This document shows positions 1 to 64,000 of a stretch of 64,000 nucleotides of DNA, one piece after another. Source of the stretch: Bacteroidota bacterium. Its GTDB lineage: Bacteria; Bacteroidota; Bacteroidia; JAFLBG01. The stretch covers positions 1 to 64,000 of the forward strand of contig JAFLBG010000013.1 in the NCBI GenBank assembly GCA_017303975.1, read 5' to 3'. The position numbers were made by a program, and so were the translations under genes. Under the pieces are notes generated by a model that saw only the letters and a list, made by a program, of their open reading frames with translations, ran no database searches and had not been told where the DNA came from. Every line of letters starts with the position of its first letter. Within the stretch, counting starts at the first letter, position 1.

Positions 1-392
1 AACACCAATAGTTCTACATTTTTTGGCCTACCAAAAGCAAGCATCGCATCTAGCCCTGCTCTAATTGTTCTTCCTGTGTATAACACATCATCAATTAAGA
101 CCACATTTTTGTCTTCTATAATAAATTCTATATTGGTTTTATTGGGAGTTAATTCTTTTTTTCGAAAATCATCACGATAAAAAGTAACATCTAAGTCGCC
201 AACATTTATTTTTTTATTTTTTAAAATAGATTCGAGCTTAGCTTGAATTCTTTTTGCCAAATACACTCCACGTGGCTGAAGTCCTATAATTACAGAATTA
301 TCAAAGCTGCCGTGATTTTCAATTAATTGATGCGAAAGCCGAGTGAGGATTATCTCAAATTGTTTGGTATTTAAAATAAGTTTGGGCTCCAT
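1..392 (-). CDS. pyrR: PyrR-type uracil phosphoribosyltransferase/regulator, partial (C-terminus outside window)
   Basis: The reverse strand from 392 encodes about 130 residues starting MEPKLILNTKQF and running off the window edge. The phosphoribosyl-pyrophosphate binding loop is visible as VLIDDVLYTGRTIRAGLDA, the form typical of PyrR. Further upstream lie the PyrR-like segments VIIGLQPRGVYLA and LDVTFYRDDFRKKE. In the family this protein is a pyrimidine-operon regulator and/or uracil phosphoribosyltransferase that makes UMP from uracil and PRPP. The ATG at 392 is the only sensible start, because the N-terminus already aligns with the family. A TATATTTG -7 element at 400-407 leaves almost no 5' leader. 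Whether this copy regulates, catalyses or both cannot be told, since the rest of the gene is missing. Confidence 0.85.
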   Translation of the reverse strand, partial: MEPKLILNTKQFEIILTRLSHQLIENHGSFDNSVIIGLQPRGVYLAKRIQAKLESILKNKKINVGDLDVTFYRDDFRKKELTPNKTNIEFIIEDKNVVLIDDVLYTGRTIRAGLDAMLAFGRPKNVELLV

Positions 393-399
393 TGGAAAC

Positions 400-407
400 C
401 AAATATA
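400..407 (-). promoter_or_regulatory. Bacteroidota -7 promoter element before pyrR
   Basis: On the minus strand the bases read TATATTTG, an exact match to the TAnnTTTG -7 consensus of Bacteroidota. Transcription would start within a few bases of the pyrR ATG at 392, giving a nearly leaderless message. No clear -33 TTTG is seen 19-21 bases upstream. Confidence 0.45.
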
Positions 408-432
408 CTAAATTATTAAGAAATGAGATTGT

Positions 433-2934
433 TTATCTTATAAGAGTAATATGTGTAGTATAGTTATGGCTTACTTGGTAGATATCCTTTACCAGCATTC
501 GACATATATACACATCAATTTCTGCTTTTTTATTGCCCCCTCCTTTTACATCTCCGTCCCATCCCTTAGTTATATCTGTAGTATTATAAATAAGATTTCC
601 CCAACGGTCGTATATCCACATATTAAACTCTGTAACACCTAATCCTCTAAAATTAAACACATCATTCAAACCATCGCCATTAGGAGAAAACGTATTCGGA
701 AAATAAAAAGTATACCCAAGCGCAACAGTTACTTTTTTTATAATTGAATCCATGCACCCAAACTGGTTTATTACTACTTGCTTTACATCATAGGTTGCAG
801 TATCATCAGCAGGAAAAGTATATGTAGTATTTGCATCCGTAGAAAAATTTCCGGTTCCATCTCCAAAAGTGTAAAGCCAACCTACAGCTCCGCTAGACAT
901 ATCTACCAATTGAATAGTTGGATCTATAATATCTATTGAGGATGGTGTTGTAGCAAATTGTGCAACAGGATCGGGATGAACTGTTATGTAATCTGCTTTA
1001 CTGGCAGTATTAGTGCACCCTTTAGCATCTGTTACAATTAAATTAACGGTAAAAGTACCTGAGCTTGCAAAGCAATAATTTGGCGCAGTAGCTGATGATG
1101 AACCTCCATCTCCAAAATTCCACGCATAACTTATCACGTTGGATGTGGTAGGCGTAAAGTTAGCGCACACAGGCCCACAACCAATTAGATTATCTGCCGA
1201 AAAATCAACGGTTGGAAGAGGGTTGACAGTAATGGAATGACTCAATTCTGCTGTACATCCATTTTGGTCGGTGACTAATAAGTCATACACTTGAGATGTG
1301 GTGGGAGTTTCAATTATGGTTTGACCTGTAAGGGAGTGAGAAAGCCAATCGAACGTATAAACTGGCGTTCCTCCAACCGGATTTGCAACAATAGTAGCCG
1401 ATTGACCATCGCAAATTTCGAGAGGCGCATTAATTGCTACTGTCAAAAGAGGTGGTTCTGTAATTGTAATTTGCTGAGTTGCTGTACACCCATTACCATC
1501 TGTTACTATTGATTGGTAGGTGCCTGCGGGTAACTGGTCGACATAAGAAGTTGTGTAACCACCAGGATTTAGCAAATAATCGTAATCATTATTGCTATTT
1601 TTCACTCCACCTAAAGCTCCTGCAATAATAAAACCGTTAGTACCTTGAAAACAATCTAAATTGCTATAAGCAAACGTTGGCACTAGCTGAGCCGGCTCAC
1701 TAACTGTTGCAGGAATTTGAGCTGAACAGCCATTTGCATCGGTAACGGTGCACGTAAAGGTTTGTGCTGTTAAATTATTAGCATTGGCAGCATTTATATT
1801 TCCAGGCATCCATTTATAGGTATAATTCCCTCCTCCACCTGAGCCAGAAGCACTTAGTGTACCATTATTTCCACCAAAGCAAGTTATACTTGTACTAGTT
1901 ATTGTTGCAGTAGGATTATCGTTTACAACCAGGGTACTAGTTTTAACAGAAGTACATCCTAAAACGGAAGTTACAGACAAGGATATAATTGCATTTCCTA
2001 TTGTATTGAAGGTATAACCTGCACTTGTAGTACTGTTATCAGAAATTCCATCATTATTAAAATCCCAGTCATAGCTAGCAATTACAGTACTGTTTGGGTT
2101 CGAATTGTCGGTAAAACTTTTTGTTACTCCAACACACAACGATCCTGAATAGTTAAAATCTGCAATTGGAGTATGATGAACAGTAACAGTTGTAGTTATA
2201 GTTTGAGAAATGATTGGTCTAAAAAAAATATCATCTAATCCAAAATCATTGCCGGCACCAGCAGTATTCATATTGACAATACAAATATTTGCAGTTGTAT
2301 TAACACCGGAGTTCCACGTCTCAAAAAAATTAATCCATCCGTTTGATTCAGCAGTTGCTGAAAAAATATTTCCGAGCGTAACACCGTTTATGGAAAACTG
2401 AAGTTGAGCATAAGGGGTACCGGAAAGCGATTTCACCCAAGTAGAAAACTCATAAGTAGTATTAGGCAATACATTTATTGTTTGGCACCAGACATCAGTA
2501 TTGGGAGTTCCAGAACCATTTACTGCCATAAATAGACTGCCGGTATGCGGTAATCCTATCCAATCGCCTTTCTGAATAGAGCAATCCGAGGTAATTGCAT
2601 AACGTCCTGAGTTTTGAAGTGAGCCTTGATTATTGGTGTATGCCGAACTAAAGCCTGTATTTCCAGATTCAAAACCTCCATTGGTAACAACATCCGGACC
2701 ATAACAAGTTACAGTGCAAGAATAAGACGTTGTATTTGTTGGAGTAACTTTAATTACTTGTGTTGTTTGTCCTTCTGACCAAGAATAGGATCTAAAATTT
2801 ACACCGGCATCAATTGTGGCTGTATCTAGACTACAAATAGTTTGTGGAGCAGGATTTACTGCATTACATTGCGCATCCAATTCAAAAACAGAAAACATCA
2901 ACGCACTAAGCGTGATGTAGTTTATTACTTTCAT
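433..2934 (-). CDS. Secreted PKD/SprB-repeat protein with gliding-motility-associated (type B) T9SS C-terminal domain
   Basis: This is an 833-residue exported protein of unknown role, probably a surface or adhesin-like protein. An N-terminal signal peptide (about residues 1-21, ending FELDAQ) is followed by a jelly-roll-like region (about 80-245, with phrases such as NGGFESGNTGF). Then come a PKD domain (about 255-335), SprB-type repeats (about 340-500, with ITCFGGNNGTLSAS as the signature), an Ig-like segment, and two more PKD domains (about 575-735). The last 90 or so residues start FYFPNTFSPNGDGLNDVF, contain YDRWGNLIY, and end HITLIR, which is the CHU_C/type B T9SS sorting domain. The gene stands alone, with its own -7 element at 2960-2967. 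Ligand and function cannot be read from the sequence. Confidence 0.88.
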   Translation of the reverse strand: MKVINYITLSALMFSVFELDAQCNAVNPAPQTICSLDTATIDAGVNFRSYSWSEGQTTQVIKVTPTNTTSYSCTVTCYGPDVVTNGGFESGNTGFSSAYTNNQGSLQNSGRYAITSDCSIQKGDWIGLPHTGSLFMAVNGSGTPNTDVWCQTINVLPNTTYEFSTWVKSLSGTPYAQLQFSINGVTLGNIFSATAESNGWINFFETWNSGVNTTANICIVNMNTAGAGNDFGLDDIFFRPIISQTITTTVTVHHTPIADFNYSGSLCVGVTKSFTDNSNPNSTVIASYDWDFNNDGISDNSTTSAGYTFNTIGNAIISLSVTSVLGCTSVKTSTLVVNDNPTATITSTSITCFGGNNGTLSASGSGGGGNYTYKWMPGNINAANANNLTAQTFTCTVTDANGCSAQIPATVSEPAQLVPTFAYSNLDCFQGTNGFIIAGALGGVKNSNNDYDYLLNPGGYTTSYVDQLPAGTYQSIVTDGNGCTATQQITITEPPLLTVAINAPLEICDGQSATIVANPVGGTPVYTFDWLSHSLTGQTIIETPTTSQVYDLLVTDQNGCTAELSHSITVNPLPTVDFSADNLIGCGPVCANFTPTTSNVISYAWNFGDGGSSSATAPNYCFASSGTFTVNLIVTDAKGCTNTASKADYITVHPDPVAQFATTPSSIDIIDPTIQLVDMSSGAVGWLYTFGDGTGNFSTDANTTYTFPADDTATYDVKQVVINQFGCMDSIIKKVTVALGYTFYFPNTFSPNGDGLNDVFNFRGLGVTEFNMWIYDRWGNLIYNTTDITKGWDGDVKGGGNKKAEIDVYICRMLVKDIYQVSHNYTTHITLIR

Positions 2935-3242
2935 TTGGTTAATAGAGGTTTACCGGAGTCAAATATACCCCAAGTATGTTAAAAAATTGTTAACTAATTT
3001 GCTTTTTTTGCTGTTAGTCATAACATAAGAGTAGTTCTCGAAGAATTTGAGGAAATTAACGAGATTTTTGATACAAAAACTAAAAATTTAGTATTAAAGA
3101 AGTTTAATTAGTAAAAACTTGTTAGTGTATTTACCCAACCACTTATTCTATTTTCTACTTTAGATTCCCAAAGAAGTATTTAATTATCTTTATCGGAAAA
3201 TCAATAGCTTACCTTTTAGCACAATTCGCCAAAGAAAAATAG
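2935..3242. other. 308-base divergent intergenic region
   Basis: This gap separates the leftward cargo gene (start 2934) from the rightward glycosyltransferase (start 3243). It holds the -7 element of the leftward gene at 2960-2967. The rest is AT-rich, with no open reading frame, RNA gene or convincing hairpin that I can support. No exact TAnnTTTG element was seen for the rightward gene. Confidence 0.6.
2960..2967 (-). promoter_or_regulatory. -7 promoter element of the 433-2934 gene
   Basis: The minus strand reads TATATTTG, an exact TAnnTTTG match, 26 bases upstream of the ATG at 2934. The expected transcription start would leave a leader of roughly 20 bases. No -33 TTG was found at the usual spacing, so the call rests on one element and its position. 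Confidence 0.45.
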
Positions 3243-4379
3243 ATGAAAATTGCCGTAAATACAAGATTACTAATTGATAATAAACTAGACGGCATTGGTT
3301 GGTTTACCTATGAAACGATAAAACTAATTACACAAAACCATCCAGAACATGAGTTTATTTTTCTATTCGATAGAAAATATTCCGATGAGTTTATTTTTGG
3401 CAAAAACGTAACACCTGTTATTGTCTCGCCCAAAGCAAGACATCCAATTTTATACTATTATTGGTTTGAGCACGCAGTATCTAATGTATTAAACAAAATA
3501 AAACCTGATTTATTTTTATCTCCCGATGGTTTTTTGTCGCTAAATACTGCTATTCCGCAACTAGCTGTAATTCACGATCTAAATTTTGAACATTACCCAG
3601 ATGATTTACCTTTTTTGTATCAAAAATACTATAGATACTATTTTCCAAAATTCGCAAAAAAGGCCGCTAGAATAGCAACCGTTTCTGAGTATTCAAAAAA
3701 AGATATTATTGATACATATGGAATTTCAGCTACTAAAATTGATGTGGTGTACAACGGAGCTAACACTTTCTACAAACCAATTAACAACGAAATAAAAGCA
3801 CAAACAAAACAACAATACACCTCAAACAACAACTACTTTATTTTTGTTGGGAACTTACATCCAAGAAAAAATATTTCTAGATTACTCGCAGCTTTCGAAA
3901 TGTTTAAACAACAACAATCCGACTCCACCAAATTGGTATTAGTAGGTAATAAAATGTGGTGGACTTCTGACATGGAAAAAACATTAAAACAAATGTTGTA
4001 CAAAAATGATGTCATTTTCACAGGACGAGTTGATGTAGAACAACTTAGAAATCTTTATGCTTCTTCGTTGGCACTTGTATATACAACGACATTTGAAGGC
4101 TTTGGCATTCCTATTATTGAAGCTATGAATTGCGAAACTGCAGTTATTACATCCAACACAACCTCAATGCCAGAAGTTGCAGGAAATGGAGCACTTTTGG
4201 CCGATCCTTTTTCCACACAATCTATTGCGAATGCAATGCAAAAAATTTACACTGAACCAGAATTGAGAAAATCTCTGATAGAAAAATCAAAAGATCAAAT
4301 ACATAAATTTACTTGGGAAAACTCAGCTCAAAAACTTTGGAAATGCATAGAAACTCTTTACATATCCACCAAAAAATAA
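3243..4379 (+). CDS. GT4-family glycosyltransferase
   Basis: This 378-residue protein is a complete GT-B fold glycosyltransferase of the GT4/mannosyltransferase type, which transfers a sugar from a nucleotide-sugar donor. The N-terminal acceptor domain starts MKIAVNTRLLID and contains DGFLSLNTAIPQLAVIHDLN. The C-terminal donor domain contains YFIFVGNLHPRKNISRLL, FTGRVDVEQL and the E-x7-E motif in EGFGIPIIEAMNCE. There is no signal peptide or membrane segment, so it acts in the cytosol or at the inner membrane face. It stands alone with no other polysaccharide genes nearby, so the acceptor (lipopolysaccharide, exopolysaccharide or glycoprotein) is unknown. It converges on the DUF1801 gene with a 35-base gap. 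Confidence 0.9.
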   Translation: MKIAVNTRLLIDNKLDGIGWFTYETIKLITQNHPEHEFIFLFDRKYSDEFIFGKNVTPVIVSPKARHPILYYYWFEHAVSNVLNKIKPDLFLSPDGFLSLNTAIPQLAVIHDLNFEHYPDDLPFLYQKYYRYYFPKFAKKAARIATVSEYSKKDIIDTYGISATKIDVVYNGANTFYKPINNEIKAQTKQQYTSNNNYFIFVGNLHPRKNISRLLAAFEMFKQQQSDSTKLVLVGNKMWWTSDMEKTLKQMLYKNDVIFTGRVDVEQLRNLYASSLALVYTTTFEGFGIPIIEAMNCETAVITSNTTSMPEVAGNGALLADPFSTQSIANAMQKIYTEPELRKSLIEKSKDQIHKFTWENSAQKLWKCIETLYISTKK

Positions 4380-4414
4380 TTTAAATTCTTCAGCCTTTCA
4401 TTTCTTAAGAACTC

Positions 4415-4804
4415 TTATTTTAATCTTTCCAAAACTCCTTTTCTTTTGATTAAGTTTTTGTAGTCCCACTGAATATCGGATGCTTTTTTAAGCCATTTTT
4501 TCAACTCTTTTATTTTTATTTGATTGGCAGAGGTATAACGAATTTCCGCAGCTTTAAAACTACCTTCCTTTTGTAAGGCATCTTCTTCGAAAGATTGACC
4601 ACTCCAAAACAAGAGCCGAATACAGTTTTTTAATTTACTATATCCAACAATTGGATTCCCTTCTAAAAACCAAACCGGATGTGCATGCCAAATTTTACTT
4701 TCCGCTTTAGGTAAGTTTTTATCTATCTCTTTAAAAAGCAAATTGCATATTTCGCTATCCTCAACTGATTGAGAATCATTGTATGCTTGAATATCCTTAT
4801 TCAT
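4415..4804 (-). CDS. DUF1801 (YdhG-like) small protein
   Basis: This 129-residue soluble protein belongs to the DUF1801 family. Recognisable parts are the stretch ESKIWHAHPVWFLEGNPIVGY, the strand NCIRLLFWSGQSF, and the C-terminal basic helix IKELKKWLKKASDIQWDY. The fold is related to the YdhG/YdeI group, for which no enzymatic activity is firmly established. It is leftward and follows the YjdM-like gene by 31 bases, so the two may share a message. Nothing in the sequence indicates a substrate. Confidence 0.75.
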   Translation of the reverse strand: MNKDIQAYNDSQSVEDSEICNLLFKEIDKNLPKAESKIWHAHPVWFLEGNPIVGYSKLKNCIRLLFWSGQSFEEDALQKEGSFKAAEIRYTSANQIKIKELKKWLKKASDIQWDYKNLIKRKGVLERLK

Positions 4805-4835
4805 TATCTAAATGGTAATCGTACATCTATATAAA

Positions 4836-5183
4836 TTAGGCTTTCCTAACAAACTCTGATTTTAAGCCCATGGAGCCAAAACCGTCAATTTTACAACTAA
4901 TGTTATGGTCGCCATCTGTAAGACGAATATTTTTAACTTTAGTTCCTGCTTTTACTGGTCTTAATGCACCCTTTACAGGTAAATCTTTAACCGTAATTAC
5001 TGTATCTCCGTCCTTTAATTCATTACCATTTGCATCCATTACTTTTGTAGCAGTATCTTCCGCCTTTTCTTCCTTAAGGTCCTCTGGATTCCATTCATGA
5101 AAACATTCAGGACAAATCATTACACCATCGCTAGGATACGTAAATTCAGATTTGCATTTTGGGCATGGAGGTAGTTGAGACAT
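4836..5183 (-). CDS. yjdM: YjdM/PhnA-like zinc-ribbon protein
   Basis: This 115-residue protein has an N-terminal zinc ribbon, [13 protein letters not shown] followed by [10 protein letters not shown] (two CxxC pairs, residues about 7-30). The C-terminal domain matches the PhnA/YjdM family, with [39 protein letters not shown] and the family-typical end [15 protein letters not shown]. The family is historically named alkylphosphonate-uptake protein PhnA, but that role is not supported and it should not be confused with phosphonoacetate hydrolase. No phosphonate genes are nearby. The function is unknown. It probably starts a two-gene leftward unit with the DUF1801 gene. Confidence 0.88.
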
Positions 5184-5362
5184 ATAGTAAAGTTAGTTTG
5201 TAAGAAAGGTAAAGGTAGTACTATTTTTAAGACTACCATTTACCCATAAACTATGCATAAAAACTCACTGTCTTTCTTAACCAACAACCGCATTGTTAAT
5301 TAATAGTTTCCATAACCATTATTTGCACTTTTTATATTTATAGATTTATAAAAAATTACTGC

Positions 5363-6619
5363 ATGTCACAAAAATCAAATTTACTACCAACAATTATATT
5401 AGGAGTTCTATTCTTTGTTTTCGGTTTTATAACCTGGATAAACGGTACACTCATACCCTACTTAAAAATTGCTTGCGAGTTAAATAATTTTCAATCGCTA
5501 TTGGTGGCATTCGCATTTTACATATCCTACTTTGTTACAGCCCTACCCTCCTCATGGATACTACAAAAAACAGGTTTCAAGAATGGGATGGTACTTGGAT
5601 TGCTAACCATGGTAGTTGGGGCATTACTCTTTATTCCTGCGGCATACACCAGAACTTATATGTTATTTCTAACCGGATTATTTATAATTGGGACTGGGCT
5701 ATCAATCCTTCAAACTGCCGTAAATCCTTACGTAACCATAGTTGGCCCTATAGAAAGTGCAGCCAAACGTATTAGCATTATGGGCATTTGCAACAAACTA
5801 GCAGGAGTAATAGCTCCAATAATACTAGGAGCTATTATTCTTTCTGATGCTGATAATCTAACAACGGAATTAGCTCAATTAGATGTAACAGCCAAGGCGG
5901 TTAAATTAGACCAACTAGCCGAGCGTGTTATTTTACCATATATTTCAATGGCGATATTGCTTATTGGGTTGGCGATAATGGTTTATTTTTCTCCACTACC
6001 TGAAGTTTCAGAATCGGAAAGCGAACAAACAGGCGCAATTAATTCAAACACCAAATCTTCAATTATTCACTTTCCCAATCTTGTATTGGGTGTAATTGCA
6101 CTTTTTCTTTATGTAGGTGCAGAAGTTATTGCAGCCGATACCATTGGCAGCTATGGACAATCGCAAAACATTCCCCTTTCTGAATCTAAAAATTTTCCTT
6201 CATTTACTTTGGCAGCAATGGTTATAGGTTATATTATTGGAATATTTACTATTCCTAAATACATAAGCCAAGAAAAGGCACTTGCCATATCTGCATCCAT
6301 TGGTATATTATTCGGCACACTTGCAATTTTAACAAACGGATATGTTTCAGTTTTATTTATAGCCCTATTAGGACTAGCCAACGCACTTATGTGGCCTGCC
6401 ATTTGGCCATTAGCAATAAAAGGACTTGGAAGGTTTACGCAGCTAGGTTCTGCACTATTAATAATGGCAATAGCCGGAGGTGCTTTACTACCATTACTGT
6501 ATGGCTATCTTGCCGATTTATCTTTTATTGGCTACAAAAAGGCCTACTTAGTATTAATTCCGTGCTATGCTTTTATAATTTATTACAGCGTAAGTGGGTT
6601 CAAAAAAACAAAATGGTAG
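5363..6619 (+). CDS. FHS-family MFS sugar permease (glucose/galactose or fucose type)
   Basis: This 418-residue inner-membrane protein has about twelve hydrophobic segments and belongs to the fucose-galactose-glucose/H+ symporter branch of the major facilitator superfamily. The first helix reads VLFFVFGFITWINGTLIPYL and the second starts YISYFVTALPSSWILQKTGF, both typical of GluP/FucP proteins. The later GLANALMWPAIWPLAIKGLG segment is also characteristic. It would import a hexose with protons. It stands alone; no catabolic genes are adjacent, so glucose, galactose, fucose or N-acetylglucosamine cannot be told apart. Confidence 0.88.
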   Translation: MSQKSNLLPTIILGVLFFVFGFITWINGTLIPYLKIACELNNFQSLLVAFAFYISYFVTALPSSWILQKTGFKNGMVLGLLTMVVGALLFIPAAYTRTYMLFLTGLFIIGTGLSILQTAVNPYVTIVGPIESAAKRISIMGICNKLAGVIAPIILGAIILSDADNLTTELAQLDVTAKAVKLDQLAERVILPYISMAILLIGLAIMVYFSPLPEVSESESEQTGAINSNTKSSIIHFPNLVLGVIALFLYVGAEVIAADTIGSYGQSQNIPLSESKNFPSFTLAAMVIGYIIGIFTIPKYISQEKALAISASIGILFGTLAILTNGYVSVLFIALLGLANALMWPAIWPLAIKGLGRFTQLGSALLIMAIAGGALLPLLYGYLADLSFIGYKKAYLVLIPCYAFIIYYSVSGFKKTKW

Positions 6620-6699
6620 GTTATTTCTAATAATTTTTCAATTTTTACCTTTCGTATCAAAAAAATGCTATTTTTACAGGAATCAAAAAATGTTAAATA

Positions 6700-7623
6700 A
6701 TGATAAAACAAACTAGATTATTTAATTATATATCAATAGTTTCTGTTTCAACTATTCTATCTGTAGGATTGTTGGGTTGTGGGGGTAATGTTCAAGAAGA
6801 TACCAGCAACTTGGACTCTACAACAACAAAGGTTGATAGTAATGCATCTGGCATTATTAAGGTTAATGGTCAAATATTTAGTATTCCATCTCCTATACAA
6901 ACTGCTCTTTTAATTAAAAAAGTAGGTTCTAATTACGATAAATCTATTCTTAATCAAACAAGTAAATCTACTTCTTACTCAACTAATTTCTCTAAGGCTT
7001 TAAACTTAGGAGTTTACGGAGCAGATTTAGGCTATATCTCAATTTACGAGCAATCGCAGGATGCAATTGGCTATCTAAATACAGTTAGAAAACTAGCTAC
7101 AGATTTAGGTGTTATGGGCGCTTTTGACAATTCTGTAGTAGAAAGATTTAGCAAAAACATTGGCAACAAAGATTCGTTACTTACACTGGTTTCTGTGGCA
7201 TATAGAGCAACGGATGCATATCTTAAGGAAAATCAGCGTAACGATGTAAGCAGCTTGGTACTTGCCGGTGGTTGGATTGAAAGCTTGCATTTTGCAGTAA
7301 GTTCTGCCAAAGGAAAAAACAATGCTGAGTTAAACAGAAGAATTGGCGAACAAAAAAGTTCTATTCTAAGCTTAATAAAAATGTTGAATGCGAATGCAGG
7401 TGAAACGCCTACAGCAGAATACACTGACCTAATTACAAAGCTAACTGATTTAGAAGCTGCTTTTGCTGGAGTAGAAATAAAATATTCTTTTGATAAACCT
7501 ACAGTGGATGTAAATAATAAAACAACTACTGTAACCAGCAAATCGGAGGTAAATATTACTCCTGAACAACTTGATATTATTTCACAAAAAATTCAATCAA
7601 TCAGAAATTTAATTGTAGGATAA
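6700..7623 (+). CDS. Predicted lipoprotein of unknown function, first gene of the ABC-fusion operon
   Basis: This is a 307-residue lipoprotein with a signal sequence ending in the lipobox LLGCGG (lipidated Cys at residue 27). After an Asp/Ser/Thr-rich linker (about 30-50) the mature part is mostly helical, with segments such as AFDNSVVERFSKNIGNKDS and VSSLVLAGGWIESLHFAV. I do not recognise a named family with confidence. Only three bases separate its stop from the next start, and the run continues into the ABC transporter fusion at 8099, so it is likely an accessory subunit or envelope partner of that transporter. That role is inferred from context only. Confidence 0.75.
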   Translation: MIKQTRLFNYISIVSVSTILSVGLLGCGGNVQEDTSNLDSTTTKVDSNASGIIKVNGQIFSIPSPIQTALLIKKVGSNYDKSILNQTSKSTSYSTNFSKALNLGVYGADLGYISIYEQSQDAIGYLNTVRKLATDLGVMGAFDNSVVERFSKNIGNKDSLLTLVSVAYRATDAYLKENQRNDVSSLVLAGGWIESLHFAVSSAKGKNNAELNRRIGEQKSSILSLIKMLNANAGETPTAEYTDLITKLTDLEAAFAGVEIKYSFDKPTVDVNNKTTTVTSKSEVNITPEQLDIISQKIQSIRNLIVG

Positions 7624-7626
7624 ACT

Positions 7627-8052
7627 ATGAGAATAGCTAAATTATTATTTGCCTCTGCATTTTTATTTGCGTTTGTATTAAAATCAAATGCTCAATGCGA
7701 TACTGTTGCTACACTTTGTGGAAAACACATTGGAAATAAATTTATTTCTGATGGTCAACAATACCGCTCGTTGTTATTAAACTCTGAAGAAACAGCTGAG
7801 TTTCACACAACATTTTACGGAGGTACGACATACCGAATTGCAGGTTGCAGCGGTTTGACAGATGGCAACTTAGTGTTTTCTGTTTTTGATGGAGAAAGAA
7901 ATATGCTATTTACAAACATTGACTATAGAAATGCTCCATATTGGGATTTCAAAATAACAAACACCTTAGATTGTATTATTGAAGCTAAATTAGACGCTAA
8001 CAGTAAAAGTTCAGGCTGCGCTGTAGTGCTTATCGGATTTAAACAACAATAG
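7627..8052 (+). CDS. Small secreted cysteine-containing protein of unknown function
   Basis: This 141-residue protein has a signal peptide (about residues 1-22, ending KSNAQ), then a compact domain of mostly beta-strand character with five cysteines (CDTVATLCGK near the new N-terminus, then AGCSG, LDCII and SGCAVV). This suggests a disulfide-stabilised periplasmic or secreted domain. I recognise no family. It lies three bases after the lipoprotein gene and 46 bases before the ABC fusion, so the three are probably co-transcribed. A shared function in envelope transport or maintenance is a contextual inference. Confidence 0.7.
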   Translation: MRIAKLLFASAFLFAFVLKSNAQCDTVATLCGKHIGNKFISDGQQYRSLLLNSEETAEFHTTFYGGTTYRIAGCSGLTDGNLVFSVFDGERNMLFTNIDYRNAPYWDFKITNTLDCIIEAKLDANSKSSGCAVVLIGFKQQ

Positions 8053-8098
8053 TTTTTTTAATTTACTCCCCTATTCTAATTTTTAATCTTACAACACT

Positions 8099-11000
8099 AT
8101 GAGTGAACGAATACTCAAGGCATTGATGCAGCTTTTTGCCATCATTGCTCGTGTTGATGGAATTACTACTGATGGCAGAGCCATTGTACAATCATTTCTA
8201 AAACAACAACTTAATTTAGAACAGGTTGAGCTATATCTTAAATCGTTCGATGAATTTTTAGAAGCGCATCATCAAGTTTCCAAAAGAAAAGATGGCTCAC
8301 AAAAACGCACATCAGTTAACTCTGTTAAGGTTCTAAAAATCTGTACTCAAATCAATGCAGAACTTACTCAGAAACAAAAAGTAGTTGTATTAATTCGTTT
8401 GTTAGAGTTTATTCATTCTAGCTACGAAATTTCTTCGCAAGAGCTTGAGTTTGTTACCACTGTAGCAGATACATTTAATATTGACGAGCAAGAATTTTTA
8501 CGCTGCTTAAATTTTATTAAAAGCAACATCAACGATATTCCTGACTCTTCTAAGCTTTTAGTAATTGATAATAAAAAAGAAAACACACATGGTGTTAATA
8601 CCAAACATATTTACTCAGAAGGTATTGGAAATGGACAAATAAGAGTATTGTGCATTCCAAGTGTAAATATGTATTCGCTGTACTATTTTGGCGATTCAGA
8701 TTTATTATTAAATGGGCAGATAATTGGCAAAGAAAAAATCTATATTCTTACAGAAGGCTCGTCTATACGAAGCTCTAAAGTAAGCCCAATTTATTATAGC
8801 GATATAATTAGTGCCTTCTTAAGCGACACCTCAAAAGCTAAAGTATCTTTCGTAGCACATGATTTAGAATATAAATTTAAAGGCGGCAAAATTGGTTTAC
8901 GAGATATTAATATAACAGAAGATTCCGGAAAGTTAATTGGCATAATGGGTGGTAGTGGTGCAGGAAAATCAACATTGCTTAATGTATTAAACAGTAATGA
9001 AGTTCCAAGTGGTGGCGCAGTACTTATAAATGGAATAAATATACACACCCAAAAAGATAAGATTGAAGGAGTAATCGGACATGTATCTCAAGATGATTTA
9101 TTGATTGAAGAATTAACCGTTTACCAAAATTTATTTTACAACGCTAAACTTTGTTTTGGAAATTTGCAGGATGAGCAAATATCTCAAATGGTATTGGATT
9201 TACTTACCAGTCTTGGCTTATACGAAACAAAAGATTTAAAAGTTGGTTCCCCGTTAGAAAAAACTATTAGCGGTGGCCAACGTAAACGATTGAATATTGC
9301 ACTCGAACTCATACGCGAACCTTCAGTTCTATTTGTAGATGAGCCAACCTCTGGGCTTTCATCTAGAGATTCGGAAAACATTATGGACCTTTTAAAGGAA
9401 TTGGCTTTAAAAGGAAAATTAGTTTTTGTGGTTATACATCAACCATCGTCAGACATTTTTAAAATGTTTGACAAGCTAATGATTTTAGATGTTGGCGGAT
9501 ACCCTATTTATTATGGTAATCCGGTAGATGCGGTAATTTATTTTAAAACAATTATAAACCACGTAAACAGCAATGAAAGTGAGTGTCCGGAATGTGGTAA
9601 CGTAAATCCGGAACAAATTTTTAATATAATTGAATCGAAGGTGTTGGATGAATATGGAAATCTTACTCACAACAGAAAGGTTTCCCCACTAGAATGGAAT
9701 AAGTTTTATAAAGAAAATATCGAAAAAAAATCAGCACCTGTTTTATCAAATGGTGCTATTCCAGAAAGCACCTTCAAAATACCAACAAAACTAAAACAAT
9801 TTAACGTATTTATTACACGCGATGTAAAATCAAAATTAACTAACAGTCAATACTTGGCTATTAATTTAATTGAATCGCCCCTACTTGCTTTTATTTTAGC
9901 TTATTTGGTTAAGTTTTACAATACAGACATCTCCAATAAAATAGGTTATATATTCCGTGAAAACGAAAACATAACAGCCTATTTATTTATGTGTGTTGTA
10001 GTTGCATTGTTTATTGGACTAACGGTAAGTGCCGAAGAAATTATTAGGGATAGAAAAATATTGAAAAGAGAATCGTTTTTAAATTTGAGTAGAAGCAGTT
10101 ATCTCATTTCAAAAATATTTGTCATGTTTGTTCTATCTGCCATTCAAACAGTTATGTTTGTAGCAATGGGCAATTGGATATTAGATATAAATGGGATGTC
10201 TTTTGATTATTGGTTTGTATTATTTACTACATCTTGCTTTGCAAACATGTTAGGTTTAAATATTTCAGCAAGTTTTAATTCTGCCGTAACCATCTACATT
10301 TTAATTCCATTTTTAATTATACCTCAACTATTATTAAGCGGTGTAATTGTAAAATTCGACAAACTAAATCCATCCATTACATCTCAAAAACATGTTCCAT
10401 TTACAGGAGAAATAATGACCTCTCGTTGGGCGTTTGAAGCTTTGGCCGTAAATCAATTCAAAAAAAATGGATATGAATCTGCTTTCTATATATATGATAA
10501 AGCAATGAGTATTGCTGATTTTAAGAAAAATTATTGGATACCAAAACTAAAAGCAAAAATTGATAAGTGCGAGAATATTTATAAAAATGCAGATGCAAAA
10601 CAGGAAGTTACAGACGATATTAATTTATTGCGCAATGAACTTATAAAGGAAAACAAAGCTCAAAAACAATTGAAATTTGCGAATGCAGAACAACTAACTA
10701 TTGAAACTTTTAGTAGCGAAAAAGCAGCAGAGTTGAGAGATTATCTTGCAAAACTAAACTCTTCGTATATCAAAAAATATAACAACGCAAGTAACGAAAA
10801 AGATAAGCTAATTTCTAAGCGTAATGCCACACCAGAAGCTAAAGAAGCATTTATGGTGCTTAAAAACAACCAAGAGAATGAAAGCCTAAACGATTTAGTA
10901 AGAAATAGTAATGAGCTAGATAAAATATTAGAAAAAGATGGAGAGCTTATTCAACGAGCAGATCCAATTTTCTTAGACCCTCAGCAATCTAATTTTGGGC

Positions 11001-11194
11001 GTGCACACTTTTTTGCACCTCGCAAAAAGTTTTTAGGAAAGTATTATGACACGTATTGGTTTAATATTTCTATTATTTGGTTAATGTCTTTTGTACTTTC
11101 AATTACACTGTACTTCGATTTACTTCGAAAACTGATAAATGGGTTGGAAGAGATAGTTTCTAGAATTACAAAAAAAGCTCCTGCTCAGGCATAA
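8099..11194 (+). CDS. TerB-like N-domain fused to ABCG-type ABC transporter (ATPase plus permease)
   Basis: This 1031-residue protein combines several parts. Residues 1-150 are helical and resemble TerB-like domains (start MSERILKALMQLFAIIARVDG). Residues 150-245 form a small beta-rich linker, possibly a degenerate FHA-like domain. The ABC ATPase has Walker A GGSGAGKST (284-292), signature SGGQRKRLN (from 391), Walker B LFVDEPTSGL (411-420) and the H-loop His447. An ABC2-type membrane domain (about 585-765) has six hydrophobic segments, followed by a long charged coiled-coil region (about 800-945) and a last membrane helix near the C-terminus. ATPase-then-permease order matches the ABCG/White group, normally exporters acting as dimers. 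The TerB-like front end and coiled-coil insertion before the last helix are unusual. The substrate is unknown; partners are likely the genes at 6700, 7627 and 11199. Confidence 0.82.
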   Translation: MSERILKALMQLFAIIARVDGITTDGRAIVQSFLKQQLNLEQVELYLKSFDEFLEAHHQVSKRKDGSQKRTSVNSVKVLKICTQINAELTQKQKVVVLIRLLEFIHSSYEISSQELEFVTTVADTFNIDEQEFLRCLNFIKSNINDIPDSSKLLVIDNKKENTHGVNTKHIYSEGIGNGQIRVLCIPSVNMYSLYYFGDSDLLLNGQIIGKEKIYILTEGSSIRSSKVSPIYYSDIISAFLSDTSKAKVSFVAHDLEYKFKGGKIGLRDINITEDSGKLIGIMGGSGAGKSTLLNVLNSNEVPSGGAVLINGINIHTQKDKIEGVIGHVSQDDLLIEELTVYQNLFYNAKLCFGNLQDEQISQMVLDLLTSLGLYETKDLKVGSPLEKTISGGQRKRLNIALELIREPSVLFVDEPTSGLSSRDSENIMDLLKELALKGKLVFVVIHQPSSDIFKMFDKLMILDVGGYPIYYGNPVDAVIYFKTIINHVNSNESECPECGNVNPEQIFNIIESKVLDEYGNLTHNRKVSPLEWNKFYKENIEKKSAPVLSNGAIPESTFKIPTKLKQFNVFITRDVKSKLTNSQYLAINLIESPLLAFILAYLVKFYNTDISNKIGYIFRENENITAYLFMCVVVALFIGLTVSAEEIIRDRKILKRESFLNLSRSSYLISKIFVMFVLSAIQTVMFVAMGNWILDINGMSFDYWFVLFTTSCFANMLGLNISASFNSAVTIYILIPFLIIPQLLLSGVIVKFDKLNPSITSQKHVPFTGEIMTSRWAFEALAVNQFKKNGYESAFYIYDKAMSIADFKKNYWIPKLKAKIDKCENIYKNADAKQEVTDDINLLRNELIKENKAQKQLKFANAEQLTIETFSSEKAAELRDYLAKLNSSYIKKYNNASNEKDKLISKRNATPEAKEAFMVLKNNQENESLNDLVRNSNELDKILEKDGELIQRADPIFLDPQQSNFGRAHFFAPRKKFLGKYYDTYWFNISIIWLMSFVLSITLYFDLLRKLINGLEEIVSRITKKAPAQA

Positions 11195-11198
11195 ACTC

Positions 11199-11705
11199 AT
11201 GTACGAGTTTAAAACTACACTACTAAAATTTGGAAAGAAAGGCGAAAAAACTGGTTGGACATACGTTTCAATTCCGTTAGATGTAGCTAATATAATTAAT
11301 CCTTCTATTCGTAAATCATATCGAGTAAAGGGATTTATAGACTCACTTAAAATTAAATTGGTTGCAATTTTACCCGATGGAGATGGCTCTTTTATCATGC
11401 CTATTAATGCCGAAATGAGAAAGAGAATAAGGAAACAACAAGGAGCGGTTGTTACACTAAAATTGTCACTAGATACAGACCCACTGCCGCAATCAACCGA
11501 TTTATTGGATTGTTTATTAGAAGCACCTGTTGCATTAAATAATTTTAAAAAGCTAACATTAGGTCATCAAAATTATTTTTCGAAATGGATAGAAAGCGCC
11601 AAAACTTCACATACAAAAGCCGACAGAATTACAAAAACAATAAAAGGACTTGAACTAGGTTTTAATTATGGTGAAATGATAAGGCATTTTAAAAAAAATT
11701 CTTAA
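11199..11705 (+). CDS. DUF1905/YdeI (OmdA)-like protein
   Basis: This 168-residue soluble protein has two parts. The N-terminal domain (about 1-90) is DUF1905-like, with GWTYVSIPLDVANII and VATILPDGDGSFIMP-like strands as read from KLVAILPDGDGSF. The C-terminal part resembles the YdeI/OmdA bacteriocin-resistance-associated tail, with HQNYFSKWIESAKTSHTKAD and RITKTIKGLELG. It begins four bases after the ABC fusion, so it is very likely translated from the same message. The family is linked by name to outer-membrane-associated stress resistance, but no biochemical role is established. It converges on the nuclease gene at 11708 with only two bases between stop codons. Confidence 0.78.
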   Translation: MYEFKTTLLKFGKKGEKTGWTYVSIPLDVANIINPSIRKSYRVKGFIDSLKIKLVAILPDGDGSFIMPINAEMRKRIRKQQGAVVTLKLSLDTDPLPQSTDLLDCLLEAPVALNNFKKLTLGHQNYFSKWIESAKTSHTKADRITKTIKGLELGFNYGEMIRHFKKNS

Positions 11706-11707
11706 TT

Positions 11708-13186
11708 CTACGCTACTACATTTCTTAAGTAATCAAATATTTTAACCATACCCAACGTATCAAGCTTACAATATTCCTTTAGTGCGTCTTTTGTTTCACA
11801 TATTTTAATAATGTCATTTTCGTGATACAATTTTTCGAATGCCATCATTGCTACAGCACCACTTTTAATTACTAGTTTATCGTAAGACAACTCAGGAAAT
11901 AAAGCAGGAAGTACGTATTTCATAGAATGTGAACCTTTCATTGCCGGATGATAATAGTATTTATTTTCGAATGGAATTATTAAATCAACCATCCTATTTG
12001 TTATTTCTTTTAATTTATCAGCATAGACAGGATATTTTTTTATTAAGTCCTTTAAAATTTGTCGCTCAAAAGAAATATTGTAAACTAAAATAGTACCATC
12101 TACGCCCAAATCGTTTATCAAGCTCTGCATAAAAGGAATACGGGGATCTCCAAAAGGTTCTGCTAAAAATTCTTTATGCTCTAATGTTGATTTTTCGTCT
12201 TTATAAATATGTAACGAATACTGAAACGGGGTGTGTTGATATGGTTTATTCCCTTCAAAATAGGGAACTGCAGGCATAAAGGTTTCAAAGTCCAAAAAGT
12301 AAATAGGGTATTTTACCTGCCCAATAAATTGATTTAATCCGTCTTTATCTACAGTTGGATTATTGCTAATTGCGCTATCTATCTGCGTTTGCGTTGACTT
12401 TTTAAAAACAGATGAATCTTTTATATCGGTAATTTTTACAATTCCTTGATTGTATAAATCCAACTGGTCTTTTTTTGAAACACCAGATAGTTCAAACACA
12501 CTCTCTTTGGGTAAATTGCTCCAACAATGGCCTTTAAAATCGCAATCGTAAGGAGAGAAGCAATGTTCTCCCACTCCAATTTCCGGAGCTTGAGATTCTG
12601 CAAGAGCGTTTTTAGCAATGTTTACTTGTGTTACAATTCTATCTTGCAACTCAATTAGCCTATCGGTAACGCATGTTACAGAGAAAAGCTTGGCTAAATC
12701 AAGCTCTTTTCCTCTGATATAATCCGGATCAATCAATATCAAATAAAAATTTTCAATGGCAATACCGGCATTCTTAATAACATAATATTGCAAGGCCGCA
12801 TCATTAATATATGTATTGGTAAGCCTTACAGAACTTTTTACTTCATATACATTCCAATTTCCGGAGGGTGCTTTTTGCACAATATCAGCTGCAACATACA
12901 CATTATTGTAAATAAATGACGCTTCGTAAATAGTTGTGTTTTCAATTAATGCTAATTGAGTTTCTTCAAACCCTTTATTATAGTCTCGATAAGACGGCTT
13001 CAACTCTACTCCGCCAGGAAAAAGCTTTTGGGCTAATTGTCCTACATTTATTCCTCTCTGAAATATGGCTTGTTTATCTTCGCTAATGGCATCTTTTAGA
13101 TTGTAATTGTTTTTATACAGGTATAACGACTTCAAACATTGCAAAGACCTTATATAAGTTGATTTACTAAGAATAACTTTTTCCAT
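11708..13186 (-). CDS. DUF2779 protein: Cas4-like Fe-S PD-(D/E)xK nuclease plus DEDD-like exonuclease domain
   Basis: This 492-residue protein appears to join two nuclease folds. The N-terminal half has D101 and E115-x-K117 (in VYEVKSS), the PD-(D/E)xK core. It also has four cysteines, C17 and C209/C215/C221, spaced like the [4Fe-4S] clusters of Cas4 and AddB. The C-terminal half (about 290-492) matches DUF2779 and looks like an RNase H/DEDD exonuclease, with D299 and E301 in YFLDFETF, a conserved YNISFE segment, D401 and D476 in YCKLDTLGM. A DNA-processing role in repair or defence is inferred; no activity is established for the family that I know of. It starts seven bases after the mpl stop, so the two are probably co-transcribed. 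Confidence 0.8.
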   Translation of the reverse strand: MEKVILSKSTYIRSLQCLKSLYLYKNNYNLKDAISEDKQAIFQRGINVGQLAQKLFPGGVELKPSYRDYNKGFEETQLALIENTTIYEASFIYNNVYVAADIVQKAPSGNWNVYEVKSSVRLTNTYINDAALQYYVIKNAGIAIENFYLILIDPDYIRGKELDLAKLFSVTCVTDRLIELQDRIVTQVNIAKNALAESQAPEIGVGEHCFSPYDCDFKGHCWSNLPKESVFELSGVSKKDQLDLYNQGIVKITDIKDSSVFKKSTQTQIDSAISNNPTVDKDGLNQFIGQVKYPIYFLDFETFMPAVPYFEGNKPYQHTPFQYSLHIYKDEKSTLEHKEFLAEPFGDPRIPFMQSLINDLGVDGTILVYNISFERQILKDLIKKYPVYADKLKEITNRMVDLIIPFENKYYYHPAMKGSHSMKYVLPALFPELSYDKLVIKSGAVAMMAFEKLYHENDIIKICETKDALKEYCKLDTLGMVKIFDYLRNVVA

Positions 13187-13193
13187 TTAATTC

Positions 13194-14552
13194 TTAGTTT
13201 ATTAATTCATCTGCAAATTTAGCGAAATCAATTCCATCAAAATTTCCCGAGCTCATTAATAACAAATTGGTATTATCAAATTTATTCTTCTTAATAAACT
13301 CTCTCACATCATTCGATGAAGTAAAAACCTTGATTGCATTATTCATGAACGATTGTTGTACTTGCTCTATAGTTATTGGTTTTAGTTTTTTATGTGCGAT
13401 TGTATGCGGATTAAAATATACAACTGCTACATCACAATCGTCCATGGCGCCACTATATTCTTTCAAAAAATTTTCATTCAAACTACTAAATGTATGTAGC
13501 TCCATACAAGCAATTAATTTTCTATTAGGATACTGTTGCTTTGTAGCCATTATAGTCGCTTTCAGTTTAGATGGGGAGTGTGCGAAATCTTTATAAATAG
13601 CAGTTTGATCATTTTTCTTTACTAACTCTAATCTTTTAGCAGCTCCTTTAAAAGTGCTAATTGCATTATAAAAGTCGGCATCAGAAATACCAATTTTATT
13701 GCACACGATACGAGCACCGTTTAAGTTCATTAAATTATGATTGCCGAATACCTTTAGCGGAATATTTCCAAAAGATGTCTTAAGAAACGATACTCCATTT
13801 TCAATAAAATTTTCGGGAACAGCATACGGTAATTTTTCCAATCCAGATTTATTTTCGGTTACAACTTTTTGCACCCACTCATCTTCCTTACAATAAACAA
13901 TTGTTCCATTAGGTTCAAACATATTTAAAAACTGCCTAAACTGATCTACATAGTTTTCAAAAGTCGGAAACACATTGATATGATCCCAAGCAATACCACT
14001 TAAAATTGCAATATGTGGTTTGTAAATATGAAATTTAGGTCGCCTATCAATTGGAGAGGCTAAATATTCATCGCCCTCAATTATTGCCACTTTAGATTCA
14101 TGCTCCAAATTAACCATGGTTTCAAACCCTTCAAGCTGAGCTCCAACCAAGTAATCGCATTTTACATTATTGTGTTTTAGCACATGTAAAATAATTGATG
14201 TAATGGTTGTTTTACCGTGACTCCCGGCAACTACAACGCGAGTTTTATCTTTTGTTTGTTCGTATATATAATCCGGATACGAATATATTTTAAGCCCTAA
14301 CTCTTGCGCTTTTAAAAGCTCAGGATTATCAATTCTGGCGTGCATGCCCAAAATAATTGCATCGATAGAACTATCAATACAAGAAGGATTCCACCCAATT
14401 TGAGAAGGTAATAAACCATACTTTAATAGTCGGCCTTTAGAAGGTTCTACTATTTCATCATCACTTCCCGTAACTTTATACCCTTTTTTATGAAGTGCAA
14501 TGGCTAGATTGTGCATGGCACTACCTCCAACTGCAATAAAATGAACACGCAT
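13194..14552 (-). CDS. mpl: UDP-N-acetylmuramate:L-Ala-gamma-D-Glu-meso-DAP ligase (Mpl)
   Basis: Mpl recycles murein tripeptide by ligating it to UDP-MurNAc in the cytosol, bypassing MurC-E. The N-terminus MRVHFIAVGGSAMHNLA is the Mpl/MurC dinucleotide-like fold. The ATP-binding P-loop is VVAGSHGKTTITS, followed by EGDEYLASPIDRRPKF and the Mur-ligase stretch SGIAWDHINVFPT. The C-terminal domain contains YKDFAHSPSKLKATI and MELHTFSSLN, both typical of Mpl rather than MurC. I place the start at the Met preceding RVHFIAVGG, because homologues begin there; an extension of ten residues to 14582 is possible but has no family support. About 452 residues, full length. The downstream partner in the unit is the two-nuclease gene. 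Confidence 0.92.
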   Translation of the reverse strand: MRVHFIAVGGSAMHNLAIALHKKGYKVTGSDDEIVEPSKGRLLKYGLLPSQIGWNPSCIDSSIDAIILGMHARIDNPELLKAQELGLKIYSYPDYIYEQTKDKTRVVVAGSHGKTTITSIILHVLKHNNVKCDYLVGAQLEGFETMVNLEHESKVAIIEGDEYLASPIDRRPKFHIYKPHIAILSGIAWDHINVFPTFENYVDQFRQFLNMFEPNGTIVYCKEDEWVQKVVTENKSGLEKLPYAVPENFIENGVSFLKTSFGNIPLKVFGNHNLMNLNGARIVCNKIGISDADFYNAISTFKGAAKRLELVKKNDQTAIYKDFAHSPSKLKATIMATKQQYPNRKLIACMELHTFSSLNENFLKEYSGAMDDCDVAVVYFNPHTIAHKKLKPITIEQVQQSFMNNAIKVFTSSNDVREFIKKNKFDNTNLLLMSSGNFDGIDFAKFADELIN

Positions 14553-14657
14553 ATTGTATATATTAATGCTACTAACATACAATTTATGTGTGTAATATTT
14601 CCTTAAAAACAGCAGTAAATATGAACAGATTGCTGTTACTAGATTTCCCCTAAAAGC

Positions 14658-14698
14658 AAAACCCTCAGCCCGATTACATAGTAAACTGTGAGGGTTTT
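14658..14698 (-). terminator. Hairpin terminator after tRNA-Arg
   Basis: A perfect 10-bp inverted repeat (aaaaccctca with tgagggtttt) encloses a 21-base loop, just downstream of the minus-strand tRNA. The minus-strand side ends in a T-rich run. It would end the tRNA transcript before the mpl gene. Confidence 0.7.
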
Positions 14699-14715
14699 AT
14701 TGGTTTTGGCACCAG

Positions 14716-14789
<74 letters not shown>

Positions 14790-14810
14790 TATTTTGTTTT
14801 TTTGAGTGTG

Positions 14811-14818
14811 CAAATATA
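14811..14818 (-). promoter_or_regulatory. -7 promoter element of tRNA-Arg
   Basis: The minus strand reads TATATTTG, an exact TAnnTTTG match, 22 bases upstream of the mature tRNA 5' end. That leaves a short 5' leader to be cut by RNase P. No obvious -33 TTG is present at the usual distance. Confidence 0.55.
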
Positions 14819-14865
14819 GTTTCTTAATTCGAATATGTAAAATTATTTGATAAATAAGCTATTTA

Positions 14866-16905
14866 TCATTTTTCTAGTACCACAAATTCGGTTCTTCTGT
14901 TCTTTGCCCTACCTACTTCCGTATCGTTGGTTGTAACTGGTTTTGCTTTTCCAAACCCCTTAAAAGCGACTAGTCTACCTTTGGGAATCCCTTTTTCTTG
15001 CAACAACTCAAATACCGAAAATGCTCTATCGGTAGATAAGCTTATATTACTTGCTTCGTCTCCAACATTATCGGTATGGCCGTGCACCTCAATCTTTATT
15101 GTTGGATTGTCTTTTAAATACGCCACAAATTCCTCTATTACAGCAATAGACTCTTCTTTTAATTTGGATGAATTAGAATTGAAATAAATATTGTTTAGCG
15201 TGTACGCTTTCCCTACCTCAACAGGTTTACTTTCAAAATTAATCTTTGTAGGTTCTTTCACTGCATTTTCTTCTTTAATGGAAACCAATGATGAATTAAA
15301 AGCATAACCTTCTTTCTTAACCGTTACCACAAAATCTTCTTTCTTTTTCATGTTCACAATTGCAATAAACTCACCGGTAGTTGTATCTACAATAGCTTCT
15401 GTTTTTTCTTTGCTTTTTGCAGATTTTATTTCGACTGTTGCGTTTTTAAGAGCGGCACCTTTCTCGTCCTTCATTTCGCCTTTTATAAATGCCACAGCTG
15501 ATGGACGAGCTTCCTTATAGAGTTCGAACGAATAAATATCCCATCCTCCAACTACTTTTCCTTTTACTTTGGCAGATTGATTGGAGGCAAAATAACCATA
15601 ATGCCCATCGGTACTAACAAAAAAGCCTAAATCATCTGCTTCGGAATTTATTGGATAACCAATGTTTTTAGGAGTAAGCCACTCGCCTTTCTCATCTTTT
15701 CTAACATAAAAAATATCAAATCCTCCAAACCCAGGCTGTCCATCGGACGAAAAATAAAGTGTTTCGCTATCGGAATGCATAAAAGGAGATTTGTCGTGCC
15801 CCTCTGTATTAATTTTTGGTCCTAAATTTACAGGTGGTGCCCAATTTCCGGTAACATCTCTAGTTGTTTTATAAATATCAATACCTCCCAAACCTCCTTT
15901 TCTATCACTTGCAAAATATAGCGATTTGCCATCTGCAGAAAGAGTTGGTTGCGAATCGAAATAAACAGGATCGTTAATTCCATCCACCTTTTTAATCTCA
16001 GTCCATGTGCCACCAACTAATTCAGAATAATAAATATCACAGTTTAGCTGCTCTCCTCCTTCATCTTTACAAATAGTATAAAATAATTTTTTATTATCGA
16101 TGGAAACAGTTGCGCCTCCTTCGTTTGAATTTTTATTGTATGGATCGGGCATTGCAGATCCTTTGTCAAACTTCCCGTTAGTTCCACGTTTGCTAAAAGA
16201 AAAAATCTCTACTTCTTTGTCGCTCTGATAAACAGTATTCTTTGAGTTTTGCGGAACCCTTCTAGTAAATAAAATCATTTCATCATCGGGAGAAATTATA
16301 GGCAAATACTCACTGTTTTGAGTACAAACACCCTCTACTAATTGAGGATCGAATGGAACGGGATTCTTTTTTAGTTCATCTAAATCTCGATAAATTTTAG
16401 CGTACTTAATTATTTCTTTTGATTGCTCTTCTAACGCAGGATAATCTTTTCCATACTTTTTTTCATCATCTGCTTTAAATTTTATAAATTTTTCTAAATA
16501 GGTAATGCACTCAGAATATTTTTCTTGCTCATAATAACTAAAACCTAGGTAGTAATAAGGCTCGGCATGAAAATCAGGACATTTTTCTATTACCTTGAGC
16601 AGGTATTCGTCTATTACTTTATACTTTGTTTTTTCGTATTTTATTGTAAGAATACGTTCTTGAATATAAGCAAATACAGCTTCAATGTAATCAGGATCTA
16701 GCTCCATTGCTTTCTCCAGAAACTTATAACGCTCCTCCTTTTTATATTTCTTTTTATCGGTTCCCTTTTCCAAATTTTTAATCGCTTCTTTATTTTCAGA
16801 CGAACCACATTTCACAGCTTCATCTTGAGAAAAAGCAGATGTATAAAAACAGAGTACAACTAATATAACGTAAAGTGAATATTTCTTTTGATAAAATAAT
16901 TGCAT
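14866..16905 (-). CDS. TPR-PD40-CRD-OmpA envelope protein (PorE-like architecture)
   Basis: About 679 residues. A signal peptide (ending TSAFSQ) is followed by TPR-like helices (about 45-165). Next comes a WD40-like PD40 beta-propeller (about 200-465, with repeats such as LSADGKSLYFASDRKGGLGG), a carboxypeptidase-regulatory-like domain (about 470-545) and an OmpA C-terminal peptidoglycan-binding domain (about 570-end, GHTDNVGD...LSTDRA). This order matches PorE (PG1058) of the type IX secretion system, which anchors the machinery to peptidoglycan. Bacteroidota carry paralogues of this architecture, so identity with PorE is not proven, and no lipobox is seen. The start is placed at 16905 because a TATTTTTG element at 16934-16941 would put the transcription start downstream of the alternative ATG at 16932. 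Confidence 0.85.
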   Translation of the reverse strand: MQLFYQKKYSLYVILVVLCFYTSAFSQDEAVKCGSSENKEAIKNLEKGTDKKKYKKEERYKFLEKAMELDPDYIEAVFAYIQERILTIKYEKTKYKVIDEYLLKVIEKCPDFHAEPYYYLGFSYYEQEKYSECITYLEKFIKFKADDEKKYGKDYPALEEQSKEIIKYAKIYRDLDELKKNPVPFDPQLVEGVCTQNSEYLPIISPDDEMILFTRRVPQNSKNTVYQSDKEVEIFSFSKRGTNGKFDKGSAMPDPYNKNSNEGGATVSIDNKKLFYTICKDEGGEQLNCDIYYSELVGGTWTEIKKVDGINDPVYFDSQPTLSADGKSLYFASDRKGGLGGIDIYKTTRDVTGNWAPPVNLGPKINTEGHDKSPFMHSDSETLYFSSDGQPGFGGFDIFYVRKDEKGEWLTPKNIGYPINSEADDLGFFVSTDGHYGYFASNQSAKVKGKVVGGWDIYSFELYKEARPSAVAFIKGEMKDEKGAALKNATVEIKSAKSKEKTEAIVDTTTGEFIAIVNMKKKEDFVVTVKKEGYAFNSSLVSIKEENAVKEPTKINFESKPVEVGKAYTLNNIYFNSNSSKLKEESIAVIEEFVAYLKDNPTIKIEVHGHTDNVGDEASNISLSTDRAFSVFELLQEKGIPKGRLVAFKGFGKAKPVTTNDTEVGRAKNRRTEFVVLEK

Positions 16906-16953
16906 AAAAAAGGTAATGGTAGTGTTTAGCACACAAAAATAATACCATTACCT
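16906..16953 (-). terminator. Hairpin terminator of the 16976 gene, overlapping the next promoter
   Basis: On the minus strand aggtaatggta (16953-16943) and taccattacct (16921-16911) form an 11-bp perfect stem with a 21-base loop, followed by a run of T. It lies 23 bases after the stop of the T9SS cargo gene and immediately before the ATG of the PorE-like gene. The loop contains that gene's putative -7 element. Confidence 0.6.
16934..16941 (-). promoter_or_regulatory. -7 promoter element of the PorE-like gene
   Basis: The minus strand reads TATTTTTG (exact TAnnTTTG), with a TTG 18 bases further upstream (16960-16962), close to the usual 19-21 spacing. The predicted start near 16927 supports translation from the ATG at 16905. 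Confidence 0.5.
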
Positions 16954-16975
16954 AAATTACAATTTATTTGAGCAA

Positions 16976-17995
16976 TTAATTTACAACAAACTTACTGTAC
17001 ACAGATCCATTCACTGATTTCAGGCCATAATAGTAGGTTCCTGGGATATACTCAGATACATTTATATCAAAAAACGAATTGATTGAAGAATTATTATTTG
17101 ACTCAAAAATTGTTTTTCCTGAAATATCAAACACCCTTAAATTAACCCAATCATTCGTGTTGCGAGTTGAGTAATTAATTCTCACGCTTGAGCTAGCCGG
17201 ATTGGGATAATGCCCATAGAATATAAGATTACCCGACTCCGACTTAATCTCTTTCTCAACCGATAATGGAGAAGACTCGCCTACAACCAGCGGAATTATT
17301 AACGGATCGCAGTCCAACGGCATAGGAGTATTAATTTGATTTACTTTCTGATAAAATTTTTCGACTTTATACCATTGTTGAGACAAGATAGAATTTCCGG
17401 CATCCTTAGCATTGGTTACGGGAAAAATACAGGCTCGAGCCTCACCTTTTCCATCATTGTTGGCACACGAATTAGATGCCAAATACAACTGCTGATTGGA
17501 GCTTGCATTAGATGTTTTATCTACGGTAAGAGATGCCACAAAGCTGCTTGTAAGCGTAATTGGAGAGGCAAACGGAATTGAGGTGTATGTTCCAAAATTT
17601 AACGCACTGGAGGCGGTGTTTATAGTAGCTGCAGGTGCATATGCATTTGCAAAACTTAACGTTGTAGTTCCTAAAGCCGAGCCATTGGGAAGTGAGTCTG
17701 TTCCTGCATTATACAATTTCGCCAAAAAAGTAGTAGCATTTGTACCTTTTTTACCACCTATTAAAACCAGAAATTCATCAATTTGGATTGTTGTAGTATT
17801 ATCAAAGTGCACCCCCACTTCGTACACCCAACCTCCGGCTCCAAAAGCATAAATAGGTATAGGAATACTTGTACCAAACTGCGTTTTGGTGCATTCTTTA
17901 GCAGTTGCACGGGTTAAATAATCATCAAACGTAAGTGTTTGGGCACTTGCATTAATTGCAAAAACCCAAAATAAAATAAAGTAGTTTATTTTCAT
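16976..17995 (-). CDS. Secreted protein with type A T9SS sorting domain
   Basis: This 339-residue protein has a signal peptide (MKINYFILFWVFAINASAQ) and a beta-rich domain (about 25-225) rich in Thr, Ala and Asn, in which I recognise no family. The C-terminal domain (about 255-339) begins FYGHYPNPASSSVRINYS, contains VNLRVFDISGKTIF and ends YSKFVVN. That is the type A T9SS signal, which is cleaved or anchored at the outer membrane after export. Phrases such as VYEVGVHFDNTTTIQIDEFLVLIGG suggest an extracellular beta-sandwich. It is leftward and followed by its own hairpin. The function is unknown. Confidence 0.82.
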   Translation of the reverse strand: MKINYFILFWVFAINASAQTLTFDDYLTRATAKECTKTQFGTSIPIPIYAFGAGGWVYEVGVHFDNTTTIQIDEFLVLIGGKKGTNATTFLAKLYNAGTDSLPNGSALGTTTLSFANAYAPAATINTASSALNFGTYTSIPFASPITLTSSFVASLTVDKTSNASSNQQLYLASNSCANNDGKGEARACIFPVTNAKDAGNSILSQQWYKVEKFYQKVNQINTPMPLDCDPLIIPLVVGESSPLSVEKEIKSESGNLIFYGHYPNPASSSVRINYSTRNTNDWVNLRVFDISGKTIFESNNNSSINSFFDINVSEYIPGTYYYGLKSVNGSVYSKFVVN

Positions 17996-18081
17996 ATTGA
18001 TAGTTGTTTTTACTTAAATCTACTTTAGTATTTATACTTTTACGAACAAATAAATACGTATTATTATATTTCGAACAAACT

Positions 18082-18621
18082 ATGGACGCATCATTTGATT
18101 ATTACAATTGGATTTTACTGCCTTTACTCATATTTATTTCTAGGCTATTTGATGTAACATTAAATACCCTTAGGCACATTTTCACATCGAAAGGATACAC
18201 AAAAATAGTTCCGATACTAGGCTTTTTTGAAGTATTATTATGGCTTATTATTGTAGCGCAGGTAATGAAAAACCTAAATAATGTTGCTTGTTATTTAGCT
18301 TGGGCATGTGGGTTTGCTACCGGCACCTATATTGGTTTAAAAATAGAAGAAAAACTAGCATTAGGAAATCAAATTATCCGCCTTATCACAAATCAAAGTA
18401 CTAGCGGCTTAATTGATTTGTTGCGAGAAAAAAATCATGGAGTAACAATTTTAAGTGGCGAAGGTGCTAAGGGACCCGTAAAAATATTATACATTATTGC
18501 TGAAAGAAAAAATGTAAAAGACGTCATTCATATTATTGATAAAAACATTGAAGACGCCTTTTACACTATTGAAGATATTCGCAACTCACATCATGGAATT
18601 TTTGCTTCCAAGCGTGCTTAA
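18082..18621 (+). CDS. UPF0316/DUF2179 (YebE-type) membrane protein
   Basis: About 179 residues. Three N-terminal hydrophobic segments (ILLPLLIFISRLFDVTLNTL, ILGFFEVLLWLIIVAQV and a third containing AWACGFATGTYIGL) are followed by a cytosolic DUF2179-type domain (about 110-175). That domain contains LLREKNHGVTILSGEGAKGP, the hallmark of UPF0316 proteins. The domain resembles small ligand-sensing modules, but its role is not established. I start it at the Met preceding DASFDYYN because the first membrane segment then sits where it does in the family; an open extension of 26 residues to 18004 overlaps the divergent upstream region. It converges with the S8 protease gene five bases later. Confidence 0.82.
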   Translation: MDASFDYYNWILLPLLIFISRLFDVTLNTLRHIFTSKGYTKIVPILGFFEVLLWLIIVAQVMKNLNNVACYLAWACGFATGTYIGLKIEEKLALGNQIIRLITNQSTSGLIDLLREKNHGVTILSGEGAKGPVKILYIIAERKNVKDVIHIIDKNIEDAFYTIEDIRNSHHGIFASKRA

Positions 18622-18626
18622 GCAAG

Positions 18627-21600
18627 CTAGTAAATAATCAATTTATTTACATACTTAGTTTTTGAATCGGAAGTATGTATTGATAAATAGTAAATTCCTA
18701 ACGGCAATTTAGATACATCTACACTGGTTATATTATTTACTTTACTAGGTATAACTGTGTTTTCAGAAACAACTTTACCAAGATTATCTACTAATCGCAG
18801 AATATGATTCTCTGCAGTATTTAGCCCATTAACAAAGCTTATCTGCACCAATTTAGTTTCAGAATTATAATAACTATTTATTGAATTCAATTCCAACTCA
18901 TTTACATCACTTATACAAGCAACGGAAAATGTTTTGGCAGTGGTAACACTACCACAATTATTTGTTGCGGTAAGAGATACAGTATACAATCCGGGTGTGT
19001 TATACACCACGTTTTGTGTTGCATAAGTAGATGTTGCGGGCGATGCTCCGGAAGCACTCCAACTAAAACTATTGGAAGCTTTGCTTAAAGAACCGTCAAG
19101 CAGCATAGTTTGCATAGCACATTTGGTTGTATCTAAATTTATAACCGGAATTGGCAATGAATCTACTCGTATAAAAATAGAAGATGTAGAAGAACAACCA
19201 CCGGAAACACTTGCCCCTGTTACTTCATAAGTTGTGCTTACAGTAGGTGTAGCAATTACTACTGCCCCAACAGTACTAGTTAGTCCGGCAGCAGGCGACC
19301 AATTATACCCAGAGATAGATAACGATGCTCCGGCTGAAAAAGTAACACTAGTGCCTTGACAAATAGAATTGGTATTCTTAGGTGTAGTAGTAATTATAAT
19401 TTTAGGACTAGGTAAAATCGTTATTGGAATTGACATAGAATCTGTGGTCATACAAGCACCACCGGTAACTTTTAGCTTAACTACAGATGCTATTTGAGAT
19501 GCTCCAGTATTTATAAATATAATTGTATCAACAATTTTAGTTGATTTACTAGGAAATCCATAAGGGAACTCCCACTCTACACCGCCTTGATAGGTTGATG
19601 CAGAGGCATCAAAAATAACAGTATCTCCGCTACATATAGGAGAATTTGGGATTTTTGTATTATCCACATTTACTTTTAATGGACTATTTGTTACATTAGG
19701 AAATATAAATAGTGCTGTAGGGGTTGGTGAAAATGCATATTGACCAGAACCGTTAGGATATTCGCCCCAATCACCTAAGTGAACTAGTTTATCTTGATAA
19801 AAAATACGAGTCCACACTTGATTCGTTCCTCCAAAAGGAACCGGATTTAGTGTGCCACTGGCAACAATAGCCAATCTATCTCCTGCAGCAAAATCAAGAT
19901 TGCCTTCCAATGAATGAGAATGGGAAATCCCAACAAAGAAAGAACCTGGTGCCAATCCGGTTGTAGGTAGTTCTATCGGCTGTCCAAAGGTTACTCTTGT
20001 AAGTTTATTATTCTGCACATCATCAATAACAGTTTGAAATGGAATTTGAGAAGATTGACCAAGAAAAGTTCCGGGTTTTCCGGTACCATCATCTTCGTAT
20101 ACATTTACTGTAATATACTTACTTGCTGCATTAGAACTCGTTGCATAGCCAAAATTGATTGAAACACTAACGAGTGAGTCATTATTAAAACTAGGCAAAT
20201 CAAATCGTTGTAAATGTTCCTTTTCTTTTAAGTCATTTACGCCAAATATATGTCCATGATTACCTGCAGAATCTATATAATTATAGTAGTACCCTATTGT
20301 AGTTTTGCTCCAAGCCCAATTAACAGTATCACACCCCCCGCCCGGATTTACCATAATTGTTTTATATGCTGTATCAGACTTGCTACCCTTTTTTGCAATC
20401 AATCTAATAATTTTAGAACCGAAAGAAACTGAGGATGGATAAAAACCAGTTACTTGCTGTGATAATGATGTTGTAGTTTGATTAGGTATTGTAGCATCTT
20501 GCAACTGCCAATCAAATGAAGAAGGTGCGTGTTTCGATTTATTTGTAATCCAAATATAGCCACCAGCCATTATCGTAGAAGGATGTACATCAAAATCAGC
20601 AAATGGGTCTGAATATTGAGTAGCACTTAAACAAGCAATTGCTTTTTGTGCATTTATTCTACCTGTTCCAATATTGGTAGGTACAATCGCATCTGTATTG
20701 TTTTGTAGGCAATTAATTACATCACTACTAGATAAATCAACTTTATAACTCATCATTAAACCACACAAACTAGCAACTAATGCGGCAGAAGCTGATGTTC
20801 CCGATACCGTTGTGAATGCAGTATTAGAAGAGCTTAAATCTGTTGTATATATATTTTGTCCGGGAGCAGAAACATCTATCCATGTTCCATAATTAGAAAA
20901 CGATGCTTTGGTATCGTTGCTTTCAGTAGCAGCTACCGCAACTATATTGTTGAAAGAAGAATTGTAAGCAGCCGGATAAAATGCATTAGAAGAGTTGTTA
21001 TTTCCAGCAGCTGCAATAATAATACACTCTTGTTTTTGAGCATATTTTAAAATATTGTACGCTGTTTGAGATGCAACAGAACTGCCCCACGGAATGCATA
21101 TAATATTCGCTTTATTTAAAGCTGCATAAATAATTCCTTCATAGCCATGTGTAATTACATTAGCTGTGTTAGTTGCCTTTACAGGCATTAACTGTGGCCC
21201 ATAAGTAGATCCATTTGTCTTAACTAAAGAATATCCTAATGATGCCATGTGTGACACAGCAGTTATAGTGTTGCTTGTTTTTGCGGCAATAATACCTGCC
21301 ATTCTTGTACCATGCTTCAAAGCAGAATCGGTAGGCCAAACAGGACTGGTGTTGTTATCACTACTAGCAACATCATACCCTCTATAGTCATCGATATAAC
21401 CATTTCCATCACTATCTAAACCATCTGTTGAAGAAGAACCTCCCTCTCCGGAATTTTTCCAAATATTTAAATCTTGGTGATTAATATTTATAGCATCATC
21501 TACCAATGCAACCACAACTTGGCCGTTAGAAACTGTTCCAGAAAAAAGAGCCCAGGCACCAGCAGCATTTACTTTATTTAATTCCCACTGTGAAGTATAA

Positions 21601-22001
21601 CCCGGATCTGTTGGAGTTGGCAACGCGCATGGTTTATCTAAAGGAACCTGTTCTGCATAGTCAACCAACGAGTGTCTATTTAGAATATTTACAACCTCAC
21701 TCACTTTTTGGGCATTTGCCAATTCTATTTGATATACGTTCATCAAATTAGCATCGTTGGTTCTTACAAACGGTTGACGAACTAATTTAACAGAACTTAT
21801 TTTTTCTATATCTGCAATAAAAGGCAGCGTCTTCTTATCTATCGTTCTCGAAGCGTTAGGCAAAGGCATAGGTAAAGAAGTACTACTCTTCATCTTTACC
21901 CAAATATTGCCATCCAAAAATTTATCATTTATTTTTTGGGCATTAACAACTAGTGTAGCTATCAAAAAACTTAGTAGCAGATAGTGGATTTTGTTTTTCA
22001 T
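18627..22001 (-). CDS. Subtilisin-like (S8) peptidase with PKD/Ig domains and type A T9SS C-terminus
   Basis: This is an 1124-residue exported serine protease. A signal peptide (ending VVNAQ) is followed by an inhibitor-like propeptide (about 25-125). In the S8 catalytic domain (about 130-460) the triad reads D168 (VVALVDDAIN), H230 (KHGTRMAGIIA) and S403 (VSGTSASAALVA), with oxyanion N334 (AAGNNNS). Between D and H sits a DGLDSDGNGYIDDYRG segment with the look of a calcium site. Downstream are two or three beta-sandwich and PKD regions, including a C-terminal PKD domain (about 960-1035). The last 80 residues end YYLSIHTSDSKTKYVNKLIIY-like, which is the type A T9SS signal. It likely degrades extracellular protein. 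All catalytic residues are present. It is divergent from the C25-like gene. Confidence 0.92.
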   Translation of the reverse strand: MKNKIHYLLLSFLIATLVVNAQKINDKFLDGNIWVKMKSSTSLPMPLPNASRTIDKKTLPFIADIEKISSVKLVRQPFVRTNDANLMNVYQIELANAQKVSEVVNILNRHSLVDYAEQVPLDKPCALPTPTDPGYTSQWELNKVNAAGAWALFSGTVSNGQVVVALVDDAININHQDLNIWKNSGEGGSSSTDGLDSDGNGYIDDYRGYDVASSDNNTSPVWPTDSALKHGTRMAGIIAAKTSNTITAVSHMASLGYSLVKTNGSTYGPQLMPVKATNTANVITHGYEGIIYAALNKANIICIPWGSSVASQTAYNILKYAQKQECIIIAAAGNNNSSNAFYPAAYNSSFNNIVAVAATESNDTKASFSNYGTWIDVSAPGQNIYTTDLSSSNTAFTTVSGTSASAALVASLCGLMMSYKVDLSSSDVINCLQNNTDAIVPTNIGTGRINAQKAIACLSATQYSDPFADFDVHPSTIMAGGYIWITNKSKHAPSSFDWQLQDATIPNQTTTSLSQQVTGFYPSSVSFGSKIIRLIAKKGSKSDTAYKTIMVNPGGGCDTVNWAWSKTTIGYYYNYIDSAGNHGHIFGVNDLKEKEHLQRFDLPSFNNDSLVSVSINFGYATSSNAASKYITVNVYEDDGTGKPGTFLGQSSQIPFQTVIDDVQNNKLTRVTFGQPIELPTTGLAPGSFFVGISHSHSLEGNLDFAAGDRLAIVASGTLNPVPFGGTNQVWTRIFYQDKLVHLGDWGEYPNGSGQYAFSPTPTALFIFPNVTNSPLKVNVDNTKIPNSPICSGDTVIFDASASTYQGGVEWEFPYGFPSKSTKIVDTIIFINTGASQIASVVKLKVTGGACMTTDSMSIPITILPSPKIIITTTPKNTNSICQGTSVTFSAGASLSISGYNWSPAAGLTSTVGAVVIATPTVSTTYEVTGASVSGGCSSTSSIFIRVDSLPIPVINLDTTKCAMQTMLLDGSLSKASNSFSWSASGASPATSTYATQNVVYNTPGLYTVSLTATNNCGSVTTAKTFSVACISDVNELELNSINSYYNSETKLVQISFVNGLNTAENHILRLVDNLGKVVSENTVIPSKVNNITSVDVSKLPLGIYYLSIHTSDSKTKYVNKLIIY

Positions 22002-22178
22002 AGTAATTTGTTGGTTAGATACTTAAATATATTGTTTATTCTCAACAAAATCAACTATATATATAAATTGATTTTTATTTTATCTATCAGAGCCGCAGAA
22101 TGAAAATGAGTAAAAATTTGATTCAATTCTTTTTTTTAGTTAATTAGCATATCCCCAGAACTAACTAATTTTTAAAGA

Positions 22179-24158
22179 ATGAAAAAACTACTACTTTGTT
22201 TATTTGCAATTGTTTGTATAAAACTAGTTGGACAGCCAAAGGATGCTACAGTGCAACTAACAACTACTGTGCAAAAAAACCCTAAAAAAGTTTCGTTTGC
22301 ATGGGCTACCATTTCTGGGGCTACCGCTATTAAAGTATATAGAAAAACAAAAGTTGGAACAACTTGGACACAAATAGGTAATCTTAGCGGAACTGCAACA
22401 TCATTCGCAGATACATCCATATCGATTGGTATTGACTACGAATACAGAATATCTAAAACAGGTGGCAAAACTGCAGAAACGTACGTTTACGCTGGCATAG
22501 AGGTGCCTGCCATTGAGTATAGAGGAAAAATGTTATTGTTAGTAGATAGTACTTTTAAAAATTCGCTCAATCCCGAAATCAAGTTAGTACAACAAGATTT
22601 AATTGGTGATGGTTGGCAAGTAGCAACCTACTACGTTTCAAGGACAACTCCTGTTACAAAAGTTCGAAGAATTATTACTACAGAATATACATTAGACCCA
22701 GTTAATGTAAAAGGAATTTATATTTTAGGGCATGTACCTGTTCCTTATTCAGGAAATTTTGCTCCTGATGGGCACCCTGATCATGTTGGTGCTTGGCCTG
22801 CAGATGTGTATTATGCCGACATGGATTCTTCCGGATGGAAAGATACTTTTGTAAATAATCCAACAGCAACTAGAACAGAAAATAGGAATATTCCGGGAGA
22901 TGGTAAATTTGACACAGGATTCCTACCTACTCCTAATAACAATGTAGAACTTGAGATTGGAAGGGTTGACTTATACAACATGCCACAATTTGCGCTAAAT
23001 GAGCAACAATTGCTAAAGCAATACATTATCAAGAACAATAAATTTAAACACAAACAAACAGTAGCAGCTAGAAGAGGATTAATTGATGACAATTTTGGTT
23101 CTGCCTACAACGAAGAATTTGCAAGCAATGGATGGAGAAACTTTTCCTCGTTATTTGGAGCTTCAAACACATTAGCAAATGATTACTTCACAACGATGTC
23201 ATCTCAAAGCTATTTATTTTCATATGGTTGCGGAGCCGGAAGCTATAAAACGTGCGCTGGCGTAGGTACAACAGGTACATTCGATAGTACTTCTGTTCAA
23301 ACAGTATTTACCATGCTTTTTGGCAGCTATTTTGGCGACTGGGATTCTCAAAATAATTTCTTACGAGCTCCACTTGCTTCCACCGGATTAACACTTACAA
23401 GCTGTTGGGCTGCTCGCCCCTATTGGTATTTTCACCACATGGGCTTAGGCGAACATATTGGTTTTAGCACTAAAGTTTCTCAAAATAACTACAACCTATA
23501 TATAAACAACACCGGTAGCGCAGGTAATAGAAGAGGTACTCACATGGCTTTAATGGGTGATCCTTCTTTGCGATTACATCCTGTTGCTCCTGCCAGTCAA
23601 TTAAAAACATCTATAAATGGCACAACAGTGGATTTGCAATGGACTGCAACAACTGATACTGTGCTTGGATACTATGTGTATAGATTAGATACCATAACTA
23701 ATCTATACAACCGTATTTCAGGAACTACCTATTTAACCGGAACTACTTTTACCGATAATAATCCTACATACAACAACTATTATATGGTTCGAGCAATTAA
23801 GTTGGAAACAGGCAGTGGCAGCTACTTTAATCTAAGTCAGGGCATTTTTGACACCATAAAAGTTATAGCGCTTGGTGTTGAAAATATACATACTGCTAAC
23901 TTTTCCGCTATTGTATTTCCGCAACCCGCAAACACCACTACAGAACTCTCTCTCTTAATTGAATCGGACAAAGACGAGCTATTTGAAATTACTATTTTTG
24001 ATTTATTAGGGAAGAACGTTTTTTACAAAAAACTGCCTGTTGGTTTTGGCAAAAACAATATTCCGTTACAGGTTAATTTACTAACCGGTACATATATCTG
24101 TAAAATAACTAATACATTGGGAGCTGCAATTTCTAAAAAAATAATTATTATAGATTAA
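22179..24158 (+). CDS. C25 (gingipain)-like secreted protein with FN3 domains and T9SS C-terminus
   Basis: 659 residues. Signal peptide (about 1-18), FN3-like domain (20-105), then a caspase/gingipain-like region (about 115-470). The region starts GKMLLLVDSTF and has GIYILGHVPVPYSG (179-192), ADVYYADMDSSGW (208-220), LEIGRVDLYNMP (258-269) and MALMGDPSLRLHP (456-468), all in the order seen in peptidase C25. The presumed nucleophile is C409 (LTLTSCWAARP). The place of the usual catalytic His in the GHG loop reads YGCGAGS with C351 instead. A second FN3-like domain (470-565) and a type A T9SS domain (580-659) follow. It may be an altered or inactive peptidase. The family call rests on motif order and is moderate in confidence. 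Confidence 0.72.
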   Translation: MKKLLLCLFAIVCIKLVGQPKDATVQLTTTVQKNPKKVSFAWATISGATAIKVYRKTKVGTTWTQIGNLSGTATSFADTSISIGIDYEYRISKTGGKTAETYVYAGIEVPAIEYRGKMLLLVDSTFKNSLNPEIKLVQQDLIGDGWQVATYYVSRTTPVTKVRRIITTEYTLDPVNVKGIYILGHVPVPYSGNFAPDGHPDHVGAWPADVYYADMDSSGWKDTFVNNPTATRTENRNIPGDGKFDTGFLPTPNNNVELEIGRVDLYNMPQFALNEQQLLKQYIIKNNKFKHKQTVAARRGLIDDNFGSAYNEEFASNGWRNFSSLFGASNTLANDYFTTMSSQSYLFSYGCGAGSYKTCAGVGTTGTFDSTSVQTVFTMLFGSYFGDWDSQNNFLRAPLASTGLTLTSCWAARPYWYFHHMGLGEHIGFSTKVSQNNYNLYINNTGSAGNRRGTHMALMGDPSLRLHPVAPASQLKTSINGTTVDLQWTATTDTVLGYYVYRLDTITNLYNRISGTTYLTGTTFTDNNPTYNNYYMVRAIKLETGSGSYFNLSQGIFDTIKVIALGVENIHTANFSAIVFPQPANTTTELSLLIESDKDELFEITIFDLLGKNVFYKKLPVGFGKNNIPLQVNLLTGTYICKITNTLGAAISKKIIIID

Positions 24159-24170
24159 TGGAGTATAATT

Positions 24171-24178
24171 TATTTTTG
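24171..24178 (+). promoter_or_regulatory. -7 promoter element of the 24190 gene
   Basis: The bases read TATTTTTG, an exact TAnnTTTG match, 11 bases upstream of the ATG at 24190. The leader would be only a few bases long. No -33 TTG is seen at the usual spacing. Confidence 0.35.
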
Positions 24179-24189
24179 CGGAATAAAAC

Positions 24190-24687
24190 ATGTTAAACAT
24201 TCCAGAAATTAAAAATAAAGCCATTTGGAATTTTGTTTTAACCATCTCTTTTTTAGCCGGATTTTTGTATTTAATTTTTTATGGGCATTCCTATGAAAAA
24301 ATGCCACAAAAGATACTTGCCATCATAGCAAGTATGTCGCCTGTGTTACTTTTTTTAATTAATGTAAAAACAAGCGCAGGAAAAAACATCTTTTTCCTAG
24401 TCGTGTTTCTCGTGTTTTTTGCGATTACGCTTTCCTTAGCATCAGAATACTACAAAGATTACCAACTTAGTAAATATGCTATACATACAAAGGGATTGGT
24501 TGTTGAACTAAAAGGTGAACAAGCAAGGGGACGGATAGAATACAGCGCAATTGTGGAATACAAAATTGGGAATCTTGTTTATAAACAATCTATTAGCAAT
24601 AACGATTACAAGTTAAAACAAGGCGATATACTTGATATAACAGCTTCCAACAAAGATCCTGAATTATTTCGTTTTCATATTAAATGA
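24190..24687 (+). CDS. Small membrane protein of unknown function, DUF3592-like C-terminal domain
   Basis: This 165-residue protein has three hydrophobic segments (about 15-33, 45-60 and 70-88), followed by a soluble beta-rich domain. The domain stretch YAIHTKGLVVELKGE...RIEYSAIVEYKIGNLVYKQS resembles the DUF3592 pattern of small membrane proteins. The fit is by eye and not certain. It sits alone between two protease-like T9SS cargo genes, and no role can be inferred from the sequence. Confidence 0.6.
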   Translation: MLNIPEIKNKAIWNFVLTISFLAGFLYLIFYGHSYEKMPQKILAIIASMSPVLLFLINVKTSAGKNIFFLVVFLVFFAITLSLASEYYKDYQLSKYAIHTKGLVVELKGEQARGRIEYSAIVEYKIGNLVYKQSISNNDYKLKQGDILDITASNKDPELFRFHIK

Positions 24688-24823
24688 TCAAAACGAAAAA
24701 CATTACACAATCTATTTTACATTTCCTCCAGAAATAATATTTATCCACACTCTAAAACACTGATTATCAAAAAATTAAACCGTTTACCATTCTACCTTAA
24801 CAATTTCTTTATATAGGTAAAGC

Positions 24824-24854
24824 TTGTATAATCCATAAAATGGAAATACATTTG
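24824..24854 (+). promoter_or_regulatory. Two-element Bacteroidota promoter driving the C10 peptidase region
   Basis: TTG at 24824-24826 is followed by exactly 20 bases and then TACATTTG at 24847-24854, matching the -33/-7 layout of Bacteroidota. The transcript would start near 24861. It would carry the short open frame at 24878 before the C10 peptidase at 25073, giving a leader of about 210 bases for the latter. Confidence 0.65.
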
Positions 24855-24877
24855 CAGCAACTTAACCAAATTTAACC

Positions 24878-25030
24878 ATGAAAAAGCTCTGCACTTTAAT
24901 AGGTGTATTTGCTATTTTTTTTATAGCAACCTTCAAAAAAACTTCAGACTTTTTATTGCGTGGAATTATGCAAACTGGCATCTGTTCCAAAAATTGGTTA
25001 TTTCAACCAACACAAATAATACATTTTTAA
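24878..25030 (+). CDS. Possible 50-residue leader ORF or gene remnant before the C10 peptidase
   Basis: This short frame encodes 50 residues beginning MKKLCTLIGVFAIFFIATF, which resembles a signal peptide, and ending PTQIIHF. It sits 17 bases after the predicted transcription start. Its start context (cttaacc, a short A-rich stretch, then atgaaaaagct) nearly repeats the one at the C10 peptidase start, so it may be a remnant of a duplicated 5' end. The body has no recognisable domain and translation is unproven. Confidence 0.3.
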   Translation: MKKLCTLIGVFAIFFIATFKKTSDFLLRGIMQTGICSKNWLFQPTQIIHF

Positions 25031-25072
25031 TTTTAAAACGAAGAAAGCAAATCCAAAACTTAACCAAAAATC

Positions 25073-27304
25073 ATGAAAAAGCTAATTTTATCTGTTGCAT
25101 TATTTAGCCAAATTATATCGGCAGATGCAAAACAAGTTACACCTCAACAGGCACAAAGTGCTGCACAAAACCATGTTTTGTCAAACACCAAACTTTCACT
25201 TCTTTCAGGAGCCAATAATTTATCGTTGGTAAAGAAAGAAAATTGTTTAGTAAACAATCAACCCAATGTTGCGTACTATGTTTTTAACGTAGGACAAAAC
25301 AATGGATTTGTAATTGTTTCGGGAGATGATGTAGCACGACCAATTTTAGGTTATTCATACGAATCGTCTTTCGATATAAATGACATCAATCCTGGGTTAG
25401 AAATATTATTAGACAACTACAAAGAACAAATTGAGAGTGCAATTAAAAATAACACCGTTGACCAAACAGCATTGGCAATGTGGGATAATGCACTAAATCC
25501 TTCATCCGACAATTCCGGCATGTTATATAAAAAATCGTCTGTTGCACCATTAACTGTTACTAAATGGAATCAATCAGGAGGTACATATAACAAATTTTGT
25601 CCTCCAGGAACACCTTCTGGATGTGTGGCAATTGCAATGGCACAAACGTTAAAGTATTACAATTATCCAGCTCAAGGTATTGGATATAATTCATACACTG
25701 ACGACAACTTTGGTGTACAAGCAGCGAATTTTGGTGCTACCGTTTACAATTGGACTTTAATGTCAACACCAGGAGCATTAAGCCTTTCGAGCATGAGTAG
25801 CACACAAGCTCAAATTGATGAAGTTGCAAGATTAGTTTACCACGTAGGTGTAAGTGTTGATATGGATTACGGAACAATAAGTGGAAGTTCAGCCTCTGTA
25901 AAATCTTGGGGAGGTAAAGATGTATTTACAGCACTTACTAAAAACTTTGGATACTCTAGCAGCTTAAAACATGCAAAAATGAGCACAGTTGGAGCAACAA
26001 CCTGGGATAACACGCTAAAAACAGAACTTGATGCAAAAAGAATTGTACTTATTGCAGGTTACTCAAAACATAAAGTAAACGGTAATAGTGCAGGTCATTT
26101 ATTTATTGCTGACGGATACGATACTTTAGGCTTATTTCACATCAATTGGGGTTGGGGTGGATCTACAAATGGATTTTTCCCAATGAATGCACTTACCACA
26201 CACAGCGGTAATTATACTTGGGCTGACTTACAAATGATTTATGAAATAAAGCCGGGAACACCTGCAAAGCATAAATTAAAAATAAATTCAGGCACAGCAA
26301 ACTACTCTGCCCCTACTTCTGCAACTATTGGAAGTAAAGCAACAGTAAAAACAACTATAAAAAACTATGGAACTGCAAAAGCAACTGGTCAGTTAGTTGC
26401 AGCATTGTTTGACTCCAAAAACACTTACGTAACAAGCATTCAAACGCTTTCAAATGTTACCATTAATCAGGGAGCATCTGCAACCTATACCTTTACATCA
26501 ACAATTGCAAACATTGTTCCTGCTAAGTATAAATTAGGTATCTACTTTGTAGAAAATAACAACTGGCAACTAATTACAAGAAGTGCAAGCAATACGTATC
26601 CTTCTAACTTTGAAGTAAAAGATACCAATCCATTAAGAACAACATCTAATTTGGTATTAAAATCAAATACAATAAACATGTTTGATTCTTGTTATATAAA
26701 AGTGGGTATTAAAAATGGCTCTACCACCACTGCTTTCAATGGTATAATAAAAGCTTCTTTTTATACGTTGAAAGGTGTATTAGCAAAAGATATTGAAATA
26801 AAACAAAATATAACATTAGGTATAAATGCAACAGGTCAATTTACCTTTAAAATGGCTAGTGTTGGTATTTCAGCAGGCACTTACTATATAGTTATATCAA
26901 GTAAAGCTACAGGAGCTTCAAGCTACAAATTTTTATCGAGCGGAACCGTTTATAAACCTACTACATTAGCTAGTGTAGTTGTTCCAGAAAGCTCAAATAA
27001 ATTAATGGTAAATGATGAAAACGAGCATTCAATCATAAATAGTGGCTCAATCAAAAATATTAGTGTTGCATTATTTCCAAATCCTGCTACCACTAGCATT
27101 ACAATAAAATTAAATGAGCTTACAGAATTAGAAACAAGCTATTCTGCGGAAATAGTAAACCTTAATGGTCAATCTATTAGAAAGTTTGATTTGAATTCGT
27201 TGGAAGAACAAATAGATATAAGTGATATACAAAAAGGTATATACATGATTAAGGTAAGTCATAACAACGCAATTGGCGTTCAAAAGCTTATTATAAGCCA
27301 GTAG
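25073..27304 (+). CDS. C10 (streptopain-like) cysteine peptidase with type A T9SS C-terminus
   Basis: 743 residues. A signal peptide (about 1-19) is followed by an inhibitory propeptide with the Spi-like motif VTPQQAQSAAQNHV and the turn GFVIVSGDDVARPILGYS. The C10 catalytic domain (about 160-390) has the nucleophile C184 in PSGCVAIAMAQTLKYY, H342 in AGHLFIADGYD, and the INWGWGGSTNGFF segment typical of streptopain, prevotellain and interpain. Two beta-sandwich domains (about 395-625) follow, and the type A T9SS signal is ISVALFPNPATTSITIKL to the end. It is predicted to be exported by Sec then T9SS and activated by propeptide removal. All key catalytic residues are intact. It has its own promoter and a strong terminator. 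Confidence 0.93.
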   Translation: MKKLILSVALFSQIISADAKQVTPQQAQSAAQNHVLSNTKLSLLSGANNLSLVKKENCLVNNQPNVAYYVFNVGQNNGFVIVSGDDVARPILGYSYESSFDINDINPGLEILLDNYKEQIESAIKNNTVDQTALAMWDNALNPSSDNSGMLYKKSSVAPLTVTKWNQSGGTYNKFCPPGTPSGCVAIAMAQTLKYYNYPAQGIGYNSYTDDNFGVQAANFGATVYNWTLMSTPGALSLSSMSSTQAQIDEVARLVYHVGVSVDMDYGTISGSSASVKSWGGKDVFTALTKNFGYSSSLKHAKMSTVGATTWDNTLKTELDAKRIVLIAGYSKHKVNGNSAGHLFIADGYDTLGLFHINWGWGGSTNGFFPMNALTTHSGNYTWADLQMIYEIKPGTPAKHKLKINSGTANYSAPTSATIGSKATVKTTIKNYGTAKATGQLVAALFDSKNTYVTSIQTLSNVTINQGASATYTFTSTIANIVPAKYKLGIYFVENNNWQLITRSASNTYPSNFEVKDTNPLRTTSNLVLKSNTINMFDSCYIKVGIKNGSTTTAFNGIIKASFYTLKGVLAKDIEIKQNITLGINATGQFTFKMASVGISAGTYYIVISSKATGASSYKFLSSGTVYKPTTLASVVVPESSNKLMVNDENEHSIINSGSIKNISVALFPNPATTSITIKLNELTELETSYSAEIVNLNGQSIRKFDLNSLEEQIDISDIQKGIYMIKVSHNNAIGVQKLIISQ

Positions 27305-27330
27305 TTTTTCTTTGTTTTAGTTTAGGATTC

Positions 27331-27368
27331 GCCCAAAGGCAGCCGTTGGCTGCCTTGGGGCTTTTTTA
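27331..27368 (+). terminator. Rho-independent terminator after the C10 peptidase
   Basis: A 14-bp stem (gcccaaaggcagcc with ggctgccttggggc, one mismatch) with a very short loop is followed by a run of six T. It is 27 bases after the stop codon and much more GC-rich than its surroundings. Confidence 0.9.
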
Positions 27369-27413
27369 ACCCTAAATAGGCAGTTGGAAAATACAACTAC
27401 CTAAAACTAAAGA

Positions 27414-27504
27414 TTAGTAAGGTTTTTAGTGTTTTTGAATTAGAAAGGAAACCTTACTAAACTAAATTGGGTTTACCCGTACTAAGACAGATAGTACGCT
27501 TTTT
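27414..27504 (+). other. Structured leader region before the (p)ppGpp synthetase gene
   Basis: A 12-bp inverted repeat (27414-27425 with 27449-27460) encloses 23 bases. A 7-bp hairpin (cgtacta with tagtacg, 27478-27498) is followed by five T. They could be a backup terminator, a small RNA or a leader structure for the next gene. I recognise no riboswitch class. Confidence 0.35.
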
Positions 27505-27588
27505 CAAAAGCTTCTACTTTCTAATTACGGTTCAATGGTTATTCTTTTTGTGTTTTTAAATTCTTATATTTAAGAAAACGCATGTTTT

Positions 27589-29823
27589 ATGGCCGAAATC
27601 TCTCCGGAAACCTACACATTAAGCTTACAGGAAGAAAAAAAAGAAATTCTTAAACGTTATCGTAATCTTCTGAAAACCATTCGCAGACGAATGGATAAAG
27701 ATGACAAACTTCAAATACGCAAGGCTTTTGAGCTTGCCTTGGAGGCTCATAAAGATATGCGTAGAAAATCAGGAGAACCATACATTTTTCATCCAATTGC
27801 AGTAGCACAAATTGCTGTTGAAGAAATTGGCCTTGGTCCAACTTCTGTTGTATGCGCATTATTGCACGATGTTGTAGAAGACACCGATATTTCCTTGGAC
27901 GATATAAAAGGAATGTTTGGCGAGAAAATATCTAAAATAATTGATGGATTAACAAAAATTGCAGGTGTATTCGACCAACAAACATCATCGTTACAAGCAG
28001 AGAACTTCCGAAAAATGTTACTTACTCTATCAGATGATATACGAGTAATTCTTTTGAAATTGGCAGACAGACTGCACAACATGCGAACATTAGGTTCCAT
28101 GAAAAGAGATAAGCAACTTAAAATTGCATCGGAAACTCTTTACCTGTATGCTCCACTGGCACATCGTTTAGGACTTAATGCGATGAAATCTGAACTTGAA
28201 GATTTAGGATTAAAATATACTGAGCCCGATGCATTTGAAGAGGTAACCAGAAGATTAAGCGACAGTGAACCGGAAAGAAAAAAATTTATTGCTGCCTTTA
28301 TTGAACCGATAAAAGATAGTTTAGAAAAACAAGGATTGAAATTCAAGATTTACGGGCGACCGAAATCTATTTTCTCTATCAACCATAAAATAAAACACAA
28401 AGGAGTTGCCTTTGATGAAATATACGACTTATTCGCAATTCGAGTAATTATTGATTCTCATTCAGATAGAGAAAAAGCAGATTGTTGGAGAGTGTATTCC
28501 ATCATTACAGATTCTTACCATCCAAACCCTGACAGATTACGAGATTGGATATCTACACCAAAAGCGAATGGCTACGAGTCTTTACACACTACTGTAATGG
28601 GACCTGACGGTAAGTGGGTAGAAGTGCAAATACGAACAGCAAGAATGGATGAAATTGCTGAAAAAGGATATGCTGCACATTGGAAATACAAAGAACCAGG
28701 TGGCAATGAAAATCAATTGGATGAATGGATACGTAAAATAAGAGAATTGTTGGAAAGTCCTGAGCAAAATGCAATGGATTTCATTGATGATTTTAAACTT
28801 AATTTATTTGCAGATGAAATTTTTGTATTTACACCAAAAGGTGAAATGCGCACACTACCTGTAAACTCAACTGCTTTAGACTTTGCATTTGATATACACT
28901 CAAAAGTTGGAGAAAAATGTATAGGTGCAAAAGTAAACCACAAATTGGTACCACTTAGTTACAAACTAAAAAGTGGAGATCAAGTAGAAGTAATTACATC
29001 TAGTAAACAACAACCCAAAGAAGATTGGATTAGCTATGTAGTAACGGCAAAAGCAAAATCGAAAATAAAAAATGCCTTAAAAGAAGAAAAGAAAAAAATT
29101 GCAGAAGAAGGGAAAGAAATGTTGGAGCGCAAATTCAATCATTTAAAAATTGAGTTCAATCAAAAAAACATAAATGATTTAACCAACTATTTCAAACTTG
29201 GCTCTAGTCAAGATGTATTTTATCGTGTAGCCATTGGAACACTAAGTTTGAAACACGTAAAAGATTTTATTGAAGACAGAGAAAAAGGAAAACTAGTACA
29301 TCCATCTGCACAAACTGAAATTGCAACATCATTAGAAAATCTTGTTCACAGTATTCGTGGAACAAGTGATATGCTTGTAATTGGGGAAGATTTGCAAAAA
29401 ATAGATTACAAAATAGCTCCATGCTGCAATCCTATTCCGGGTGACGATGTTTTTGGATTTGTAAGTATTAACGAGGGTATAAAAATACATCGAGTTACAT
29501 GTCCGAATGCAGTTCAGCTTATGTCGAACTACGCCTATAGAATTGTAAAAGCGAAATGGACAAGCAGCGACCATATTTCATTCCTGGCTGGTCTTAAAAT
29601 TAAAGGAATTGATGAAGTAGGAATTGTAAATAACATTACCAGAATTATCTCGAACGAGTTGAACGTAAACATGCGCTCAATAAGTTTCGAAACAAACGAT
29701 GGAATGTTTGAAGGAAACATTATGGTGTTTGTGCACGATACAAACCATTTGACCGACTTGATTGGTAAGCTAAAAAAAGTAGGCGGTGTTTTAAGTATTT
29801 CCCGAACCGATTCAAATCAATAA
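27589..29823 (+). CDS. spoT: Bifunctional (p)ppGpp synthetase/hydrolase (RelA/SpoT homologue)
   Basis: This 744-residue cytosolic enzyme makes and degrades the stringent-response alarmone (p)ppGpp. The HD hydrolase domain (about 30-200) keeps FHPIAVAQIA, H93-D94 in ALLHDVVEDTD, and ADRLHNMRTL. The synthetase domain (about 225-370) has GRPKSIFSINHKIK, DEIYDLFAIRV, RLRDWISTPKANGYESLHT and VEVQIRTARMDEIAE. The R-x-R-D motif resembles the RXKD form of bifunctional enzymes rather than the EXDD form of RelA. Then come a TGS domain (about 405-470, VFTPKGEMRTLP), a linker containing IAPCCNPIPGDDVFGF, and a C-terminal ACT domain (about 665-744). Both activities look intact. The SpoIIE phosphatase gene starts four bases later, suggesting co-transcription. 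Confidence 0.95.
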   Translation: MAEISPETYTLSLQEEKKEILKRYRNLLKTIRRRMDKDDKLQIRKAFELALEAHKDMRRKSGEPYIFHPIAVAQIAVEEIGLGPTSVVCALLHDVVEDTDISLDDIKGMFGEKISKIIDGLTKIAGVFDQQTSSLQAENFRKMLLTLSDDIRVILLKLADRLHNMRTLGSMKRDKQLKIASETLYLYAPLAHRLGLNAMKSELEDLGLKYTEPDAFEEVTRRLSDSEPERKKFIAAFIEPIKDSLEKQGLKFKIYGRPKSIFSINHKIKHKGVAFDEIYDLFAIRVIIDSHSDREKADCWRVYSIITDSYHPNPDRLRDWISTPKANGYESLHTTVMGPDGKWVEVQIRTARMDEIAEKGYAAHWKYKEPGGNENQLDEWIRKIRELLESPEQNAMDFIDDFKLNLFADEIFVFTPKGEMRTLPVNSTALDFAFDIHSKVGEKCIGAKVNHKLVPLSYKLKSGDQVEVITSSKQQPKEDWISYVVTAKAKSKIKNALKEEKKKIAEEGKEMLERKFNHLKIEFNQKNINDLTNYFKLGSSQDVFYRVAIGTLSLKHVKDFIEDREKGKLVHPSAQTEIATSLENLVHSIRGTSDMLVIGEDLQKIDYKIAPCCNPIPGDDVFGFVSINEGIKIHRVTCPNAVQLMSNYAYRIVKAKWTSSDHISFLAGLKIKGIDEVGIVNNITRIISNELNVNMRSISFETNDGMFEGNIMVFVHDTNHLTDLIGKLKKVGGVLSISRTDSNQ

Positions 29824-29827
29824 TGTA

Positions 29828-31972
29828 TTGATCAAAAAATCTAAAACATATTTTATTCTTTTTTTACTTGTAGCACTTCTTTGCATAACTGCTAATTTAT
29901 TTTCGCAAGAAATAAAATTGCAAAACTTTCGTAGCGATACAAGTGCAATAAATGCTATTATTCGTGTTGCCAAACCGTTAGCTGGCATAAACAATTCGCT
30001 TGTTTTTGATGCATCAGACAGTGTAATTAATAAATCGAAAAGAATAAATTATTTAAACGGAATAGACCGTGGACTTTTTTTAAAAGCACTTGCTTATTAT
30101 TATGTAGGCGACATGAAAAATGCTATAGCACAATGGAAAATTTTAGATGAATACGAAAATAGCAATACCATTTCTATCGAAAATAGAGTTAGAACATTAT
30201 TTATAGGTGGTGATATATTTGCCGGAATTGGAGATTATTCCAACTCAATCGATTGCTTAAATAAAGCAGAAAGCTTTTTAGATAGCATTACCGATAACTC
30301 TTTAAAAAGTGGCATATACAACAGCCTTAGCTCCTTTCAATTAGAGGTTTTAAAAGACGCTGAAAAATCTATTTACTACATAAATAAATCTATAGAATAT
30401 GGAAAGCTAGCTAACGACAACATTCTAATTACAGCCAGTTATTTAAACTTAGGAGCAAGTTATCAATTAAAAAAAGATTATACACAGGCACTAAATGTTT
30501 ATACAACCGGCTTAGAATGGGCAGAAAAAAAACCCAATAAAATAAGTCTAAAAGCGCAATTACTTTATAGCATTGGCGACATCTATTTTTTACACCAAAA
30601 AAATTACGACAAGTCAATAGAACACTGCCAAATTGCCTATTCCATTTACACTAAGCTAGGTGATAAAAGGGGAACAATACCCATTTTAACACTTTTAGCT
30701 AAAAACTATATCGCTAAAAAATCATACAAACAAGCAGAAATCTATTTAAAGAAAGCTGAAGAGGAATCTGTCAATGCACATTTTTTGCTAACTATTTCTC
30801 AAGTTTATGAGGGACTAAAAGATTTGTATTTAAAAACCAACGACCTTCCAAACGCTGTTAAGTACTTTGATTTATTTTATCAGATTAATGATTCTATTGC
30901 ATCGATAGAACAAGTAAAGAAAATAAAAAACTTGGAAGCTAAAGCAATGGAAGAAAAGAAGCAAAAAGAGATTGAACTTGTATTGACAGAAAATGAATTA
31001 AATAAACTAAGTGCACAAAATATAAAAAACGAACGAAATTTATTAATTATTGGCATTCTATTTATATTGGCACTAGCCGGTTTGCTGCTTAACAGATATT
31101 TTTTTAAACAAAAAGCAACAACACTTTTAGAAATAAAGAACAAAGAAATTGAATCTCAAAAAAATATTATTGAAGAGAAAAATTTAAAAATTATCGACAG
31201 TATTACCTATGCAAAAAAAATACAAGAATCCATCTTACCTTCCAAACAAACTATTTTGCAGTTTTTTCCATTAAGCACAATTTACTATAAGCCCAAAGAT
31301 GTTGTGAGTGGAGATTTTTACTGGTTTCACCATACCAACAACTTGTCTTTCTTTGCTGTTGCAGATTGCACAGGACATGGAGTTCCCGGTGCATTTATGT
31401 CGATGGTAGGAACAAGCTTGCTGACTAAAATTATTGTCGAAAATAAGATATACGACACTGCCGAAGCTTTGCACGAAATGAATAAAAGTGTATATGAAAT
31501 GTTGCATCAAGAACTAGGCGAAGAACAATCTCAAGATGGAATGGAATTAGCGCTTTGCTGTTATAACCATGCTACAAACCAACTTTCATTTTCCGGAGCT
31601 CATTTAGGAATTTTATTTATTACTAAAAACGGCATAACACTCTTTAAACCCTCAGAACACCCTGTTGGAGGGCTTTCGCAAAGAGGAATACCCGAGCCTA
31701 TTAGAACATATAAAAAAACAAAAACATTCATTACCGAAGAAACAACTATTCTCTTATGCACCGATGGTTATATTGATCAAATAGGTGGACTGGAAAATAA
31801 AAAATACGGCATTTCAAAACTCAAAGAAGCTACTTCCATTTTTTATAGATTACCGACAGAAACCTTAGAAAAAATAATTGATGAAGAATTTATTTCATGG
31901 AAGGGCTCTAACCTCCAAATTGACGATGTGTTGGTTTGGACAATAAATCTAAAGCCGAATAAATTAGCGTAG
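29828..31972 (+). CDS. TPR-repeat membrane protein with SpoIIE/PP2C phosphatase domain
   Basis: 714 residues with a TTG start four bases after the spoT stop; the nearby ATG at 29824 runs straight into a stop codon, and the TTG frame opens with a good signal sequence (TYFILFLLVALLCITANLFS). TPR-like helices fill about 30-370. A single membrane helix (about 400-420, LLIIGILFILALAGLLL) is followed by a coiled coil and a SpoIIE-type PP2C domain (about 460-714). The metal-binding signatures are SGDFYWF and VADCTGHGVPGAFMSMVG. Such proteins sense through the extracytoplasmic TPR part and dephosphorylate a cytosolic partner, classically an anti-sigma antagonist, but no partner gene is nearby. The stop overlaps the convergent Kelch gene by nine bases. 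Confidence 0.88.
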   Translation: MIKKSKTYFILFLLVALLCITANLFSQEIKLQNFRSDTSAINAIIRVAKPLAGINNSLVFDASDSVINKSKRINYLNGIDRGLFLKALAYYYVGDMKNAIAQWKILDEYENSNTISIENRVRTLFIGGDIFAGIGDYSNSIDCLNKAESFLDSITDNSLKSGIYNSLSSFQLEVLKDAEKSIYYINKSIEYGKLANDNILITASYLNLGASYQLKKDYTQALNVYTTGLEWAEKKPNKISLKAQLLYSIGDIYFLHQKNYDKSIEHCQIAYSIYTKLGDKRGTIPILTLLAKNYIAKKSYKQAEIYLKKAEEESVNAHFLLTISQVYEGLKDLYLKTNDLPNAVKYFDLFYQINDSIASIEQVKKIKNLEAKAMEEKKQKEIELVLTENELNKLSAQNIKNERNLLIIGILFILALAGLLLNRYFFKQKATTLLEIKNKEIESQKNIIEEKNLKIIDSITYAKKIQESILPSKQTILQFFPLSTIYYKPKDVVSGDFYWFHHTNNLSFFAVADCTGHGVPGAFMSMVGTSLLTKIIVENKIYDTAEALHEMNKSVYEMLHQELGEEQSQDGMELALCCYNHATNQLSFSGAHLGILFITKNGITLFKPSEHPVGGLSQRGIPEPIRTYKKTKTFITEETTILLCTDGYIDQIGGLENKKYGISKLKEATSIFYRLPTETLEKIIDEEFISWKGSNLQIDDVLVWTINLKPNKLA

Positions 31973-33646
31973 CAAGGTTAAAAAACCTTTATAGCTTTTA
32001 TTTTCGTTCTTGCTATTGTCTGTAACAGATAGTATATAATAATAAGTGCCATCACTGGCTTCTGTCCCATTTATTTTTCCATCCCAATGTTTTGTAGTAT
32101 CTACACTTTCAAAAACTAAAACTCCCCAACGATTAAAAATTTTCAAATTAAAATTAGAATAGCCAACCGTTGTAAGTGTATAAAAATCATTAACACCGTC
32201 ATTATTAGGAGAGAATACATTTGGAATTAAAAGCTCTTGTGGTTCTTCTGTAGTTACTGTCTTGTTTTTATTGCATAGGCTTATACATGCTGTATCTAAT
32301 TCAAACTTCCACAAGTCGTTATTATAGTTTAATCCTGCTGAAAAATCGGCTCCGCCAAACAACCACATACTGCCATCTTTTGCTTTAAAGGGCAATGCTC
32401 CTCCCCGAGCACCGGGCACATTAGTTATTGCTCCAACGCCTTTTGTTCCAAACACTCCAACCGGATTTGAAAGGGAAGTCCCACTTACAAGTGTCCAAGC
32501 GCCATTATCTAAATTATAGTACCATAAATCATTGTATCCTTCATTACCATTGTTAGTATATCCTCCAAAAATCCATAATCCGCAAGGGTTATCGCTCCAA
32601 GATGCTCGCTGCTCAAATTTAGCAGACGGCAAGAAGACTGTATCTGAATTACATAAATTACCTGTGTTTCCGTCATCGTTTACTAATTTAGTTCCACTAA
32701 TCCATGTCCATCTATTTGTTGTAGTATTGTATCTCCACAGGTCATTTAATACACTATCCAATGCACTTGTTTTTCCTGCACCAAATAAATAAAAATAATT
32801 TCCATCTGTAAATTTTGAATACGCATAACGTGAGCCGGGATCGTTACTTGGTGCCTCTACCCCCTTAATACCATAATTTGGAGCAATTGGAGCTGTAATC
32901 GTATTAACGTCTTGCCCATTTATCCATGTCCATTCATTTGTAGAAATATCGTATTTCCACATATCATTAGTTACTATATTTCCCGAAATCCCACCAAACA
33001 GCCATAAATTACCAACACTATCAACCCAAGTGGCATTATTTTCAGTCTTGCTAGGGGGCGAATTGCCTGGAGCAGAAATACCTTTTGGTCCCCACACGCC
33101 TAAGGTACCTCCAACATCTGAACCCGACATCCATGTCCATTCATTTGTAGCTATATCATACTTCCATAAATCATTTAATGGTAAATTCCAACCCCACTTA
33201 TCGTGTCCATAGCCACCAAACATCCATAAAATATTATTTATAGTATCACTCCAAGTCATTGCACCCCACCCTCTTGCTCCTGGTTGGTTTGTAGCAGCAG
33301 CAACTCCCTTTGTTCCATACGTGCCACCAACACCCGGAATAGAGTTGCCATTTACCCAAGTCCACATATTGGTTAGCGGATCAAACTTCCACAAAGCGTT
33401 GTGCTCAATCATAGAAAAACCATTAATTCCAATCCCTCCAAACAACCAAAAATTTCCATCTCTATCTACCCATTCACAGGCTTCGTACAAACCGGGAGGA
33501 GAGTTAGTTGCAGATGCAACTCCTTTTGTTCCATAACTTCCTGCTGAATTAAAAACGGTATCTCCATGCATCCATGTCCAAGTGCCTCCTTGAGAAAAAA
33601 GTAATTGAGAAATAAGTAGTAACGGATAACAAACTTTTATCGACAT
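31964..33646 (-). CDS. Kelch-repeat secreted protein with CHU_C (type B) T9SS domain
   Basis: 560 residues with a short signal peptide (ending LLFSQ). Residues about 20-450 are Kelch-like beta-propeller repeats. Each has a WTWM/WTWV strand, a GxxGTKGVAAATNxPGAR-like turn, and the phrases NLWLFGG and NDMWKYDISTNEWTW; six or seven copies are visible. The C-terminal 90 residues start LIPNVFSPNNDGVNDFYT, contain FNRWGVLVFES and KHWDGKINGT, and end GFLTLLR, the gliding-motility-associated T9SS domain. It starts two bases after the stop of the 33649 gene and probably shares its message. Such propellers are often surface-exposed; the ligand is unknown. Confidence 0.9.
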   Translation of the reverse strand: MSIKVCYPLLLISQLLFSQGGTWTWMHGDTVFNSAGSYGTKGVASATNSPPGLYEACEWVDRDGNFWLFGGIGINGFSMIEHNALWKFDPLTNMWTWVNGNSIPGVGGTYGTKGVAAATNQPGARGWGAMTWSDTINNILWMFGGYGHDKWGWNLPLNDLWKYDIATNEWTWMSGSDVGGTLGVWGPKGISAPGNSPPSKTENNATWVDSVGNLWLFGGISGNIVTNDMWKYDISTNEWTWINGQDVNTITAPIAPNYGIKGVEAPSNDPGSRYAYSKFTDGNYFYLFGAGKTSALDSVLNDLWRYNTTTNRWTWISGTKLVNDDGNTGNLCNSDTVFLPSAKFEQRASWSDNPCGLWIFGGYTNNGNEGYNDLWYYNLDNGAWTLVSGTSLSNPVGVFGTKGVGAITNVPGARGGALPFKAKDGSMWLFGGADFSAGLNYNNDLWKFELDTACISLCNKNKTVTTEEPQELLIPNVFSPNNDGVNDFYTLTTVGYSNFNLKIFNRWGVLVFESVDTTKHWDGKINGTEASDGTYYYILSVTDNSKNENKSYKGFLTLLR

Positions 33647-33648
33647 TT

Positions 33649-35115
33649 TTATCTAATTAGGGATACAAAACCTTTATACTCTAAATCCTCTTTCTTTAAT
33701 TCGCTATAAACAAGTAGTTGATAATAATAAGTACCATCACTTGCATTATTTCCATTTATTGTTCCATCCCAATGCTTCTTATTATCATTGCTCTCAAAAA
33801 CTAAAACTCCCCATCGATTAAATATTTTTAAATGATAGTTAGAATACCCAATTGCGGTTATAGTTAATAAGTCATTTACTCCATCTTTATTAGGTGTAAA
33901 TACATTAGGGATGAGTAATTTTTCAAATATTATCTCTTTGGTTATAGAGCAACAGCCAAATGTATTGTTGCAGCCAACAAGTGTTGCATAGTACGTTCCT
34001 GGGTCGGGGTACGTGTAATTAGGGTTTGCTCCAGGCACGGTAAACAGAGAATCGCCTGTCCCAAAATACCAAGCTAAGCCATTTAAATTAGATGATAAGT
34101 CAGTAAATGCCACCTCGTTATTTTCCAGAATAGAATAATCAAAATCAATTTTGGGAACAATAGCTGAATTTAAAGTTAGTGTTTGGGTTAGGAGAATTGG
34201 GGTACACCCAATACCGGTAAATTTAACGTTGGCTGTAACATTAATATCTTGAGTTAAATTGCAATAAAGCACACTATCAATGTTTGTATTGGATAACGAA
34301 TCGGAATTGAGCCAAGATTTCATAGCTGCGGGTGTGCCTTTTGGAGCAAATCGCTGTCCATCGTTAGCGGCACTCCAAACCGTGGGGTAATTTCTTCCTG
34401 GTACTACAAACGCCTTGGTTCCTAAACTATTCTGTATTCCTTGTATAGCATACCCACTGTTCCAACTTGTACATGCGGATTTATTCCAAATAAACATATC
34501 TATGATGTTTGTCCCTTCGTGTAAAACAACCTGCTGTTTTGCATCAGGTGTAGAAGTACATCCAGAGCCAAACATTGGAATTGAATTCCAAGTAGCAATA
34601 AATTTACGACAAGGAGAAGTGCCTATAACCGTATAAGTAATTGTGCCTCCCAAAGAAGGGTCCATATCATGATATGGACCCAAAATTGAGTTTAACGCAT
34701 CTGACATAGAAGAACTAGTAGATGGCACAGATTGAGAAATTGACCAGCTATGATAATTTCCTGTTTCTGCTAAATTAAACGAAATTGTTCCATTAGATGT
34801 AATAAGGCACTGAGTATAGGTATTGCCAAAAAAGCTAAAACAAAACCCTATATTCACTACAGGTCCATACGTATCATCTATTCCAATTAAAACAGGTGTA
34901 CCGCCTACTGGATAAGGCGAAAAGGGTATTTGGGATACGGCATAGGTGTCAGTTTCATTGACCTCAATTAATGGATTAATGGCTAATTTAAAACAACCAC
35001 TAGAGTTGCACTCAAAGGTAGTTTTTACAATTTCGCATAAATCAGCATTCTGAGCAGTTACATAATTATTAATCAACGTAATTAGTGCCAACCCAATTGT
35101 ATAAATTTTTCTCAT
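33649..35115 (-). CDS. Secreted PKD protein with CHU_C (type B) T9SS domain
   Basis: 488 residues with a signal peptide (ending NNYVTAQ). The front (about 25-260) is a beta-rich domain containing VNIGFCFSFFGNTY and LGPYHDMDPSLGGT, a pattern found in Bacteroidota surface proteins near PKD repeats. A PKD domain (about 320-395) contains FTDLSSNLNGLAWYFGTGDS. The C-terminal 90 residues start LIPNVFTPNKDGVNDLLTI, contain FNRWGVLVFESNDNKKHWDG and end GFVSLIR. This end closely resembles that of the next gene in both protein and DNA sequence, pointing to duplication of the sorting domain. The role is unknown; it is the first gene of the pair. Confidence 0.87.
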   Translation of the reverse strand: MRKIYTIGLALITLINNYVTAQNADLCEIVKTTFECNSSGCFKLAINPLIEVNETDTYAVSQIPFSPYPVGGTPVLIGIDDTYGPVVNIGFCFSFFGNTYTQCLITSNGTISFNLAETGNYHSWSISQSVPSTSSSMSDALNSILGPYHDMDPSLGGTITYTVIGTSPCRKFIATWNSIPMFGSGCTSTPDAKQQVVLHEGTNIIDMFIWNKSACTSWNSGYAIQGIQNSLGTKAFVVPGRNYPTVWSAANDGQRFAPKGTPAAMKSWLNSDSLSNTNIDSVLYCNLTQDINVTANVKFTGIGCTPILLTQTLTLNSAIVPKIDFDYSILENNEVAFTDLSSNLNGLAWYFGTGDSLFTVPGANPNYTYPDPGTYYATLVGCNNTFGCCSITKEIIFEKLLIPNVFTPNKDGVNDLLTITAIGYSNYHLKIFNRWGVLVFESNDNKKHWDGTINGNNASDGTYYYQLLVYSELKKEDLEYKGFVSLIR

Positions 35116-35150
35116 TATTTAGGTTTTATCTATTAGTACATAAGATGCAA

Positions 35151-36404
35151 TTATTGCAAAACTAGTTGCACGTTATATCTACTTTTCACTTCTAACAAAA
35201 TTGTCTTGTTTCTTGTCATTTCATCTATAACAGATTGATTATAATACCTAATTGTTAAAAGTTCTACATTGGAATTATAAAGCACCTTGTAGTTTAAAGA
35301 CAATTGTGCTATTAGCGCACTAATTTTATTTTTTTCATCGTCCACACATACCGAAAAACTAAGTGCTGAATTTTGCATCATATTAATATGCACTTTAAAA
35401 TCGGCAAAGGAATTAAAGATATCTCGTAAATTATCTTCTACTATAAAAGAAAAATCTTTAGGATAAATAGAGATAAGTAACTGATTCCGTTTAAAGATAA
35501 AACAAGGAGCCGGAAGCGAAGAAGGTTCGTTATTAATAAGAGTACCCTCATTAGCTGGATTCAAAAATGATTTTACATACAATGGAATATTTCTATTCTG
35601 AAGTGGTTTTATTGTTTTGGGATGTATCACAGATGCGCCATAATAGGCTAACTCTACTGCATCTTGATAGGAAATATGTTTTAACAATATGGCATTCTCA
35701 TGAAATTTAGGGTCGGCATTTAATACCCCAGGTACATCTTTCCATATGATAACACATTCGGCATTTAAACAATAAGCAAGTATTGATGCAGTATAGTCTG
35801 AACCTTCTCGGCCTAGTGTAGTAGTGTAATTTTCAGCATTAACACCAATAAAACCCTGTGTAACAACCAAATTAGATGAAGATTTATTAAGGTAATCCAA
35901 CACCAACTGTTCTGTTTCTGCCCAATTTACTTTTGCTTCTCTGTACGATTCATCTGTTTTTAAAACATCACGTACATCTAACCATTTATTGTAAAGATTA
36001 ACTTCATTTAAATAATAACTTATAATCTTACTCGATATGATTTCGCCAATACTTACTATTTGATCATAAGTGCAATCATAACTTTGAGTAGGTTCTTCTT
36101 CAACAGCCCATTCCAACTCAACAAACGTATTATGAATATCTTGATAAATAGGATGATTTCTATTTTCGAAAAGTTTTTCAATAATCGAAAAATGATTGTT
36201 TCTTATCTCTGAAAATATTTCGATTGCACTATTTTTTTTATCGAAAACAGAATCTACTAGTCTTTCAAGCGCATTTGTTGTTTTGCCCATAGCAGAAACA
36301 ACTACAAGTATTTTTTGATCGGGATAAGATGTTAAAATATGAGCAACATTCTTTATTGCATCTGCATCTTTTACGGAAGCGCCTCCAAATTTAAATACTT
36401 TCAC
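35151..36404 (-). CDS. lysC: Aspartate kinase
   Basis: 417 residues, monofunctional. It catalyses the first step of the aspartate family pathway (lysine, threonine, methionine and diaminopimelate), phosphorylating aspartate in the cytosol. The amino-acid kinase fold shows MKVFKFGGASVKDADAIKN, the conserved LVVVSAMGKTTNALE, and TTLGREGSDYTASILAYCL near residues 210-230. VELAYYGASVIHPKTIKPL follows. The C-terminal 120 residues form the ACT regulatory region but look diverged (ISIYPKDFSFIVEDNL, MMQNSALSFSVCVDDE), so its feedback effector cannot be predicted. It is followed by no other pathway gene; the GNAT gene upstream ends 26 bases before its start. Confidence 0.93.
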   Translation of the reverse strand: MKVFKFGGASVKDADAIKNVAHILTSYPDQKILVVVSAMGKTTNALERLVDSVFDKKNSAIEIFSEIRNNHFSIIEKLFENRNHPIYQDIHNTFVELEWAVEEEPTQSYDCTYDQIVSIGEIISSKIISYYLNEVNLYNKWLDVRDVLKTDESYREAKVNWAETEQLVLDYLNKSSSNLVVTQGFIGVNAENYTTTLGREGSDYTASILAYCLNAECVIIWKDVPGVLNADPKFHENAILLKHISYQDAVELAYYGASVIHPKTIKPLQNRNIPLYVKSFLNPANEGTLINNEPSSLPAPCFIFKRNQLLISIYPKDFSFIVEDNLRDIFNSFADFKVHINMMQNSALSFSVCVDDEKNKISALIAQLSLNYKVLYNSNVELLTIRYYNQSVIDEMTRNKTILLEVKSRYNVQLVLQ

Positions 36405-36430
36405 TTCAACTTAATTTGAGCTTAAATATA

Positions 36431-36895
36431 CTAATCAAATACCAACCTGCAATTTAGCCATTCATCCATAAATTTGGCTTGGTACTTCTTATAAAAATTG
36501 ATTGCAGGTTGATTCCAATCAAGTACTTGCCACTCCAAACGCTTAGCACCGATTGCCCTACATTCTTCTAACAAAGCATCAAAAAGCATACTCCCTACCC
36601 CATTCTTTCTAAACTTTTCAGTTACCACTATATCATCTAAAAAAACGCATTTGCCTTTCCATGTTGAATAGCGCATGAAGTACAAAGCAATGCCTATAAT
36701 TTTTCGAACTCCATATTCTTCGACTTCCGCCACGTAAAAATAAAATAATGGATTACTTCCAAATCCATCCCGTTCCATACTTTCAATAGTTACAATTACT
36801 TCATTAGGCTCTTTCTCGTACAAAGCCAACTCTTTAATCAACTCTAAAACATGTGGAATATCTTGTTTTACGCCTTTTCTTACATGTATATTCAT
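36431..36895 (-). CDS. GNAT-family N-acetyltransferase (diamine/spermidine acetyltransferase-like)
   Basis: 154 residues with a GNAT fold that transfers acetyl from acetyl-CoA to an amine. The start MNIHVRKGVKQDIPHVLELI and the phrase LALYEKEPNEVIVT resemble the eukaryotic-type SAT1 diamine acetyltransferases. The acetyl-CoA loop is KFRKNGVGSMLFDALLEE (R/Q-x-x-G-x-G/A type), followed by AKRLEWQVLDWNQPAINFY. The substrate could be a polyamine or another small amine. An exact -7 element lies just upstream (36915-36922), and the aspartate kinase follows after 26 bases, so they may be co-transcribed. Confidence 0.87.
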   Translation of the reverse strand: MNIHVRKGVKQDIPHVLELIKELALYEKEPNEVIVTIESMERDGFGSNPLFYFYVAEVEEYGVRKIIGIALYFMRYSTWKGKCVFLDDIVVTEKFRKNGVGSMLFDALLEECRAIGAKRLEWQVLDWNQPAINFYKKYQAKFMDEWLNCRLVFD

Positions 36896-36914
36896 ACAAA
36901 TTTAATCTGTATGT

Positions 36915-36922
36915 CAAAGTTA
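36915..36922 (-). promoter_or_regulatory. -7 promoter element before the GNAT gene
   Basis: The minus strand reads TAACTTTG, an exact TAnnTTTG match 20 bases upstream of the ATG, implying a leader of about 13 bases. No -33 TTG is visible at 19-21 bases. Confidence 0.4.
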
Positions 36923-37120
36923 ATTCAATTATGTAAAATATTCGAGTTTAATAACTAAGTTGGCAACTAATTTTTCGCAGACAATGTGCGTAATTTTAAT
37001 TTTTACAACGAATTTTAGAATTGCTAAACATAAATTTTGACAACAGAGAAATTATAAAACAACTACCGAGGTGCACTAAAAAATTATATTGAACTTGAAG
37101 CGCAATTCTACGAACACAGC

Positions 37121-38632
37121 TTAGCTATTTACGTTTTTCAATTTAGACGAACTGTAGTAATTATATATTTTATATAACCATTCGTATTCGAAAGCAATAA
37201 CTTTATTTTCTTCGGTATTTAGCTTTGATTCTATCTTATTTAAAAATTTAGTTGAATATGATTTTTTTTTACTAGCTAGCATAGTATATAGCGAGTGGTG
37301 CAATTCATAGTCACCATATTTTTTTATGTAACTTTTAACACTCTCCATCTCTATTATTTTTAAAGCTTTGTTGAACTCTTGGCGAATTAAATGAAGTTTT
37401 GAAATGTCGTGCAAAATCATGCTCTTCTGAAAATTGTCATCAACAGAATGTAGTTTTGACACCCATTCTTTCAATCTAAAAAGAATAGAATCGGTATTAG
37501 AAATAATTCTAATAGGAAACGCATAGTTTACAATTCTAGCTTGTGCAAGAAAGTAAATATTAATATTTATTTCTGATTTATCTTGAGAGGTAAATGCGGA
37601 TAGTTCTTTTATAAAGTTCCATGCCTGAAGATATTTTTTCAAATGAATTTTAGCTGAAACTATGTTGGTAAAATCCGAAATCTTTAATCCTACAACACCT
37701 TTTATTGCTATAATTTCCTTAAAGCGTTTTTCAAATATTGATTCTAATTCTTCAAAATCAAATCTAGCCCAAGCATATCTTGTAAATACATGAGTTAAAA
37801 TTTCAAGTTTTTCTATTTTAAAATCCGGATGAAATGTCAAGATTGGGGTTTCTGGATTATCTGATGTTAGTTTTTTTAGACTAAATATGTGCTTTGCTAC
37901 CTTTTGAATATTCATTGAAGTAAACGAATTCACTTTATATACAGCGCATATGTAATGATAAAAAATTTTGAAACGAATATATTCAGCGTTTTTATTCGTA
38001 ATGTGTTTTATACTTTGCAAATAATTCTCAAAACTTTCGCTCCCTAATCTAGCTTCAAAATCCTTTATTTTTTCTTTGTAAACAATTAACATATTTAAAT
38101 CAAACAATAGTTCAGAAACTTTTTGTTTTCTTTTGATAATTGATAATTCTGTAATTTGACCCAATTCAATATTTTTATTAATTATTGTGTCAAGTATATG
38201 ATTTACTTTTTCAAATTGATTGTATTGCCAGGCTTTAGTTTCTAAGGCTATCAAGTATTTTCTGGTTTCTTCCCATGTGCTATTAAATTTGTTTGTTCGT
38301 GCTATTGTATACAAATACTCTTCTTCCTCAGTAAGCAAACCGTTTTTTACACTTTCATTTTTGCTCACGTGCGATTGTGACTGCGATAATATAGCTAACA
38401 ACTTCTTTCGCAACTTGTAATACCTGTTTTGTAATACTTCTATAGGCGTTTTTCCTAATTCGTGGCGGTACAACTCTTCAATTATTTTCTCATCTAAAAA
38501 ATTATCTGTTTTAATTTTTTCAATAAAATCAATAGCTTTTAACACAATTGGAGAATTGCAATAATTGTCTTTTAATGTGTTTATCTCAGCAGGTGTAAAG
38601 CACTTCACTAACGAAACCAATTTTCTATTCAT
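37121..38632 (-). CDS. Long helical protein of unknown function
   Basis: 503 residues, no signal peptide and no membrane segments, so predicted cytosolic. It appears almost entirely alpha-helical and rich in Lys, Ile, Asn and Glu, with helices of the type found in TPR-like or armadillo-like solenoids (for example LKAIDFIEKIKTD, YYKLRKKLLAILSQS, ALKIIEMESVKSYIKKYG). I recognise no domain or catalytic motif. It lies alone between the aspartate kinase block and the giant SBBP gene, which is transcribed away from it. It could be a scaffold or a regulator of the neighbouring surface protein, but nothing in the sequence shows this. Confidence 0.75.
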   Translation of the reverse strand: MNRKLVSLVKCFTPAEINTLKDNYCNSPIVLKAIDFIEKIKTDNFLDEKIIEELYRHELGKTPIEVLQNRYYKLRKKLLAILSQSQSHVSKNESVKNGLLTEEEEYLYTIARTNKFNSTWEETRKYLIALETKAWQYNQFEKVNHILDTIINKNIELGQITELSIIKRKQKVSELLFDLNMLIVYKEKIKDFEARLGSESFENYLQSIKHITNKNAEYIRFKIFYHYICAVYKVNSFTSMNIQKVAKHIFSLKKLTSDNPETPILTFHPDFKIEKLEILTHVFTRYAWARFDFEELESIFEKRFKEIIAIKGVVGLKISDFTNIVSAKIHLKKYLQAWNFIKELSAFTSQDKSEININIYFLAQARIVNYAFPIRIISNTDSILFRLKEWVSKLHSVDDNFQKSMILHDISKLHLIRQEFNKALKIIEMESVKSYIKKYGDYELHHSLYTMLASKKKSYSTKFLNKIESKLNTEENKVIAFEYEWLYKIYNYYSSSKLKNVNS

Positions 38633-38641
38633 GAAAAAAAT

Positions 38642-38661
38642 ATGAATTAATATGAATTAAT
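38642..38661. repeat. 20-bp sequence, first copy, flanking the giant SBBP gene
   Basis: The sequence atgaattaatatgaattaat here is identical to 42760-42779. It is itself two near-copies of atgaattaat. The two copies bracket the 38780-42730 gene at about 4.1 kb distance. Confidence 0.7.
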
Positions 38662-38779
38662 ATAACTAATTAATAAACAAACAATTAAAAACTTACAAAC
38701 CAAATAAAATCAAATTTAAATATTATCAATAATACATAAAATTATCTATACTGTATCTTTTAGCAAACAACATTATAGT

Positions 38780-41700
38780 ATGTCAATAAAAAAATTAGTG
38801 GAGAATAGCATTTTTAGTATAGTGCCATTTTTATTAATTTCTTTTTGTGCGAAAACGGAAAATATTTTGAGAGGCAATGGGATGAATTTTATTGAAAACA
38901 AAGGGCAAGTTGTTGATATGAACCATAATTTACGACCCGATGTTTTATTTGTGGGTGATGCGAATGGGAACAAAGCATATTTGCGCAAAACAGGCATAAG
39001 TTATGTTTTATTAGAAAATGTAAAAAGAGAAGAGCCTCACAATGATAAAAATTTAGAACAACCAAACGTTCCTCCCAATTTAGAAAAGGAGACAAGAAAA
39101 GGATATAGAATTGATGTAGATTTTATTGGCGGAAACACACATCCTTCGATTATTAAAACGGATGAAGTAGAAGGGTTTAATTCATATTATTATGAACACT
39201 GTCCTCAAGGAATCACGAATGTAAAGGGATATAATAAAGTAACATACCAAAATGTATATAATAATGTTGATGTGCTTTTTTATGGAACGAAAGAATCAGG
39301 ATTGAAGTATGATATTGTTGTTAAGCCAGGTGGAAATACCAATGACATTCAACTTAAATATGTTGGTGCAGACAATGTAAAAATTGAAAACGGAAAAATC
39401 TTGTTAGAAACTTCCATTGGAACTATTACCGAATGGATGCCTAAAGTATATCAAAAAATTAACAACGAAATTATTGATATTCCTGCTAGCTACGCTTTGG
39501 CTGCAGTAGAAGCAAACACCTTCATTTTAACATATAAAATTGGTGAGTACGATAAAAACTCCCCTCTTATCATTGATCCATCAAGCGCTTGGATTACCTA
39601 CCAAGGGGGCGGTGATGAGGAGTACTGTGCAGCCATAACAGTTGACAATCAATCAAACTCCATTGTAACAGGAAGTTCCATTTCTAATGATTTCCCAGTT
39701 TCTGCAATGCCCTTTATTACAACCAATTCGGGGGTGACAGATGTTGTAGTAAGCAAGTTCTCAAATTCAGGGGCTAGAATATGGAGTATTTACTACGGCA
39801 GCAATGATAAAGATTTCGGAATTGACATTACCCATGATAGTCAAGGAAACTGCGCAATACTTGGCCAAACATTTAGTAGAACACTTCCTACAAGTGCAAA
39901 TCCGTTTCAATCTACCACTACAGCAGGTGGAACTTTTTTGAGCTGCTATTTTTTATTAAAGCTTGATCAAAATGGCTACCGTGTGTTTTGTACTTATTAC
40001 TCAGCAAATAATGTAAACTTTGGACTTGGAATGCAAATTTGCAGAGAAGGTAATGTTGTAATAGATAGTGCCAATGATATATACATTAGCGGTATAACAA
40101 AAGACAGTGTTTCTACCAATTCGGGACCACTAGTAGGCAAGAACAATGGATTTTTTGATGTATTTATTGCTAAATTTTCGCCATCCGGAAATTTTACTTG
40201 GGCGCAAATGTATGCTGGCAGCCACAATGATTGGGTTGATGGAATGGCTGTTGATCAATTGGACAATATTATTATTGCCGGTTATACTAAATCTGCAGAC
40301 TATCCAACGGTAAATCCATTTCAAACTGTAGGAACAGGATTTATTACTAAAGTTGATAAAAATGGCTTATTGCTTTGGTCAACTTACATAAATGGATGCT
40401 ATGGCATCGTTTTTACTCAAGGTAGCAGCTTCTCTCCTTCGGATAGATCGCCTGTTGTTATAACATCTACAAACGATATTGTGGTGGTATTTACAGCATT
40501 GAGCGGGTTCCCATCTACTCTAAATTCTGCGCCTGGAGGAAAAGATTTTGGGATTATTAAACTAAGTGCAAGTGGCACACAAATATGGGGAACTTATTAT
40601 GGCACAAGTGGGGAAGAATGGTTTCCTGCCGCTACCATAGATTCTAACGACAATATATACGTATTTGGAGAGTACGAAGATTTTTCTACTTCTATAACAG
40701 ACAATTCGTGTGGATATCAAAATACCTTTGGTGGAATCGAAGATCACTTCATATCAAAATTTGATCAAGCAGGAAATTTACTTTGCAGCACCTATCTAGG
40801 AGGACCTAATGAAGAAGATTGGGACACCTATTCCTATGGTGATATTTATGCCAAAGGGGCTTTTTTATATTTTACTGACAATGGTCCAAGCGGATATCCT
40901 GTTACCAATGGTGCTTTTCAAACAGCATTTGCAGGTGGGAGTATTGATGGTGGTGATTTAATAATTGGTAGAATTTGCTCACTTAATTGTGGAGATGATA
41001 ATTATTCGGATGTTACTATTGACACAACCCTAACCAATACTACATGCGGTGTGCAAGTAGGATTTCTGCCTACTCATTATTGCGATCCGTCTTTAACTTC
41101 ATTTACTTGGCAGTTTCAAGGAGCAACACCTTCAAGTTCTACGTTGTTTAATCCCACGGTAACTTACAATGCAAGTGGAACTTACCTTGTAAAATTAATT
41201 ATAAGCTCTCCTTGCGGAACAGACAGTATTAGCAGCCTCCATAGCTTTGTGGTAGCCAATAGCAATCCTACCATTTCTGGTAACAATCCTATTTGTGCCA
41301 ATACCACTTCTAGTTTAACAATTACAGGTGTAGTAAGTGCAAATTGGTTGCCAGCCGCGAGTATTAATAATCCTAGTGCATTAACGGTTGTTGCAACTCC
41401 TGCAAGCACAACTACCTATACCATAAATGGAGTATCTACTCAAGGGTGCAATTACAATACAGTTTACACCGTTAGTGTACTAACTTTGCCAATTATTTCT
41501 CAACATTCCAATTCATCTGTTACATGCAACGGACTAAGTGATGGTGCCGCTGACATAACTGTTTCCAGTGGTACAACTCCTTATCAATACAGTTGGAGCG
41601 ATGGTAGTACCAATATTGGTATCATCAATAAACCGGCTGCCACCTATACAATTTTAGTAGTAGACTCTGCAGGTTGCACAGCTACTACTACTATTACTAT

Positions 41701-42730
41701 TACAGAGCCTATGCCTCTTACACTAGCAGTAACAGGCAATACAGTTATATGCAGTGGTCAAACAACCAGTATATCAGCCACTGCAAATGGCGGAAATGGG
41801 TCTTACAGCTATACTTGGGTTCCGTTTAATAGCAACCAGCAAAATGTTTCTGTGAGTCTTTCTAGCACTACCGCTTATTCGGTTACAGTGGTTGATTCTA
41901 CGAATTGTTCCGCTACATTTTCTCAAAACTTGGCTTTCCATGCATTACCACAACTACTTTATAGCTTAAGTGATACGGCTGGATGTAGTCCACTTTGCAT
42001 AAATTTTACAAATCAATCGTTGAATGTAAAAAATATTAAATGGCAATATAGCGATGGGGCTGCGGATACTTCCTTAACTGCAAAACACTGCTTTGCAAAT
42101 GCCGGGAAATATGGATTTGACCTCATGATTACCGATAACAATGGTTGCACCAATATAATTCATGAGCAAAATAAACTTACTATATTTCCTTCTCCAATTG
42201 CGGCTTTTACTGCATCTCCTACAAAAGCAACAATTATCAATGCACAAATTACAGTAACTAATGAATCTCAAAATGCTACTACATACCTTTGGAATTGGGC
42301 AGATGGCGAAACAAGCAGCGATTTTAATCCAAATCACTTCTATTCTGATACGGGAAAATATTGTATAAACCTTGTAACAACCAACACCTTTGGATGCAAA
42401 GACACAGCAGAACAATGCATTGAAATAACTACCGATTTTTCTTTCTACGCACCCAATGCGTTTACACCAAATAATGACGGAGTAAATGAAACGTTTAACG
42501 GGTATGGCATAGGAATAAAAGAATACCAGCTATGGATACTCGATCGTTGGGGCGAAATGATTTATACAACAGGCAAAACAACTTCAGCAGAAAATGCTAT
42601 TCCTTGGAACGGATCGGTAGAAAATGGCACTACAAAAGCACAACAAGACGTATACATTTGGAAGGTTCTTTTGAAGGATGCTTTTGATCAATCACATTCC
42701 TTTATTGGTCATGTGAGCTTAATAAGATAA
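38780..42730 (+). CDS. Giant SBBP/PKD/SprB-repeat protein with CHU_C (type B) T9SS domain
   Basis: 1316 residues, exported. After a hydrophobic N-terminus (about 9-25) comes a DUF7948-like domain (about 35-270, opening GMNFIENKGQVVDMNHN and containing GYNKVTYQNVYNNVDVLFYG). A SBBP-repeat propeller (about 285-720) follows, with strands like FISKFDQAGNLLCSTYLGG and YGTSGEEWFPAATIDSNDNI. Next are a PKD domain (about 745-825), an Ig-like stretch, a SprB-type repeat (about 910-985, VTCNGLSDGAADI), another Ig-like region, and two PKD domains (about 1070-1225). The C-terminus FYAPNAFTPNNDGVNETF ... DRWGEMIYTT ... GHVSLIR is the gliding-motility-associated domain. A surface adhesion or sensing role is plausible but unproven. 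Confidence 0.92.
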   Translation: MSIKKLVENSIFSIVPFLLISFCAKTENILRGNGMNFIENKGQVVDMNHNLRPDVLFVGDANGNKAYLRKTGISYVLLENVKREEPHNDKNLEQPNVPPNLEKETRKGYRIDVDFIGGNTHPSIIKTDEVEGFNSYYYEHCPQGITNVKGYNKVTYQNVYNNVDVLFYGTKESGLKYDIVVKPGGNTNDIQLKYVGADNVKIENGKILLETSIGTITEWMPKVYQKINNEIIDIPASYALAAVEANTFILTYKIGEYDKNSPLIIDPSSAWITYQGGGDEEYCAAITVDNQSNSIVTGSSISNDFPVSAMPFITTNSGVTDVVVSKFSNSGARIWSIYYGSNDKDFGIDITHDSQGNCAILGQTFSRTLPTSANPFQSTTTAGGTFLSCYFLLKLDQNGYRVFCTYYSANNVNFGLGMQICREGNVVIDSANDIYISGITKDSVSTNSGPLVGKNNGFFDVFIAKFSPSGNFTWAQMYAGSHNDWVDGMAVDQLDNIIIAGYTKSADYPTVNPFQTVGTGFITKVDKNGLLLWSTYINGCYGIVFTQGSSFSPSDRSPVVITSTNDIVVVFTALSGFPSTLNSAPGGKDFGIIKLSASGTQIWGTYYGTSGEEWFPAATIDSNDNIYVFGEYEDFSTSITDNSCGYQNTFGGIEDHFISKFDQAGNLLCSTYLGGPNEEDWDTYSYGDIYAKGAFLYFTDNGPSGYPVTNGAFQTAFAGGSIDGGDLIIGRICSLNCGDDNYSDVTIDTTLTNTTCGVQVGFLPTHYCDPSLTSFTWQFQGATPSSSTLFNPTVTYNASGTYLVKLIISSPCGTDSISSLHSFVVANSNPTISGNNPICANTTSSLTITGVVSANWLPAASINNPSALTVVATPASTTTYTINGVSTQGCNYNTVYTVSVLTLPIISQHSNSSVTCNGLSDGAADITVSSGTTPYQYSWSDGSTNIGIINKPAATYTILVVDSAGCTATTTITITEPMPLTLAVTGNTVICSGQTTSISATANGGNGSYSYTWVPFNSNQQNVSVSLSSTTAYSVTVVDSTNCSATFSQNLAFHALPQLLYSLSDTAGCSPLCINFTNQSLNVKNIKWQYSDGAADTSLTAKHCFANAGKYGFDLMITDNNGCTNIIHEQNKLTIFPSPIAAFTASPTKATIINAQITVTNESQNATTYLWNWADGETSSDFNPNHFYSDTGKYCINLVTTNTFGCKDTAEQCIEITTDFSFYAPNAFTPNNDGVNETFNGYGIGIKEYQLWILDRWGEMIYTTGKTTSAENAIPWNGSVENGTTKAQQDVYIWKVLLKDAFDQSHSFIGHVSLIR

Positions 42731-42759
42731 TGGATTAGCTTCTATAAAATTAATTAAAA

Positions 42760-42779
42760 ATGAATTAATATGAATTAAT
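42760..42779. repeat. 20-bp sequence, second copy, flanking the giant SBBP gene
   Basis: Identical to 38642-38661 (atgaattaatatgaattaat) and located 29 bases after the stop of the SBBP gene. It is AT-only apart from two G, so part of the match could be chance, but 20 identical bases at both ends of one gene is notable. Confidence 0.7.
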
Positions 42780-42927
42780 TAATATAGCTGACATTTAAAT
42801 AGTTACAAAATATATACAAATTAAAAAGAATTTAAATTATCGAACAAAACAAACGAAAAAATTAGTTATGGGTAAATTAAGGTAAGATTCAACCTATTTC
42901 GATTACAATAACTATAAGCGCAGAAGT

Positions 42928-43159
42928 ATGAAAACTAACAACATGTCAAGCATAGAAAAAAACAATACAAGCCATGAAAGTATTTATCTAGTTCAACACA
43001 AAGAAAAGTTTGCAATATACACTTCCCTCAAAAAAAAATAAAGACTTAGATGTAATAAAAGATTATCATCAAGCAAATTATTCGTTTGCAAACAACCATT
43101 GTCTAAAGCCTATTCTTCATGGTAATTCACTTATTGGTTGGCAAATTAAAACAAAATAA
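42928..43159 (+). pseudogene. Small gene interrupted at a nine-A tract (frameshift or slippage site)
   Basis: From the ATG at 42928 the frame reads MKTNNMSSIEKNNTSHES... and stops after 37 codons at TAA 43039-43041, immediately after AAAAAAAAA (43030-43038). If one A is removed the frame continues as NKDLDVIKDYHQANYSF ... IGWQIKTK to TAA at 43157-43159, giving a coherent 76-residue protein. Either the gene is broken by a single-base insertion, the tract is a sequencing or assembly error, or slippage produces both forms. No known domain is recognised. It precedes the RiPP-like precursor gene by 36 bases. Confidence 0.55.
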
Positions 43160-43195
43160 TTAAACTGAAAATTAATCAAAATAAAAAAACACACT

Positions 43196-43567
43196 ATGAA
43201 ACCAAGCAAAAAATTATCACTTAAAGAAATTGAAGTAAAAAGCTTCATAACCAATTTAGAAACAAAAGAAAGTACAACTATCAATGGTGCAAAAGGAGAA
43301 ATTGCACTTGCAAGTGCAGTAGTAAGTGCTACAACAGCCGCCCCTACAGGTCAAACAACAGTTGCTGTTGGCATAACTTGTGCAATAAAAACATATTTAG
43401 ACGAAAATGAGACATTCACTATTGGCGATAATGCGTCAAAAAATGTATGTGGCGACTCCAACAATATTTATTGCAATGGAATTCAAACAAAAGATATAGC
43501 AGGGTGCTTGGCATTAAGCATGCTAGGAGGCCAATTAGCATGTGTAAGTGCTAATGTATGTTACTAA
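43196..43567 (+). CDS. Cysteine-rich RiPP-like precursor peptide with lanthipeptide-type leader
   Basis: 123 residues. The N-terminus MKPSKKLSLKEIEVKSFITN followed by LETKESTTINGAKG matches the pattern of Bacteroidota class I lanthipeptide (pinensin-type) leaders: a Leu-rich start, an I-x-V-K-S-F-I/V-T motif and a Gly-containing junction. The remainder (about 35-123) is Ala/Ser/Thr/Gly-rich with six Cys (62, 85, 93, 104, 116, 122) and many Thr/Ser that could be dehydrated. This core is much longer than the roughly 22 residues of pinensin. No LanB, LanC, protease or ABC exporter gene is in the window, so the precursor is an orphan or is modified in trans. It could also be an ordinary secreted peptide. 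A perfect 16-bp hairpin follows. Confidence 0.55.
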   Translation: MKPSKKLSLKEIEVKSFITNLETKESTTINGAKGEIALASAVVSATTAAPTGQTTVAVGITCAIKTYLDENETFTIGDNASKNVCGDSNNIYCNGIQTKDIAGCLALSMLGGQLACVSANVCY

Positions 43568-43572
43568 TTTCA

Positions 43573-43609
43573 TGTTTCAGACAATGTTTATATAACATTG
43601 TCTGAAACA
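43573..43609. terminator. Perfect 16-bp hairpin between convergent genes
   Basis: tgtttcagacaatgtt and aacattgtctgaaaca pair perfectly around a TATAT loop, between the precursor-peptide stop and the convergent lolA stop. There is no strong T-run, so it may act as a two-way terminator or 3'-end stabiliser. Confidence 0.65.
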
Positions 43610-43637
43610 CAACGTAAATTACTAGACAAGAATTTTA

Positions 43638-44300
43638 CTACTCTCTCAAATCAACTACTTCAACTCCAGGATAAGCCTTTTTATCAAACGTAAAAACGGC
43701 ATCTGCAATTTCTTCATTGGTTTTGAAGTTTTTAATTGTATAGATATAAGTGCTTCCATCCTTCATCAACATCTTAGCAATTAAAATTTGTTTCTTCACT
43801 TTATCTATATACAATTTTGCAGTATGAAATTTCTTTTTATCAGGATTAAGCGGATATAGATTTATTATTTGAGTTGTTTTCCCATTTTTAACTTCTTCCT
43901 TTTCAAACTTAGATTTAAAACCAGTCTCGAATATGGTAAACATGGCAGATGGTGTAAATGCATCCGGAGATTTTTCATCAATAGTATTTATCTGAACTTC
44001 TTTAGCATCTTTTAAATATGTCCAAATGGTTTTACCATCACTAATAATCTCTTGACCTTTTAAATCCAGCTTATACTTAACTCCCTTTAATTGCATAAAG
44101 CCCGATTGGCTTTCCTTTACTTTCTTATCTTTCCCTTCAATCGTTAAATTAAAATCTGCCTTAATGGTAGTATATGTTTTGGTCTTAGCGCTTAGTTCGT
44201 CTAAAATAGCTTTCGCTTTTTTATCTACTGCTTCATTATTTTGAGCAACAATGCTTGTAAACGCACTTATTAAAACAACAATAAAAATTCTATTTATCAT
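43638..44300 (-). CDS. lolA: LolA-like outer-membrane lipoprotein carrier
   Basis: 220 residues with a signal peptide (ending FTSIVAQ). The domain has the LolA pattern: an N-terminal helix (DKKAKAILDELSAKTKTY), TIKADFNLTIEGKDKKVKE, and the strands FMQLKGVKYKLDLKGQEIISDGKTIWTYL, then VQINTID. LolA carries lipoproteins across the periplasm from LolCDE to the outer membrane. Its start overlaps the ftsK stop by four bases (ATGA), so the pair is translationally coupled, as in many Bacteroidota where lolA follows ftsK. Full length. Confidence 0.88.
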   Translation of the reverse strand: MINRIFIVVLISAFTSIVAQNNEAVDKKAKAILDELSAKTKTYTTIKADFNLTIEGKDKKVKESQSGFMQLKGVKYKLDLKGQEIISDGKTIWTYLKDAKEVQINTIDEKSPDAFTPSAMFTIFETGFKSKFEKEEVKNGKTTQIINLYPLNPDKKKFHTAKLYIDKVKKQILIAKMLMKDGSTYIYTIKNFKTNEEIADAVFTFDKKAYPGVEVVDLRE

Positions 44301-46861
44301 ATAATTTGGTCTTTGTTACTAGTACCCTTCAAAAACTGTTCCAAAGTTAATACATCTTTTATTAAAACTTCGCGAGCCTTTGAACCTTCGAATGGGCCTA
44401 TGATTCCGGCTGCCTCCAACTGATCTACAATTCTACCAGCCCTGTTATACCCCAATTTCAACCTGCGTTGAAGCAAAGATGCCGATCCTTGTTGGTGTTG
44501 AACGATTATATGTGCGGCTTCATCAAATAAAGAATCTCTCTCCGATGGATCAATGTCTTCCTTACCCCCAGTTTCGTCTTCCCCTACATATTCAGGCAAT
44601 TTAAATGCTTCAGGATAACTACGTTGCGAACCAATAAAATCTGTTATTTTTTCCACCTCTGTCGTATCCACAAAAGCACACTGAATACGAGTTAAATCAT
44701 TTCCTGTAGAAAGTAGCATATCTCCCCTACCAATCAACTGATCTGCTCCTCCCGCATCTAAAATAGTTCTGGAGTCAATCTTGGAAGTAACTCTAAATGC
44801 TATACGAGCAGGAAAATTAGCCTTAATTGTTCCGGTAATGATATTTACAGACGGACGCTGCGTAGCAATAATTAAATGGATTCCAATAGCTCTTGCCAAT
44901 TGAGCTAAACGAGCAATGGGTGTTTCCACTTCTTTCCCTGCTGTCATTATTAAATCAGCAAACTCATCAACTACCAAAATAATATATGGTAAGTAACGAT
45001 GTCCTTTATTGGGATTTAACTTACGCGAAATAAATTTTGCATTGTACTCCTTAAGATTTCGCACCTGAGCATCTTTCAATAAATCATATCGCTGATCCAT
45101 CTCAATACACAAGGAATTCAACGTATTGATTACTTTTTTTGTATCGGTAATAATTGCCTCTTCGGAATCGGGTAGTTTTGCTAAAAAGTGTCGTTCAATT
45201 TTATTAAACAAGGTAAGTTCCACTTTTTTAGGATCTACCAACACAAATTTTATTTGCGATGGATGTTTTTTATACAACAACGAAACTAAAATAGCATTCA
45301 ACCCAACAGATTTACCTTGACCTGTAGCACCCGCCATAAGCAAATGCGGCATTTTGGCTAAATCGGCTATAAATGTTTCGTTTGAAATTGTTTTACCCAA
45401 TGCAATAGGCAAATCCATGCCTGTATTCTGAAATTTTTCGGAAGAAATAATATTCTTCATCGGAACAGTTTCCGGATTCAAATTCGGAACCTCTATTCCA
45501 ATGGTTCCTTTTCCGGGTATTGGCGCAATAATCCGAATTCCCAATGCCGAAAGACTAAGTGCGATGTCGTCTTCTAAATTTTTTATTTTAGAAATACGCA
45601 CTCCGGCTGCAGGAATAATTTCGTACAATGTAACGGTTGGACCTATAGTAGCTTTAATTTTTTCTATTTGAATTCCATAATTTCCAAGCGTTTCAACAAT
45701 TCTATTTTTGTTGGAAGTAAGTTCTTCGGTATTTACGGTAACTTCTTTTCCTTGCGAATGATCCTCCAATAAATCGATAGTGGGGAATTGATAACTTGAC
45801 AAATCTAACGTAGGGTCGTAATCTCCAAATGGCTGTTCCTCAGAAGCTGTTGTTGAGTCTGACGATTGCTCTTCGGCTATTTTCTCAACTGTAAATTCCA
45901 CACCATTTTCTATAGTTTCAATAATCGGCTCCGCAGTATTCACGGCATCTAAATCAATCGTATTGGAGCTTTCTTCACTTACATCAGGCGTTTTTTTTTG
46001 ACTCTCGTCCTCAACTGAAAAATCAACTACAGAAGGAACATCTTCTTTTAATATATTTTTCTGCGTTTCTTTTATTTCAAAAACTGGCTCTTGTACAACT
46101 GCACTAGTCGGTTGGCTAGGAATATCAGCTTTAACATCCTCTACCTGTTTAGGCCACAGCGGAATATTAAAGGTTAGTACTAAATAACCTAACAACGAAA
46201 AAAACAAGAGAATACCAGTTCCAAAATTTCCAATAAGTAAGTTAAGCCAGTTGCTTACCACATATCCAAAACCACCGCCTAAATAAAAATAACTATCGCC
46301 TAAAAAATACCCCAAAACAATAGATGACCACAGCAGAGCAAAAATACTATAACCTGTAACTTTAGCTAAATTAAATGGCTTGGCATTAAAAGCTAAATGG
46401 AGCGCATATAAAAACGAAAGAAACGATAGTATAAAAGACGAAACACCCATCCATCTGTGAATAAGAGAATGGGAAAGCAAAGCGCCTAATTTCCCCAACC
46501 AATTATCAACCTTAACATCCGACATTAACAGATTTCCCCAACCACGCCAAACTTTATCTTGATCGGTTTGCCATGTAAACAAGTAGGAAACAAAAGCAAT
46601 AAAAAAATAAACAGAAAATAGTAATAACAACAATCCGGTTATTTTTCTAAATTTTTCGTTTTGCACAAACGAAAAATAGACATCAAGTTTCTCTTTTAGC
46701 GATATGTCCTTTTTCTTTTTAGGCTTTACCGTTTTATCTTTTGTTTGCTCCAAAAGCTTATCTGCCTCTGGCTTAGAAAGGTTAACATCATCAAAAGAAT
46801 CGTCAATATCTTCTTTTTCTTTTAAGGTATTTCTAGGTAAATTTTTTTTACGTTCGCTCAT
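44297..46861 (-). CDS. ftsK: DNA translocase FtsK
   Basis: About 854 residues from the chosen start. FtsK pumps chromosomal DNA toward the division septum and couples segregation to cell division. The N-terminal domain has four membrane helices (about 65-215, e.g. ITGLLLLLFSVYFFIAFVSY and GILLFFSLLGYLVLTF), followed by an acidic linker. The motor has the alpha-domain segment NYGIQIEKIKATIGPTVTLY and the RecA-like ATPase with Walker A GATGQGKSVG (about 500) and Walker B ILVVDEFADLIM. A C-terminal gamma winged helix reads RRLKLGYNRAGRIVDQLE. The start is set at 46861 (MSERKKN) because the -7 element TACTTTTG at 46880-46887 lies inside a 17-residue upstream extension. Confidence 0.95.
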   Translation of the reverse strand: MSERKKNLPRNTLKEKEDIDDSFDDVNLSKPEADKLLEQTKDKTVKPKKKKDISLKEKLDVYFSFVQNEKFRKITGLLLLLFSVYFFIAFVSYLFTWQTDQDKVWRGWGNLLMSDVKVDNWLGKLGALLSHSLIHRWMGVSSFILSFLSFLYALHLAFNAKPFNLAKVTGYSIFALLWSSIVLGYFLGDSYFYLGGGFGYVVSNWLNLLIGNFGTGILLFFSLLGYLVLTFNIPLWPKQVEDVKADIPSQPTSAVVQEPVFEIKETQKNILKEDVPSVVDFSVEDESQKKTPDVSEESSNTIDLDAVNTAEPIIETIENGVEFTVEKIAEEQSSDSTTASEEQPFGDYDPTLDLSSYQFPTIDLLEDHSQGKEVTVNTEELTSNKNRIVETLGNYGIQIEKIKATIGPTVTLYEIIPAAGVRISKIKNLEDDIALSLSALGIRIIAPIPGKGTIGIEVPNLNPETVPMKNIISSEKFQNTGMDLPIALGKTISNETFIADLAKMPHLLMAGATGQGKSVGLNAILVSLLYKKHPSQIKFVLVDPKKVELTLFNKIERHFLAKLPDSEEAIITDTKKVINTLNSLCIEMDQRYDLLKDAQVRNLKEYNAKFISRKLNPNKGHRYLPYIILVVDEFADLIMTAGKEVETPIARLAQLARAIGIHLIIATQRPSVNIITGTIKANFPARIAFRVTSKIDSRTILDAGGADQLIGRGDMLLSTGNDLTRIQCAFVDTTEVEKITDFIGSQRSYPEAFKLPEYVGEDETGGKEDIDPSERDSLFDEAAHIIVQHQQGSASLLQRRLKLGYNRAGRIVDQLEAAGIIGPFEGSKAREVLIKDVLTLEQFLKGTSNKDQII

Positions 46862-46879
46862 AGCTTGATGTAACCTACT

Positions 46880-46887
46880 CAAAAGTA
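46880..46887 (-). promoter_or_regulatory. -7 promoter element of ftsK-lolA
   Basis: The minus strand reads TACTTTTG, exact TAnnTTTG, 18 bases upstream of the ATG at 46861. It lies within the open-frame extension to 46912, which is therefore probably not translated. No clear -33 TTG at the usual spacing. Confidence 0.4.
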
Positions 46888-46953
46888 TCAATAGTCTGCA
46901 AATACAGACCATTTAGCTGCAAAACTTATGCACCAATCACTGTGGAAAAGTCC

Positions 46954-47001
46954 ATAAAAGACGAATCCCAAAGACTTTACTCTTTGGGATTCGTCTTTTA
47001 T
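46954..47001 (-). terminator. 20-bp hairpin terminator between the lipoprotein gene and ftsK
   Basis: A perfect 20-bp inverted repeat (ataaaagacgaatcccaaag and its complement) encloses an 8-base loop. It lies just after the minus-strand lipoprotein stop (47020) and upstream of the ftsK promoter. The minus-strand 3' side ends in CTTTTAT. Confidence 0.85.
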
Positions 47002-47019
47002 ACTAAACTATGGAATTGA

Positions 47020-47829
47020 TTAATCCATATCAAACTCGAATGAATTGCCATTTATTGTAAGTGATGCTTTACTATCACAACCTCCGCCACCAACGCTATA
47101 ATCAATTGTTCGTGTAGACTTTCCGTCAGGTTTTAAATCCAACACTCCGGATGTAAACCATTTGCAATCTACCGGCTTTATCAAAGAAGAAATAATATTT
47201 GCTGTATATGCTACACCTTTTCTATTTACACCATCTGCATCCCCATCTATCTGAATAGTTGCTACAGAATCCGTTCCGGCTGCATAGTTAACAGTAGTTG
47301 TTCTATCACAATTCCAAGACATGTTCCAACTATTGTTAGAGCATTTTCCATTTTGCAACACTGTTCTAAATTTATTTAGGGCCGGTTTATACACTGTCAT
47401 AGTTCCTTCAAACTTTATACCATTTACATAATAATCTACTAAGGTAATTGTAGCCAATGGATTAGTTGGATGTGGTACACCCCATCTTCTATTCAAAGAA
47501 ATCACAATTCTACCTTTTCTTACTTTTTGGTCATTGCCAACACAGCCGGAAGCAGTATCATATAATATTGTCATCACTCGTGGCCATGCTAACAAAGTAG
47601 TATCTCCAATAGTAACAGTAGCACAACCTCCGGTTTCTGTTTTTTTTGCCCCTGGCTGCTTAACAGCATTATCATTTGCAGAAGGTACTATCTTAGCAAA
47701 CTCAGCTTCACAAATCGCATTATCTACCGATGATTGTGTTTCGGTATCTAATTCAGGCTTTTTGCAACTAGCAATAGTCAATACAACACCTAATAGTGTT
47801 GTTAATGATGCAACAAATACTTTTTTCAT
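47020..47829 (-). CDS. Predicted lipoprotein of unknown function
   Basis: 269 residues with a lipoprotein signal peptide (MKKVFVASLTTLLGVVLTIASCKKPE; lipidated Cys in IASC). The mature part is beta-rich, with VRKGRIVISLNRRWG, YYVNGIKFEGTMTVYKPAL and WNMSWNCDRTTTVNYA, and a C-terminal end SVGGGGCDSKASLTINGNSFEFDM. This looks like a periplasmic or outer-membrane beta-sandwich, but I recognise no named family with confidence. It is single, leftward and terminated by its own strong hairpin. Confidence 0.78.
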   Translation of the reverse strand: MKKVFVASLTTLLGVVLTIASCKKPELDTETQSSVDNAICEAEFAKIVPSANDNAVKQPGAKKTETGGCATVTIGDTTLLAWPRVMTILYDTASGCVGNDQKVRKGRIVISLNRRWGVPHPTNPLATITLVDYYVNGIKFEGTMTVYKPALNKFRTVLQNGKCSNNSWNMSWNCDRTTTVNYAAGTDSVATIQIDGDADGVNRKGVAYTANIISSLIKPVDCKWFTSGVLDLKPDGKSTRTIDYSVGGGGCDSKASLTINGNSFEFDMD

Positions 47830-47970
47830 TGTTATTTTGGGAATGATTTGAGGTTAATTTACCAAAAAAAAGAATAGAAGGCAAATATTAGTTGAGAGGA
47901 TTAGCGTCTTATTGCATAGAGCTTATTTAAACCTTATACCTATAAATAGCAATCGCACATATTTCGAATT

Positions 47971-48045
47971 TGCTCAATATGACTATGCGCGTGAAATGGT
48001 CATTCTGAGAGAGGGCGAAGAATTGGTGTTGAGTCATATTAAAAT
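47971..48045. repeat. Degenerate palindromic intergenic element
   Basis: In the 257-base gap before the sensor gene, aatatgact (47976-47984) and agtcatatt (48032-48040) form an inverted repeat. They flank a more GC-rich segment that includes cattctgagagagggcgaag. That core looks like a decayed copy of the small dispersed repeats (attctgagcgaag type) seen in Bacteroidota genomes. Only one copy is in this window, so this is a guess. Confidence 0.3.
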
Positions 48046-48086
48046 TTAAACAGCTTCTTCTAATTCAAAAAAAACACTTAAATGGA

Positions 48087-51000
48087 CTATGTTCTAATTC
48101 CAATAACTAATACATCGTCAACCTGTTCGTTTATTCCTTTCCAATTAGAAAACTCCTTATCCAACAATGTTAATTGTTCGTCCATTGTGTTTTGATGAAT
48201 AGATTGCAGCATCGCTACCAATTTTTTTTGCATAAATTTCTTCCCTAAGTCGCCTCCAAACTGGTCGGCATATCCATCGGAGAACAAATAATAACAATCG
48301 CCTTTTTTGTAAGTAAAGGTTTGCAATGTGAACTCTCTCTCGGTTTGCATTTGAGCTCCGCCTATCGGGTATTTATTGCCGGTAATTTTCTCAAGCTTCC
48401 CATCAACAATTCTAACCAATGGTCGATTAGCACCGGCAAACTGCATTTCTTTTTTTGCCTCATCCAATATACAAATTGCGGCATCCATGCCATCGTGCCT
48501 ATCGCTTTCAGCAGCTTGTTTCAACGATTTTTGAACTCCTTTGTGCAATTTGTTTAATATTTCATGTGCATGGGTAGTACCTTCCTCTATAACAATTTGA
48601 TTGAGTAAATTATACCCAATCATACTCATAAATGCGCCCGGCACACCATGTCCGGTGCAATCAACAACTGCAACAATCTTTTTTCCATTTTTCTCTGCAA
48701 ACCAATAAAAATCTCCACTTACAATATCTTTGGGTTTGTATAAAATAAAAGATTCGTTAAAATATCCTGATATTTCCCCTCTATCAGGAAGTATGGCTTC
48801 TTGAATTTTTTTTGCATACTGAATACTGGATGTTATATCTCTATTTTTTTGAGCCAACTGTCTTGTCCTATCTGCCACACGTTCCTCTAAAATTCTTTTT
48901 TCCCTTCTAATTTTAAATGTGCGCCCTTGCGTGTATCCCACAAATAACAATGCAATTGTTAAAGAAAAAAATGCATAGGCCAATTTAGTTTTATACCAAG
49001 GAGGTGTAATGCTAATACGAATTTCTAGGGGGTGTATCGCCTCTACCCCATTATTGTTTATCGCTCTTACTTTAAACACATAATCCCCGGGAGGTAATTG
49101 AGGATAACTAATTAATGTATTAAACGAATAGGGCGACCATTCTTTTTCATGCCCTTCAAGTATTACAGAGTACCTTAACCCTTGCGGTTTAACATAGTCA
49201 ATAGCCTTAATAGTAAATATCAAATGGTTTTGTGTGTGTGAAAGTTTTATGTCTTTTTTGAAGAGAAATGCAGAATCGATATTAAAATCTCGATAGTTTA
49301 CTTTAAAATCGGCAAGAAATATTGTAGGTGGCGTAGTGTTTGTTTTTATGTCCTTTGGGTAAAAAGAGGTAAACCCTTTGGAGCCTCCAAAAAACAGCTC
49401 CCCATCCTCTGCTTTATAATACGCACCCTGATTAAATTCATTCGATTGCAAACCATCTTCTTTTGTAAAACAAGTAAATGCAGACCCATTAGTATTTTGT
49501 ATAGAAGGATTAAATTTGCAAATACCATTATTAGTACTCAACCATAAATTTCCAAATTCATCTTCCAAAATTCCATATACAATATCGTTGGGGAGACCAT
49601 CTTTTTGGTAATATTGAGTTATCGTATTGGTTTTGACATCTACTTTATTAAGCCCTAAATCAGTTCCTAACCAAATAGCACCTCTTTTATCTTCATGTAT
49701 TGTTAAAATATAATTTGAGCTAATCTTATTTGAAGTAGTTGTAATATATCTAAACTTGTTTGTTTGGGGGTTATAAATCGAAACTCCTTTATCAGTACCT
49801 ATCCAAATATTATTGCTTTTATCTTTGATGAAACAATTGACAAAATTGCTAGTTAATCCATTAGTTGCATTTAAAGATGAAAATGTATTGGTATTAAAAT
49901 CATGTATATATAACCCTTGTGTAATTGTAGATAAAAATAGTTTATCCGCAAATATCTTTTTGATTTCTGTAATTGTAACATCCTTAAGCCTGTAATACTT
50001 AATATCATCTCTTATCAATTTATCTTTATTCAAAAACTTAACTCCTCCAGAATATGTCCCGACAATAATACCATCTCCTTCATTATAAAATGAGAGTATA
50101 AAATTGCTTTGTGGGGTTTGTTTAATAATTCTACCTCTACTATCAATTATAGATAAATTAGATGCTCCACTCACAAGAATATTATTTTCGTTTTGTTTTA
50201 GGATTGAATATATCGGTTCACTGAATAAATTTGTATTGAAATAGGATTTTCTATCCAAATGATATACAACCCCTAAACTGGAAGTTCCTAACCAAATATT
50301 ACTTTCTTCATCAATAAAACTAGAGTAGATACCAGTTCTAAGAACGGAATAATCAACTAAATCTATTTTTTCAATTTTAAAATCTGTAAAATGTAACTTA
50401 TAGAAATCGCCTGATCTAGTAGAAGCAAAAATTGTTTTATTTTTATCCTGTTGAATACTGATAAATTCAGAACTTATTATTTCTGCTGATGTTTTTGTTG
50501 AGATCGAAGATATGATTGCTTCTTGCTTAGAATTAAAAAAAAGGAGTCCATTATCAGTAGAAATTAATAGTATCTCATTATCATAAAAACACAAGGCATT
50601 TAGGCCATACTCTTTTCCGTCCTTGTTTAGATTTAATGATATTTTTGTTACTCTATTATTAATATCTAGAGAAAACAAACCGGAATTCTTAGTCCCGACC
50701 CAAACTTTATGTTTAATAGCAATTGTTGTTATGTTGTTGCACCCTCCACAATTCTCCCCTAACTTCAACTGCTTTATCGTTTTTTCTTTTTTATTGATGA
50801 GCGAAATACCATTTTCGGTTCCCACCCAAATAATACCGGCTTTGTCTTGTGTTACACAGGAAATCTTGCTGTCTGTTAGATTGTTTTTGCCGGCTGTGTA
50901 TCTTACTATTTTATTCACAGCCAAATCAAATGCGTTTAAACCATCTGATGTACCTACCCACAATATGCCTTCAGAATCTTGAAACAAAGCACGAATATCA

Positions 51001-51245
51001 TTACTGGATAATGAATTGGAATCTATCGGATTGTGTTTGAAAATTTTTACTTCTTGTCCGTCAAATCGGTTGAGTCCATCTTGTGTACCAAACCACATAA
51101 ACCCTTGTGCATCTTTTATGATGGAAGTAACAGAGTTTTGAGATAATCCCTTATCGCTATTTAATACATCAAAGTTGTAATTCTCACACAAAAGAAAAAG
51201 AGGGAGAACTAATAATAGAATAGTGTTTACAACCGCCTTACGCAT
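48087..51245 (-). CDS. Two-component-type beta-propeller sensor with Y_Y_Y domain and SpoIIE phosphatase
   Basis: 1052 residues. A signal peptide (about 1-21) is followed by two seven-bladed propellers of reg_prop repeats (about 25-640). Repeats include GLSQNSVTSIIKDAQGFMWF, GTQDGLNRFDG and IWIGTDKGVSIYNPQTNKF. A Y_Y_Y domain (about 665-730, LPPGDYVFKVRAINNNG) leads to one membrane helix (about 737-757), a coiled coil, and a SpoIIE/PP2C domain (about 810-1050) with SGDFYWFAEKNGKK and VDCTGHGVPGAFMSMIG. This is the sensory layout of hybrid two-component systems of Bacteroidota, but with a phosphatase output instead of a histidine kinase. The ligand is probably an extracellular or periplasmic molecule. 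No response regulator or anti-sigma gene is adjacent. Confidence 0.9.
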   Translation of the reverse strand: MRKAVVNTILLLVLPLFLLCENYNFDVLNSDKGLSQNSVTSIIKDAQGFMWFGTQDGLNRFDGQEVKIFKHNPIDSNSLSSNDIRALFQDSEGILWVGTSDGLNAFDLAVNKIVRYTAGKNNLTDSKISCVTQDKAGIIWVGTENGISLINKKEKTIKQLKLGENCGGCNNITTIAIKHKVWVGTKNSGLFSLDINNRVTKISLNLNKDGKEYGLNALCFYDNEILLISTDNGLLFFNSKQEAIISSISTKTSAEIISSEFISIQQDKNKTIFASTRSGDFYKLHFTDFKIEKIDLVDYSVLRTGIYSSFIDEESNIWLGTSSLGVVYHLDRKSYFNTNLFSEPIYSILKQNENNILVSGASNLSIIDSRGRIIKQTPQSNFILSFYNEGDGIIVGTYSGGVKFLNKDKLIRDDIKYYRLKDVTITEIKKIFADKLFLSTITQGLYIHDFNTNTFSSLNATNGLTSNFVNCFIKDKSNNIWIGTDKGVSIYNPQTNKFRYITTTSNKISSNYILTIHEDKRGAIWLGTDLGLNKVDVKTNTITQYYQKDGLPNDIVYGILEDEFGNLWLSTNNGICKFNPSIQNTNGSAFTCFTKEDGLQSNEFNQGAYYKAEDGELFFGGSKGFTSFYPKDIKTNTTPPTIFLADFKVNYRDFNIDSAFLFKKDIKLSHTQNHLIFTIKAIDYVKPQGLRYSVILEGHEKEWSPYSFNTLISYPQLPPGDYVFKVRAINNNGVEAIHPLEIRISITPPWYKTKLAYAFFSLTIALLFVGYTQGRTFKIRREKRILEERVADRTRQLAQKNRDITSSIQYAKKIQEAILPDRGEISGYFNESFILYKPKDIVSGDFYWFAEKNGKKIVAVVDCTGHGVPGAFMSMIGYNLLNQIVIEEGTTHAHEILNKLHKGVQKSLKQAAESDRHDGMDAAICILDEAKKEMQFAGANRPLVRIVDGKLEKITGNKYPIGGAQMQTEREFTLQTFTYKKGDCYYLFSDGYADQFGGDLGKKFMQKKLVAMLQSIHQNTMDEQLTLLDKEFSNWKGINEQVDDVLVIGIRT

Positions 51246-51267
51246 GTTGCTAAAAATAGTAAAAAAA

Positions 51268-51636
51268 GAGCAAACCCATAAGCCGGGTTCTGTTTTATTC
51301 TATCATTTATCTGGGCTTTTTATCGCTAAAAAGCTCTAGCAGCCTACCCATTGCAACAAGGTTTAACCTACAAAGGCGAGTAGCCTCACATTTACAACCT
51401 ATTTGGCCTTTCAACTCATGAGGTTTACCCAAAAAGCATGTTCCCATACTTAGTTGTGAGCTCTTACCTCACATTTTCACCCTTACCCAGACGGCAAGCG
51501 TCTGGACGGTTATTTTCTGTGGCACTTTCTGTAGTTTAGTTATTTCTATCTAAACCCCTTCCCGTTAGGAAGCATGATACTCTATGTTGCCCGGACTTTC
51601 CTTTCCGCCTAAACGGAACGATAGATCGGTTTGCTC
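51268..51636 (-). ncRNA. rnpB: RNase P RNA
   Basis: The minus strand holds the bacterial RNase P core: GGAAAGTCCGGGCAACA near the 5' end, ACAGAAAGTGCCACAGAAAA in the middle, and ACAGAACCCGGCTTATGGG at the 3' end. The ends pair as stem P1 (GAGCAAACC with GGGTTTGCTC), which fixes the boundaries at 51636 and 51268 (369 nt). It cleaves tRNA 5' leaders as a ribozyme with the protein RnpA. A TACCTTTG promoter element lies exactly upstream. Confidence 0.95.
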
Positions 51637-51641
51637 AATAG

Positions 51642-51649
51642 CAAAGGTA
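51642..51649 (-). promoter_or_regulatory. -7 promoter element of rnpB
   Basis: The minus strand reads TACCTTTG, exact TAnnTTTG, ending six bases before the predicted RNase P RNA 5' end at 51636. Position and sequence fit the Bacteroidota promoter well. No -33 TTG at the consensus spacing was seen. Confidence 0.7.
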
Positions 51650-51668
51650 GTTGAAAGTTATTGTATTA

Positions 51669-52349
51669 CTATGGAGTAGATAAAGAAACAGGTAAAATTT
51701 TTCCATTAAAATAATGCTGACCTGTAAGTGCAAAATTTAAAATGTATTCAGCCATTTTCAACGGGGTAACCGGAGCTTTGTAGCCGGGGAATGCGTTCGA
51801 AAGCATTTCGGTTTGCACAGCTCCCAAACATAAACAGTTTACAGCAATCTTGTTTTCTTTTAGTTCTTCTGCTAAACATTCTGTTAAAATACTTAAGGCT
51901 CCTTTACTAGAGCTGTATGCACTTAATCCTGAAAATTTTGCAGAACCTTGAAACCCACCCATGCTGCTAATATTTACAATATGTGAGTTTGAGCTTGAAA
52001 AAAGAGGCAATAGATTTTGAGTTAGCTTAAAAACACCAAACACATTTACGTTATATACCTGCTGTAATTCCCTTTCTGTGATTTCTAAAAAAGGCTTATT
52101 TAAAAGCATTCCGGCATTGTTAATCACTATATCTATGGTTCCTAGTTTAGACTTTACCTCTGCTGCCAGTTGAGAAAAATTTCCTTTTTCTAAATCAAAA
52201 ACAAAAACATGTATAGAAGGATTATGCTTTTTTAACTCTTGTAATTTTAAATCATCTCTGGCAATAGCAAATACATAGTGTTCTCTACTTGCTAATTTAG
52301 CTAGCTCTGCACCAATTCCTTTACTAGCACCGGTTACTAAAATGTTCAT
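51669..52349 (-). CDS. SDR-family oxidoreductase
   Basis: About 226 residues, classical short-chain dehydrogenase. The cofactor motif is MNILVTGASKGIGAELAK (TGxxxGIG), followed by FDLEKGNFSQL, INNAGMLL (NNAG) and NISSMGG. The catalytic Tyr-x3-Lys is in SAYSSSKGALS (Y and K, with Ser of the SSMGG segment). It would oxidise or reduce a small alcohol or carbonyl using NAD(P)(H); the substrate is unknown. The start is placed at the Met of MNILVTG: the extra twelve codons reaching 52385 would overlap the divergent gene and are absent from the family. The two divergent genes then have a 41-base gap. Confidence 0.88.
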   Translation of the reverse strand: MNILVTGASKGIGAELAKLASREHYVFAIARDDLKLQELKKHNPSIHVFVFDLEKGNFSQLAAEVKSKLGTIDIVINNAGMLLNKPFLEITERELQQVYNVNVFGVFKLTQNLLPLFSSSNSHIVNISSMGGFQGSAKFSGLSAYSSSKGALSILTECLAEELKENKIAVNCLCLGAVQTEMLSNAFPGYKAPVTPLKMAEYILNFALTGQHYFNGKILPVSLSTP

Positions 52350-52390
52350 ACAAAAAAATAAAAGTGTTATATTTAAGTAACGCAAAAAAT

Positions 52391-52942
52391 ATGAATAAAG
52401 CTATTCTTAAACATATAATATTGAACAGCATTCTACTTTTTTTTGCTTCTTCTGTTTTTGCACAATACGACACTACTCATTTTAACAAACCCAAACCTCC
52501 TAAAAAATTTGATTTCAGCAAGTTTTTTATTGGCGGAAATATGGGAATGCAATTTGGAACGGTTACGTTTATTGATGCTTCGCCTGCCATTGGTTACAAG
52601 CTAACTGAAAAACTATTAGCCGGCATTGGAGGCACCTATATTTACATGCGCGATAATAACTACAGCTATACCAATAAAATATACGGAGGACGAGTTTTTG
52701 GAAGATACCTTATTCTTGAAAACATTTTTGCTCATGCAGAATACGAATCGCTTAACGGGCAATGGGATTTTTATACTAATAGACGTTATAATTTAGAAAG
52801 TGTTTTAGTGGGTGGCGGCTACCGACAGCGAGTTGGAGCAAATGCATTTATGAATTTAATGGCGCTGTGGAATGTAAATGACTCTGAATTATCTCCCTAC
52901 CAAAACCCAATTATTCGTGTAGGATTTGGAATGGGATTCTAA
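52391..52942 (+). CDS. Small exported protein, possible outer-membrane beta-barrel
   Basis: About 183 residues from the chosen Met (MNKAILKHIILN), with a signal peptide ending FASSVFAQ and a Pro/Lys-rich linker (NKPKPPKKFDFSKFF). The rest alternates hydrophobic and polar residues in strands typical of an eight-stranded outer-membrane barrel: GGNMGMQFGTVTFIDASP, LAGIGGTYIYMRDNN and VRVGFGMGF-like (IRVGFGMGF) at the C-terminus. The final Phe is usual for barrel assembly. The start at 52391 avoids overlap with the divergent SDR start. The stop overlaps the convergent radical SAM stop by four bases. Function unknown. Confidence 0.7.
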   Translation: MNKAILKHIILNSILLFFASSVFAQYDTTHFNKPKPPKKFDFSKFFIGGNMGMQFGTVTFIDASPAIGYKLTEKLLAGIGGTYIYMRDNNYSYTNKIYGGRVFGRYLILENIFAHAEYESLNGQWDFYTNRRYNLESVLVGGGYRQRVGANAFMNLMALWNVNDSELSPYQNPIIRVGFGMGF

Positions 52943-53997
52943 AATAACCTTAGTTGTTTCTCTTTATTGGTATAATAAAGCTGTGTATCATACTCATACC
53001 AATTTGTATTAAGTGAAATATATTTTTTTACCGAAAGTTTAAATAATCTGTTTATCATCTCTGCAACTTTTCCATCGCCACTCATGCGTGTACCAGGTCT
53101 ACTATCACTCAAACTACCTGCATGACATTCTTTAATTTGATTCAAAATTTTTTGTGATGCATCCGGAAAGTTTTTAGTTACCCAGTCAGTAAATATTTGA
53201 CTTACAGCTCCATTCAAGCGCACCAACGTATAACCAGCTCTGGCAGCTCCAACATCAGCAGCGGCTTTAATAACAGCAGGTATTTCGTCACTATTCAATC
53301 CCGGAATAATTGGCGCATTCATTACACCACATGGTATAGAATTTTTATTGAGCTCTTCAATTATTTTTAATCGTTGCTTAGCAGTTGCAGTGCGAGGCTC
53401 CATTACAAGTCGTAAATCTTCTTTAAGCGTAGTAATTGAAACCATTACATGCACCAATTTATTTTTGGCAAGCTCTTGCAACAAATCTATATCGCGTAAA
53501 ATCAAACTATTTTTTGTAATCATCCCAACCGGATGCTTATGTTTAAGTAGTACTTGCAGCATTCTTCGTGTAATCTCCATCTTACGCTCTACAGGCTGAT
53601 AACAATCGGTATTACCGGAAAGCATAATAGGAGCTGATTTCCAATTTTTTTTAGACAACTCGTTATCTAATAGTTCTGGGGCATTCTTTTTTACAATAAT
53701 CTTCTGCTCAAAATCTAAGCCTGCACTAAAACCCCAATATTCGTGAGCATTTCGAGCATAACAATAAATACATCCATGTTCACAACCTTGGTATGCATTC
53801 ATCGAATACTCGCCATATACATCTGCGCTTTGTACTTTATTTATAATTTTTTTTGGCGACTCATAAAAATACTGCGTCTTTTCGTCCGGCACATATTCCT
53901 CATCAATAGCATCAATATGCTGTTGCGTAAATTCTTTCTTTAAAAATTTGTTGTTCGTATTAACTTGAGCTCCTCTTCCTTTTATATAATCTGCCAT
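52939..53997 (-). CDS. PA0069-family radical SAM protein
   Basis: 352 residues. The [4Fe-4S] SAM-binding motif is C72-x3-C76-x2-C79 in GCEHGCIYCYARN, and the N-terminal phrase GRGAQVNTNNKF is a hallmark of this PA0069/SplB-like subfamily. The TIM-barrel follows with ILSGNTDCYQPVERKMEITR, GMITKNSLILRD and a C-terminal AGYTLVRLNG segment. Members are radical enzymes of unknown substrate, distantly related to spore photoproduct lyase, perhaps acting on DNA or RNA damage; this is not established. It is a single leftward gene. All three cluster cysteines are present. Confidence 0.88.
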   Translation of the reverse strand: MADYIKGRGAQVNTNNKFLKKEFTQQHIDAIDEEYVPDEKTQYFYESPKKIINKVQSADVYGEYSMNAYQGCEHGCIYCYARNAHEYWGFSAGLDFEQKIIVKKNAPELLDNELSKKNWKSAPIMLSGNTDCYQPVERKMEITRRMLQVLLKHKHPVGMITKNSLILRDIDLLQELAKNKLVHVMVSITTLKEDLRLVMEPRTATAKQRLKIIEELNKNSIPCGVMNAPIIPGLNSDEIPAVIKAAADVGAARAGYTLVRLNGAVSQIFTDWVTKNFPDASQKILNQIKECHAGSLSDSRPGTRMSGDGKVAEMINRLFKLSVKKYISLNTNWYEYDTQLYYTNKEKQLRLF

Positions 53998-54078
53998 GCA
54001 ACGTTTTAGTTAATAAATGTTAACCCAAATAGGGATAGCTTAAAGTTGTTTAAATTTAGTTCCTAAAACAAATTAAAA

Positions 54079-54867
54079 ATGAGAACAAACCACGAAATTG
54101 ACTACAAAATTTATGGAGAGGAAATGCAATGTGTGGAAATAGAATTAGATCCACAAGAAACAGCCATTGCAGAGTCGGGCAGCTTTATGATGATGGAGCA
54201 AGGCATACAAATGGAAACCATTTTTGGAGATGGATCGGCAACCCAAAGCACCAGTTTTTTAGGAAAGGTAATGTCAGCCGGGAAACGATTGCTTGTAGGC
54301 GAAAGTTTATTTATGACCGCCTACACAAATACTGTAAATGGGAAGAAAAAAGTAACGTTTGCATCTCCTTATCCAGGAAAAGTAATAGCGCTCGATTTAC
54401 AACAATTAAAAGGAAAAATAATTTGTCAGAAAGATGCTTTTTTGTGCGCAGCTAAAGGAGTATCGGTAGGTATTGAGTTTCAAAAAAAATTAGGAACCGG
54501 CTTATTTGGAGGCGAGGGTTTTATTATGCAGAAGCTTGAAGGAGATGGATACGCTTTTGTACATGCAGGTGGTATGATAATTGAAAAAGAACTAGCTCCC
54601 GGAGAAAAACTAAAAGTGGACACTGGCTGTATTGTGGCGTTTACGCAAGATGTAAATTATGATATTGAATTTGTAGGAGGAATAAAAAACACCATTTTGG
54701 GAGGAGAAGGTTTGTTTTTTGCTACACTTACCGGTCCTGGAAAAATATGGGTACAATCGCTACCAATTAGCAGATTAGCCGGACGTATATTGGCTTATGG
54801 AACGTATAAAAGAAAAGAAGAAGGCAGCATTCTAGGGGGCATTGGAAATATGTTGGATGGAGATTAG
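54079..54867 (+). CDS. TIGR00266/AIM24-family protein
   Basis: 262 residues, no signal peptide. It has the TIGR00266/AIM24 pattern: an N-terminal IDYKIYGEEMQCVEIELDPQ, AIAESGSFMMMEQGIQMET, GEGFIMQKLEGDGYAFVHAGG, and EKLKVDTGCIVAFTQDVNYD. The fold is a beta-sandwich found from bacteria to mitochondria; the bacterial role is unknown. An uncleaved cytosolic or membrane-associated location is likely. It is alone on its strand and ends at a strong two-way terminator. Confidence 0.88.
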   Translation: MRTNHEIDYKIYGEEMQCVEIELDPQETAIAESGSFMMMEQGIQMETIFGDGSATQSTSFLGKVMSAGKRLLVGESLFMTAYTNTVNGKKKVTFASPYPGKVIALDLQQLKGKIICQKDAFLCAAKGVSVGIEFQKKLGTGLFGGEGFIMQKLEGDGYAFVHAGGMIIEKELAPGEKLKVDTGCIVAFTQDVNYDIEFVGGIKNTILGGEGLFFATLTGPGKIWVQSLPISRLAGRILAYGTYKRKEEGSILGGIGNMLDGD

Positions 54868-54884
54868 TATATAAGAATATTACT

Positions 54885-54934
54885 AAAACAGAACGGGTTG
54901 TAAGAATTATTTCTTACAACCCGTTCTGTTTTTT
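54885..54934. terminator. Two-way hairpin terminator between the AIM24-like gene and tatA
   Basis: A 21-bp inverted repeat (aaaacagaacgggttgtaaga with its complement) encloses a short loop and is flanked by T-runs on both strands. It lies between convergent stops at 54867 and 54951. Confidence 0.88.
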
Positions 54935-54950
54935 CAATACATACGAATAA

Positions 54951-55187
54951 CTAGGATAAATGGTCTTTATCAATTTTCTTTACTTCCTCTTCCACTACAT
55001 TTGCACTATCTTGAATCTCCTTTTGAATTCCACTAGCTGCATCTTTAAACTCTCGTATTCCTCGACCTAAACCTCTTGCCAATTCAGGAATGCGCTTAGA
55101 CCCAAAAAACAACACTATCACAAACACCACCACAAATACCTCTCCACCACCTAAATTCAAAAAAAGAAGAGTTGAATTAATTTGCAT
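54951..55187 (-). CDS. tatA: Twin-arginine translocase subunit TatA/E
   Basis: 78 residues, the normal TatA size. One N-terminal membrane helix (FVVVFVIVLFFG) is preceded by a polar NLGGGE and followed by the hinge GSKRIPELARGLGRGIREFK and an acidic amphipathic tail. TatA oligomerises with TatC to pass folded proteins over the inner membrane. No tatC is in the window. The gene is leftward, transcribed after secDF but separated from it by a hairpin, so it probably has its own promoter. Confidence 0.92.
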   Translation of the reverse strand: MQINSTLLFLNLGGGEVFVVVFVIVLFFGSKRIPELARGLGRGIREFKDAASGIQKEIQDSANVVEEEVKKIDKDHLS

Positions 55188-55205
55188 ATAAAAATAATTA
55201 GGTAT

Positions 55206-55240
55206 AAAAAAAGGTCGTTGCTACTAAACAACGACCTTTA
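55206..55240 (-). terminator. Hairpin terminator after secDF
   Basis: An 11-bp stem (caacgacctttt partner of aaaaggtcgttg) around an 8-base loop is followed on the minus strand by a run of seven T. It lies 20 bases after the secDF stop and before tatA. Confidence 0.85.
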
Positions 55241-55259
55241 AATTTAGTGAAAAAATTTG

Positions 55260-58200
55260 TTATTCTTTTTTGTTTCTATCAAAGTCAATTACAACAGGTG
55301 TTGCAATACAAATTGATGAATATGTTCCAATTACAATACCAATTAACAAGGCAAAGGAAAATCCTCTGATAGTTTCGCCACCAAAAATAAATATTGTTAA
55401 CAATACAAAGAAAATTGTCAACGATGTATTAACAGTACGACTAAGTGTACTATTTAATGCGTAATTAATAACGGTATTTCGTTCTCCTTTATCTAAATCA
55501 TTCTTCTTGTTATTTGACAAATACTCTCTTATTCTATCAAACACAACTACGGTATCATTCATTGAGTATCCCATTACAGTTAATATTGCAGCGATAAAAT
55601 GTTGGTCTAGTTCTAAAGAGAAAGGCATCACACCGTCAAATATAGCATAACAAGAAAGAATAATAAGCACATCGTGAAGCAACGCAACTACAGAGCCTAA
55701 GCCATATTGCCACTTTTTAAATCGAATCAAAATATATAAGAACATTACTAAACAAGAAAATAAAATAGACCAAATAGCTTTGGTTTTAATATCTCTTGAT
55801 ATTGTTTCCCCTACTTTCTGAGAACTTAAAATTTTATAATTCTCTCCAACCTTATCTAGCCCTTCTTTTAACTTAGCTTCTACTTTTGTCTCCGCATCTT
55901 CTGATGAATCATCGATTAAATAAGTTGTTGTTATTTTTTGCTGATTGCTTTCGCCATACGTTTTAACCTCTGGGGAAGTACCAAATGATTCAGAAAGTTT
56001 CTCTTTTACTTCATCAGTTGTTTTTTTATTATCAAATCTTACCACATAAGAACGACCTCCTTTAAAATCTACACCTAAATTAAATCCGTCATTTTTAAAG
56101 AAAAATACAGCACCAAGTAAGATAAAGGCCCCGGAAAAAACATAGTATAATTTTCTCTTACCTACAAAGTCAATTTTAGTATTCTTAAATGCATTTTCTG
56201 TTAATGGGGTAGAAAATGCTATCGTTTGATTTTTATTTAACATTGAGTCGAATATCAAACGAGTAATGAATATTGCACAGAATAAAGAAGTTAGAATACC
56301 AATTATTAATGTTGTAGCAAAACCTTGCACCGGACCGGTTCCGTAAACGAACAGAATTACGCCCAGTAAAAGAGTTGTAACGTTGGAATCAAGAATAGAA
56401 GACATTGCATGACTAAAACCTTCTTTAATTGACAACCCAGCCCCTTTACCTGCGGCCATCTCCTCACGGACACGTTCGAAGATAAGAATGTTAGCATCTA
56501 CTGACATACCAATTGTAAGCACAATACCTGCAATACCTGGTAAAGTAAGTACTGCACCCAAAGATGCTAAAACGCCCATTACTAAAAACACGTTTGCAAA
56601 AAGTGCGATATCTGCTACCAAACCAGCCTTGCTGTAATAGAATGCCATAAATAACAACACTACTCCAAGTGCTATTACGAACGACAATAAACCAGAGCTA
56701 ATAGACTCTTTTCCTAATGTAGGACCTACAACAGTTTCTTCCACTATTCTAGCGGGTGCAGGAAGTTTACCGGCTTTAAGAATATTTACCAAGTCATCCG
56801 CATCTTTTGAAGCAAAATCTCCGGTAATTTGAGAACGTCCACCAGCAATTTCTGATTGAACTGTCGGGAAAGAGTATACTTTGTTATCTAACACAACTGC
56901 AATAGACTTTCCAATGTTGTCGCCAGTCAAGCGTTTCCAAGTTTTTCCGGCTTCTGTAGTCATGTTCATAGATATCTGGTAATATCCAGAACCGTTGTAA
57001 TCGTTTTCTTTTCTTGCATCCGCAATGATATCTCCTGCTAAAGGAGCTTTACCATCACGAGAGGATATTTTTATTGCAACCAATTCAAAAATATCGTCTT
57101 TGTAACGTTTAGATGCTTTTACTGTCCACATCAATTTAAGTTTTGAAGGGAACAATGATTTTATTTTAGGATTATTTAAATAAGCATTAACCTTAGATGT
57201 ATCTTTACTTTTAGCAAGACCCACAACCGGTCCATCAGCCAATACGTATTGATTATCGCGTTGATAAATATTTTCGTTTAAAAGAGAAAACAAAGGTCTT
57301 TCACGTTGCATACGTGCAGCAGCTGATGTATCTGATAAAGCAGAAGTGCCATTACTATCTTTTGTTCCCAATTGATCTGCCAATGATTTTTTTGTAGTAT
57401 CTGCTTGTACTGCTTTTGCTGTATCAGTTATTGCAACAGCAGCTTTAGCGGTAGAATCAGCATTTACAGATAAACTATCTAATGCTGAAGAAGTAGCCGG
57501 CTTTTCGAAATCTGCAATACGCTTGTTAGCTTCTACCAACATTGGGTAAATCTCTTTATTATCGTAGGTTTCCCAAAATTCTAAGTTAGCTGTTCCTTGT
57601 AGTAATTTACGAACACGCTCTTTGTCGCTTACTCCAGGTAACTCAACCAAAATACGACCAGAACCTTGTAAACGTTGAATATTAGGTTGTGTTACTCCAA
57701 ATTTATCGATACGTGCACGAAGTGTATTTTCTGCAGTTAATATCGACTCTTGAACTCGTTCAATAAGAATAGCAAGTACTTCTTCGTCTTTTGAATTAAA
57801 ATTAATTTTTTCCTTTAGTTCAATACTTTGAAACAAAGGAGCTAATCGAGATGACGGATTTTTAGCTTTATAGGCTTCGCCAAAAAGAACTACAAAATCT
57901 CTATTGTCTGTACGTTGCTTTACTTGCGCAACTTTTATCGCATCGTTCAATCCAATATCTTCAGGGTTATTTGACATCCCTTTCAAAATATCTGCAACAG
58001 AAATCTCAAGGGTAACGTTCATCCCACCTCTTAAATCCAGACCAAGGTTTATTTCTTTTTCTTTACACTCATCATAAGTATATTTGGCAACTCCAATGTT
58101 AAAAACAACCTCCTTACGCAAAGAATCAAGGTATTTATCTCTTTTAAGAGCCATAGCATTGCTCAAATAATCTTCTTGCTTCATCGCATCTCCGTTAGAA

Positions 58201-58364
58201 GCGGCTTTGGCAGCTTCAATAACAGCAGGCTGAGAAATATACTCATTTGCAAATACCTCTGCATCTTGCTCTACGCCACGGGTAACCCAAGTAAAAGACA
58301 AGTAGTAAATACAGATAATGCCCAAAAGAACTCCAAATGTGGTTATTGCACCTTTATTTTGCAT
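55260..58364 (-). CDS. secDF: Protein translocase SecDF fusion
   Basis: 1034 residues, SecD and SecF in one chain as usual in Bacteroidota. It uses the proton gradient to pull secreted proteins from SecYEG. The SecD part (about 1-680) has the first membrane helix, KEINLGLDLRGGMNVTLEI (D-x-R-G-G), a periplasmic domain with ENTLRARIDKFGVTQPNIQ and GRILVELPGV, and the helix block with GLVADIALFANVFLVMG and DANILIFERVREE. SecF follows (about 700-1034) with NLGVDFKGGRSYVV and NDTVVVFDRIREYL. A Ser/Ala/Asp/Thr-rich insertion (about 285-360) interrupts the periplasmic domain. A two-element promoter lies upstream at 58410-58441. Confidence 0.96.
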   Translation of the reverse strand: MQNKGAITTFGVLLGIICIYYLSFTWVTRGVEQDAEVFANEYISQPAVIEAAKAASNGDAMKQEDYLSNAMALKRDKYLDSLRKEVVFNIGVAKYTYDECKEKEINLGLDLRGGMNVTLEISVADILKGMSNNPEDIGLNDAIKVAQVKQRTDNRDFVVLFGEAYKAKNPSSRLAPLFQSIELKEKINFNSKDEEVLAILIERVQESILTAENTLRARIDKFGVTQPNIQRLQGSGRILVELPGVSDKERVRKLLQGTANLEFWETYDNKEIYPMLVEANKRIADFEKPATSSALDSLSVNADSTAKAAVAITDTAKAVQADTTKKSLADQLGTKDSNGTSALSDTSAAARMQRERPLFSLLNENIYQRDNQYVLADGPVVGLAKSKDTSKVNAYLNNPKIKSLFPSKLKLMWTVKASKRYKDDIFELVAIKISSRDGKAPLAGDIIADARKENDYNGSGYYQISMNMTTEAGKTWKRLTGDNIGKSIAVVLDNKVYSFPTVQSEIAGGRSQITGDFASKDADDLVNILKAGKLPAPARIVEETVVGPTLGKESISSGLLSFVIALGVVLLFMAFYYSKAGLVADIALFANVFLVMGVLASLGAVLTLPGIAGIVLTIGMSVDANILIFERVREEMAAGKGAGLSIKEGFSHAMSSILDSNVTTLLLGVILFVYGTGPVQGFATTLIIGILTSLFCAIFITRLIFDSMLNKNQTIAFSTPLTENAFKNTKIDFVGKRKLYYVFSGAFILLGAVFFFKNDGFNLGVDFKGGRSYVVRFDNKKTTDEVKEKLSESFGTSPEVKTYGESNQQKITTTYLIDDSSEDAETKVEAKLKEGLDKVGENYKILSSQKVGETISRDIKTKAIWSILFSCLVMFLYILIRFKKWQYGLGSVVALLHDVLIILSCYAIFDGVMPFSLELDQHFIAAILTVMGYSMNDTVVVFDRIREYLSNNKKNDLDKGERNTVINYALNSTLSRTVNTSLTIFFVLLTIFIFGGETIRGFSFALLIGIVIGTYSSICIATPVVIDFDRNKKE

Positions 58365-58409
58365 AATTTATAGTTGTTTAATAACGTTTTAATAGTATTT
58401 AAAAGAGTG

Positions 58410-58441
58410 CAAACCTAACTTTTTTAATCGAAAAACGCAAA
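58410..58441 (-). promoter_or_regulatory. Two-element Bacteroidota promoter of secDF
   Basis: On the minus strand TTTG (58441-58438) is followed after exactly 20 bases by TAGGTTTG (58417-58410), a full -33/-7 match. The transcript would start near 58403 with a leader of about 40 bases. Confidence 0.7.
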
Positions 58442-58520
58442 ATAGACCAAACAAAGTTTACAAGGCCCACTTTTTATCGTTTATTATTGATTGATAGTAA
58501 GATATACAGACGTTTTTTAG

Positions 58521-58528
58521 TAATTTTG
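58521..58528 (+). promoter_or_regulatory. Possible -7 element of the DUF4159 gene
   Basis: The bases read TAATTTTG, an exact TAnnTTTG match 76 bases before the ATG at 58605. No -33 TTG lies at 19-21 bases, so in such AT-rich DNA it may be chance. Confidence 0.28.
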
Positions 58529-58604
58529 GGGGTAAAATCAAACAATTTATTGTTTTTGAATAGTGGATTGTAATGCGTAAAATCAAATTAGCAACTACCT
58601 TCAA

Positions 58605-59324
58605 ATGAAACTCATTTCTAAATCATATTCAAAACTAAGTAGACTTTTTTGTTGTTTTAAGATCAAAACTAATATAGGTTATTTAGCACTTTGTACATTG
58701 TGCTTTATACTTTCAACATCCTTCACTCCTACTTATAAAATTGCAGTTTTGAAATACAATGGTGGGGGCGATTGGTATGCAAATCTGGAAACATCTGTGC
58801 CCAATCTGATTAAATATTGCAACGATAACTTAAAAATGAATATCGACCCGGAACAAGCAGTTGTTGAGTCTGGCAGTAGCGAAATTTTTAATTATCCATT
58901 TATACATATGACAGGGCATGGAAATGTTATATTTAGCACGCAGGAAGCAGAAAACCTGCGCAAATACTTGACAGGTGGCGGTTTTTTGCACATAGATGAT
59001 AATTATGGAATGGACAAATTTATTCGTCCGCAATTAAAAAAAATATTTCCGGAATTGGATTTGGTAGAACTACCGTTCAATCATCCTATTTACAATCAAA
59101 AATATAAATTTCCGAACGGGCTTCCCAAGATTCATGAGCATGACAATAAACCACCGCAGGGATTTGGTTTGATTTATGAAGGAAGATTAGTTTGTTTTTA
59201 TTCGGTAGAATGTGACTTGGGAGATGGATGGGAAAATATTGAGGTACACAAAGATTCTCCGGATGCTCGTGAAAAAGCACTTAAAATGGGGGCTAATTTA
59301 ATTCAATATGCGTTTACTAAATAA
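58605..59324 (+). CDS. DUF4159 secreted/membrane-anchored protein
   Basis: 239 residues. An N-terminal basic stretch and hydrophobic segment (about 26-43, LALCTLCFILSTSF) give a signal anchor or signal peptide. The DUF4159 domain (about 47-239) shows KIAVLKYNGGGDWYANLETS, PFIHMTGHGNVIFS, YLTGGGFLHIDDNYGMD and VELPFNHPIYNQKY. DUF4159 domains resemble the glutamine amidotransferase-like fold used in Bacteroidota and Planctomycetes envelope proteins, without proven activity. It is followed 40 bases later by a GTG-started secreted protein that may be co-transcribed. The role is unknown. Confidence 0.87.
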   Translation: MKLISKSYSKLSRLFCCFKIKTNIGYLALCTLCFILSTSFTPTYKIAVLKYNGGGDWYANLETSVPNLIKYCNDNLKMNIDPEQAVVESGSSEIFNYPFIHMTGHGNVIFSTQEAENLRKYLTGGGFLHIDDNYGMDKFIRPQLKKIFPELDLVELPFNHPIYNQKYKFPNGLPKIHEHDNKPPQGFGLIYEGRLVCFYSVECDLGDGWENIEVHKDSPDAREKALKMGANLIQYAFTK

Positions 59325-59364
59325 ATAAAGTAGTTTGTAAAAATTTAGGTTAATCTAAAAGTCC

Positions 59365-59991
59365 GTGAAAAAAATAATTTTACTTTATTTAAATAATCTC
59401 CAATTCTCTATTTTTCGTTTTTCTTTTTTCACAGTCTTACTGATTACGACCCATTACTCATTTTCCCAAGATACACTTGCTATCAATAAGGTGCAGTATA
59501 TTGAATTGGATGGAATTGTAAAAAAAACAAAAACATTTGATAAGGCAGGAAACGAAAATTTAGACTCGTCTAAAATTTGTGTTTATAACGAATCGAAAAA
59601 ACTAGTAGCCGTATTCTACACCAACAAAAAAGGGAAATGCAAATTCAGACTTCCATTGAACAAAAAATTTACTATTGAAATAGGCAAAAAAGGCTTTGTT
59701 TCAAAGCTAATTGAGGTAAATACCAAAGTGCCTCCGGAACGAAAGATTGGGTACGGATTTCCTTTTGAAATAAGTATTTTTGAAGAACTTAAAGAACTAG
59801 ATACTTCCATACTTCAAAAGCCCATTGCTAAAATTTCGTTTAGTATGTCTCAGAATCAGTTTGCGTATGATTACATGAATACAGATTACATAAACAACGA
59901 GCTAAGAAGACAATACAAAGAATATTATTTTTTGCGGGAAGTAGATGCAGATTTTAAAAAAGATAGTTTAGATACACAGAACAAAAAGTAA
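59365..59991 (+). CDS. Secreted protein with carboxypeptidase-regulatory-like domain
   Basis: 208 residues with a GTG start; no in-frame ATG occurs before the domain and the GTG frame gives a good signal peptide (about 10-35, ending HYSFSQ). The body has a carboxypeptidase-regulatory-like (CRD) beta-sandwich pattern: VQYIELDGIVKKTKTFDKAG, KICVYNESKKLVAVFYTNKK, GKCKFRLPLNKKFTIEIGKK. Such domains act as surface or periplasmic modules. It sits 40 bases after the DUF4159 gene and converges with the small lipoprotein gene two bases later. No specific role is evident. Confidence 0.72.
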   Translation: MKKIILLYLNNLQFSIFRFSFFTVLLITTHYSFSQDTLAINKVQYIELDGIVKKTKTFDKAGNENLDSSKICVYNESKKLVAVFYTNKKGKCKFRLPLNKKFTIEIGKKGFVSKLIEVNTKVPPERKIGYGFPFEISIFEELKELDTSILQKPIAKISFSMSQNQFAYDYMNTDYINNELRRQYKEYYFLREVDADFKKDSLDTQNKK

Positions 59992-59993
59992 AC

Positions 59994-60236
59994 TTATTCT
60001 TTAGCAACAGAGCACTGTTTATATTCAGAGGGGGAATAATAAAAATTATCTGCTACACCACACTTTTGTTCCGCATCCTCAAAGGTAACATCATTGAATG
60101 ATTGGGAGTCTTCTGTATAAACTCCACCCATTTTACTTTGACAAGTGCATTTATAGTTAGCTGTTTTTTTCTTGCACGAGGCAGAAAATACTAAAATTGC
60201 GGAGAGTAGTAAAATAGATACTGTTTTCATTTTCAC
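59994..60236 (-). CDS. Small lipoprotein of unknown function
   Basis: 80 residues with a lipoprotein signal peptide ([21 protein letters not shown], lipidated Cys at residue 21, followed by KKKTANYKC). The mature part has three more cysteines (YKCTCQSK and EQKCGVAD), then a last one in YKQCSVAKE. It overlaps the aroC stop by four bases (ATGA), so it is probably translationally coupled to aroC, though no functional link is apparent. Similar small lipoproteins are common in Bacteroidota and uncharacterised. Confidence 0.78.
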
Positions 60237-61312
60237 AATTTACTTAATTTATTTCTTAAATAATGATCGGCTAAAACAATAGCTGCCATCGCCTCTACAA
60301 TAGGAACAGCTCTAGGCACCACGCATGGGTCGTGCCTACCTTGGGCTTCCAATAAAACAGGATTGCCTTGTACATCTATTGTCTGCTGTTGTTTCGCAAT
60401 TGTAGATGTTGGCTTGAATGCAACATTAAAATAAATATCCTCTCCGTTGCTTATTCCACCTTGAATTCCGCCCGAATAATTTTGAGTTGTACCAATTTTA
60501 TCATTTCTGTTTTCAAACGCATCATTATGTTCGGAGCCTTTCATAGCAGAACCTGCAAAGCCACTGCCAATTTCAAATCCTTTTACTGCATTTATGCTTA
60601 GCATTGCTTTTCCTAAGTCGGCATGTAGTTTATCGAAAACAGGTTCCCCTAAACCAATTGGAACACCTTGAACAACGCATGTTATAACACCACCTAAGCT
60701 ATCCCCTTCTAATTTTACTTTTTCAATGGCTGCAATCATTTGCTTAGCCACCGATTCGTCCGGGCAACGAACAGGATTACTTTCAATTTTAGACGAGTCT
60801 AAAATTTTATACTCTGTAGTTAATTTTATGGTTCCAATTTGCGAAGTGTAGGCGTTTATCTTAATTCCAATTTTACTTAACAATAGTTTTGCAATCGCAC
60901 CTGCTACTACCCTTGCAGCTGTTTCTCGAACAGAGGAACGACCGCCTCCTCTATAATCACGCAAACCATATTTCTGTTGGTAAGTATAATCAGCATGAGA
61001 CGGACGAAATACATTTTTCAATTGGTCGTAATCTGCAGAACGGGCATCATTATTTTTGAGGATAAATGCAATGGGAGAACCCAATGATTTCCCTTCGAAA
61101 ATTCCCGACAAAAATTCAACTTCATCATTTTCCTTACGGTGCGTTGTAATGGCGGATTGACCCGGTTTACGTCTATCAAGTTCTTGTTGTATAAAATCAA
61201 CGTCTATTTCCAATCCGGCTGGACATCCCTGAATAACACCACCTATAGCCACTCCGTGCGATTCGCCAAAGGTTGTTACTGAAAATATTTTACCAAATGT
61301 ATTTGCTGACAT
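60233..61312 (-). CDS. aroC: Chorismate synthase
   Basis: 359 residues, full length. It converts 5-enolpyruvylshikimate 3-phosphate to chorismate, the last step of the shikimate pathway, using reduced FMN. Signature segments are [74 protein letters not shown] and [12 protein letters not shown]-terminal [17 protein letters not shown] completes the motif set. It is the first gene of a short leftward unit with the small lipoprotein. No other aromatic pathway genes are nearby. Confidence 0.97.
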
Positions 61313-61423
61313 TGTTTTGTAGAACTAAAATAGGATGTAAATACTTGCTATTAAATTATAAAAAATAAAGCGTAGTCGGATAAAAAATTGGGAAACTACT
61401 GTAATTTAGCAAAAAGAAATACG

Positions 61424-62179
61424 ATGACCATATTTATAACAGGAGCAACAGCAGGATTTGGAAAAGCTACAGCCGAGCTATTTGCCAAAAACGGATACAA
61501 TTTAATTTTAGCTGGCAGAAGAGAAAACAGATTAAATTTTATTGCAAAAGATTTACAAAGCAAATATTCGATTAAGGTATTGACCTTATGTTTTGATGTT
61601 CGAAAATTAGAAGATGTAAAAAAAGCAATTGCTTCACTTACCCAAGAATGGCGAAACATAGACATTTTGGTAAACAATGCAGGCTTGGCAATGGGACTAT
61701 CCTCTATTCAAGAGGGTAATATTGATGATTGGGAAATAATGATTGATACCAACATTAAAGGATTGTTATACATGACACGATTGATAACTCCTTTAATGAT
61801 TGAAAAGCAGAAAGGACATATTATTAATATTGGGTCTATTGCAGGCAAAGAAGTGTATGCTAACGGAAATATTTATTGTGCCACCAAACATGCCGTTGAT
61901 GCGCTAAACAAAGCCATGCGCATTGATTTACTTCCGCATCATATAAGAGTAACGGCAATTAATCCGGGAATGGCAGAAACAGAATTCTCTATTGTACGAT
62001 TTAAAGGAGATGAAGAGCGTGCAAAAAAAACCTACCTTGGATTAAAACCTTTACAAGCCGAAGATATTGCCGAAACAATTTACTGGGTGGCAACACGACC
62101 GGCACATGTAAACATAAATGATTTGATTATAACACCCACTGTGCAAGCTAACGCTACAACTGTAATTCGAAAGAGTTAA
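61424..62179 (+). CDS. SDR-family oxidoreductase (YdfG-like)
   Basis: About 251 residues. The cofactor motif is MTIFITGATAGFGKATAEL (TGxxxGxG with GFG), followed by LAGRRENRL (an NADPH-preferring Arg pair), LVNNAGLA, INIGSIAG and the catalytic pair in YCATKHAVD (Y-x3-K). The later NPGMAETEFSIVRFKGDEER is typical of YdfG-type serine/3-hydroxy-acid dehydrogenases. I choose the ATG at 61424 because the extension to 61388 adds twelve residues not found in the family. The substrate could be L-allo-threonine, serine or 3-hydroxypropionate-type compounds. Confidence 0.88.
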   Translation: MTIFITGATAGFGKATAELFAKNGYNLILAGRRENRLNFIAKDLQSKYSIKVLTLCFDVRKLEDVKKAIASLTQEWRNIDILVNNAGLAMGLSSIQEGNIDDWEIMIDTNIKGLLYMTRLITPLMIEKQKGHIINIGSIAGKEVYANGNIYCATKHAVDALNKAMRIDLLPHHIRVTAINPGMAETEFSIVRFKGDEERAKKTYLGLKPLQAEDIAETIYWVATRPAHVNINDLIITPTVQANATTVIRKS

Positions 62180-62213
62180 GTTTTGAAATCTTTCAATTAG
62201 AATATTTTTAGGT

Positions 62214-63317
62214 ATGCTCTCAAGAGAAGAAAAAATACGCTATAGCCGTCATATTATGATGTCGGAGTTTGGCATAGAAAACCAAGAAAAGCTAAAACAG
62301 AGCAAAGTATTAATAATTGGAGCAGGAGGCTTAGGATGTCCGGCATTGCAGTATTTAACAGCTGCAGGAGTTGGTACTATTGGAATTGTGGATGATGACA
62401 CCGTTTCAGAATCAAACTTACAACGGCAAATTTTATTTACGAGAGATGATGTTGGAAAATTAAAAGTGGAAGTTGCGATTAAAAAACTTCAACTACAGAA
62501 TCCATTCACACAATTTATTGGCTTTACAGAAAGACTAAATACTAAAAATGCACTATCAATACTTAACGATTTTGATTTACTAATTGATGGAAGCGATAAT
62601 TTTGCGACACGTTACTTAGTAAATGATGCGTGTGTAATCCTAAACAAACCTTTTGTTTTTGGCTCCATACATAAATTTGAAGGGCAAGTAACAGTTTTCA
62701 ATTACAGAAATGGCCCAACCTACCGTTGCTTATTTCCGGAGCCGGCAAGTATGACAGATACTCCAAACTGCGCTACAATTGGTGTATTAGGAGCACTACC
62801 CGGAATAGTAGGAACAATGCAGGCTACAGAAGCTATTAAAATAGTGTGCCAATTAGGAGAGAGCATCTCCGGCAAATTACTGGTGTTTAATTGTTTGCAA
62901 AACACCTATAACACTTATGAAATTGAATTGAATCCGGAAAATAAAAAGATAAAGGAACTTGAAAATAATTACGAACTACTTTGCTTCAACCCTAGCCTTG
63001 TTAATTCCATTTCACCACAAGAATTACATACAAAAATGCAGTTGGGAGAAGACATTGATATTATAGATGTTCGAGAGCCTTCTGAATTTGAGTTGTGCAA
63101 AATATCAGAAAAACTAATTCCGTTAAATACAATTCCGAATAATTACAATCAAATTGCAAAAAACAAAACGGTTGTATTGTACTGCCATCATGGAATGCGA
63201 AGTGCACAAGCAATTAAATTTTTACAAGAAAAATACAGTTATACCAATTTGTTAAACTTAGAAGGTGGAATACACCAATGGGCTATGACAGTTGACTCGT
63301 ATGTACCGACATACTGA
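62214..63317 (+). CDS. moeB: MoeB/ThiF-type adenylyltransferase fused to a rhodanese domain
   Basis: 367 residues. The ThiF/E1-like domain (about 1-245) has IRYSRHIMMSEFGIENQEKL, the ATP loop KVLIIGAGGLGCPALQYL, DDDTVSESNLQRQILF, LIDGSDNFATRYLVNDAC and PNCATIGVLGALPGIVGTMQ. It adenylates the C-terminus of a ubiquitin-like sulfur carrier (MoaD or ThiS). The rhodanese domain (about 260-367) has IDVREPSEFELC and the active Cys in VVLYCHHGMRSAQAI, and would supply sulfur. The usual zinc CxxC pairs of MoeB appear reduced to single cysteines. No moaD or thiS is adjacent. It follows the SDR gene by 34 bases. Confidence 0.88.
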   Translation: MLSREEKIRYSRHIMMSEFGIENQEKLKQSKVLIIGAGGLGCPALQYLTAAGVGTIGIVDDDTVSESNLQRQILFTRDDVGKLKVEVAIKKLQLQNPFTQFIGFTERLNTKNALSILNDFDLLIDGSDNFATRYLVNDACVILNKPFVFGSIHKFEGQVTVFNYRNGPTYRCLFPEPASMTDTPNCATIGVLGALPGIVGTMQATEAIKIVCQLGESISGKLLVFNCLQNTYNTYEIELNPENKKIKELENNYELLCFNPSLVNSISPQELHTKMQLGEDIDIIDVREPSEFELCKISEKLIPLNTIPNNYNQIAKNKTVVLYCHHGMRSAQAIKFLQEKYSYTNLLNLEGGIHQWAMTVDSYVPTY

Positions 63318-63425
63318 CCGAACTAGTTGAAATAAAATGAATAAGTCCAAATTTATATTCTATCCATTTTAGTAGCTTAAAAAGATTATTTTTTGTATAT
63401 TAAGCTATCGCTTTAACCACATTTT

Positions 63426-64000
63426 ATGGCTGTTGAATCCGGCTTAGAAAAATTACTTAAAAAAAATTCCAACCTAAACGAACTTATATTAAACAAGATA
63501 GGAACCATTGCAATGGTTGCCGATAAAAATGCGAATATTGTTTATGTAAGCCCTTCAATTACGAAAATATTAGGATACACACCACAAGAAATTTCAGGAC
63601 AAAATTGGTGGTTATTAGCACATTCAGATTCCGTAAAACGAGAAGAATATATTACATCTGTAAAGAATTGCATTACAGGAAGCGCTCCGTTAAACAAAAC
63701 AGTTCACACCAATCCGGTAAGAGATAAAAATGGCACTATTAAATGGATTCAATGGCAAGATTCGCTTATTCCGGGAGAGTATTTAATTGGCATAGGGCAA
63801 GAAGTAACGGATAATATTTTTCAACAAGAAATTATTAAAATTCAAAACAAACAATTAGAGCTACTATCACAAGTAGCTAGCAAAACAGACAATATCGTAT
63901 TGATACTTGATGGCATTGGAGATATTTTATGGGTAAGTCCTAGTTTTGAAAATTTACATCATTTGTCGTACGAAAAATTTACAGAAACATTTGGCAAATC
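63426..64000 (+). CDS. PAS-domain sensor protein, partial (C-terminus outside window)
   Basis: From the ATG at 63426 the open frame reads MAVESGLEKLLKKNSNLNEL and runs off the window after about 191 residues. A PAS domain (about 20-130) shows GTIAMVADKNANIVYVSPSI, KILGYTPQEISGQNWW and a PAC-like end KWIQWQDSLIPGEYLIGIGQE. A second PAS domain begins near residue 150 (DNIVLILDGIGDILWVSPSF). Bacteroidota proteins of this build normally continue into a histidine kinase, but the output domain is not visible. The ligand is unknown. Confidence 0.85.
   Translation, partial: MAVESGLEKLLKKNSNLNELILNKIGTIAMVADKNANIVYVSPSITKILGYTPQEISGQNWWLLAHSDSVKREEYITSVKNCITGSAPLNKTVHTNPVRDKNGTIKWIQWQDSLIPGEYLIGIGQEVTDNIFQQEIIKIQNKQLELLSQVASKTDNIVLILDGIGDILWVSPSFENLHHLSYEKFTETFGK

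Follow-up and report, generated by a model that had tools for sequence, protein, structure and literature searches.

A pinensin-type leader on a long, cysteine-rich core: one of twelve dispersed and probably trans-modified lanthipeptide precursors in a Bacteroidota genome

The stretch of DNA analysed here (the window) covers 64,000 nucleotides of contig 13 of a Bacteroidota genome of 3.43 Mb (70 contigs, 99.8% complete). On its forward strand, at positions 43196-43567, lies a gene for a precursor of 123 amino acids plus stop, of which residues 1-32 (KKLSLKEIEVKSFITNL...TINGA; 43196-43291, + strand) form the leader and residues 33-123 (43292-43564, + strand) a core of 91 amino acids; the leader was delimited by its profile match together with an alignment of twelve leaders. 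An earlier note on this DNA had called the leader pinensin-type, and a profile search bears this out, with residues 5-31 matching NF038180 (leader_pinensin) at an E-value of 4.2e-8 and 33 bits against a curated cut-off of 24. Cleavage by a C39 peptidase is predicted to occur after Gly31-Ala32. Likewise, the long core of about 90 residues with six cysteines was described correctly, and the entire precursor contains six Cys and 24 Ser/Thr. As to the span given in that note, 43196-43609, the start stands, whereas the open reading frame ends at 43567 and position 43609 is the end of a hairpin. Searches of Pfam and PDB with the precursor gave no match, a pattern scan with the full precursor against 84,980 genomes found no close relative of the core, and a single-sequence AlphaFold model (pLDDT 35) was uninformative. 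The Bacteroidota -7 promoter motif was found upstream of four paralogues only and is absent at the window gene.

The hairpin at 43573-43609 (TGTTTCAGACAATGTT-TATAT-AACATTGTCTGAAACA) is perfect over 16 bp, as had been noted, with a 5-base loop and without a U-tract. Its stem is longer than expected by chance, since the longest stem in five Markov-simulated windows was 12 bp; it lies between convergent genes and is a probable bidirectional terminator. Such a structure is not peculiar to the precursor gene, though: the window has two longer perfect hairpins, probably also terminators, at 46954-47001 (stem of 21 bp) and 54885-54932 (stem of 22 bp), and we therefore rejected the idea that the hairpin specially marks the precursor gene. 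The convergent gene (43638-44300, - strand) encodes 220 amino acids in which inspection by eye alone suggests a LolA-like carrier of outer-membrane lipoproteins, and the upstream neighbour (38780-42730, + strand) encodes a secreted protein of 1316 amino acids with a T9SS type B sorting domain; both are context rather than modification machinery. Between the latter and the precursor gene, a possible open reading frame of 76 residues lies at 42928-43156 in two pieces that occupy different frames and are broken at a run of A. It could be a decayed gene or reflect a homopolymer error, and it has no relative in the loci examined. A T9SS sorting-domain gene is an immediate neighbour at seven of the eight precursor loci of the source genome. 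Counted by flanks, the proportion is 8/16 at precursor loci against 25/127 for background genes (Fisher p 0.012), which is no more than suggestive, as the background regions are not independent of the precursor loci; this neighbourhood was not seen in the metagenome-assembled genome nzgw115 (1/10).

A genome-wide scan, which reaches beyond the single-window view of the earlier note, returned twelve precursors above the cut-off of the leader model, on eight contigs (1, 4, 5, 6, 7, 10, 13 and 24) of a draft assembly that does not give the true distances between contigs. The leaders of all twelve follow the pattern K-L-S-L-x-E-I-x-V-x-S-F-[VI]-T-x-L ... T-I-x-G-[GA], beyond which the sequences diverge: core length ranges from 36 to 99 amino acids and Cys content from 0 to 10, with odd Cys counts in some. 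One paralogue, C6b (locus L010, 8949-9161), combines the leader with a core devoid of Cys, which rules out lanthionine formation; it is possibly truncated. Five of the paralogues (the window gene, C10, C6a, C4a and C24) share the long core, which thus constitutes a conserved family. Between the window gene and its closest paralogue, C10 (73% identity), dN/dS is about 0.09 for the core and 0.41 for the leader, values that are approximate because synonymous sites are near saturation. At the sequence level, the core figure indicates that the core is under purifying selection relative to C10, and hence that the window open reading frame is a real gene.

The window is devoid of LanB, LanC and C39 genes, in agreement with the earlier note, and the genomic matches are on other contigs only: LanB on contig 23, LanC on contig 10 and the C39 exporter on contig 8. 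The split LanB, present in single copy, consists of a glutamylation protein (LanB-N) of 1016 amino acids and an adjacent standalone elimination protein (LanB-C) of 332 amino acids. Of these, the former matches a dehydratase of solved structure, 6ec7; the latter is similar to TbtD and MibB and retains the HMTxNRL and RYxxxGxHxRxR motifs of MibB. The ABC exporter with its C39 peptidase is also encoded once, and an HlyD adaptor follows it. The LanC-like protein, of 661 amino acids, is the sole copy in the genome and the only LANC-domain gene, and lacks a LanM dehydratase domain; its gene is about 9 kb from C10. The protein retains Cys296, Cys346 and His347, assigned as ligands after NisC, as well as His215 of the active site. 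The best NCBIfam match of this LanC is the cyclase part of LanM, in line with the published observation (PMC7268733) that the LanCs which accompany pinensin-family precursors are similar to the cyclase domains of LanM. The genome thus holds both a split LanB and a LanC, as a pinensin-type class I precursor would need, and the clustering of precursor with modification genes, usual for pinensin-type precursors and not chemically essential, is missing at the window gene. That separation, together with the want of a close core relative in the scan of 84,980 genomes, could also mean that the gene is without function, a remnant or stray duplicate left by a lanthipeptide cluster now lost, but the low core dN/dS, the five conserved paralogues and the retention of a complete machinery as single copies make this very improbable.

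The pattern of conservation within the five long cores bears on what becomes of them. All six Cys are invariant, as are 9 of 16 Ser/Thr, whereas only 8 of the remaining 70 non-Cys residues are (Fisher p 0.0003). Three conserved pairs, Ser81-Cys85, Ser88-Cys93 and Ser118-Cys122, place a Ser 3-4 residues ahead of a Cys, and Cys104 and Cys116 have no fully conserved Ser/Thr partner nearby. Over all twelve cores, a Ser/Thr lies 2-5 residues before a Cys in 61 cases against 44 +/- 5 after shuffling (p 0.0006). Ser/Thr and Cys of the window core are therefore suitably placed for (methyl)lanthionine rings. It is conceivable that the leader of the long-core subfamily serves C39 export only, the product being secreted unmodified and stabilised by disulfides, with LanB and LanC acting on the shorter paralogues alone. 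A core of 91 amino acids whose six invariant Cys make an even number in four of the five paralogues would suit such a product, as would the C39 exporter and the leader paralogue devoid of Cys; disulfides, however, require neither the preferential invariance of Ser/Thr nor the placement of three of them 3-4 residues before a Cys, C6a has seven Cys, and the leader proposed to recruit LanB and LanC is of one kind in all twelve precursors. We consider this reading unlikely, and the non-lanthipeptide secreted peptide that the earlier note had offered as an alternative has become less probable. More improbable still is a partial modification, in which rings would form only in the C-terminal half and a second protease would cut the peptide down to a short product, the N-terminal core region then serving as additional leader: the conserved Ser-Cys pairs do group at residues 81-122 and residues 33-60 are without Cys, but residues 40-61 are conserved as well, with Ser40, Thr47, Pro50, Thr51 and Thr55 invariant, and no second protease was identified.

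The LanC of the source genome carries a C-terminal extension of about 230 amino acids, for which Pfam gave no match above cut-off. A structural model, based on the homologues of nzgw115, KSB1 and MAG-78 and not on the source genome's own protein, has a pLDDT of 69 overall and 84-89 across the last 50 residues. Its Foldseek matches, at best E 0.02 and none below 0.001, are TglI, TbiB1, PqqD, MadB and MibB, mostly proteins with RiPP recognition elements (RREs); TglI carries one (PMC9016710). As in the discrete RRE proteins TglHI, TbiB1 and PqqD, a helical part is combined with a beta-then-three-helix end; unlike in those, the RRE-like part is fused to the LanC cyclase. On the strength of the model, the extension could plausibly be an RRE-like, leader-binding domain on LanC.

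The occurrence of the leader in other genomes was examined in a class-level sample of 295 genomes, as searches at family and order level held only the source genome. The leader is present in 3 of the 295, and each of the three has a protein with Lant_dehydr_C (the LanB elimination domain), against 30/295 overall (hypergeometric p 0.001). In each of them LanB-C stands alone, as a protein of about 325-340 amino acids; this standalone form is also encoded in some genomes that lack the leader. A LanC is present in two of the three, in both cases of the long type (660-678 amino acids). In nzgw115 (G046), one cluster (L082, 6083-10515) contains a long LanC, a leader precursor and LanB-C, with a luciferase-like monooxygenase, a possible tailoring enzyme, between LanC and the precursor. 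The remaining precursors of this genome are dispersed; on a different contig, LanB-N and a second long LanC are separated by about 8 kb, and the C39 exporter has a second LanB-C some 6 kb away. In the KSB1 metagenome bin OFTM177, the genes for exporter, HlyD, LanB-N, LanB-C and long LanC directly follow one another, with at least four leader precursors 7-8 kb downstream; identities to the source genome are 63% for the exporter, 41% for HlyD, 46% over 338 amino acids for LanB-N, 50% for LanB-C and 38% for LanC. A Cyclobacteriaceae bin has a leader precursor 1.5 kb from a long LanC. In genome G011, a leader-like peptide ending at a Gly-Gly site has a C39 exporter, HlyD and two LanB-C-like proteins in its vicinity (L091, 5258-12174), and neither a LanC match nor a convincing LanB-N was found in that genome; leader and LanC are therefore not strictly coupled, and the system here may be of another type, based on a scaffold peptide.

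These observations favour the view, to which we assign a probability of about 0.7, that the window gene is one of twelve dispersed pinensin-leader precursors modified and exported in trans as a class I lanthipeptide family, here with a core of about 91 residues. An orphan precursor acted on in trans, as the earlier note had suggested, fits both the split LanB, LanC and C39 exporter found once each elsewhere in the genome and the clustering of their orthologues with leader-bearing precursors in other organisms. First, the shared leader would recruit the split LanB, and Ser/Thr of the core would be dehydrated. Second, LanC would close thioether rings, for instance at Ser81-Cys85, Ser88-Cys93 and Ser118-Cys122. 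Finally, the C39 transporter would cut after the Gly-Ala site and export a multi-ring peptide of about 91 residues. A single enzyme set would thus act in trans on many cores, in a prochlorosin-like manner but by the chemistry of class I, not of class II. To our knowledge, a core of 91 residues far exceeds characterised lanthipeptides in length.

The pinensins of Chitinophaga pinensis (class I) share with the source genome the leader family NF038180, the split LanB, a LanC related to LanM cyclase domains, and a Gly-Gly-type leader end with a C39 exporter (PMC7268733). They differ in being encoded in one cluster, as against twelve dispersed precursors, and the window core of 91 amino acids is unrelated in sequence to any searched family. 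Scattered precursors served by one enzyme have a precedent in the prochlorosins of marine cyanobacteria; the prochlorosins and synechococsins (ProcM, SyncM) combine one synthetase set with many scattered precursors of conserved leader and diverse cores (PMC10783134). The same one-to-many organisation is seen in the source genome, with a single enzyme set, dispersed precursors, a conserved leader and variable cores. Those systems use a class II LanM, whereas the source genome, a member of the Bacteroidota with a different leader, has a class I split LanB and a separate LanC. Membership of the prochlorosin (class II) family proper was rejected, as the leader is NF038180 and not Nif11-type, LanB is present and there is no LanM-type synthetase. 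The broader proposal, that one leader-specific but dispersed set of split LanB, LanC with its own recognition domain, and exporter turns a dozen cores, including one of 91 residues, into exported thioether-bridged polypeptides, is more tentative, and we give it somewhat less than an even chance. Neither a dispersed class I system nor a LanC-RRE fusion is described in the open-access papers searched. Cluster-based mining, in which precursors are sought beside enzymes, would label the window gene an orphan or overlook it. If the trans model is true, Bacteroidota own a class I lanthipeptide system of one enzyme set and many substrates, independent of the prochlorosins; the size range of lanthipeptide cores would be extended, and the split LanB and LanC would be candidate tolerant enzymes for peptide engineering.

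Two further features of the modification genes were observed. Long charged or poly-Gln insertions are found in the middle of the LanB-N proteins of two loci (L027, 7321-10371; L096, 5722-8937). In addition, the LanC gene begins 4 bases past a gene for an NtrC-type sigma-54 response regulator (L026, 9213-12366), an arrangement which suggests that the two may be co-transcribed and that LanC expression is regulated.
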